From the IMG/VR virus record IMGVR_UViG_3300021962_005878, positions 1 through 27,342 of that record: 27,342 nt of DNA. One strand, given 5' to 3'. Both the position numbers and the translations under genes were made by a program. Positions 1 through 27,342 of this stretch are shown one piece after another (position 1 is the first letter of the stretch; each line of letters begins with the position of its first letter). The notes beneath the pieces were generated by a model. The model saw only the letters and a list, made by a program, of their open reading frames with translations. It did no database searches and was not told the DNA's origin. The DNA is from a virus.

Positions 1-2
1 CT

Positions 3-197
3 GAAGAGAAGCTTACGTGGGTAGTATATAATGCCAACATGGTGCAAACCGCGGTAACTCTGATTATTTCATTGCGTGGCATGGATTTCTTTGATGACTA
101 CGTGAAAGTTATTTCAAGAGAATGCGGCGATGGTGCTCAAGGTGCATTGTACTTTGATCCTAACATCTTCAATCTAATAGGAAACGGATATGACTGA
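3..197 (+). CDS. C-terminal end of an unknown protein (5' truncated by window edge)
   Basis: An open frame runs from the window edge to a TGA at 195-197 and gives the last 64 residues of a protein whose start lies outside. It contains a moderately hydrophobic stretch (VQTAVTLIISLRG) and ends NLIGNGYD. The stop overlaps the next start (ATGACTGA), the tight coupling seen throughout this operon, which supports it being a real gene end. I do not recognise the family. Confidence 0.6.
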   Translation, partial: EEKLTWVVYNANMVQTAVTLIISLRGMDFFDDYVKVISRECGDGAQGALYFDPNIFNLIGNGYD

Positions 198-456
198 ACT
201 AGTAGACAACGAGTTTGGAGTCGAGTACGAGCAGATCTCGATCAGGAAGCTTCGAATCTTTCGAGTAGGCAAGCAATGGCTTGTCGAGTATCAACGCGCT
301 CCTCGTCTTTGGGCTCCATGGGATTACTTCTGGTGGTACAACGACGGACAGTACGTAGAGTATTACGATGCTCTTGGTCGAGTTAATGATCTGAAGGCTA
401 ATGGTTATGTGAACATACCAAGATTTATGAATGTGAAGGAATTTAAAATTGAGTGA
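190..456 (+). CDS. Unknown 88-aa phage protein, aromatic-rich
   Basis: The ATG at 190 overlaps the upstream stop by 8 nt. The reading frame ends at 456 and overlaps the next gene, which starts with TTG at 449. The protein is unusually rich in Trp and Tyr (APWDYFWWYNDGQYVEYY) and has alternating hydrophobic residues typical of a small beta protein. No signal peptide or membrane segment is visible. Translational coupling on both sides supports a real gene. The function is unknown; the position next to the 2H phosphoesterase and thyX suggests an early or middle accessory protein. Confidence 0.7.
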   Translation: MTELVDNEFGVEYEQISIRKLRIFRVGKQWLVEYQRAPRLWAPWDYFWWYNDGQYVEYYDALGRVNDLKANGYVNIPRFMNVKEFKIE

Positions 457-958
457 TTTGTTAAAGTTTCAAAGGTTTCTCGAGCAGATGATCGGCCACC
501 CGGACGGTACTTATATTGCTGCTGAACTCTCTCCTGACAGTCAAAGACTTCTTGACACTTATGTCACTGGTATGAACGTTCCGAATGCAGCAGATCCAGG
601 TCAATATCATTCTACGGTAATCTACTCGCGTAAAGGTGTTCCTGAAGCCCGCGAATATCATTTCGAGTTGCCGTTCAAGGCAAAGATTAAAGAATGGAAG
701 ATATTTGACACCAAGTTTGGTGAATCTGGTAAATGTCTGGTTGCTATCATGGATTCTCCTGAGCTGGAAAAAGCACACAAAGAAATCCGTGATAAGTATG
801 GCGCAACGCATGATTATCCAGATTATCATCCGCATGTAACAATCAGTTATGATTATCCGAATGAACTTCCTACTGAGATTCCTGATATGGAACTTGAGTA
901 TGATTATGTCGACATCAAACCACTAAATCCGCAGTTTGTTCCTGATAAGAAAGATTAA
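449..958 (+). CDS. 2H phosphoesterase, candidate anti-CBASS protein Acb1
   Basis: This 169-aa protein carries the two HxT motifs of the 2H phosphoesterase fold: H54-S-T56 in QYHSTVIYSRK and H129-V-T131 in YHPHVTISYD. The two motifs are about 75 residues apart. Known family members cleave 2',3'-cyclic phosphates or 2'-5' and 3'-5' cyclic oligonucleotides. The arrangement and flanking words (HxTxxYSRK, then GATxDxPxxxPHVTxSYD) resemble Acb1, the T4 gp57B family that destroys CBASS cyclic-nucleotide signals. From memory, T4 gp57B is of similar size. The likely start is TTG at 449, preceded by AAGGA at 436-440; the TTG start may keep expression low. It is translationally coupled to the gene before it, and thyX follows one base after its stop. 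Alternative: a 2'-5' RNA-ligase-like enzyme of other substrate. The fold is fairly sure; the Acb1 role is inference. Confidence 0.7.
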   Translation: MSDLLKFQRFLEQMIGHPDGTYIAAELSPDSQRLLDTYVTGMNVPNAADPGQYHSTVIYSRKGVPEAREYHFELPFKAKIKEWKIFDTKFGESGKCLVAIMDSPELEKAHKEIRDKYGATHDYPDYHPHVTISYDYPNELPTEIPDMELEYDYVDIKPLNPQFVPDKKD

Positions 959-959
959 T

Positions 960-1658
960 ATGAGTGAAGTAAATCTTATCGGTATTACCAAGCCGAGTGC
1001 ATATACAGAATGTACTACTGCCAATGAACTGGTTGCATGGGCAGCTCGAGTATCCAATCCCTCGAACCAAAACAATACTGCAACTGCACCTAAGCTAGTT
1101 CAGTATCTTATTCGTAACCAACACTGGTCACCTTTGGAGATGGTCCATGTCAGTATTGAAATCAAAACAACACGAGATATCGCTCGACAAATTCTTAGAC
1201 ATCGTTCTTTCTCATTCCAAGAATACTCTCAGCGTTACGCCGATCCAACGGCAGATCTTGGCTTTGTTAGACGAGAAGCCAGACTTCAAGACGCTAAGAA
1301 TCGTCAAAACTCGATCGAGGTTGAGGACAAACTACTTCAAGAACATTGGAACATACGGCAAGCACGTGCAATAAGCGAAGCTGAGTATGCCTACAACTGG
1401 GCCATTGAAAATGGTATTGCCAAGGAACAGGCACGAGCTGTTTTGCCTGAAGGTAACACAGTATCGGTTATGATTATGTCCGGTTCTCTTCGTTCGTGGG
1501 TTCATTACTGTCAGTTGCGTATGGACAAGGCCACACAGAAGGAACACCGTATTGTTGCCGAACAGTGCTGGGATATTATCGCGCATCATTTCCCAGATGT
1601 GAAGAAGGCTCTTGATGATATGGCTGCACAAGCAGAGTTCGAAAGGAAACTGCCATGA
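960..1658 (+). CDS. thyX: Flavin-dependent thymidylate synthase ThyX
   Basis: ThyX methylates dUMP to dTMP using methylene-tetrahydrofolate, FAD and NADPH. The 232-residue length is typical of the family. The signature RHRSFSFQEYSQRY spans residues 80-93 and matches the ThyX motif RHRxxSxxxxSxRY, which binds FAD and dUMP. The WSPLEMVHVSIEI stretch before it and the C-terminal region with RSWVHYCQLRMDKATQKEHR are also typical. The ATG at 960 is chosen because it starts one base after the upstream stop (956-958); an in-frame ATG at 936 would overlap the upstream gene for no reason. It forms a nucleotide block with nrdA and nrdB. T4 itself uses an unrelated ThyA-type enzyme (Td). Confidence 0.96.
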   Translation: MSEVNLIGITKPSAYTECTTANELVAWAARVSNPSNQNNTATAPKLVQYLIRNQHWSPLEMVHVSIEIKTTRDIARQILRHRSFSFQEYSQRYADPTADLGFVRREARLQDAKNRQNSIEVEDKLLQEHWNIRQARAISEAEYAYNWAIENGIAKEQARAVLPEGNTVSVMIMSGSLRSWVHYCQLRMDKATQKEHRIVAEQCWDIIAHHFPDVKKALDDMAAQAEFERKLP

Positions 1659-1801
1659 TTAATTGGCTAGTATATAATAAAAATGATGTCGTCGTTGCAG
1701 ACGTTGAATCTGAAGAAGAAGCTCTTGAGGTTGTACAAGATCTTACAGAAGATCCATGGTGGAAAGACGAAGCGCCTTATAGAATAGAGATGTTACCATG
1801 A
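1655..1801 (+). CDS. Unknown 48-aa acidic protein
   Basis: This small frame starts at an ATG overlapping the thyX stop (ATGA) and ends in a TGA that overlaps the next ATG. The product, MINWLVYNKNDVVVADVESE and onward, has an N-terminal strand-like segment and an acidic middle (VESEEEALEVVQDLTEDPWW). It looks like a very small alpha/beta protein. The overlaps at both ends and the lack of any other use for this stretch between thyX and nrdA support translation. The family is unknown. Confidence 0.65.
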   Translation: MINWLVYNKNDVVVADVESEEEALEVVQDLTEDPWWKDEAPYRIEMLP

Positions 1802-1974
1802 GTCATAGTAGTGTAGTAAAAGAAAACGAAGACGGTGAATTGTACATAGAATTATCAGACGAACTCATGGAAGCCATGGGTTGGGATATAGATACTGAAC
1901 TAGTATGGACCGTCTATGATGACGGCAAAATTGGATTAAGAAAGAGAACAGATGATCACAGTAACGAAGCGTGA
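1798..1974 (+). CDS. 58-aa protein resembling an AbrB/MazE-type swapped-hairpin domain
   Basis: The ATG at 1798 overlaps the previous stop, and the frame runs 23 nt into nrdA (nrdA ATG at 1952). The core pattern (ELYIELSDELMEAMGW, then an acidic turn, then VWTVYDDGKIGLRKR) follows the order strand, short helix ending in a Gly-Trp turn, strand, and Gly-Lys beta-turn strand of SpoVT/AbrB and MazE antitoxin DNA-binding domains. No toxin gene sits next to it. It may be a small transcription factor for the nrd operon or a lone antitoxin-like protein. The fold assignment is by pattern only; translation is supported by the coupled start. Confidence 0.6.
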   Translation: MSHSSVVKENEDGELYIELSDELMEAMGWDIDTELVWTVYDDGKIGLRKRTDDHSNEA

Positions 1975-4219
1975 TGGAACGCGCGAACCCCTCGATATTA
2001 ATAAGTTCCACAAAGTTGCGCTACATGCATGTGAAGGTCTATCTGGAGTTTCTGTATCTGATCTCGAAATCAAGACACATATTCAATTTTATGACAAGAT
2101 CAAGTCGATTGATATTCAAGAGACTCTGATCAAGGCTGCTGCCGAACTCATCACAGAAGAAGCACCAAACTATCAGTATGTGGCTGGTCGTCTGATCAAC
2201 TATAACCTTCGTAAGGAAGTTTATGGTCAGTATGAGCCTCCTCACCTTTTCGGTCATTATGGTCGAGTAGTACTAGAAGGGTATTATGATAATGCTCTGG
2301 CTTCTGCATACTCGCAAGAAGAGTGGATTCAACTCGCTGATTATATCGACCACGATCGTGATAACCTACTGACCTATGCTGCTATGGAACAGTTTCGCGG
2401 TAAGTATCTGATCCGTAATCGTGTGACGAATAAGTTCTACGAGACACCTCAGATGGCATTCATGTTAATTGCCATGACACTCTTTCAGAATTACAAAAAG
2501 AATCGAATCAAATGGGTAAAGGACCTTTATGATGCTATCAGTACATTTGACATTAGTCTTCCTACTCCTATTATGGCAGGAGTGCGGTCACCTCAACGCC
2601 AGTTTAGTTCGTGCGTACTTATCGAAACTGACGACTCGCTGGACTCAATAAATGCAACAGCCTCCGCAATTGTTAAGTATGTTTCTCAGAAAGCTGGTAT
2701 TGGTATTGGCGGCGGTCGTATTAGGGCTATTGGATCTCCTATACGCAACGGCGATGCTTCTCACACTGGTACTATTCCTTTTTATAAGCATTTCCAGTCA
2801 GCTGTTAAATCTTGTAGCCAAGGTGGTGTCCGTGGTGGAGCAGCGACTCTCTATTACCCCCTTTGGCATTACGAAGTGGAGGATCTTCTTGTCCTAAAGA
2901 ACAACAAGGGCACTGAAGACAACCGTATACGTCATCTTGATTATGGCGTGCAATTTAATAAGGTAATGTATGAAAGACTTCTTTCTGGAGGTAATATCAC
3001 CCTCTTCTCACCTAGTGATGTCCCGGATCTCTACGAAGCGTTTTACAACAACGTCGACGACTTTAGAGAACTCTACGAAAAGTACGAACGTAGTAAGGTT
3101 AGAAAGAAAACCATCCCTGCGATTGATCTCTTCTCAGCCTTCGTCACCGAACGAAAAGACACAGGACGAATCTATCTGATGAACGTCGATCATGCCAACG
3201 AGCATGGTTCGTTTACTGAAGCAGCGCCAATTAAGATGTCGAATCTGTGTTGCGAGATTACATTGCCAACAACTCCGCTAAAGGATATTCATGATGAAAC
3301 AGGCGAGATCAGCCTTTGCACACTTGCTGCAATTAATTGGGGCAAGATTAGAAAGCCAGCAGATTTCGAAAAGCCATGCACCATTGCAGTACGCGCTCTG
3401 GATGCCCTACTGGATTATCAGGACTATCCTGTTCGAGCCGCTGCTATTGGTACTCATAACCGTAGGCCTTTGGGCGTCGGCATCATTAATTTTGCTTATT
3501 GGTTGGCTCGTAATGACACTAACTATTCTGATCCTAACCTTGACCTCGTACATGAGTATGCTGAAGCATGGAGTTACTATCTTATCAAAGCCTCGATCGA
3601 CTTGGCCGAAGAAGTAGGACCTTGTCCTCTTGATCATCAAACAAAGTATGGTCATGGTATTATGCCAATTAATACCTACAAGAAAGAAGTCGATGAACTT
3701 GTGACTCCTAACTATAAGATGCCATGGAGTATATTGTCGAGTCGGGCACTATCATCTGGCATTCGTAACTCGACGCTGATGGCTCTCATGCCTGCCGAGA
3801 CTTCTGCTCAGATCAGCAACTCGACTAATGGTATTGAACCACCGCGTGCTCTGATCTCGATCAAGCAATCGAAAGATGGTGTACTCAAGCAAGTTGTTCC
3901 AGAGCTAAGACGACTCAAGAATAAATACGAATTACTATGGGATCAAAAGTCTCCAGAAGGTTATCTGAAGATTATGGCAGTCCTACAGAAGTTTATCGAT
4001 CAGGCTATCTCGGTCAATACTTCTTACAATCCTCGCAACTACGAGGACGAGAAGATCCCGATGTCTGAGATGATCAAACATATTTTGATGCACTACAAGT
4101 ACGGCGGAAAGACACTGTACTACTTCAACACCTTTGACGGTGCTGGTGAGATTGAAGAACCAAAACCACTCGCACAAGGGCAACTAGATGATGAGGATTG
4201 TGACTCTTGTAAAATCTAG
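1952..4219 (+). CDS. nrdA: Ribonucleotide reductase class Ia, large (alpha) subunit
   Basis: NrdA reduces ribonucleoside diphosphates to deoxy forms together with NrdB. The length of 755 aa is close to T4 NrdA (754). The N-terminal ~95 residues form an ATP-cone (TKRDGTREPLDINKF). The key residues are present: C221 (SSCVLI) and C456 (SLCTLAAINWG) as the active-site redox pair, N431-C433-E435 (NLCCEI) with C433 as the thiyl-radical cysteine, the paired tyrosines in KTLYYFNT for radical transfer, and the C-terminal shuttle pair C750/C753 (CDSC) that glutaredoxin reduces. The start overlaps the small upstream gene. NrdB follows within 0.9 kb and a glutaredoxin within 3.3 kb. The cysteine after C433 replaces the usual Leu (E. 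coli NLCLE), a small oddity. Confidence 0.98.
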   Translation: MITVTKRDGTREPLDINKFHKVALHACEGLSGVSVSDLEIKTHIQFYDKIKSIDIQETLIKAAAELITEEAPNYQYVAGRLINYNLRKEVYGQYEPPHLFGHYGRVVLEGYYDNALASAYSQEEWIQLADYIDHDRDNLLTYAAMEQFRGKYLIRNRVTNKFYETPQMAFMLIAMTLFQNYKKNRIKWVKDLYDAISTFDISLPTPIMAGVRSPQRQFSSCVLIETDDSLDSINATASAIVKYVSQKAGIGIGGGRIRAIGSPIRNGDASHTGTIPFYKHFQSAVKSCSQGGVRGGAATLYYPLWHYEVEDLLVLKNNKGTEDNRIRHLDYGVQFNKVMYERLLSGGNITLFSPSDVPDLYEAFYNNVDDFRELYEKYERSKVRKKTIPAIDLFSAFVTERKDTGRIYLMNVDHANEHGSFTEAAPIKMSNLCCEITLPTTPLKDIHDETGEISLCTLAAINWGKIRKPADFEKPCTIAVRALDALLDYQDYPVRAAAIGTHNRRPLGVGIINFAYWLARNDTNYSDPNLDLVHEYAEAWSYYLIKASIDLAEEVGPCPLDHQTKYGHGIMPINTYKKEVDELVTPNYKMPWSILSSRALSSGIRNSTLMALMPAETSAQISNSTNGIEPPRALISIKQSKDGVLKQVVPELRRLKNKYELLWDQKSPEGYLKIMAVLQKFIDQAISVNTSYNPRNYEDEKIPMSEMIKHILMHYKYGGKTLYYFNTFDGAGEIEEPKPLAQGQLDDEDCDSCKI

Positions 4220-4231
4220 CAGGAGTATTAC

Positions 4232-4372
4232 ATGGCAAAGTCCATTACATCAAAGCAACTACACGTTCCAATCGTAACAGGAACTTCTCAGGATACAAGA
4301 CGCCCGAAGCTCTCATCGATGAATAAGCATAAGAAGAGAAACTTCAAAGCATACCGTGGACAAGGAAGATAA
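4232..4372 (+). CDS. Unknown 46-aa basic protein
   Basis: A good ribosome-binding site (AGGAG at 4220-4224) precedes ATG 4232. The frame ends in a TAA sharing its last base with the next ATG (TAATG). The product is strongly basic and probably unstructured (RRPKLSSMNKHKKRNFKAY), ending RGQGR. It could be a nucleic-acid-binding or host-binding micro-protein. It has no recognised family. The strong site and the one-base overlap with the next gene are the evidence for translation. Confidence 0.65.
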   Translation: MAKSITSKQLHVPIVTGTSQDTRRPKLSSMNKHKKRNFKAYRGQGR

Positions 4373-4560
4373 TGCAATATATTAAAATTGACAGTGATAA
4401 CTGGAATGACATAAACAAAGTTTGGTTTGTGCATGAATATGCAGTGCGTGAAAATAGTACTGCGGTAACTCTTACGATTGAAGACACCGCAACAGGTGAA
4501 ATTGAAATGCGAGTAGTTGCACAGAACCAAATCCAATGGCTTGAAGCAAAGGACTGGTAA
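4372..4560 (+). CDS. Unknown 62-aa protein
   Basis: The start overlaps the upstream stop by one base and the stop overlaps the next ATG by one base (TAATG at both ends), so it sits in a coupled run between nrdA and nrdB. The sequence alternates hydrophobic and polar residues (STAVTLTIEDTATGEIEMRVV) and looks like a small all-beta fold with a final Trp. No motif or family is recognised. Confidence 0.65.
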   Translation: MQYIKIDSDNWNDINKVWFVHEYAVRENSTAVTLTIEDTATGEIEMRVVAQNQIQWLEAKDW

Positions 4561-5105
4561 TGCTCTATACCGGATCGGGGAATATACCTCATCACATTTA
4601 TTGTTGGGTAGATTCTTCGTTCATTCGTAAAGATGCTAAACCAAACACATACGAACCTTGTATCTGGTTTGCACTACATGCCAAAGCCGGACATTCATGG
4701 GGATGTCACGTCATGCTCGAGTGCGGTGCTGTTTGGCGCGGAGTTCCTCCTCATGCACTAGCCTTTGCACCTAATCCAGAGAAAACATGGAATCTCGAAG
4801 ACACGCAAGTGTGGGATTGCTATGGAGATCAATTTTCTGTGTTGATATATAACTATCTGCACAGCCAACAAGCAGAGATTCGCAAGACAGGCTTGTTTGG
4901 TCGTTACCTTTTTACAGTCGTTCCGATGAATGACGGATATACACAACATCCTTCTCAGTCGAAGGAATTTATGTTCATTGAATTGGATAATGGTAGACTA
5001 ACTATCATGCCTACCAATGAACTTCGATTCCATGATAAATCATATACCGAAGGCGATTGGCCGAAGGATCTCAAATTAAATACCAGCACCTGGAGAGTTG
5101 AATGA
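4560..5105 (+). CDS. Unknown 181-aa protein between nrdA and nrdB
   Basis: The frame is coupled to the genes on both sides: it starts at the base where the previous gene ends and overlaps nrdB by 4 nt (ATGA). It contains several Cys and His (CIWFALHAKAGHSWGCHVMLECG at about residues 34-56) that could bind a metal, and many aromatic residues. It has no signal peptide or membrane segment. Its repeated placement inside the reductase operon hints at a nucleotide-metabolism or regulatory role, but I do not recognise the family. The length and uninterrupted coupling make it a confident gene of unknown function. Confidence 0.75.
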   Translation: MLYTGSGNIPHHIYCWVDSSFIRKDAKPNTYEPCIWFALHAKAGHSWGCHVMLECGAVWRGVPPHALAFAPNPEKTWNLEDTQVWDCYGDQFSVLIYNYLHSQQAEIRKTGLFGRYLFTVVPMNDGYTQHPSQSKEFMFIELDNGRLTIMPTNELRFHDKSYTEGDWPKDLKLNTSTWRVE

Positions 5106-6187
5106 CAGTTTTTTCAAACGAAATGTTTGATGCTACAGAACAAACTTGCTTCTTTGGCAAGTCGGTGAATATTGCTCGTTATGACAAGCAACGTTACAAC
5201 ACGTTTGAAAAGTTAACCGAGAAACAACTTGGTTTCTTCTGGCGTCCTGAAGAAGTCGATCTGTCTCGTGACGGTAAAGATTTTAAGGCACTCAACGACC
5301 ATGAAAAACATATTTTTACGAGCAATCTCAAGCGTCAGATCCTTCTTGATTCTGTACAGGGCAGAGCTCCATCTTTGGCTTTTCTTCCAGTATGTTCGCT
5401 TCCTGAGCTGGAAACCTGGATCCAAACTTGGGCGTTTAGCGAGACGATTCATTCCCGTTCCTACACTCATATCATTCGCAACGTCTATTCTGATCCTTCC
5501 AGAGTCTTTGACGAGATGCTGGACATTCAAGAAATAGCCGACTGCGCTGATGATATCAGTAAGTATTATGATCGGTTGATCACGGCCAACAACCAGTATG
5601 CTCTTTTTAAGCATGATAAGAAGCATGCATATGAACATAAGAAAGATCTTTGGCTCTGCCTCAATGCCGTGAATGCCCTCGAAGGAGTAAGATTCTATGT
5701 CTCGTTTGCATGCAGTTGGGCTTTTGCGGAAGTTAAGAAAATGGAGGGTAACGCCAAGATCATCAAGCTCATCGCGCGGGACGAGAACGTTCATCTTGCC
5801 TCGACACAACAGCTCCTCAAAATTCTACCGAAAGAGGATCCAGACTTTGCTCGCATACAAGAAGAAACACGAGATGAGTGCATCAGCATGTTTTATCGAG
5901 TGGTCGAGCAAGAAAAAAGTTGGGCGCATTATCTTTTCAAGGAAGGCTCGATGATCGGACTCAACGAGCAGCTACTCTGTGAATATGTTGATCACATTGC
6001 TGCTAAACGTATGGGTGCTATCGGCTTGAATGGAAAGCCTGGAGCGAATCCTTTGCCATGGACACAGAAGTGGATTTCAGGTTCTGACGTGCAAGTTGCT
6101 CCACAAGAAACAGAAATTACTAGCTATGTAATCGGTGGAGTTAAAAAAGATGTCGATGAAAACACATTCAAAGGATTTACGCTATAA
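5102..6187 (+). CDS. nrdB: Ribonucleotide reductase class Ia, small (beta) subunit
   Basis: NrdB carries the diiron-tyrosyl radical that starts catalysis in NrdA. The 361-aa protein follows E. coli NrdB closely along its length. Iron ligands and the radical tyrosine are in place: D83 (LLDS), E114 and H117 with radical Tyr121 in FSETIHSRSYTHI, the second-half helix NALEGVRFYVSFACSWAFAE, and ARDENVH. The C-terminal acidic/hydrophobic tail (DVDENTFKGFTL) is the usual docking peptide for NrdA. The start overlaps the upstream gene by 4 nt. The TAA stop shares its last base with the next small gene. Confidence 0.98.
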   Translation: MTVFSNEMFDATEQTCFFGKSVNIARYDKQRYNTFEKLTEKQLGFFWRPEEVDLSRDGKDFKALNDHEKHIFTSNLKRQILLDSVQGRAPSLAFLPVCSLPELETWIQTWAFSETIHSRSYTHIIRNVYSDPSRVFDEMLDIQEIADCADDISKYYDRLITANNQYALFKHDKKHAYEHKKDLWLCLNAVNALEGVRFYVSFACSWAFAEVKKMEGNAKIIKLIARDENVHLASTQQLLKILPKEDPDFARIQEETRDECISMFYRVVEQEKSWAHYLFKEGSMIGLNEQLLCEYVDHIAAKRMGAIGLNGKPGANPLPWTQKWISGSDVQVAPQETEITSYVIGGVKKDVDENTFKGFTL

Positions 6188-6324
6188 TGGATTGGATAAC
6201 CTGCCCCTCATGTGATGAGGAATTTAAAATAATCACAGAAAATACCGCTCTTCCAGAATACTGTCCATACTGTTCTGCAGAGCTTGATCTTGAAGATCCC
6301 TTCGACGAAGAATACGAAGAATAA
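6187..6324 (+). CDS. 45-aa zinc-ribbon micro-protein
   Basis: The ATG at 6187 shares a base with the nrdB stop. The product has two CxxC knuckles, C6-P-S-C9 and C26-P-Y-C29, separated by 16 residues, followed by a very acidic tail (DLEDPFDEEYEE). This is a typical minimal zinc ribbon. Such proteins bind nucleic acid or act as adaptors to RNA polymerase or other proteins, but the partner is not known. The CxxC spacing and the coupled start make it a convincing gene. Confidence 0.75.
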   Translation: MDWITCPSCDEEFKIITENTALPEYCPYCSAELDLEDPFDEEYEE

Positions 6325-6356
6325 ATAGATCTTTCCTCATCTGCCGGGTTTGATCT

Positions 6357-6779
6357 ATGAGTTGGTTATACGAAGACAAAGAATTTACTGAAGTTGAAGA
6401 TTATTATGGCTTCATATATCTCATTGAAAACTTGGTAAACGGCAAGAAATATATAGGCCGCAAGTTTCTGACCAAGGCCGGATATAAAACTGTCAAAGGC
6501 AAACGAAAGAAGATTCGCGTAGAGTCCGATTGGCGCGACTACTACGGCTCTTCCAATTCCCTCAAAGAAGATATAGACTACTACGGAAAAGATAGCTTTC
6601 GTAGGACGATACTACGACTTTGTAAGAGTCGCGGAGAATGCAACTACTTCGAAACGAAATATATATTTGATAACGATGCCATCTTAGATCCTAAGTTTTA
6701 TAATAATTGGGTGTCGTGCAAAATTCAAGCAAGCCACGTGAAGGCTTTACTTTTCAACCCCGAACAGGAGAATTTATGA
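6357..6779 (+). CDS. GIY-YIG family nuclease (homing-endonuclease-like)
   Basis: The N-terminal half carries a GIY-YIG module: residues 18-36 read GFIYLIENLVNGKKYIGRK, with the conserved Arg35. It is followed by the YYGSS segment (62-66), a Glu in the ECNYFETKYI helix (E94 or E99, the metal-binding position) and the Asn of FYNNW. Family members cut DNA as homing, repair or restriction nucleases. At 140 aa it is little more than the catalytic domain, without a recognisable DNA-binding tail. It stands free between nrdB and speD, a typical place for a T4-like standalone homing nuclease. The ribosome-binding site is weak. Target unknown. Confidence 0.82.
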   Translation: MSWLYEDKEFTEVEDYYGFIYLIENLVNGKKYIGRKFLTKAGYKTVKGKRKKIRVESDWRDYYGSSNSLKEDIDYYGKDSFRRTILRLCKSRGECNYFETKYIFDNDAILDPKFYNNWVSCKIQASHVKALLFNPEQENL

Positions 6780-6780
6780 G

Positions 6781-7170
6781 GTGGGTAAGGTATTAGAACA
6801 CAAGCATTTGATTGTAAGAGCAGAGTTAAATAATCCTCCGCAGTGTACGTCGGCTATCGACGAGTGGATGAAGAAGCTGATCAATCAGATTGACATGAAA
6901 ATTTTAATGGGGCCATATACGGTGTATTCTGATATGGTCGGCAATCGCGGATTGACTGCCGTGACTATCATCGAAACCAGTCATATTGCTCTGCATGTTT
7001 GGGATGAATGCGAACCCGCTCTCGCTCAACTCGATGTATACACATGTAGTGCTCTGAATACTGACGATGTCTTCGAAGCCATGAAAGAATGGGATCCTAC
7101 AAAAGTTGAGTATAAGTATATAGACCGAGAAAACGGGTTGACATTAATTGAGAAAAATGAGGTGTTATAA
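6781..7170 (+). CDS. speD: SpeD-like pyruvoyl decarboxylase (S-adenosylmethionine decarboxylase family)
   Basis: The 129-aa length matches bacterial class 1b AdoMet decarboxylase proenzymes. These self-cleave before a serine to form a pyruvoyl group and make the aminopropyl donor for spermidine. The core reads ETSHIALHVWDE. Ser67 is the predicted cleavage and pyruvoyl residue, His72 and Cys89 (DVYTCS) match the processing and proton-donor residues, and Trp74 and Glu76 match substrate-side positions of the Thermotoga enzyme. The residue before the cleavage serine is Thr rather than the usual Glu. Start: GTG at 6781 with AGGAG at 6766-6770; no in-frame ATG fits. Some SpeD homologues decarboxylate arginine or ornithine instead, so the substrate is open. 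Confidence 0.85.
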   Translation: MGKVLEHKHLIVRAELNNPPQCTSAIDEWMKKLINQIDMKILMGPYTVYSDMVGNRGLTAVTIIETSHIALHVWDECEPALAQLDVYTCSALNTDDVFEAMKEWDPTKVEYKYIDRENGLTLIEKNEVL

Positions 7171-7439
7171 TGGGTAAAAAGAGAACGCGTAAGACGGTAG
7201 TATCGAAAGGCCAGCGTCGTAATATCGTTGCTGGTGTGAAAGAAGTCCGTCAAGATCGCAGTGAAGGCGAAAAAGCCTACAACAAACTGAAGGCGTGGCG
7301 CAAAGGTCAGAATCCATGGATTACTGTTCCTGGCACGCAGACTAACAAGCGCTTTATTAAAGTCCGTGCTAATGCGGTATACGGAGATCCAAAGCGTGCA
7401 TCATACGGAATTTATGCAAAGGCAGGAACGAATGAGTAG
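7170..7439 (+). CDS. Unknown 89-aa basic protein
   Basis: The ATG shares a base with the speD stop, and the frame overlaps the glutaredoxin gene by 8 nt. The protein is very basic at the N-terminus (MGKKRTRKTVVSKGQRRN) and has a second half with scattered Lys/Arg and a Gly/Tyr-rich end. It could bind nucleic acid. There is no recognised domain. It sits between two enzyme genes in a continuous coupled run. Confidence 0.7.
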   Translation: MGKKRTRKTVVSKGQRRNIVAGVKEVRQDRSEGEKAYNKLKAWRKGQNPWITVPGTQTNKRFIKVRANAVYGDPKRASYGIYAKAGTNE

Positions 7440-7686
7440 AAATATTCTAATCTATACCAAAGATAACTGTCCATTTTGTGTACAAGCGAAAAACTTGTTT
7501 ACAAATAAAGGAGAACAGTATATAGAGAAGAAGATAGGAAAAGATCTTACACGCGAAGAGTTTATGGAAAGCTTTCCCGATGTAAGAACAGTTCCTTTCA
7601 TTATAATTGACGCAGAAAAGGTAGGTGGTTATGACAAACTCATTGAATGGTACGACAGACCAGAACGATCGTTCTTGGCAGAATGA
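7432..7686 (+). CDS. nrdC: Glutaredoxin (reductant for ribonucleotide reductase)
   Basis: The 84-aa protein has a glutaredoxin fold: strand ILIYTK, redox motif C13-P-F-C16, the cis-proline loop RTVPF, and the glutathione-binding GGYDKLIEW segment. It likely passes electrons to the C-terminal CDSC of NrdA, as T4 NrdC does. The ATG at 7432 is preceded by AGGCAGGA with good spacing. A longer in-frame start at 7366 would lie deep inside the upstream gene and is rejected. The symbol follows T4 usage; by sequence it is a classical glutaredoxin. Confidence 0.93.
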   Translation: MSRNILIYTKDNCPFCVQAKNLFTNKGEQYIEKKIGKDLTREEFMESFPDVRTVPFIIIDAEKVGGYDKLIEWYDRPERSFLAE

Positions 7687-7936
7687 ATATTTAAAGGGCG
7701 TTCTCCAAACTGGAATCGCAAATGTAACCTTCGTAAAGAAGGATGGAACTGAACGTAAGTTACTCTGCACTCTGTTGCCGAGCGAGTTGCCGGCACAGAC
7801 TGATCTTGAAGAAGCCGTACAGAAGAAGACTCCAAATCCTGAAGTGCTCGCTGTATGGGATCTTGAAAATAAGGGTTGGCGTTCGTTCCGCTACGACTCT
7901 GTTCTCGGCTTTAGTGTGCTGTCGCTAGACGCATGA
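7631..7936 (+). CDS. Small SH3-like beta-barrel phage protein (DUF2693-like)
   Basis: This 101-aa protein has the pattern of a phage family usually described as SH3 beta-barrel fold proteins (DUF2693): YLKGVLQTGIANVTFVKKDG, then RKLLCTLLPSELP, and near the end a VWDLENKGWRSFRYDSVLGF word. The family is common in T4-like and other large phages and its function is not known. I prefer ATG 7631 to GTG 7625 because an AGG lies at good distance from it; either way it overlaps the glutaredoxin gene by over 50 nt in another frame. The stop overlaps the next start. Confidence 0.8.
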   Translation: MTNSLNGTTDQNDRSWQNEYLKGVLQTGIANVTFVKKDGTERKLLCTLLPSELPAQTDLEEAVQKKTPNPEVLAVWDLENKGWRSFRYDSVLGFSVLSLDA

Positions 7937-8274
7937 TCTACATAGTAGACATCGATCAGACTATATGCATGACTCCGTTTGTGAATGGAAAGCACCGTTA
8001 CGATCTTTCCGATCCATTCCCACAGCGTATTGACAAGATAAATAAACTATACGATCAGGGGCACACCATCATCTATTGGACTGCCCGTGGTTCAGGGTCG
8101 GGAATCGACTGGACAGAACTCACCACAAAACAACTCAATGATTGGGGCTGCAAGTTCCATGAAGTACGTCTCGGAAAACCTTCCTATGATGTATGGATTG
8201 ATGATAAAGCTCTCAATGATAGTGAATTCTTTTTTGACGTAGATCAAGCATATCTCGGAGAACATGATGAATGA
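7933..8274 (+). CDS. Small HAD-superfamily phosphatase, probable sugar-phosphate phosphatase
   Basis: A capless HAD phosphatase of 113 aa. Motif I is DIDQT (residues 6-10, nucleophile D6 and general acid D8), motif II is the Thr of YWTARG, the Lys is in GKPSYD, and motif IV is the WIDDKA acid pair. Such short HADs act on phosphosugars in capsule and LPS synthesis (KDO-8-P, heptose bisphosphate) or on nucleotides. It overlaps the glycosyltransferase gene and leads a cassette with HddA-like and GmhA-like genes. A role like GmhB, removing the 7-phosphate of heptose-1,7-bisphosphate, is therefore plausible, though that is inferred from context only. Confidence 0.82.
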   Translation: MIYIVDIDQTICMTPFVNGKHRYDLSDPFPQRIDKINKLYDQGHTIIYWTARGSGSGIDWTELTTKQLNDWGCKFHEVRLGKPSYDVWIDDKALNDSEFFFDVDQAYLGEHDE

Positions 8275-9253
8275 AGATTTAATTGAACTAAATGAACTGA
8301 ACAAGGAATCGAACGGTGGAACAGAACTTACCACTCGAGGTCTCTTCAACCGACTTACTCGTGATGAACTCGATGGTGTCCAAATTGTCACTGCTCGCGT
8401 CCGCGACCTTGATCCTAACCGAATTAAGATCTATCATCTACACGACCTTGCCGGCGATCCGGAGGCTTCACACCTTCAAGATCCAGCTTCTCGAGCTCGC
8501 TTCCAAAAGTTGGTCTTCAGCTCTAACTGGCAGTATCAACAGTATCGTGACTACCTTGGAGTTCCATATAGCAATCATTCAACAGTTATCGAAACAGGCA
8601 TCGAGCCTATTCCACTCGTTGACAAGCCAAAGGACAAGATACGTCTCATTTATACGTCCACACCTCATCGTGGATTGGAGATTCTGGTTCCTGTCTTTTG
8701 CGCTCTCGCCGAGAAATATCCAAACATCGAGCTAGACGTCTTCTCTTCCTTCGGAATCTATGGCCCAGGTTGGGAAGGCCGTGACGAGGCATACAAGCCT
8801 CTCTTCGATAAGATGAACGAACATCCACAAATCAACTATCATGGTTGGGCAGATCAGGAGACAGTACGTGCCGCATACCAAAAAGCCCACATCTTTGCAT
8901 ATCCTTGTATCTGGCCGGAAACTTCGTGCAGGTCACTTATTGAAGCTATGTCGGCTGGTTGTTTGGCGGTTCATCCTAACTTCTCTGCTTTGGCTGACAC
9001 GTCGGGTGGGTTGACTGTTCAATATGACGGCGACCATGAGAATCCAAATCTGCATGCTAACATCTTCGCACACACTCTGATGTATGCCATCGAGAACGTG
9101 CAGAACAACGACATTACTAACATGATGTCATTTGTCAAAGCCTATGCAGATACTCGTTTCGGTTGGGATTCTGTAATTCCCAAGTGGAAGGGACTGATTG
9201 CATCATTGAAGGAACAACACCGTGATATTGGCCAAAGCACCACTCAGAGTTAG
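8264..9253 (+). CDS. GT-B fold glycosyltransferase (GT4-like)
   Basis: A 329-aa retaining glycosyltransferase of the GT4 type. The C-terminal nucleotide-sugar domain shows IYTSTPHRGLEIL (residues 129-141), the strand/loop NYHGW, and the E-x7-E motif E219...E227 in WPETSCRSLIEAMSAG. The N-terminus has the glycine word NGGTEL. The protein is somewhat shorter than the usual 360-400 aa because the acceptor domain is reduced. No membrane segment is visible. It is the only transferase in the sugar cassette, so it probably uses the product of the neighbouring kinase and isomerase. The acceptor (host LPS, capsid or DNA) cannot be told. Two ATGs start the frame; 8264 has GGAG upstream. Confidence 0.88.
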   Translation: MMNEDLIELNELNKESNGGTELTTRGLFNRLTRDELDGVQIVTARVRDLDPNRIKIYHLHDLAGDPEASHLQDPASRARFQKLVFSSNWQYQQYRDYLGVPYSNHSTVIETGIEPIPLVDKPKDKIRLIYTSTPHRGLEILVPVFCALAEKYPNIELDVFSSFGIYGPGWEGRDEAYKPLFDKMNEHPQINYHGWADQETVRAAYQKAHIFAYPCIWPETSCRSLIEAMSAGCLAVHPNFSALADTSGGLTVQYDGDHENPNLHANIFAHTLMYAIENVQNNDITNMMSFVKAYADTRFGWDSVIPKWKGLIASLKEQHRDIGQSTTQS

Positions 9254-10172
9254 TTTTTTCGGCGGGGGTAGTGATATCCCCGCCCACTTTGCACAATGGG
9301 GTGGAGCAACCATCTCAACTGCCATCGACAAGTATGTCTATGTAGCAGTGATGCACACACCACACGACCACATTAAAGTTTCCTATTCGAAACAAGAGTG
9401 TGTTACAGACATAGAAGATCTTCAAAACGAGATCGTCAAAAACGCTCTTAAGTTCTTCGGTATCAAATCCAACATCGAGATCACGTCATTCGCGGACATC
9501 CCTACGATCGGTAACGGTCTTGGTGGATCGTCTGCCTTTACTTGTGCTCTCATCAAGGCTTTATCTACATATCTTGGTTATGAATACGTAAATCCTTATC
9601 TTGTTGCTAAGACTGCGTGTCATATCGAGATAGACCTGTGTGGTTGGAAGATCGGCATGCAGGATCAGTTTGCATCTGCATTCGGTGGCATGAACTACAT
9701 TAAATATTCTAACCGACTTGGGACTAGCGGTGTTGATGTGAAGCGTCTCGATACAATGGCAATCGAGAACTACATGATCTTGATTCCCACAAACGTAGAG
9801 CATCATGCAGCCAAGATCCTTGATAGCATTAACTTTGAAGCAAAGACATTTGTAATTAATGAACTTGCTCGTATGGCAGATATGCAAGGCACTCAGCTAG
9901 TAAATCCATTCGACTATGGTAGATTGCTTGATTCGGCATGGATTCTGAAGAAGCAGATGAGCGAAGAGATCTCCAGCAGTGATATAGATATTATGTACGA
10001 TCGTTGCAAATCTGCTGATGCTGTCGGTGCTAAGTTGCTCGGAGCTGGAGGCGGCGGATACATGCTAGCAATCACAGATTCAAAGAGCGCAATCCGCCAA
10101 GAATTCTCAGACAGAACATGCCTCGATGTAGGTATCGCACATGAAGGAGCAAGAGTTGTCTATCGAGACTGA
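9222..10172 (+). CDS. hddA: GHMP kinase, HddA-like (heptose 7-phosphate kinase)
   Basis: A 316-aa GHMP kinase. The N-terminus reads KAPLRVSFFGGGSDIPAHF followed by a GGATISTAIDKYVYV stretch, the form typical of D-glycero-alpha-D-manno-heptose 7-phosphate kinase. The ATP loop is GNGLGGSSAF (about 97-106). The IGMQDQFASAFGGMNYI word is characteristic of the HddA group. The C-terminal glycine motif is GAKLLGAGGGGYML. It would phosphorylate the anomeric carbon of heptose-7-phosphate. Start: GTG at 9222 with AAGGA upstream, overlapping the transferase gene by 32 nt. A related galactose/fucose-type sugar kinase is the main alternative; the neighbouring GmhA-like gene favours heptose. Confidence 0.87.
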   Translation: MILAKAPLRVSFFGGGSDIPAHFAQWGGATISTAIDKYVYVAVMHTPHDHIKVSYSKQECVTDIEDLQNEIVKNALKFFGIKSNIEITSFADIPTIGNGLGGSSAFTCALIKALSTYLGYEYVNPYLVAKTACHIEIDLCGWKIGMQDQFASAFGGMNYIKYSNRLGTSGVDVKRLDTMAIENYMILIPTNVEHHAAKILDSINFEAKTFVINELARMADMQGTQLVNPFDYGRLLDSAWILKKQMSEEISSSDIDIMYDRCKSADAVGAKLLGAGGGGYMLAITDSKSAIRQEFSDRTCLDVGIAHEGARVVYRD

Positions 10173-10737
10173 CATTATATTTGATCATATGGGCCTAATT
10201 AATATTGGGTTTGCAAGTATCGATCATGAAGAATTTAAAAAAGCAGCCGAACTGATTTGGCTGACAAGCATTTCAAATCATCGTAACAACATCTATACTA
10301 TCGGTAACGGTGCATCTGCTTCCATCGCTCAGCATTGGGCATGCGACTATACCAAAGGTTGTAAGAAAGGTGGACTGCGACCAAGAGTTATTTCTTTGGC
10401 TGCAAATATTCCACTGATGACAGCTGTGGCGAACGATATCTCCTATGACGATGTTTACTCGTTCCAGCTCGATGCACTCGGACAAGAAGGTGACGTACTC
10501 GTGGCCATCTCTTCGAGTGGTAATTCTCCAAATGTTGTCAAGGCAATTGAAACTGCTAAGGCATTGAAAGTAAAGACTATTGCTTTGACAGGATTTTCTC
10601 CAGATAATAAGTGCGCTCAGCTCGCAGATATCTCTCTACATGTCGATATCCAAGAATATGAGGCAGCAGAAGACGTCCACCAAGCTATTATGCATATGAT
10701 TGCTAAATATATCAGAAACAGAGGTAAGGTTACATAA
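10141..10737 (+). CDS. gmhA: SIS-domain phosphosugar isomerase, GmhA-like
   Basis: A 198-aa single-SIS protein of the GmhA/DiaA group. GmhA turns sedoheptulose-7-phosphate into heptose-7-phosphate. Phosphate-binding words are GNGASASIAQH (55-65) and ISSSGNSPNVVKAIETAK (123-140). Aligned to E. coli GmhA, metal/catalytic positions H61, E65, Q172 and H180 correspond to H65, D69, E177 and H185, so one Glu has become Asp and the Gln has become Glu. The gene overlaps the kinase gene by 32 nt, and its stop shares a base with the next start. Pairing with HddA supports the heptose pathway; another ketose-phosphate substrate is possible. Confidence 0.83.
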   Translation: MKEQELSIETDIIFDHMGLINIGFASIDHEEFKKAAELIWLTSISNHRNNIYTIGNGASASIAQHWACDYTKGCKKGGLRPRVISLAANIPLMTAVANDISYDDVYSFQLDALGQEGDVLVAISSSGNSPNVVKAIETAKALKVKTIALTGFSPDNKCAQLADISLHVDIQEYEAAEDVHQAIMHMIAKYIRNRGKVT

Positions 10738-11492
10738 TGTCACAACAACCAGTATCAATTCATCAGATCGCAGCTCAGTTCGGAACAGATAGTGGAAACT
10801 ATGAAGTACTCACTGACGCAGCCATTCGATCGAAGGGTGTAGAAGGCGCAGCAGTCGAGATCGGTGTTCGTCTCGGTGGTGGTCTACAACGTATCATCGA
10901 CGGTCTCGTAGAAAGTGGTCAAACTCCTGAGAAGCCAGTCTTTGGTATCGATCCGTATGGCAACATCGAGTACTACCGTGACGAGATCTTTAAGGAAGGC
11001 CGTTGCGACTATACCAATGAGATGCGCGACATTTGCATGATTAACATGTATCTGTACTGCCGTCAGAAGAACGTCAACTTCTATATGTTCAACCTTGAAG
11101 ACACCGAGTTCTTCAATCGTTATGCAGACGGTGTTCCTGTCTATGCAGACTATAAGCAGCTCGTCAATAAGTACAGCGTAGTCCACTTCGATGGTCCTCA
11201 TACACTCGAAGCTCTCGATGCCGAGATTGCATTCTTCCTCGAGCGGTCAGATCCTGGCGCTGTCTTCGTCTTTGACGACGTAGAGATGTACGAACACGAT
11301 GCTGTACACAATCAGTTGCTTGAATATGGTATGGAAATTGCCATGGAAACTGCTCGCAAGTGGTCCTACGTCAAGAAGGAACATGTCGATAAGAAGTGGG
11401 AACCAGTCGTTGGAACTCCTGGCTGGGAGCCAAACGCAGAGCAGTACACACCAAAGGGCGGTCCAAGTTTTAATTATAAAATCGACCTGTGA
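10737..11492 (+). CDS. Class I SAM-dependent methyltransferase-like protein
   Basis: A 251-aa protein with Rossmann methyltransferase features. The glycine motif I is in AAVEIGVRLGGGLQRI, the acidic motif II is in VFGIDPYGNIEYY, and the VVHFDGPHT strand with VFVFDDVEMY matches motifs IV and V of the TylF/Methyltransf_24 type. Such enzymes methylate sugars or other small molecules. It ends the coupled sugar cassette, so O-methylation of a transferred sugar is a natural guess. A new promoter follows in the 71-nt gap after it. The C-terminus (about 215-251) is Pro/Gly-rich and not assigned. Confidence 0.72.
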   Translation: MSQQPVSIHQIAAQFGTDSGNYEVLTDAAIRSKGVEGAAVEIGVRLGGGLQRIIDGLVESGQTPEKPVFGIDPYGNIEYYRDEIFKEGRCDYTNEMRDICMINMYLYCRQKNVNFYMFNLEDTEFFNRYADGVPVYADYKQLVNKYSVVHFDGPHTLEALDAEIAFFLERSDPGAVFVFDDVEMYEHDAVHNQLLEYGMEIAMETARKWSYVKKEHVDKKWEPVVGTPGWEPNAEQYTPKGGPSFNYKIDL

Positions 11493-11501
11493 AAATAAGC
11501 A

Positions 11502-11539
11502 TGTACAAATTATCGAAACTGTAGTAGGTTGAATAATAC
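11502..11539 (+). promoter_or_regulatory. Phage promoter element, ATGTACA type (copy 1)
   Basis: The gap between the methyltransferase gene and the next gene holds AAGCATGTACA, then TTATCGAAAC. TGTACA is at 11502-11507. Seventeen nucleotides on lies TAGGTT (11525-11530), and 26 on lies TAATAC (11534-11539). The same block occurs before several other genes in this window. Either TGTACA is the -35 box with a TAnnnT -10, or it is an upstream activator box. Confidence 0.6.
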
Positions 11540-11563
11540 AAACAAGGAACTACAGAGGTAAAC

Positions 11564-12652
11564 ATGGTCATTAAGGTTAAAGCTAAACCCAAACAGATCT
11601 CTCGCTCGGCTATCAAGTCTATCGATGACAAAGCCTATGGCTCCGAGCCTATCGTAATCGATGGTTATAGCAACGCTTTAAATTGGTATAACTACATGGC
11701 ATCTGATGATCAGTCGCGTGACTGGTTCTTCACGTATGCCAAGAAGAATTATACCAAGGATCAACTCACACTCTTGCGCAAGCTTCCAAAGTGGAAGATT
11801 TCCAAGACTCTTGGTAACGTTGCACGTATTCTCCTGAATGGCAATGAGCTGCCGCAAAAGAATCTCGACTACTTCAATGATAGTGTAAAGAATCTCCTTG
11901 CGGCAGCTACACAAGTTGTCGAAGAAGTCGAAGACGCTCCAAAGCCTGTCGTCGATATTCAAGCTCGCATTCGTGAGAAGGCCAACTACATCATCACGAG
12001 TCTCGAAGAAGAACTCGATAATGTAATCGATGGCAAAGCGTTCTCGATGTATACCTTCTGTCAAGCCAACGAGCTGAATGCACAGATCCTCGGCATCGTA
12101 GCTGACTACTACCGTCCACAGTACACCGAGATTATGTCTGACGACGAGCAAGTCAAAGAATCCTTTGGCAAGCGTCAAAAGTTCTGGATTAATTTTTGGC
12201 AGAGCTTCTTCGATGACATCGATCGTTATGTAAATAACAAGAAGGCCGTCAAGGTTCGTAAGCCACGCGAGAAGAAAGCAAAGTCTGCAGTCGATCTGGT
12301 CAAGAACCTTAAATATCAGAAGGAAGAGCCTTCACTCAAGATTGTCTCTGTCCATCCGGCAGAGATCGTAGGATGTACACAGCTATGGACGTACAACACA
12401 AAGTACAAGAAGCTAGCTCGATACGATTCCAGCGGTCCAGCTGGAATTCAAGTCAAGGGCACTACCTTGGTTGGCTATGATGTCGAAACCTCTACAAGCA
12501 AGAGCTTGCGTAAACCAGATGTTTCTATTCAAGCATTGCTCGGCGCAGGCAAAGTCAGCCTACGCAAGTTCATGGACGAGATCAAGACTGTAGAGTCCAA
12601 GCCTAACGGCCGAATCAATCAAGACACTATCCTCTTAAGGGTTATTAAATGA
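11564..12652 (+). CDS. Unknown 362-aa conserved phage protein
   Basis: First gene after the promoter at 11502, with its ATG at 11564 behind ACAGAGGT. The N-terminal half is helical, with a Trp/Tyr-rich segment (NALNWYNYMASDDQSRDWFF at about 38-57). A basic region lies in the middle (KKAVKVRKPREKKAKS at about 232-247). The C-terminal third looks beta-rich (IVSVHPAEIVGCTQLWTYNT) and could bind nucleic acid. It contains no enzyme motif. It is coupled to the next gene (ATGA overlap) and precedes RNase H, so a replication-associated role is possible. I do not recognise a characterised family. Confidence 0.8.
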   Translation: MVIKVKAKPKQISRSAIKSIDDKAYGSEPIVIDGYSNALNWYNYMASDDQSRDWFFTYAKKNYTKDQLTLLRKLPKWKISKTLGNVARILLNGNELPQKNLDYFNDSVKNLLAAATQVVEEVEDAPKPVVDIQARIREKANYIITSLEEELDNVIDGKAFSMYTFCQANELNAQILGIVADYYRPQYTEIMSDDEQVKESFGKRQKFWINFWQSFFDDIDRYVNNKKAVKVRKPREKKAKSAVDLVKNLKYQKEEPSLKIVSVHPAEIVGCTQLWTYNTKYKKLARYDSSGPAGIQVKGTTLVGYDVETSTSKSLRKPDVSIQALLGAGKVSLRKFMDEIKTVESKPNGRINQDTILLRVIK

Positions 12653-12999
12653 CAGATAACGTAATCTTGTTTCCTGGTTTTAAGCGGGACGATGCTCCGC
12701 CTCAGAACTTGGACGAAATTCTTGACAAAGTTACACAAACTCGGAAAGAGCATGTAGCTGGTGTCATGAATGATATGATTCCTGATTTGATTCATATCTT
12801 CGGTGCCTACGGTGTAGACATCAATGACGATAAATATGTAAAAGATGTTGCTATGGTAATGGAAGCCACAAAGTCTTTACTGCACAAGCAGTATAACCTT
12901 GAGCATCCGTTCCATAAAATGGTCGACGGCATATTTGAGTTTAGTTACAATGAAGATAGTACAATCGCGTACACATACACTTTACCAGATGAAGAGTGA
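12649..12999 (+). CDS. Unknown 116-aa phage protein
   Basis: Starts in an ATGA overlap with the gene before it and ends 9 nt before RNase H. The N-terminus is MTDNVILFPGFKRDDAPP, a short motif (ILFPGFKR) seen at the start of small phage adaptor proteins. The middle is helical and the C-terminus is a short beta/acidic tail (FEFSYNEDSTIAYTYTLPDEE spread over the last 22 residues). The function is unknown. Confidence 0.75.
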   Translation: MTDNVILFPGFKRDDAPPQNLDEILDKVTQTRKEHVAGVMNDMIPDLIHIFGAYGVDINDDKYVKDVAMVMEATKSLLHKQYNLEHPFHKMVDGIFEFSYNEDSTIAYTYTLPDEE

Positions 13000-13008
13000 G
13001 AAACTGAA

Positions 13009-13863
13009 ATGATTATTATGGACCTTTCACAGGTCATGATCTCCAACCTGATGGTTCAGCTTGGAAACCACACCAACGCCGAGATCGAAGAAGATCTTCT
13101 ACGGCATATGATTCTCAATTCGATCCGTTCGTATAACCAAAAGTTTAAGAACGAGTTCGGCGAGATGATCATCGCATGCGATGCTGGCAACAACTGGCGT
13201 CGTCAAGTCTTTCCTTACTATAAAGCTAATCGCCGTAAGAATCGCGAGAAGTCAGAGATCAATTGGACGACAGTGTTCGAGACTCTGAACAAGGTTCGTG
13301 ACGAGCTAAAGGATTATTTCCCATATCGAGTTATTCGTGTCGACGGCGCAGAGGCTGATGATGTCATCGGTTCTCTCGCTCAAGAATACGGTAATACGAA
13401 CGAACCGATTCTGATTCTCTCAGGAGATAAGGACTTCGTTCAGTTGCAGTGTTATATGAACGTAAAGCAGTTTGATCCTGTGCAGAAGAAGTGGCGCAAG
13501 ACAAATGATGTCGATAAGTTCATCAAGGAACACATCATTCGCGGCGATACAGGCGACGGTGTTCCTAACTTCTTGTCAGCAGATGACACGTTCGTTGTCG
13601 GTGCAAGACAGAAGCCTATCAGCCAGAAGAAGCTAGATCAGTGGCTCGAAGCAGCAGATCCAAAGGAATTCTGTGACGAGAAGATGCTGCGTGGCTACCT
13701 TCGCAACCAACAGTTGGTCGATCTCAACTTCATTCCTTCTGATATCAAGAAGGAAGTGCTTGTGCAGTTCGAAGAGCAGGCAGGAAAAGGCCGTGATAAG
13801 CTCTTCAACTACTTCATCGATCGCCGACTCAAACTCCTTGTAGAAAGCATTAATGAGTTTTAA
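13009..13863 (+). CDS. rnh: T4-type RNase H, 5'-3' exonuclease / flap nuclease
   Basis: A 284-aa FEN-family nuclease that removes RNA primers and 5' flaps during lagging-strand synthesis. The metal-binding acids lie in the expected order: D5 (IIMDLSQVM), D60 in the IIACDAGNNWRRQVFPYYKA word, the E/D cluster in VDGAEADDVIGSLA, the paired Asp of ILSGDKDFVQL, and the Asp of GDTGDGVPN. The arch-region Arg/Lys words (NWRRQ and YKANRRKNR) are also present. T4 Rnh is about 305 aa, so the size fits. Two ATGs (13009 and 13018) are possible starts; the first is used. Its function fits the gp32/gp59 genes further along. Confidence 0.93.
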   Translation: MIIMDLSQVMISNLMVQLGNHTNAEIEEDLLRHMILNSIRSYNQKFKNEFGEMIIACDAGNNWRRQVFPYYKANRRKNREKSEINWTTVFETLNKVRDELKDYFPYRVIRVDGAEADDVIGSLAQEYGNTNEPILILSGDKDFVQLQCYMNVKQFDPVQKKWRKTNDVDKFIKEHIIRGDTGDGVPNFLSADDTFVVGARQKPISQKKLDQWLEAADPKEFCDEKMLRGYLRNQQLVDLNFIPSDIKKEVLVQFEEQAGKGRDKLFNYFIDRRLKLLVESINEF

Positions 13864-14293
13864 TATGCAAAGAACATTAGCGATAGCAGAAATCCTTGAT
13901 CTTGTCAAGGAAGCCAAGGACGTACAGACAAAGGTTTCTCTCCTTCGTCAGTATGACAGTGAAACCCTTCGTTATATCCTTGAACTGGCCTTCCATCCGA
14001 ATGTAGGATGGTGGTTGCCAGAAGGAGCTCCTCCTTATACGCCAAGCTCGCTGCTTGACACAGAGGGAAGGCTCTACAAAGAGGCACGTACTCTGCCTCT
14101 TTATCTCTATGGTAATCGTCCTGATCTCAAGAAGCATCAGCGCGAAAACCTTTTCATCGGTCTTCTCGAATCTCTTCATCCGAAAGACGCCGCTCTTTTG
14201 ATCGCCGTCAAGGATAAGAAAGTCGAAGGACTTAACGTCGCAACAATTAACGAAGCTTTTCCAGGGTTAATTCCAAATGAGCAACACAGTTAA
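13853..14293 (+). CDS. Conserved 146-aa T4-like phage protein of unknown function
   Basis: The frame overlaps the end of RNase H by 11 nt (ATG 13853; a second ATG at 13865 is possible). The N-terminal half is helical. The middle holds a conserved-looking HPNVGWWLPEGAPPYTPSSL segment, and a C-terminal helix contains ENLFIGLLESLHPKDAALLI. This pattern recalls a T4-like cyanophage family (I believe DUF6433) with no assigned role. The location next to RNase H suggests a replication or recombination accessory protein. Confidence 0.78.
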   Translation: MSFNMQRTLAIAEILDLVKEAKDVQTKVSLLRQYDSETLRYILELAFHPNVGWWLPEGAPPYTPSSLLDTEGRLYKEARTLPLYLYGNRPDLKKHQRENLFIGLLESLHPKDAALLIAVKDKKVEGLNVATINEAFPGLIPNEQHS

Positions 14294-14444
14294 GCGTTTT
14301 AGAAAATACAATGAAGAATATGACGATTCGAAAAATACATCACATGATCATCGTCAGCATTTAAATGAGAAGCGGCTTCGAGCCGCACTTCGTTCTAAGA
14401 CAAAAAGTACATTGTTAGATTTGATAGAAGATGAAGATTATTAA
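14277..14444 (+). CDS. Unknown 55-aa charged protein
   Basis: The ATG at 14277 lies inside the end of the upstream gene and the TAA shares its last base with the next ATG. The product is almost all charged and polar (MSNTVKRFRKYNEEYDDSKN at the start) with a short helix EKRLRAALRS and an acidic end EDEDY. Small proteins of this look are common in T4-like phages. The function is unknown, and translation is supported by coupling at both ends. Confidence 0.68.
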   Translation: MSNTVKRFRKYNEEYDDSKNTSHDHRQHLNEKRLRAALRSKTKSTLLDLIEDEDY

Positions 14445-14743
14445 TGCCTATATACGAATTTAGATTGAAAGAAACCGGTGAAGTCTTCGAGGAATTCTTT
14501 AACTACCAACAGAAAAAAGATTTCCTCGAAGACAATCCGGATATCGAAGAAATTATAGGTGCACCTCATCTGATATCAGGAATATCAGGCGTTACTCATA
14601 AGACAGATTCTGGCTTTAACGATCTGTTGAATAGAATTGGTAATGCTAACCCACACTCTCCACTCGGTCAACAACACGGCGATAAAGATATCAAGAGTAC
14701 GAAGATCAGAGAGGCAGTGAATAAGGCTCGTAATAAAAAATAA
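14444..14743 (+). CDS. 99-aa FmdB-like protein lacking the zinc cysteines
   Basis: The N-terminus (MPIYEFRLKETGEVFEEFF) matches the start of FmdB/zinc-ribbon regulatory proteins, which read MPxYEYxCxxCGxxFE. The cysteines are replaced by Leu and Thr, and none occurs elsewhere, so no zinc can be bound this way. The second half is polar and probably disordered, with a Lys-rich end. This form is often seen in T4-like phages. It is coupled to the genes before (TAATG) and lies 9 nt ahead of phoH. Role unknown. Confidence 0.74.
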   Translation: MPIYEFRLKETGEVFEEFFNYQQKKDFLEDNPDIEEIIGAPHLISGISGVTHKTDSGFNDLLNRIGNANPHSPLGQQHGDKDIKSTKIREAVNKARNKK

Positions 14744-14752
14744 GGACAACTT

Positions 14753-15505
14753 GTGCAACATAGCCAACCTCGTTTAACGAAGAGAGAAAAAAGAATCGCC
14801 AGACAAAATGGTGACACACAAGAAGGGCTAACATTTAAGAGTCAAAACTTTAATCTTAAGAATATCAATCCACTCACAGAAAACCAGCGCATTGCGTTTG
14901 ATGCTTTCGATGATGGAAAACACTTGATGTTGCACGGAATGGCTGGTACAGGTAAAACGTTTATTGCTCTGTATAAGGCTATTGAATCGTTGATGGAAAA
15001 TACCGGTGTACAAAATAAGATTTACATTGTAAGATCGGTAGTACCAACACGAGATATGGGTTTTCTTCCTGGAAACCAGAAGGAAAAGATGAAGGTCTAC
15101 GAGGCACCTTACTATGCCATTTGTACCGAACTGTTTGATCGGTCAGATGCATACGAGATCCTCAAACAGAAGAACGCCGTCGAGTTCATCTCAACGTCGT
15201 TCGTTCGTGGTATTACCATGAACAACTGTTTTGTAATTGTGGATGAAGTCAATAACATGACGTTCCACGAACTGGACTCGGTGATCACTCGCATTGGTAA
15301 GGGTTGTAGAGTATTGTTCTGTGGTGACTTCCGTCAGTCAGATCTTACGAAGGACCAAGAACGCAACGGACTGAAGGACTTTATGAAAGTCTTAGGTCGG
15401 TTGAATGATTTTGTACATGTTGACTTTCTCGAACAGGATATTGTTCGATCGAAATTAGTGAAGGAATATATAATTGCTCGTCAAAAACTCGGACTTCAAC
15501 CGTAA
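14753..15505 (+). CDS. phoH: PhoH-family ATPase
   Basis: A 250-aa P-loop ATPase of the PhoH family. Walker A is GMAGTGKT (62-69). The family word RSVVPTRDMGFLPGNQKEK follows (94-112). Walker B is VIVDEVNN (161-168), and a sensor-like LFCGDFRQSDL (188-198) follows. PhoH resembles the N-terminal half of superfamily 1 helicases and is common in T4-like and marine phages. It was linked to phosphate starvation in E. coli and probably acts on RNA or DNA. Start: GTG at 14753 with AAGGA at 14742-14746. The next gene, a nuclease, overlaps it by 32 nt, which suggests that the two work together. Confidence 0.93.
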   Translation: MQHSQPRLTKREKRIARQNGDTQEGLTFKSQNFNLKNINPLTENQRIAFDAFDDGKHLMLHGMAGTGKTFIALYKAIESLMENTGVQNKIYIVRSVVPTRDMGFLPGNQKEKMKVYEAPYYAICTELFDRSDAYEILKQKNAVEFISTSFVRGITMNNCFVIVDEVNNMTFHELDSVITRIGKGCRVLFCGDFRQSDLTKDQERNGLKDFMKVLGRLNDFVHVDFLEQDIVRSKLVKEYIIARQKLGLQP

Positions 15506-16163
15506 AGGTTTCGAATACGATCTACTAGACTTTGCGGAGCTGCAAAGAATAGATGGTCCAACACGTCTCTATGAGACACCAGAAGGGAAGAGATATCCGT
15601 CTGTCACCGCCGTCCTCGGTAAGATGACTGATAAGTCTGCCCTCGAAGCTTGGAAGAAAAGAGTCGGCGAGGACGAAGCAGCCCGAGTTTCATCTCGGGC
15701 TGCCACTCGTGGAACTAACATCCATACCATGTGTGAGAACTACGTGTTAGGTCATGACATTGATACGTCGATGCCTCATAACATGATGATGTTCCGCCAG
15801 ATCAAGATGATTCTTGACGACAAGGTCGACATGATCCGAGCCACAGAATGCACTCTGTTCTCTGATCATCTGAAGCTAGCAGGTTCATGCGACCTGATAG
15901 CAGACTACGACGGCCGTCTATCGATCATCGACTACAAGACTTCATCTAAACTCAAACGTAAGGAATGGATCGAAGGTTACTTCATGCAAGCCAGTCTCTA
16001 TGCATACATGCTATGGGAGATGACAGGCATCTTAGTGAAGGATATCGTTATCATCATTGGTGTCGACGATTCTCTCGAGGCACAGGTGTTTAGGGAACGA
16101 CCTCAAAACTACCTTGAAAAAGCGGTGGATCTGGTTCGATCTTACCATCAAATGTACGGATAA
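15474..16163 (+). CDS. PD-(D/E)XK nuclease, RecB/Cas4-like exonuclease
   Basis: A 229-aa nuclease with the full RecB-type motif set: RGTNIH (R79, G80, H84), E125, D140 in LAGSCDLIADYDG, D153-Y-K155 in IIDYKTS, and Q172...Y176 in FMQASLYAYML. These build the metal site and the QxxxY motif of RecB, AddB and Cas4 nucleases. Phages use such enzymes for recombination or host DNA breakdown. It begins with TTG 15474 inside phoH, with AAGGA 13 nt upstream. It is the last gene before a strong terminator, so the phoH-nuclease pair closes this transcription unit. The polarity and the substrate cannot be told. Confidence 0.9.
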   Translation: MLVKNSDFNRKGFEYDLLDFAELQRIDGPTRLYETPEGKRYPSVTAVLGKMTDKSALEAWKKRVGEDEAARVSSRAATRGTNIHTMCENYVLGHDIDTSMPHNMMMFRQIKMILDDKVDMIRATECTLFSDHLKLAGSCDLIADYDGRLSIIDYKTSSKLKRKEWIEGYFMQASLYAYMLWEMTGILVKDIVIIIGVDDSLEAQVFRERPQNYLEKAVDLVRSYHQMYG

Positions 16164-16164
16164 G

Positions 16165-16192
16165 AAAATGCGGCTTCGGTCGCATTTTTTTT
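16165..16192 (+). terminator. Rho-independent terminator after the nuclease gene
   Basis: Directly after the stop (16161-16163), AAAATGCGGC and GTCGCATTTT form a 10-bp stem with one G.U pair around a TTCG tetraloop, followed by an uninterrupted T tract to 16192. It separates the replication block from the promoter-rich accessory region. Confidence 0.93.
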
Positions 16193-16201
16193 GACAATAA
16201 A

Positions 16202-16243
16202 CATGTACATTTTATCAAAACTTTGGTAAGGTGGACCTATAAT
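16202..16243 (+). promoter_or_regulatory. Phage promoter element, ATGTACA type (copy 2, 42-bp repeat)
   Basis: TGTACA is at 16204-16209, TAAGGT 17 nt further on (16227-16232), and a perfect TATAAT at 16238-16243. The 42 bp from CATGTACA to TATAAT are identical to 17106-17147. It lies right after a terminator and ahead of a small gene with a strong ribosome-binding site, so a promoter here is very likely. Which hexamers serve as -35 and -10 is not settled. Confidence 0.75.
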
Positions 16244-16259
16244 CAAAGAGGAAAAAATC

Positions 16260-16439
16260 ATGACTAACACCATTACCTTCGACTTCGACTACAACCACAA
16301 CATCTTCGAAACCCTCGTCCCATACTATTCACACATCACCAACATCATTTACAATACCAACAACACCAATCCCGAAATCACCATCACCTTCACCACTCTC
16401 GAAATTCTCAATCAATTCAAACTCGAAAATTATCTTTAA
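16260..16439 (+). CDS. Unknown 59-aa Thr/Asn/Ile-rich protein
   Basis: The ATG at 16260 follows AGAGGAAAAAATC, a strong ribosome-binding site, right behind promoter copy 2. The product is dominated by Thr, Asn, Ile, Phe and Tyr, with a low-complexity middle (NIIYNTNNTNPEITITFTTL). The coding strand is very poor in G and rich in C and A, unlike the genes around it. No family is recognised. The promoter plus strong ribosome-binding site suggest a highly expressed, probably early, host-directed micro-protein. Confidence 0.65.
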   Translation: MTNTITFDFDYNHNIFETLVPYYSHITNIIYNTNNTNPEITITFTTLEILNQFKLENYL

Positions 16440-16464
16440 TTTTTAAAAATAAGTGAGATTTTCA

Positions 16465-16662
16465 ATGTTTATTATTTCTCGTACTGATCGTAAAACCGGC
16501 GACACGAATTACTATTCTGACCGCGTCAATCCTATCAGTCGTCGTATTAGTTATGCTAAAACGTTTTCCTGCCTTCGGTCTGCTGAACACTTCTACAATA
16601 CGTATCTAAGTGGTACTATCGGCGCTAAAAAGAATTTTATTTTTAAAATTATCGAAAATTAA
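16465..16662 (+). CDS. Unknown 65-aa basic protein
   Basis: The ATG at 16465 has GTGAG 8 nt upstream. A longer frame from GTG 16453 lacks a ribosome-binding site and is less likely. The product begins MFIISRTDRKTGDTNYYSD and ends in a Lys/Phe/Ile-rich tail. The words ISRRISYAKTFSCLRSAEHF suggest a small beta-alpha protein. It ends just 3 nt before promoter copy 3. Family and function are unknown. Confidence 0.6.
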   Translation: MFIISRTDRKTGDTNYYSDRVNPISRRISYAKTFSCLRSAEHFYNTYLSGTIGAKKNFIFKIIEN

Positions 16663-16665
16663 GGG

Positions 16666-16705
16666 TGTACAATATTTCGAAAACATTGTATCCTGGGTAT
16701 ATGAT
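16666..16705 (+). promoter_or_regulatory. Phage promoter element, ATGTACA type (copy 3, GTGTACA variant)
   Basis: TGTACA is at 16666-16671, TATCCT exactly 17 nt on (16689-16694), and TATGAT 28 nt on (16700-16705), with TTTCGAAAAC between. The spacing is the same as in copies 2 and 4. The next gene starts at 16724 behind AAGAAGGA. Confidence 0.62.
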
Positions 16706-16723
16706 AAAGAAGGAAAAAATATT

Positions 16724-16936
16724 ATGACTCGACTTTTTGAATACATCCTTGCACAAGATGATCCTTTTGATTTCATCTATGAAGCCCTCGGTGGAACTCA
16801 TGGTGTTGAAACCATGAAAACTTGCACTGAGATGTATGGTGATATCTCTATAGACTATCGTTTGCATCCAGATGATGATTTTGAACGCATCATTGAGATT
16901 ATGGTCGGTATCATGGAGGAATGGAAGTATGAGTAG
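16724..16936 (+). CDS. Unknown 70-aa acidic protein
   Basis: The ATG at 16724 has AAGAAGGA upstream and follows promoter copy 3; an in-frame start at 16610 would run through that promoter and is rejected. The protein is acidic (YILAQDDPFDFIYEALGG near the start, HPDDDFERIIEIMVGIMEEW at the end) and probably helical. It overlaps the next gene by 8 nt (ATGAGTAG). Small acidic proteins made from early promoters often inhibit host factors, but nothing here proves it. Confidence 0.65.
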   Translation: MTRLFEYILAQDDPFDFIYEALGGTHGVETMKTCTEMYGDISIDYRLHPDDDFERIIEIMVGIMEEWKYE

Positions 16937-17105
16937 TTCTATTCTTGCCTTTTCCTACTTCGGCAGAGAGACTGTTGAACGTGCAGTCGCTTCATATTTT
17001 GCCAAGCATGGCGTCACAGAAGATGTTCGTGACTATCTGATGGTTCTCGAGGACGAAAAGCCAGACGATTTTTTTCAGCTAGTTTGTGATTTTATCGAAA
17101 AATAG
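16929..17105 (+). CDS. Unknown 58-aa helical protein
   Basis: The ATG at 16929 overlaps the upstream stop. The product is a likely pair of amphipathic helices (GRETVERAVASYFAKHGV, then EDVRDYLMVLEDEKPDDFFQ), ending DFIEK. Promoter copy 4 starts immediately after its stop. It is co-transcribed with the 70-aa protein, perhaps as a two-gene unit. Function unknown. Confidence 0.62.
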   Translation: MSSSILAFSYFGRETVERAVASYFAKHGVTEDVRDYLMVLEDEKPDDFFQLVCDFIEK

Positions 17106-17147
17106 CATGTACATTTTATCAAAACTTTGGTAAGGTGGACCTATAAT
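17106..17147 (+). promoter_or_regulatory. Phage promoter element, ATGTACA type (copy 4, exact 42-bp repeat of copy 2)
   Basis: TGTACA is at 17108-17113, TAAGGT at 17131-17136 and TATAAT at 17142-17147. All 42 bases match 16202-16243. It directs transcription toward the small membrane protein gene at 17164. Confidence 0.75.
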
Positions 17148-17163
17148 GATGAAGGAAGAAAAA

Positions 17164-17310
17164 ATGATGAAGTACGTAGCAGTTTTCGCCGGTCTGATGA
17201 TCATGTGTGTTCCTGAAGATGCAAGCCTTCTTCGTTTCGCCGTACAAGGCCTCGTCGGTCTCTCTATCTTTATCGCTGGTACAGTCGCACTGATTGATTC
17301 CGCTGAATAA
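17164..17310 (+). CDS. Unknown 48-aa membrane protein
   Basis: The ATG at 17164 (double ATG) lies behind GAAGGAAGAAAAA and promoter copy 4. The product has two hydrophobic segments, KYVAVFAGLMIMCV (3-16) and FAVQGLVGLSIFIAGTVALI (25-44), joined by a short polar loop with PED. It should be a hairpin-like inner-membrane protein. With its own promoter and strong ribosome-binding site it could be an early host-envelope modifier. No family is recognised. Confidence 0.65.
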   Translation: MMKYVAVFAGLMIMCVPEDASLLRFAVQGLVGLSIFIAGTVALIDSAE

Positions 17311-17326
17311 TATTTGAAAATAAACA

Positions 17327-17363
17327 TGTACAAATAAGCCATTCTTTGGTAGAATGGTATTAC
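17327..17363 (+). promoter_or_regulatory. Phage promoter element, ATGTACA type (copy 5) with overlapping inverted repeats
   Basis: TGTACA is at 17327-17332, TAGAAT exactly 17 nt on (17350-17355) and TATTAC at 17358-17363. Two inverted repeats overlap the start region and exclude each other: CCATTC with GAATGG (17339-17357) and TTGGTA with TACCAA (17347-17366). This may be an operator for the DUF932 gene at 17388. Confidence 0.62.
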
Positions 17364-17387
17364 CAAATTGAAAAAGGAAACTATATT

Positions 17388-18335
17388 ATGGCTCATATGA
17401 TTGAATTTCTCGACGGCAAGGCTTCGATGGCTTATGCAGGCGAAACTCCGTGGCACGGCCTCGGCACGAAGGTCTCGAACGACCTCACTCCTGATCAGAT
17501 GCTAAAGGCTGCTGGTCTTGACTGGAAGGTCAATCCAGTTCCTGCTTTCGCCGATATTGCCGGCAAGCAAGTCGACATCGGCCACTCCGCTCTGGTCCGT
17601 GACGTCGACAACAAGATCCTCGACGTGATCACCAACGACTGGGTTCCGAATCAGAACGAAGCAGCCTTCGAATTCTTCAATGATTTCGTTGCAGCCGGCG
17701 AGATGGAAATGCACACCGCCGGTTCTCTTCGTGATGGTCAACTTGTTTGGGCCTTGGCAAAGGTGAAGGATTCCTTCGAATTGTTCAAAGGTGATCAGGT
17801 TGATTCCTACCTGCTCTTTACCAATCCGCATAAGTATGGTTGGTCGATCGACGTTCGCTTCACTCCTGTTCGCGTCGTTTGCAACAACACTCTCACTCTC
17901 TCGCTCAACAGCCAGTCGAGCAAGATCGTCAAGGTCAGCCATCGCCGCGAGTTTGACGGTGACGTTGTCAAGGAAACACTCGGTGTTGCCAAGGAAAAGC
18001 TTGCCAAGTATAAGGAAATGGCTGCTTACCTCGGTTCGAAGCGCTACACTGACGAGAACATCGTCGAGTATTTCCAGCGTGTATTCCCTGTCACTGGTTC
18101 GAAGAAAGATCTCAGCAAGAATGCTGGTATCGCTCTCGAAATCATGGACCAGCAGCCTGGTGCCGAGTTTGGTGAAGGTAGCTGGTGGCAGGCTTTCAAC
18201 GCGGTTACCTTCATGACTGATCACATGATTGGTCGAAATGCAGATAATCGTATGACTTCTGCTTGGTACGGTTCGAACAAGAACCTCAAGACAAAGGCAT
18301 TGGAAACTGCGATTGAGTTTGCAGACGCAGCATAA
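17388..18335 (+). CDS. DUF932 phage/plasmid-like protein
   Basis: A 315-aa protein with the hallmarks of DUF932 (phage/plasmid-like TIGR03299 type): the N-terminal TPWHGLGTKVSNDLTPDQML, a repeated D-based core (LRDGQLVWALAKV), and the VRFTPVRVVCNNTLTLSL word at about 166-183. The C-terminus contains GSWWQAFNAVTFMTDHMIGR. The family is widespread on phages and plasmids and its biochemical role is unknown. I chose ATG 17388 because GGAAACTATATT precedes it; the in-frame ATG at 17346 lies inside the promoter region. Codon use here is richer in C and G than in the neighbours, consistent with high expression. Confidence 0.88.
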   Translation: MAHMIEFLDGKASMAYAGETPWHGLGTKVSNDLTPDQMLKAAGLDWKVNPVPAFADIAGKQVDIGHSALVRDVDNKILDVITNDWVPNQNEAAFEFFNDFVAAGEMEMHTAGSLRDGQLVWALAKVKDSFELFKGDQVDSYLLFTNPHKYGWSIDVRFTPVRVVCNNTLTLSLNSQSSKIVKVSHRREFDGDVVKETLGVAKEKLAKYKEMAAYLGSKRYTDENIVEYFQRVFPVTGSKKDLSKNAGIALEIMDQQPGAEFGEGSWWQAFNAVTFMTDHMIGRNADNRMTSAWYGSNKNLKTKALETAIEFADAA

Positions 18336-18346
18336 GGAATTATATA

Positions 18347-18685
18347 ATGTTTGAAGTCAAGAGTCGGTCCCCAGAATCCTGGGGACCTCTTGCTGCTATT
18401 AGCGAGAGTAAGTTCAATCAGATCCTCAACAGTCAGCCCGGTTCTACAAAGGATAAGATCAAGAAACTTAAGAAACTCAAGACTTATAAGGTCCAGTTCA
18501 AAAAGGTTTGGCAATCAGGTTACTTTGAGATACAGGCTCAAGATGACTATTCTGTTAGTACTGCAGCTAAGCAATACTTTAAGGAGAATGCAGAATCCAT
18601 CGAGTTCGAAGAACAAGCTCGCAATCAGTGGGCAGATGGTTATGCTGGTTATGATTCTATTAGTTATGTAAAGGTAAGGAGTTAA
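18347..18685 (+). CDS. Unknown 112-aa protein
   Basis: Starts 11 nt after the DUF932 gene with AAGGAATTATATA upstream, so it is likely co-transcribed. It has a basic middle (KDKIKKLKKLKTYKVQFKKV at about 36-55) and an acidic second half with aromatic residues (QWADGYAGYDSISYVKVRS at the end). The central segment alternates like beta strands (KVWQSGYFEIQAQDDYSV). Family and function are unknown. Confidence 0.7.
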   Translation: MFEVKSRSPESWGPLAAISESKFNQILNSQPGSTKDKIKKLKKLKTYKVQFKKVWQSGYFEIQAQDDYSVSTAAKQYFKENAESIEFEEQARNQWADGYAGYDSISYVKVRS

Positions 18686-18688
18686 GTT

Positions 18689-18931
18689 ATGTTTTGGTTG
18701 TGGTTGATTGTTGCTATTACGATTATTTCAGTTGGTGTATATGTTCTTGGTGTGCTTGATTGGGATGAAGATCAAAAGGTAGGCTTGTTTTGGGCTATCT
18801 TTATTGGAGCATTGCTGTGGCCGCTTGTACTTATTGCCGCAGTTATTGTTGGTCCGTTCGTCGGTCTCTTCTGGCTCGGTCATCGTAAGCGTCAGAAGCT
18901 CAAGAAGGAAAAATCTACCACGAATAAATAA
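18689..18931 (+). CDS. 80-aa inner-membrane protein with two or three hydrophobic segments
   Basis: The first hydrophobic segment covers residues 2-22 (WLWLIVAITIISVGVYVLGV). A short acidic loop (DWDEDQ) follows, then a long hydrophobic stretch from 31 to 65 that could be one or two helices. The end is very basic (HRKRQKLKKEKSTTNK). Size and shape allow a holin, but also any small envelope protein. A cell-wall hydrolase gene lies 1.7 kb downstream on the same strand. The start is ATG 18689, 3 nt after the preceding stop. A holin role is only a possibility. Confidence 0.68.
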   Translation: MFWLWLIVAITIISVGVYVLGVLDWDEDQKVGLFWAIFIGALLWPLVLIAAVIVGPFVGLFWLGHRKRQKLKKEKSTTNK

Positions 18932-18935
18932 GTGA

Positions 18936-19121
18936 ATGGTAGAAGAAAATGGTACTTACTTTGTAGGCATGTCTTTTGAAACCGAGGATGACGATGAGAT
19001 CGTTTTCCCGGTGATGTTCCATACAAAGAATTACAAGGAAGCGCTTACACTCACTCGGTGCATTGCCGCAGGTGATCCAAGAAAACGAGTGATGTTTGCA
19101 GATATTGATGAGGATTTCTAA
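18936..19121 (+). CDS. Unknown 61-aa acidic protein
   Basis: Starts 4 nt after the membrane protein gene and ends one base before the next ATG. It is acidic, with a DDDE turn between two strand-like segments (GTYFVGMSFETEDDDEIVFP) and a helix (YKEALTLTRCIAAGD). It looks like a small alpha/beta protein and has no recognised family. Tight packing with its neighbours supports it being real. Confidence 0.62.
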   Translation: MVEENGTYFVGMSFETEDDDEIVFPVMFHTKNYKEALTLTRCIAAGDPRKRVMFADIDEDF

Positions 19122-19122
19122 T

Positions 19123-19467
19123 ATGAAGAAACTTATTGCATCTTTAGTTGTCGGTAGTATGCTAATCTCTACTCCTGCCTTTGCTGATCATCGCCGTGAT
19201 CGAGATCATGTCCAGCAAGAGCGCCGTAAAAGTGGTTGTGGCTGGCTTTGTGGCGCCATCATCGGCGGTGTTGTAGTTGGTGCTCTGAGCTCGGGTAATC
19301 GCGGTCGCGAGAGGGATCGTGAGAGAGAAAGAGATTACGAGCCATACGAAGAAATCCGCTACTACCCACCTGATTATAGATATGATAGACGTTATTGTGT
19401 TCGCGAACAGATTACTGAATGGCGTCGAGGCGAACGCTACGTTTATTGGGAAACCCGTTGTAACTAA
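19123..19467 (+). CDS. Exported glycine-zipper, Arg-rich protein
   Basis: The 114-aa product has a Sec signal peptide, MKKLIASLVVGSMLISTPAF, with cleavage after AFA. It continues with a basic stretch, a glycine-zipper hydrophobic segment (CGAIIGGVVVGALSSG), a long Arg/Glu-rich repeat (RERDRERERDYEPYEE) and a Tyr/Arg-rich C-terminus with two Cys that could form a disulphide. It should sit in the periplasm or envelope. Similar small proteins are found in Rhizobiales genomes, so it may be host-derived. It is followed 10 nt on by another exported protein. Function unknown. Confidence 0.75.
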   Translation: MKKLIASLVVGSMLISTPAFADHRRDRDHVQQERRKSGCGWLCGAIIGGVVVGALSSGNRGRERDRERERDYEPYEEIRYYPPDYRYDRRYCVREQITEWRRGERYVYWETRCN

Positions 19468-19477
19468 GGAATAATAC

Positions 19478-19915
19478 ATGAAGAATTTTATCGCGCTAGC
19501 ACTCGTCATGCTGGCAACTCCAGCTATCGCACAGAAGACGCCTGTCGGTGTGACGTATGATACTACCATTGTCCGTGCGATTGATGGTGATACGATCGTA
19601 ATCACTGCACCATACCTACCAGCTCCTTTGAAGCCTGAACTCGGTGTTCGAATCTTCGGTGTTGATACACCTGAAAAGAGCTTTCGTGCCAAGTGTGAGA
19701 GCGAGAAGAAGCGCGGCGAACAGTCTTCTGAATTCACCAATTTGGTAATCAAATCTACAAAGAAGCATCAGGTTGTTCTGTACGATTGGGATAAGTTCGG
19801 CGGCCGTGTTCTTGGAGATATTCTCCTTGATGGTATGAGCCTTCGAGATCTTCTCATCAAGAACGGTTTTGCACGTGCATATTTTGGTGATGCAAAGCAA
19901 TCTTGGTGCAATTAA
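19478..19915 (+). CDS. Secreted thermonuclease (staphylococcal-nuclease family)
   Basis: A 145-aa SNase-domain protein with signal peptide MKNFIALALVMLATPAIA (cleavage near residue 18). Active-site residues map well: DGDT (36-39) as the calcium-side acids, R58, D63, T64 and E66 in VRIFGVDTPE, and R110 in FGGRVLGD, matching R35, D40, T41, E43 and R87 of the S. aureus enzyme. The mature protein would cut DNA or RNA in the periplasm or outside the cell. It forms a pair with the exported protein before it. Excluding competing DNA or scavenging nucleotides are possible roles. A promoter element follows right after its stop. Confidence 0.9.
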   Translation: MKNFIALALVMLATPAIAQKTPVGVTYDTTIVRAIDGDTIVITAPYLPAPLKPELGVRIFGVDTPEKSFRAKCESEKKRGEQSSEFTNLVIKSTKKHQVVLYDWDKFGGRVLGDILLDGMSLRDLLIKNGFARAYFGDAKQSWCN

Positions 19916-19918
19916 GCA

Positions 19919-19949
19919 TGTACAATTAAAGCCCGTTGGGGTATAAATA
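19919..19949 (+). promoter_or_regulatory. Promoter before the tmRNA: ATGTACA element merged with a T4-late-like box
   Basis: TGTACA (19919-19924) is followed after 17 nt by TATAAA, which is also the start of a perfect TATAAATA (19942-19949), the consensus of T4 late promoters. The site could thus serve the same early-type promoter as the other copies, late transcription through a gp33-dependent system, or both. It stands directly ahead of the tmRNA acceptor piece. Confidence 0.6.
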
Positions 19950-20018
19950 GAATATCAGTTGTTGACAATCAACAATAAAGGCGGAAAGACCGGGGTTCGA
20001 CTCCCCGCACCTCCACCA
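19950..20018 (+). ncRNA. tmRNA acceptor piece
   Basis: Carries the T arm (5-bp stem, 7-nt loop) and the 3' half of the acceptor stem with an encoded CCA at 20016-20018. Discriminator base A20015 is as in other tmRNAs. Just inside its 5' side a small hairpin GTTG/CAAC (19958-19973) may be part of a pseudoknot. The mature 5' end is not defined by the sequence. Confidence 0.82.
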
Positions 20019-20100
20019 TGGACACACAGTCTTTCAACCACATTGCACAGGATGTAATGTCACGATAGATTGACTGAGTTGCGCAACGTGTGTCCATGAT
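20019..20100 (+). other. Intervening segment of the permuted tmRNA, held by an 11-bp inverted repeat
   Basis: Between the CCA end and the new 5' end lie 82 nt. Their borders pair perfectly: CATGGACACAC (20017-20027) with GTGTGTCCATG (20088-20098). The stem would bring the two tmRNA ends together in the precursor, presenting a substrate for RNase P at 20101 and for 3' trimming at 20018. Confidence 0.85.
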
Positions 20101-20181
20101 GGGGGTGACTATGGAATTCGATTTTCGTGTAATAGGGCGGTTTGAGACTGATTGCTTGGCAAAGTGCCACTAAACATAAAT

Positions 20182-20226
20182 GCTAACGATAACGATAGCT
20201 TTGCAGATATCCGCCTAGCGGCATGA
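20182..20226 (+). other. tmRNA tag-peptide reading frame
   Basis: Resume codon GCT at 20182, then AAC GAT AAC and on to GCG GCA TGA. It encodes ANDNDSFADIRLAA, 14 residues. The final LAA is the ClpX recognition end, and ANDN is the shared start of alphaproteobacterial tags. It has no start codon of its own because translation resumes here after the switch from the stalled message. Confidence 0.9.
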
Positions 20227-20323
20227 TCTACACGGGTATGGCTCCACCTTGGAACAGAACGGGCCACTTGCTACCAGTTGAATCTCTGGTGCTACGAGTC
20301 ACCAGAAAAACTGCTGGTGATAG

Positions 20324-20331
20324 TATAAATA
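20324..20331 (+). promoter_or_regulatory. T4-late-like promoter box TATAAATA
   Basis: A perfect TATAAATA, followed by AAATATCAC; the box before the tmRNA (19942) is followed by the near-identical GAATATCAG. It lies about 260 nt upstream of the cell-wall hydrolase gene, so it could drive late expression of the lysis gene with a long leader. The phage encodes gp33, a late-transcription factor, 0.8 kb downstream, which fits. Confidence 0.5.
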
Positions 20332-20585
20332 AAATATCACGACGGAGGTTAGAATCCTCCATTGACTCTTACAAAACTTCAAGTCTTAGATGGCTAGAAA
20401 GCGGCATCATTCGGATGCCACCGACGAAAACACTAATGATTTTGCATTTCCAGTAAGAGGGAAATGGATGGAAGATACTTCGTTATTCTCTTGTGTATCT
20501 TCTTATAGCGGCAGAAAACTATATGGCTGGGATGCCTGTAAAGTAGTCTCTGTTTGCCAAAGTCATTGAGACTAAGAGGAAGAAC
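20332..20585 (+). other. Hairpin-rich non-coding leader before the cell-wall hydrolase gene
   Basis: No protein gene is seen here. Hairpins: GGAGG/CCTCC around TTAGAAT (20344-20360, shaped like a tRNA T arm), GGCATC/GATGCC (20403-20419), GAAGATAC/GTATCTTC (20471-20502) and TAGTCTC/GAGACTA (20544-20574), the last ending right at the ribosome-binding site AAGAGGA (20574-20580). It may be a structured 5' leader, a separate RNA or decayed RNA genes. None of the hairpins has a T tract, so they are not simple terminators. Confidence 0.55.
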
Positions 20586-21164
20586 ATGAAACTTTTCGAA
20601 AATAGAAAAGATTTCCCTTACCTTCGCTGGGCTGAAGGATTCTGCATTGGATTGATGCTTGCTGCAACCGCAGCAGTTGCAGTGCCAATCAAAGAACCTG
20701 AAGTCAAGATCGTAAAGGTCCCTGTAACTAAAGTAATCGAAAAAGAAAAGATCGTAAACAAGCCAGTTTATCTGAGCGCGAACGATAGAAAACAAATCCA
20801 ATGCATGGCTGAGAATACATATTTCGAAGCAGGACATGAGCCCGTCAAAGGACGGATCGCGGTGAACAATGTTGTTTTGAACCGTGTTGAAGATAAAAGA
20901 TTCCCGAAAACACCATGTGCGGTCATCAATCAAAAGGCCAGAGGCGTATGCCAATTTTCATGGAAGTGTGAGGGTGGAAAAAGAATCCGAGATAATGTGG
21001 CTTTCGCAAGAGCGAAAGAAATTGCTGAACACGTATATCTAGGTAATTATGGTGATGTGACACGTGGTGCACAGTTCTACCACGCAGACTATGTCAGCCC
21101 ACGTTGGGGCAGAGTCTTTGATCGTACGACTAAGATTGGTGCACACATTTTTTATAAAGGATGA
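20586..21164 (+). CDS. SleB-type cell-wall hydrolase (probable endolysin), membrane-anchored
   Basis: The C-terminal ~120 residues are a Hydrolase_2/SleB domain: QCMAENTYFEAGHEPVKGRI (73-92) with the likely catalytic Glu, then NNVVLNRVEDKRFP, GVCQFSWKC, and an end with GAQFYHADYVSPRWG. SleB enzymes cut the glycan strand of peptidoglycan. The N-terminus has a basic start and a single Ala/Gly-rich hydrophobic helix (about 16-35) followed by a Val/Lys-rich spacer. It should be exported as a membrane-tethered or signal-arrest-release lysin. Start ATG 20586 follows AAGAGGA. It is the best candidate for the lysis enzyme in this window. Confidence 0.9.
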   Translation: MKLFENRKDFPYLRWAEGFCIGLMLAATAAVAVPIKEPEVKIVKVPVTKVIEKEKIVNKPVYLSANDRKQIQCMAENTYFEAGHEPVKGRIAVNNVVLNRVEDKRFPKTPCAVINQKARGVCQFSWKCEGGKRIRDNVAFARAKEIAEHVYLGNYGDVTRGAQFYHADYVSPRWGRVFDRTTKIGAHIFYKG

Positions 21165-21169
21165 TTATT

Positions 21170-21415
21170 ATGGTGGACGACGTCATTTCAACAAAAGCAT
21201 TGACTTCTGAAAAGTTCATTAAAGAAATTGAACGACTGGTTATTAATTATGATTTAGATTATATGGATGCCGTCGTCCACTATTGTGAGAAGAATAACAT
21301 CGAGATCGAGGCAGCTGCGAGCATTATCCGTAGTAACATTCGTATCAAGGCAAAGCTTCAAGACGAAGCAGAAGAACTCAACTTCATGCCAAAGAGGGCT
21401 AAGCTACCCGTATGA
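21170..21415 (+). CDS. 33: gp33-like late-transcription accessory protein
   Basis: The 81-aa product matches the short gp33 of T4-like cyanophages: a helix-rich core with LVINYDLDYMDAVVHYCEKN and a C-terminal LNFMPKRAKLPV. In T4, gp33 binds the RNA polymerase flap and links it to the sliding clamp to activate late promoters. The order 33-59-32 here is the same as in T4, which makes the call firm. I prefer ATG 21170, with AAGGA 8 nt ahead, over ATG 21161, which sits on top of the ribosome-binding site. The stop overlaps gp59 (ATGA). Confidence 0.86.
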   Translation: MVDDVISTKALTSEKFIKEIERLVINYDLDYMDAVVHYCEKNNIEIEAAASIIRSNIRIKAKLQDEAEELNFMPKRAKLPV

Positions 21416-21987
21416 CTCCGTTCGAGAGCTACACCACTTTCCTCGCCCTTAAAAATCACTTCACAACAGACAGCTACGACTATATCAAATACAATGGCAA
21501 AGTAGGCGCAAAGCCTTCTAGCTTTGATGTACGTAAGGACAAGTATCAGTTCTATAAGTTGTCCAAACATAAAGATCCACTCAAATATTTGGTTGCCAAC
21601 TTTGTAGATGGAGACCTGAAATGGATAGGCGATCTGTTCGGCGATGACTCTGAGAAAGTGTACAATGAATGGTTGAAGAGACAGCAGTCTCTTTCTTATA
21701 TCTTCGAAGAAGACGTAAAAAAACTATGTACAAATTTCAATGATTGTGTTATTGTAAAGAATGGGCAACATCCCTATCTGTTGAAACAATATCTTCGTCG
21801 AGAGATTTCTATCGAGACGGTGATTATCCTCAATGATATCTTCGGGTTCTTCGGTCATTGGAACAAGAAGATTGAGGATGGTGTCCTATGGCCCAGCATC
21901 CACAAGAAGCTGCTGAAGTACAAGCCTTTCTTTCATTATGATGCATTTAAATGTAGAAAAATTGTCAAGGCTACCTTTACTTCATGA
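21412..21987 (+). CDS. 59: gp59-like DNA helicase loader
   Basis: A 191-aa protein (T4 gp59 is 217) lying between gp33 and gp32 as in T4. Typical gp59 features are the N-terminal MTPFESYTTFLALKNHFT, the YIKYNGKV word, the KLSKHKDPLKYLVANFV segment, and in the C-terminal domain LKQYLRREISIETVIILN with a following FFGHWN. gp59 loads the gp41 helicase on gp32-coated forks and recombination intermediates. It is translationally coupled to gp33. A TGTACA/TATTGT promoter-like pair sits inside it, ahead of gp32. Confidence 0.9.
   Translation: MTPFESYTTFLALKNHFTTDSYDYIKYNGKVGAKPSSFDVRKDKYQFYKLSKHKDPLKYLVANFVDGDLKWIGDLFGDDSEKVYNEWLKRQQSLSYIFEEDVKKLCTNFNDCVIVKNGQHPYLLKQYLRREISIETVIILNDIFGFFGHWNKKIEDGVLWPSIHKKLLKYKPFFHYDAFKCRKIVKATFTS
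21727..21755 (+). promoter_or_regulatory. Possible internal promoter of the ATGTACA type upstream of gp32
   Basis: Inside gp59, TGTACA (21727-21732) is followed after exactly 17 nt by TATTGT (21750-21755), with an A-rich run before it as at the intergenic copies. It could give extra gp32 expression. Being inside a coding region, it may be chance. Confidence 0.35.
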
Positions 21988-22052
21988 TAAATACAGTTGC
22001 AGTTCGCTGCAATCTAAATACTTCGAAACACACCGACATATAGGAGATAACT
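21986..22052 (+). promoter_or_regulatory. gp32 leader: late-like box and UUCG hairpin
   Basis: GATAAATA (21986-21993, one mismatch to the T4 late box) overlaps the gp59 stop. A 6-bp hairpin TTGCAG-TTCG-CTGCAA follows (21997-22012) without a T tract, then an A-rich single-stranded stretch and ribosome-binding site AGGAG ahead of ATG 22053. T4 gp32 represses its own translation by binding a structured leader and the unfolded region next to it, so this layout could serve the same purpose. Confidence 0.5.
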
Positions 22053-22949
22053 ATGTCATTTGCAGACCTTAAGCGTTCTTCCAGCTCTTCTTTTGAGAAG
22101 CTCACGAAAGAACTTGCCAAACAAAACACCACCTATTCAGATCCCGATGAGGGCAAATATTGGAAGCCTACCGTCGATAAGGCTGGTAACGGATACGCTG
22201 TGATTCGTTTCCTTCCAGCTCCAGTCAACGAGGACATTCCTTTCGTTCGCATCTGGGACCATGGATTCCAAGGACCAACAGGTCTTTGGTATATCGAGAA
22301 GTCGCTTACGACTCTCGGTAAAGACGATCCCGTGTCAGAATATAACAGCGTTCTTTGGAACACTGGTCTTGACTCTGATAAGGAGATCGCACGCAAGCAG
22401 AAGCGCCGCTTGGCATACCACAGCAACATCTATGTTGTGAAGGACCCAGGCAATCCTGCGAACGAAGGTAAGGTCTTCCTGTACAAGTACGGAAAGAAGA
22501 TCTTCGACAAGCTTAACGACCTCATGAACCCGGGTTTTGAGGACGAGAAGCCAGTAAATCCTTTCGATCTTTGGAACGGTGCTAATTTCAAGCTCAAAAT
22601 TCGTAAGGTCGAAGGTTGGCCTAATTACGATAAGTCAGAATTCGACTCTCCCGCACCACTGTTCGATGATGACAGTGAGCTTGAACGTGTCTACACTCAA
22701 GAGTATCCACTCGCTGAGCTCGTAGATGCAAAGCAATTCAAGTCTTATGAGGATCTCAAGACTCGTCTGAACACTGTCTTGGCACTTTCTGCGGAACCTG
22801 CTAAGATTCGCGGAGTTGATCGTGATGAAGAGGAGTATAAAGCTCCTGCGCCTACCTTCAAGGCGGCTGCTGCACCGAGTGCAGCTTCTACGGTCGATGA
22901 AGACGACGATGATCTCGATTTCTTCAAACGCCTTGCCGAAGAAGATTGA
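22053..22949 (+). CDS. 32: gp32 single-stranded DNA-binding protein (without zinc cysteines)
   Basis: The 298-aa length matches T4 gp32 (301). The N-terminus has the basic/Ser start for cooperative binding (residues 1-25). The core shows DKAGNGYAVIRFLPAP, IWDHGF, VVKDPGNPANEGKVFLYKYG (T4: [20 protein letters not shown]) and LWNGANFKLKIRKVEGWPNY. The C-terminus is acidic (DEDDDDLDFFKRLAEED), the usual docking tail for replication partners. The T4 zinc site H64, C77, C87, C90 is not kept: His is present (H70) but the cysteines are replaced, CPVCQY being DPVSEY here. It coats single strands in replication and recombination. A strong terminator follows. Confidence 0.95.
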   Translation: MSFADLKRSSSSSFEKLTKELAKQNTTYSDPDEGKYWKPTVDKAGNGYAVIRFLPAPVNEDIPFVRIWDHGFQGPTGLWYIEKSLTTLGKDDPVSEYNSVLWNTGLDSDKEIARKQKRRLAYHSNIYVVKDPGNPANEGKVFLYKYGKKIFDKLNDLMNPGFEDEKPVNPFDLWNGANFKLKIRKVEGWPNYDKSEFDSPAPLFDDDSELERVYTQEYPLAELVDAKQFKSYEDLKTRLNTVLALSAEPAKIRGVDRDEEEYKAPAPTFKAAAAPSAASTVDEDDDDLDFFKRLAEED

Positions 22950-22957
22950 TAAGGTGG

Positions 22958-22988
22958 GAAAGGGGGCCGAAAGGTCCCCTTTCTTTTT
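22958..22988 (+). terminator. Rho-independent terminator after gp32
   Basis: GAAAGGGGGCC and GGTCCCCTTTC form an 11-bp stem with one G.U pair around a GAAA tetraloop, followed by five T. It ends the plus-strand unit where it meets the convergent minus-strand gene, whose stop (22987-22989) lies in the T tract. In the other direction no T tract follows. Confidence 0.93.
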
Positions 22989-25029
22989 ATCCGTGTGCCG
23001 TTTGTTCGTAGTTGACTTTTGCAATTAATCCCATACGAATCAAATACCAGTCAATATTCGAGTTATCAGATTCTGTTTGCGCGCCTTGCATTCCTGAAGA
23101 ACTCGAACTCGAGCTAGTGCTCAAACTAATTGGCGATGGTATTGAAGCCGCTGCATTTTCAGGAGTTTTCAAATCAACCATCACAGCCGTTTTTTCTCTG
23201 GCGGCTTTTGCAATATTTCCTGACATTGTGTCATTAAAACCTAGAAGTTGAGATCCAGACACATATTCTTGTTTTCCGAAGGAAGCACGCGCAATTGTAC
23301 CAAGGGCTTCCATTGCACCTTTGGTTAAATTAACACCAGTGGCTATGACTTGATCTAATATACCAGGTTCGGAACCACCGGTATGGCGACTAGTTCCTGG
23401 AATTTCAATATGCCATGGTTCCCACGACATTGGAAATTCCAAACCGAATCTAGCTGCATTCGCATGTGCCCATGTTTGAGCTGGACCAGGTTTGGCTATG
23501 TCCAGATCTGCCGCGGCGCCATAGTTATGATTAGATTGGCCAGGAGGTGCTACCCATTTTCTTGCCGCCTTTTCGCTGCCGTATTCTTTAACAGCCTGTG
23601 CAAATAATTCTTTTTGTCGTGCAACCGAACGAAACCCAGAAGTAATTCGAATTGGTACGCCGGCTTGTTCAGCCGCCACAAGAAATGGTCCTAACTTACC
23701 AGCAAAATCTGGTTTAAAGCCTTTTACATGTGACGGATCTTTGTAACTATACTTTTGAAGATCGATGGGTGCACCTGTTTGTGGAGGAGTGCCAGTAACA
23801 GGTGTAGCATTAGGAGATGCAGGTGTACTAGGAGCAGGAGCGCTCGGAGGAGTAACCCTAGGAGAAGCCGATGGAGCAGGAGGCGGAGCAGTATTCGATC
23901 GACTCGGACTTGGAACTGAGGATCTTGATCCAGAATTGCTTGTCGTTCCAGAAGAAGTGTTGGTGCGAGTTGCAACGCTTCGCCCTGTAGTTGAGGCCGC
24001 AGCTTTATTCGAACCAGAATTCGGCATTGCCGCTGGAGTACTAGAAGAACGTGAAGATGTACTGCTCGGAGTAGTTTCAGTCGGTTCACTTGGAGCGGCA
24101 GGTAATGAAGGCGCTGCCACATTAGGAGAAGACGGAGTATTACCTTGAGTAATATTTGGCTGTACGGATGCATCTACTTCAGTACTCTGACTTGAAGCAG
24201 AAGAAGAGCCTCCAGTAAAAAAATCTAATCCGTCAGAAATAGTGCTGGCAACATTTCCTACAAAATTAAATACACTTTTAATGCCGCTCGCGAGTGACTT
24301 AAACGCTTCTTGTACCGGTTCGAACTGCGCAGCTATTAATCCTCCTACAAGGAGTGCTACTCCCATTCCAGTAGCATCAGATTTTTCTGCATCTGCTTGA
24401 GAATTTTGTTCGATAGGAGATGCATCTTCTGATTTCGCTTCGATAGCGGCTTCTTTAGTTGCTACTAAATTTTTATTGGCTATTTTCTTTTGATTATCTA
24501 AGCGCTGCTTAAGATATCCGTCAACAGCAGCCAGCTTCTCTATCATTTGAACGATAGGAGAATTGATTTTAATATTTGAAACAGGAAGTTGTCCACCGCC
24601 TGTAGGAGTTTTGACTTTTTGCTTTGCGGCCTGTCCAGCTACACCCATTCCTGAAAAAACTTGGCCAGCCGCGGCTTTCTTTGCCCAATTTTCGTAAAGC
24701 TTTTCTTCTTCGGTCGTACCTTCCACGATGCCTTGATAGGCAGCTTCGATCAGTTTACTAAAGGCAGGATTAGCAGCGTCTTTAGTTTTCTTGTCGATCC
24801 ATACGTTGCTGTTAAGATCCCATACGTATTCTGTTTTACCAAGTTTTACAATCGGCCGAGAAGTATCAATACGAACACGCTTCTTCTTTCCTTCAGGAGA
24901 ATTTTCAACCTGAAGTCTATTCAGGAGTGAAAGCAATCCTTCAGGAGCTTTTGCTTTTGATTTCTGATCTACCCAACCTTCAGCAGTTTTAATGAAGGTT
25001 TGACCGCCTATTGTAACTGGTTCAGCCAT
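22987..25029 (-). CDS. Virion-type M15 peptidase with long Ser/Pro linker
   Basis: A 680-aa protein. N-terminal region (1-270): two short repeats around a Trp (TAEGWVDQK, NSNVWIDKK), a GxAGxAAKxKV...GGGxLP word (129-149) and one hydrophobic stretch (221-234). Residues 273-420 are a low-complexity Ser/Pro/Ala/Thr linker. Residues 425-545 form an M15 (VanY/endolysin-like) zinc peptidase: ITSGFRSVARQKELFAQA, then SNHNYGAAADLDI with H501 and D508, and EPWHIEI with H540. It should cleave peptide bridges in murein during entry. Residues 568-609 repeat a segment of the next gene. Start and stop overlap its neighbour (TAATG). Late tail or internal virion protein is the likely class. Confidence 0.88.
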   Translation of the reverse strand: MAEPVTIGGQTFIKTAEGWVDQKSKAKAPEGLLSLLNRLQVENSPEGKKKRVRIDTSRPIVKLGKTEYVWDLNSNVWIDKKTKDAANPAFSKLIEAAYQGIVEGTTEEEKLYENWAKKAAAGQVFSGMGVAGQAAKQKVKTPTGGGQLPVSNIKINSPIVQMIEKLAAVDGYLKQRLDNQKKIANKNLVATKEAAIEAKSEDASPIEQNSQADAEKSDATGMGVALLVGGLIAAQFEPVQEAFKSLASGIKSVFNFVGNVASTISDGLDFFTGGSSSASSQSTEVDASVQPNITQGNTPSSPNVAAPSLPAAPSEPTETTPSSTSSRSSSTPAAMPNSGSNKAAASTTGRSVATRTNTSSGTTSNSGSRSSVPSPSRSNTAPPPAPSASPRVTPPSAPAPSTPASPNATPVTGTPPQTGAPIDLQKYSYKDPSHVKGFKPDFAGKLGPFLVAAEQAGVPIRITSGFRSVARQKELFAQAVKEYGSEKAARKWVAPPGQSNHNYGAAADLDIAKPGPAQTWAHANAARFGLEFPMSWEPWHIEIPGTSRHTGGSEPGILDQVIATGVNLTKGAMEALGTIARASFGKQEYVSGSQLLGFNDTMSGNIAKAAREKTAVMVDLKTPENAAASIPSPISLSTSSSSSSSGMQGAQTESDNSNIDWYLIRMGLIAKVNYEQTAHG
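23203..23328 (-). repeat. Shared 42-residue C-terminal module, copy in the M15 peptidase
   Basis: Residues 568-609 (LTKGAMEALGTIARASFGKQ and on to FNDTMSGNIAKA) are about 80% identical to residues 630-671 of the adjacent transglycosylase protein. The module follows the enzymatic domain in both proteins. Confidence 0.85.
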
Positions 25030-27293
25030 TACGCAGCCATCTTCGGTTTATGATATTGCATGTATTTTTCTATTGAGCCTTTTCCTGGGAAATTAGGATC
25101 GAAGTGTTCGCGCTTATTATCATTCGAAGAATTAGCTTTATTGCCTAAAGCAGCGCCTGATGCTTCTTGCTGATTCTTAGCTTGAGCTGTATCTTTAGCT
25201 CCTAAGTCAACTGCAGTTTGTACTTGTGTCGACATGCCCTTTAATGTTTCAGTCACAGCAGATGCGCCTTGATTAGGAACTGCTTTGGCTACATTACCTT
25301 GCATAGTATCATTAAAATTATTTAACTGAGATCCGGGCGAATAAGCTTGTTTACCAAAAGAAGCTCGAGCGATCGTGCCGAGAGCTTCCATTGCACCTTT
25401 ACCTAAATTAGCAAGATTCGCAGCCACATTACTTCCAGGCGCAGCTGCACCTTGCGAATCATAAGTAGAAGGCGCATATTGTCCACCGGTATAATCAGCC
25501 ATCCATTTTGCTTGATATTGTGCAACTGTCAGTCCGTTATTCTGAGACAATTCCTCGGGTGTAAGATACTTCTTGGGACCAGCATACCATTCGGCTGGAA
25601 CTGCGGTTACATCTCCGCCATTTCTTCGTAATATATCTTGAACATATAGTGCAGCAACAGCGTCTTGAATAGGTGGTGGAGCAAGATATGCTCTAGGATA
25701 TTCAGTTCCTATTTTATATAATTTAGTTAAATTTCTCCAAGATTCGTCGAGGAATGCATATGCACCAGATGCAGTTTGGTCTGGCATGCCAATCGGATGT
25801 GGAATACCATAATTGCCACCGGACTCTCGCGTTCTGATAGTAGCAAGGATTCTTTCTACATCTGCTGGAATAGGTGGAAGATTTTGCAACTGTGCTGCAG
25901 AAGCTATCGGAGCTCCAGCAATATTACCTGATCCCGATATTGGAGCTGCATCAGGCTGTGGTTTTAAATTTGCAGTAGCTTGCGCATCTTTTAATTGTTC
26001 TTCTTCTTCTGTCCAATCCCAATATGCAGATATAATATCATATATTAGAAATGCGCTTGAGGCGACAGTAATAAGAGTAAGCAAAGCTCCAGGTATTACG
26101 CCAATTCCTGTTGCAGCAATTCCAATACCTGCTAAAGCTCTTCCAAGTAAAGGCATAACCTTTCTTGCAAGGAAAGTTTTACCAAAACGTTTTGATAAAA
26201 ATGCTACAAATCTTCTTCCTTTTGGACCTGATAACCATCCTCCGCCTGCTGAAGAAGCAGCTTTTGATGCTATTTTTCCAGTGACAGGATCTCTAAATCC
26301 TAGTCTTCCTCCTGATGCCGAAAGCCGCGGTGCAGCCTGAGTTTTTGCAATATTAGCTCGGGCATTTTTAATTTTTCCAAAGGTTTTTACACCTCGATAT
26401 GCAGCATAACCGGCCAAACCTCCGGCCATGGCATGGTCATATGATCCATCTTTTCGTGGAGCTTGAGTGCCATCAGGTTCTTTTCCAGTCCCGGTTATAT
26501 TTTCAAATAAGCTATTTCCGGTAAAGCGCTCGCTGAGATACTCGGCTACGAGCCCTGCAATTCCCAAGCGAACTCCGCCTAGAAGATATCCAATAACTGA
26601 GCCTGTACTTGCTACTCCATCGGCGAGTGGACCAAGGAAATCAAATTTTTCGTTAAAGGCTTTATAACTGTCTTTTAAACGATCGAGTTCTTTGGTATCT
26701 AAATTGCCTATGGCTAAAAGGCCGAGTCCTGCAATCCCACTCGCCGCTAAGATGGCTTTCGTGATTGTGCCAGCTCTGCTTTTTACTGTGCTGTCATCTG
26801 ACATACCGCTAAATTTGTCAGATAACTTAGTAAAGATACTTTCTTTTTGGCCGCCGCTTTCAATGGCACTTTCTCGTTCAGCTTGAGCTTGCTGAACGAA
26901 TGCATCTCTCTCAAACTTAATTTGCGCCTGAAGAGTCTTATCGATAGAAGAAAGATAATTGACTGCGACTACTAGAAGCTTTTCAGTAGGCATATTCGCA
27001 TTGACAGCAGGAGTAGCAGCTTTTTTCGGAGCAGGAAGTGTTCCTCCGCCAGTTACCTTGCCTTTCGCAGCAGTCCCAGCGATACCAAAATTATTTACTA
27101 TCGTTTTAGGTGCAGGAGTTAACGCTCCACCGACAGCAGAGCCGATACCTTGGGCGATACCTCCGACGGCAGAACCAATTCCAGTGACTGTCGCAGAAGC
27201 AAGACCGAAGAAACCTTCAATGCCCTCTCCTACGACTTCTACGCCGAGTCTTGGTAATATTCCCCCGAGTCCTGGTTTTCCAACCTTTCCCAT
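25029..27293 (-). CDS. Virion-type lytic transglycosylase with membrane segments
   Basis: A 754-aa protein. The N-terminus is Gly/Ala-rich (glycine-zipper-like, 25-58). Residues 67-146 contain a GxAGxAAKxKVTGGGxLP word and a helical region shared with the M15 gene. Hydrophobic segments lie at about 178-196, 228-252 and 386-424. A lysozyme-like domain at about 478-600 has catalytic E490 in TIRTRESGGNYG and ASGAYAFLDESWRNLTKLY, like Slt/transglycosylase domains. The shared 42-residue module is at 630-671. It should cut murein glycan at infection and perhaps help form a path through the membrane. It overlaps the M15 gene and an upstream gene by TAATG. Late structural protein; the exact position in the virion is unknown. 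Confidence 0.87.
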   Translation of the reverse strand: MGKVGKPGLGGILPRLGVEVVGEGIEGFFGLASATVTGIGSAVGGIAQGIGSAVGGALTPAPKTIVNNFGIAGTAAKGKVTGGGTLPAPKKAATPAVNANMPTEKLLVVAVNYLSSIDKTLQAQIKFERDAFVQQAQAERESAIESGGQKESIFTKLSDKFSGMSDDSTVKSRAGTITKAILAASGIAGLGLLAIGNLDTKELDRLKDSYKAFNEKFDFLGPLADGVASTGSVIGYLLGGVRLGIAGLVAEYLSERFTGNSLFENITGTGKEPDGTQAPRKDGSYDHAMAGGLAGYAAYRGVKTFGKIKNARANIAKTQAAPRLSASGGRLGFRDPVTGKIASKAASSAGGGWLSGPKGRRFVAFLSKRFGKTFLARKVMPLLGRALAGIGIAATGIGVIPGALLTLITVASSAFLIYDIISAYWDWTEEEEQLKDAQATANLKPQPDAAPISGSGNIAGAPIASAAQLQNLPPIPADVERILATIRTRESGGNYGIPHPIGMPDQTASGAYAFLDESWRNLTKLYKIGTEYPRAYLAPPPIQDAVAALYVQDILRRNGGDVTAVPAEWYAGPKKYLTPEELSQNNGLTVAQYQAKWMADYTGGQYAPSTYDSQGAAAPGSNVAANLANLGKGAMEALGTIARASFGKQAYSPGSQLNNFNDTMQGNVAKAVPNQGASAVTETLKGMSTQVQTAVDLGAKDTAQAKNQQEASGAALGNKANSSNDNKREHFDPNFPGKGSIEKYMQYHKPKMAA
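25281..25406 (-). repeat. Shared 42-residue C-terminal module, copy in the transglycosylase
   Basis: Residues 630-671 (LGKGAMEALGTIARASFGKQ and on to FNDTMQGNVAKA) pair with residues 568-609 of the M15 protein. Most differences are single conservative changes, and the flanking sequences are unrelated. Confidence 0.85.
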
Positions 27294-27342
27294 TACTTCC
27301 TTCTACTCTCTATTTCCTGTTTTTGCTCTTCAAGACGAGCCA
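27293..27342 (-). CDS. C-terminal end of an upstream minus-strand gene (partial)
   Basis: On the minus strand the window enters a frame that reads ARLEEQKQEIESRRK and stops at TAA (27295-27293), which shares its last base with the transglycosylase ATG. Only the last 15 residues are visible; they look like the end of a charged coiled coil. It is probably another virion gene of the same operon. Confidence 0.6.
   Translation of the reverse strand, partial: ARLEEQKQEIESRRK

Follow-up and report, generated by a model that had tools for sequence, protein, structure and literature searches.

We analysed a 27,342-base IMG/VR virus record, hereafter the window, that comes from an uncultured T4-like phage. 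Close to its first base lies a gene of the Acb1 (T4 gp57B-like) family of 2H phosphodiesterases, termed acb1 here, whose start is overlapped by a short open reading frame and which is followed by thyX and nrdA. The locus comprises:

190-456, plus strand: 88-amino-acid open reading frame of unassigned function, overlapping the start of acb1
436-440, plus strand: Shine-Dalgarno-like AAGGA, 8 nt upstream of the TTG, read directly from the sequence
449-958, plus strand: acb1, Acb1-family (T4 gp57B-like) 2H phosphodiesterase, TTG start, 169 amino acids (PF23474, phrog_755, 7t26, 7t27)
608-616, plus strand: first catalytic HxT, H54-S55-T56 (T4 H44/T46), placed by alignment; H44 invariant in all 121 rows, T46 replaced once, by Ser
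833-841, plus strand: second catalytic HxT, H129-V130-T131 (T4 H113/T115), placed by alignment; both residues invariant in all 121 rows
911-919, plus strand: D155-I156-K157, an acid at T4 Y139 and Lys at T4 E141 (adenine-reading), placed by alignment; within model strand 148-158
935-937, plus strand: F163 at T4 W147 (C-terminal lid, base-stacking), placed by alignment
960-1658, plus strand: thyX, flavin-dependent thymidylate synthase (Pfam PF02511), its ATG 1 base past the acb1 stop
1952-4219, plus strand: nrdA, ribonucleotide reductase large subunit (Pfam PF02867/PF00317/PF03477)

An earlier note on this DNA had described the 169-amino-acid frame with its TTG start, and it is a real open reading frame on the plus strand. 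The start at 449 is plausible because of the AAGGA upstream and because the alignment of the KVP40 and Aeromonas homologues to the window protein begins at about residue 4. The accompanying idea that this codon may tune dosage found no support; a TTG alone is uninformative in this regard. The overlapping 88-amino-acid frame had no match in Pfam, PHROG or PADLOC, and a relative of it sits 3' of acb1 in record L100 (tblastn).

The protein encoded at 449-958 belongs to the Acb1 (T4 gp57B) family. It matches the Pfam profile PF23474 'Anti-CBASS protein Acb1' with 91.4 bits (E = 5.8e-26), 3.4 times the cut-off of 27, the PHROG profile phrog_755 at E = 1.7e-31, and FBB1 Acb1 (PDB 7t26) at E = 2.9e-15 in a single-sequence search and E 2.5e-53 in a profile search. 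Matches of this strength to PF23474, phrog_755 and 7t26 place the relationship beyond chance. The LigT equivalog TIGR02258 gave 15.5 bits against a cut-off of 65.7. A search of the 50,697 records of the phage collection with the protein gave 1,578 matching records at E up to 10, with a weak tail; every best place is below 60% identity, and the 60 best rows share 30-38% identity and are mostly T4-like phages. PADLOC, a library of defence and not of counter-defence proteins, yielded no match, and among the 105 stretches of bacterial genomes returned by a pattern search for members of the Acb1 clade discussed below there was no relative.

The structure alignment contained 45 rows of less than 85% identity to each other (window and 44 IMG/VR loci), and the AlphaFold2 model of the window protein reached a mean pLDDT of 92.7 and a pTM of 0.83. 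Foldseek ranked FBB1 Acb1 with 3'3'-cGAMP first (7t27, E 2.7e-10), followed by apo Acb1, the BCSR5 phosphodiesterase and LigT-type or related 2H proteins. The earlier note had proposed a comparison of a predicted structure with Acb1 structures, and in VIA-align 2 these came out on top: the model aligned to 7t27 with Z 20.0 and 1.8 Å over 140 residues and to a second Acb1 entry with Z 18.9, followed by the BCSR5 phosphodiesterase (16.6 and 15.2), LigT (12.1), which is the best structure not named Acb1 or BCSR5 phosphodiesterase, and a poxvirus cGAMP phosphodiesterase (9.6). With Z 20.0 and 18.9 for Acb1 against 12.1 for LigT, RNA ligase-like 2H proteins are therefore not the better fit.

For the active site we relied on a family alignment that began with 69 rows from 84 (window and 83 loci with a match, identical segments removed), grew by 6 to 75 and then, by 46 of 64 new loci, to 121; the other 18 were dropped as their 100-residue core was identical to a retained row. 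Fused proteins were trimmed to the Acb1 envelope prior to alignment. In T4 Acb1, the catalytic tetrad is described as H44, T46, H113 and T115, the base-stacking aromatics as Y12, W74, F107 and W147, and the lid as residues 145-152 (PMC9117128). The two HxT motifs that had been pointed out in the window protein are present. Such a pair by itself says little, because two H-x-[T/S] motifs spaced by 60-95 residues turn up in 797 of 20,000 shuffled versions of the protein as well, and in 2 of the 66 stop-to-stop frames of at least 100 amino acids in the window, the acb1 frame included. The full tetrad is retained in 120 of 121 family rows, among them the window. All four stacking positions are aromatic as well (Y22, F86, Y123 and F163), three of them swapped for another aromatic. 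The resemblance to T4 gp57B/Acb1 noticed earlier thus holds at the level of sequence profile, fold and active site.

The 2H superfamily also includes enzymes that heal RNA ends, and a 2H phosphoesterase of RNA repair or nucleotide metabolism, acting on 2',3'-cyclic phosphate ends in the manner of LigT or CPDase, would suit a place among thyX and nrdAB, whose neighbouring products make dNTPs. The broad superfamily profile PF13563 (2_5_RNA_ligase2) is indeed passed, if just (29.7 bits against a cut-off of 27), but the Acb1 profile is ahead by 62 bits, and the fold gives the same order. Likewise, the family phrog_755 is labelled 'RNA ligase', but T4 57B, which is Acb1, goes by this name in its record too. 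Aromatics at the lid and stacking positions speak against RNA repair too, as does a survey that describes phage solo 2H domains of such kind as unassociated with RNA ligases and proposes them to be RNases or degraders of nucleotides in nucleotide-activated defences (PMC5512222). On score and fold, RNA end healing is less likely than cleavage of CBASS signals, and we regard it as very improbable.

We consider it highly probable that acb1 codes for an anti-CBASS nuclease of the Acb1 type, with the activity predicted and its chemistry, timing and anti-CBASS role inferred from T4 and FBB1 Acb1. By this analogy, cyclic di- and trinucleotide alarm signals would be caught during infection in the U-shaped 2H pocket, over which the C-terminal lid would shut. 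The tetrad H54, T56, H129 and T131 would then cut a 3'-5' phosphodiester bond without a metal, so that the signal would be linearised ahead of CBASS effector activation. Counting against this function are the replacement of E141 by K157 and of the lid Trp by Phe, the distance of the closest named phage homologues (about 30-38% identity), and window neighbours that are nucleotide-metabolism genes, none of them a known anti-defence gene.

Compared with named systems, the window protein shares 32% identity with T4 Acb1 (gp57B, NP_049750.1) and 28% with FBB1 Acb1 (PDB 7t26/7t27). It resembles both in fold, the HxT/HxT tetrad, Y12 and the aromatic positions, the C-terminal lid and size, but differs from T4 Acb1 at E141/K157, W147/F163, Y139/D155, W74/F86 and F107/Y123. 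Among the closest named relatives are the gp57B proteins of Aeromonas phage Ah1/Aeh1 and Vibrio phage KVP40 (32-38% identity, tblastn), which have the tetrad in common with the window protein but, unlike it, retain Glu141 and Trp147 (rows L002, L003 and L010). Gene order differs as well: T4 57B adjoins 57A, gene 1 and ipI, and gp57B adjoins gene 1 in Ah1 and KVP40, whereas acb1 of the window adjoins thyX/nrdA. The Burkholderia phage BCSR5 phosphodiesterase (PDB 9q2g/9q2y, 'Anti-CBASS protein Acb1') has the Acb1 fold, with open and closed states of the lid, at 18-22% identity; our literature search found no paper on this enzyme. The poxvirus cGAMP phosphodiesterase (PDB 9ciw/9bkq; 13-14% identity) likewise has a 2H fold and is said to degrade cGAMP, with a lid of its own that is N-terminal (PMC12064943).

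Some Acb1 domains with an intact HxT/HxT form part of larger proteins, joined to a portal protein or another head-related domain:

L068, 1312-3246: Phage_portal_3-Acb1 fusion
L071, 1390-3372: Phage_portal_3-Acb1 fusion
L078, 1117-3243: Phage_portal_3-Acb1 fusion
L081, 1354-3240: Phage_portal_3-Acb1 fusion
L080, 1519-3606: Portal_Mu-Acb1 fusion

The same holds for L083 and L084, and the Acb1 profile also picks up the Pam3 portal structure 8hds. Domains fused in this way could be carried in the virion. We dropped these fusions as a new observation since proteins in which a 2H domain is fused to a MuF or portal domain were published in 2017, in a report that precedes the naming of Acb1 (PMC5512222).

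As a family assignment, the window protein is ordinary; what is unusual is the residue at the substrate-reading position, on which the earlier note is silent. In T4 Acb1, E141 is reported to touch the adenosine N6, which accounts for the need of at least one adenine. 3'3'-cGAMP and cAAA were cleaved by T4 Acb1 and by each of 9 further homologues assayed, and cGG was reportedly left uncleaved by the T4 enzyme (PMC9117128). In our alignment of 121 rows, position 141 is Glu in 105 and Lys in 7, and position 147 is Trp in 93 and Phe in 11. Glu141, absent in the window protein, is hence a common trait of the family that is neither universal nor defining. Lys141 together with Phe147 and an acid (Asp/Glu) at position 139 is common to five of the 121 non-redundant rows, namely the window, L012, L061, L087 and L100; the remaining two Lys141 rows (L085 and L093) are without this combination. 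Four members of this clade grouped with a support of 100/99 in one tree, and all five with 95/97 in a tree of 32 hand-picked rows of the 121, in which the deep forks are weak. The related rows L102, L103, L104 and L106, with L104 the closest row outside the clade by tree path, have His139, Glu141 and Phe147. As they combine Phe147 with Glu141, Phe147 may have arisen before Lys141, the forks joining the groups being weak.

D155 and K157 are two residues apart in the single model strand 148-158, so their side chains should face the same way. From the alignment, the acid at position 139 (D155) may take over the adenine contact of E141, or base selectivity may be altered. In an alternative register, D155 may itself fall into the E141 column, for which the alignment has to move by two residues relative to the K/E-P-L motif. 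With Lys in place of the adenine-reading Glu throughout the clade, the bases read by the window enzyme need not be those read by T4 Acb1. One tentative reading is that the five sequences form an Acb1 subfamily whose adenine reader has been exchanged for a charge-swapped pair (acid 139, Lys 141) with a different base rule, for example cutting adenine-free cGG or cUU, the latter being a CBASS signal; we find this possible but rather unlikely. An Acb1-fold enzyme with a substrate outside CBASS, be it a Panoptes-like or other nucleotide-based defence signal or, on the host side, a signal like c-di-GMP, would accord with the loss of the Glu and with the activity of other phage nucleotide enzymes and sponges beyond CBASS, but we consider it very improbable. 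Panoptes defence is described as unaffected by deletion of acb1 from T4, whereas acb1 expressed from a plasmid lowered colony formation (PMC12657218).

The surroundings of acb1 were compared by tblastn in eleven records: the window, L086 (the contig of L012), L088 (the contig of L061), L087, L100, L102-L106 and L111. L104 and L105 gave equal values and look like near-copies. The order primase-acb1-(SLOG)-thyX-nrdA is conserved. A primase-like gene lies upstream of acb1 in 10 of 11 records, the window contig starting too near acb1. ThyX follows downstream in 10 of 11, with L086 carrying ThyA and DHFR instead. NrdA is found in 10 of 11, as the locus of L106 ends earlier, and the NrdA match in L086 is just 21.5% identical. 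Except for the window and L100, the records carry a SLOG-family gene (PF10686) directly 3' of acb1 (9 of 11):

L087, 6444-6842: SLOG gene (YspA/YAcAr, PF10686 tested on this record), overlapping the acb1 stop
L086, 6492-6878: SLOG gene
L088, 6605-7000: SLOG gene
L102-L106 and L111: SLOG gene

SLOG domains bind nucleotide-derived ligands, and for this reason the gene may be a partner anti-defence gene of acb1.

Hints to the host come from other parts of the window, first of all from one RNA gene:

19957-20226, plus strand: permuted (two-piece) tmRNA, complete, predicted tag ANDNDSFADIRLAA (RF04321, 90.3 bits)

Within the clan it scores best with alpha_tmRNA, at 48.1 bits, the gathering score being 50. 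Of seven sister records searched, most of them fragments, one has a permuted tmRNA, on the L104 contig, and the genome contigs collection held no match to a degenerate pattern that covered the beginning of the tag. Permuted tmRNAs have already been described in phages. They are known from Cyanobacteria as well as from Alpha- and Betaproteobacteria, and one methylophage is reported to carry an alpha-type copy, so the alpha type leaves the host unfixed (PMC9004378). NrdA and RNase H of the window are nearest to Stenotrophomonas phage DLP6, a 362-amino-acid protein to phage phiN3 of Sinorhizobium and phage Cr30 of Caulobacter, closely followed by DLP6, gp32 to Synechococcus phages and ThyX to Methylophilales phages; these phages infect gamma-, beta- or alphaproteobacteria or cyanobacteria. 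Taken from the alpha-type permuted tmRNA, an alphaproteobacterial host is plausible. A literature search jointly on CBASS, phage, Alphaproteobacteria and 'Rhizob' returned no paper.

Several further genes of the window are worth recording. A plus-strand cluster at 7933-11492 encodes a HAD-like frame (by inspection), a glycosyltransferase, a GHMP kinase, a SIS-domain protein and a methyltransferase, and presumably resembles a heptose-nucleotide (GmhA/HddA-like) pathway. The minus-strand neighbours 22987-25029 and 25029-27293 share a near-identical stretch, GAMEALGTIARASFGKQ..., near their C-terminal ends, and one of them has a VanY peptidase domain; the larger protein (754 amino acids) had no match in the phage collection. 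At 6781-7170 on the plus strand lies a phage-encoded S-adenosylmethionine decarboxylase-like protein (phrog_3125).

Overall, these findings add to the Acb1 carriers a lineage of uncultured T4-like phages in which the gene has other neighbours. Confined to a small clade, the exchange described here amounts to a natural experiment at the very residue said to confer the adenine requirement of Acb1, and the clade bears on whether phages retune Acb1 to fit the CBASS signals of their hosts.

Follow-up and report, generated by a model that had tools for sequence, protein, structure and literature searches.

The window analysed here, the whole 27,342-base stretch of an IMG/VR virus record, belongs to a T4-like freshwater phage, marked as such by homologs of nrdA, nrdB, gp59 and gp32. 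Two minus-strand genes lie at its right end in the order B then A. Gene B (25029–27293, minus strand), delimited by its open reading frame and by relatives with the same order, encodes 754 residues comprising a helical N-terminal scaffold, a lytic-transglycosylase-like cassette and a C-terminal module (C-module), while gene A (22987–25029, minus strand) encodes 680 residues comprising an N-terminal scaffold, a linker rich in P, S, T and A, a VanY/M15 cassette and a C-module. The two genes overlap by one base, so that the stop codon of B and the start codon of A form the junction TAATG, read directly at 25027–25031 on the minus strand. Scans of IMG/VR yielded many relatives of A and B, including several deep clades, and the two genes are adjacent wherever both are present on a contig; the TAATG overlap recurs in 25/25 distinct pairs of the closer set, and in the deepest clades the overlap is one or four bases. 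No cultured relative of the scaffold turned up in the phage collection searched, where A matched M15-type domains only and B gave no match.

The cassette of A (residues 430–545; 23395–23742, minus strand) matches Pfam VanY with E 1e-16 and 61.3 bits (cut-off 25) and the VanY fold with E 4e-7. It carries the M15/VanY metal-ligand motifs SxHxxGxAxD, read as SNHNYGAAADLD at 23500–23535, and EPWH, read at 23404–23421 (both minus strand); by motifs and profile score, the middle domain of A is a VanY/M15 peptidase. In B, residues 466–605 (25479–25898, minus strand; AF2 pLDDT mostly 50–85) include an RTRESGG motif (25815–25835, minus strand) and resemble the Slt70/MltD/RPF fold (Foldseek probability 0.97, E 0.09). 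B had no match in Pfam, and relatives gave weak matches to the Transglycosylas family and to a PHROG transglycosylase. The middle domain of B is therefore predicted to be a lytic transglycosylase, an assignment less certain than that of A, since it derives from a fold match at E 0.09 and from relatives.

Around these differing middles, the ends of the two proteins are alike. The C-module of A (residues 568–609, LTKGAMEALGTIARASFGKQEYVSGSQLLGFNDTMSGNIAKA; 23203–23328, minus strand) and that of B (residues 630–671, LGKGAMEALGTIARASFGKQAYSPGSQLNNFNDTMQGNVAKA; 25281–25406, minus strand) are identical at 34 of 42 positions, and a weaker likeness links the N-module of A (residues 127–200; 24430–24651, minus strand) with that of B (residues 67–146; 26856–27095, minus strand). 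Compared by BLASTP, A and B match with E 1e-17 in the C-terminal part and E 1e-6 in the N-terminal part; profile–profile comparison with orthologs raises these to 99.4% probability (E 2.7e-20, 114 columns) and 98.2% (E 2.5e-13, 177 columns), respectively. The original prediction, made from the letters of the window, had described a C-terminal segment of about 42 residues at about 80% identity, a weaker N-terminal resemblance and different catalytic middles; the first is exact in its coordinates (81%), the second is borne out by both comparisons, and the third is clear for A and less certain for B. An origin of the similarity in low-complexity sequence is ruled out by the length of the profile matches, the P/S/T/A-rich composition being confined to the linker of A. 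Seven related contigs were searched for the C-module, which occurs exactly twice in five of them and escaped detection in the other two, both divergent; none of the seven showed a third carrier. In a tree of the N-modules, A and B form two reciprocal clean clades (100/100), as expected from an old duplication, and by these comparisons A and B are ancient paralogs.

The AF2 models of both proteins are poor except for the enzyme domains and the first 100 or so residues of A. This N-terminus of A contains a duplicated hairpin-like motif at 24943–25029 (FIKTAEGWVDQKSKAKAP) and 24760–24849 (YVWDLNSNVWIDKKTKDAANP), both minus strand, which AF2 predicts well and which is missing from A in four deep clades (L134, L138, L139 and L144).

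Exchange of the enzyme cassettes

Alignments of orthologs show the scaffold and the C-terminal part to be constant and the cassette to be variable, in A and B alike. The slot in A holds eight peptidase types, namely VanY, divergent VanY-like, M15_4, M15_3-like, two with M15-like motifs, M23 and CHAP. Of these, VanY, M15_4, M15_3 and M23 have clear backing from Pfam and CHAP is borderline, the rest being assigned by motif or weak matches. The slot in B holds glycan cutters or unassigned types, namely the transglycosylase type, Phage_lysozyme2, two types of putative activity labelled NNPGN and NNPGG, and one type of no assigned family; profile searches of the PDB with the NNPGN and NNPGG cassettes returned chance-like matches only. 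Nothing useful came from NCBIfam. Among the IMG/VR relatives typed, no cassette type is common to both slots.

With cassette labels assigned by motif, the scaffold trees require at least 11 cassette changes in A and at least 10 in B. For instance, contigs L022 and L023 are nearly the same in A and in B except for the cassette of B, with the joints falling in linker sequence. Similarly, the cassettes of L017 and L028 are 97% identical on scaffolds that are 48% identical, and those of L025 and L031 are 91% identical on scaffolds that are 47% identical. Since similarity across clades is much higher in the cassettes than in the scaffolds, the cassettes have, on these identities, been exchanged horizontally. 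The original proposal of a duplicated scaffold whose enzyme has been exchanged thus gains strong support from the reciprocal N-module clades and from repeated cassette replacement in both slots. In L016, L022 and L023, the central part of B that precedes the cassette is also replaced (FYYWNQVHLAATEGRFGSGPAAANWLQTQG), which makes it a second site of exchange.

Position in the tail cluster and the marine twins

On L017, the longest related contig (128,766 bases), the A/B pair is flanked by gp26 and gp32; B is preceded by genes for a member of the tail-tube family and for a gp26-like protein of the hub, and gp48-, gp53-, gp27-like and gp5-like genes lie nearby on the opposite strand. The same slot is occupied in Caulobacter phage Cr30 by the tape measure protein, and no other large open reading frame recognisable as a tape measure was seen in the stretches of L017 read for it. 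The gp5-like protein of L017 has 269 residues and matches the Gp5 OB-fold and the gp5 family; a lysozyme domain was not found in it, this being the one related contig where the protein was read, so the A/B pair could do that job. A and B themselves match none of the parts of T4 gp5 in Pfam (OB-fold, lysozyme domain, beta-helix) and do not qualify as gp5. Hydrophobic stretches above the cut-off number five in B and one in A, and helices are predicted in both proteins by AF2 at low pLDDT. Judged by gene order, A and B are probably tail tape-measure proteins. The original prediction had missed this position, from which the pair probably has a structural role as well as carrying enzymes. In the T4-like phages L150 (S-BM3; 9391–13404), L161 (Melnitz EXVC044M; 10252–12480) and L070 (phiM7; 10313–12016), the same slot holds a single long protein instead of a pair.

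In several marine Kyanoviridae phages, gp26 is likewise followed by a pair of long neighbouring genes and then by a gp27-like gene. These twins (S-SCSM1 ORF213/214, S-CREM2 ORF208/209, and those of S-ShM2 and ACG-2014d) resemble A and B in gene order, in adjacency, often with a one-base overlap, in N-terminal paralogy and in bearing various murein enzymes. They differ from A and B in being longer, in that no C-module common to both cyanophage twins was found, and in that their homology to A and B is weakly supported, the best comparison (marine slot-1 N-terminus against B) reaching 72% probability and the others less. S-SCSM1 has a glucosaminidase upstream and VanY downstream, the same order as in the window; VanY stands in slot 1 in three marine phages, however, and S-N03 and S-H34 have two glycosidases, so that a universal rule placing the glycan cutter in slot 1 and the peptidase in slot 2 is ruled out.

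According to published proteomes, both twins are present in CsCl-purified virions of S-CREM2 and of S-SCSM1. The original prediction would have suffered had only one of the two proteins been found in virions, and in these two phages both syntenic proteins are there. For seven marine phages, chosen because their lengths were at hand and with tail lengths taken from six published papers, the length of protein 1 follows tail length with a Spearman coefficient of 0.93 (0.89 without S-CREM2), and that of protein 2 with a coefficient of 0.68 (p 0.09). S-CREM2 has the longest reported cyanomyovirus tail at 418 nm (PMC10665884), and its ORF208 and ORF209, at 1565 and 1456 residues, are by far the longest twins; the tail length per residue is not constant, at 0.27–0.29 nm in S-CREM2 against 0.13–0.19 nm in the others. 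A tape-measure role for slot 1 draws some support from these relatives.

The same data lend some weight to the alternative that B, in slot 1, is the tape measure alone and that A is an accessory enzyme carrier binding the same hub site. The good correlation for protein 1 beside the weak one for protein 2, the excess of hydrophobic stretches in B, and the shortness of A proteins in some deep clades (510–599 residues) all point that way. The length data, however, come from seven marine phages that lie outside the A/B clade altogether, and the scaffold and the C-module are common to A and B; this division of roles is judged less likely than not.

Partner matching of the C-modules and a model for the pair

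Among eight deep representatives, the best match of each C-module is that of its own partner (8/8; permutation p 5e-5), with an identity of 55% within a phage, 22% between an A and other B modules, 24% between A modules and 23% between B modules; neither the N-module nor the C-tail after the module has a significant pairing effect in the same eight. When the set is enlarged to 17, 10 A and 12 B modules have their own partner as the best match, since near relatives share modules. A single clade of all A C-modules is rejected (p-AU 0.0007, on a short alignment with long branches). By these measures, the two shared ends differ in history, the N-module keeping an old paralog signal and the C-module being matched partner by partner. 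The earlier suggestion that both ends may serve docking or packaging at one virion site therefore survives in part: the matching of the C-modules fits a shared docking role, which they may have, whereas nothing comparable is seen in the N-module, and the two ends call for separate treatment.

Joint constraint on the C-modules, imposed by a common partner or mutually, is the simplest reading of this matching. The competing account holds that A and B underwent gene conversion at the root of each clade and diverged afterwards, with no requirement to match. C-modules are adjacent homologous targets, identical residues in C-module pairs use the same codon slightly more often than codon usage predicts (177/416 against 163 expected), and long identical DNA runs, otherwise absent, are marginal in L017 (P 0.044) and L009 (P 0.054). 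A clear conversion tract, however, was seen in none of the 12 A/B pairs tested, synonymous codons lie near the usage expectation in every lineage while the residues stay matched, and the flanking C-tail and N-module have not been homogenised. Recent duplication or conversion is thus unsupported by the codon identities, and an old conversion appears unlikely to account for the matching.

Duplication, cassette exchange, the partner-matched C-module, the overlap and the synteny are established at the level of sequence, and they are best accommodated if A and B are twin tape measures that bear enzymes and attach through their C-modules to a single site on the tail hub, a reading to which a probability of about 0.6 may be given. 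A and B together would fill the tape-measure position, in the inner tail or the hub, of a T4-like phage, and in the phage of the window both proteins would be housed in the lumen of the tail or in its hub. The C-modules of the two may dock on the same or a repeated hub site, or pack together in one bundle, and the TAATG overlap may help to balance the amounts of A and B through translational coupling. On infection, the two enzymes would locally cut peptide cross-links and glycan strands; such two-bond opening of murein by the peptidase and the predicted transglycosylase of the window is plausible from their domain assignments. A more elaborate and rather improbable version envisages a mixed two-chain tape-measure bundle, e.g., three copies each of A and B on a hub of pseudo-sixfold symmetry. 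One slot would then serve a glycan cutter and the other a peptide cutter, the C-modules would be matched keys changing together, and the enzymes would be exchanged freely to suit the host wall. That A and B are endolysins packed inside the capsid or loosely carried, with no structural role in the tail, as the annotation of marine pairs as endolysins or enzymes might imply and as the authors on S-CREM2 and S-SCSM1 suggested for their pairs, which they deemed unlikely to be structural, is very improbable in view of the constant place of the pair among the hub genes, the named tape measure of Cr30 in that slot, the long scaffold besides the enzyme, and the correlation of marine protein-1 length with tail length.

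Enzyme-bearing tape measures are already known, as is domain shuffling in phage proteins. The phiIPLA35 tape measure carries a muramidase (as cited in PMC11329794) and those of enterococcal phages carry lytic transglycosylases (PMC10194240); like A and B, these long tail proteins occupy the tape-measure position and contain a cell-wall enzyme, but there is one per phage, whereas A and B are two paralogs with exchangeable, slot-preferring cassettes and a partner-matched C-module. T4 likewise combines a tail-borne murein enzyme with an inner tail length protein, gp5 and gp29, and gp5 is its only known virion enzyme (PMC3004832); unlike in A and B, the enzyme sits on the gp5 spike and none on gp29, whose gene order is 51-27-28-29-48-54. 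The C-terminal helices of the diffocin tape measure anchor it on the spike (PMC11329794), which makes docking by the C-module reasonable and offers a model for its possible role, although the diffocin tape measure is one homotrimeric protein and the peptidoglycan hydrolase is in the hub instead. Domain-shuffled phage proteins share with A and B the conserved ends and exchanged domains, the exchange in A and B affecting two linked paralogs; a survey of such shuffling was unable to confirm that tape measure proteins are recently mosaic (PMC10684548). In the open-licence literature searched, no description was found of tape-measure-like paralogs that come as a pair, have exchangeable enzymes and match each other in the C-module, which is not proof of absence.

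The pair hints that T4-like tails divide their labour in a way not recognised so far, in which tape-measure-like twins would bear complementary cell-wall enzymes, and it suggests an annotation for marine and freshwater phage proteins now listed as endolysin or hypothetical. Moreover, the partner-matched C-module may provide a handle on the attachment of the tape measure to the hub, and the exchangeable cassettes indicate how a tail enzyme can be replaced without breaking the tail.

Elsewhere in the window, an open reading frame at 20586–21164 (plus strand), which adjoins gp59 and gp32, encodes a SleB-like cell-wall hydrolase (Hydrolase_2, Pfam E 2e-23) that is a third murein enzyme and perhaps the endolysin. 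Two further frames on the plus strand, at 9222–10172 and 11564–12652, strongly match the PHROGs of unknown function phrog_34407 and phrog_11903, and a glycosyltransferase-like frame lies at 8264–9253.
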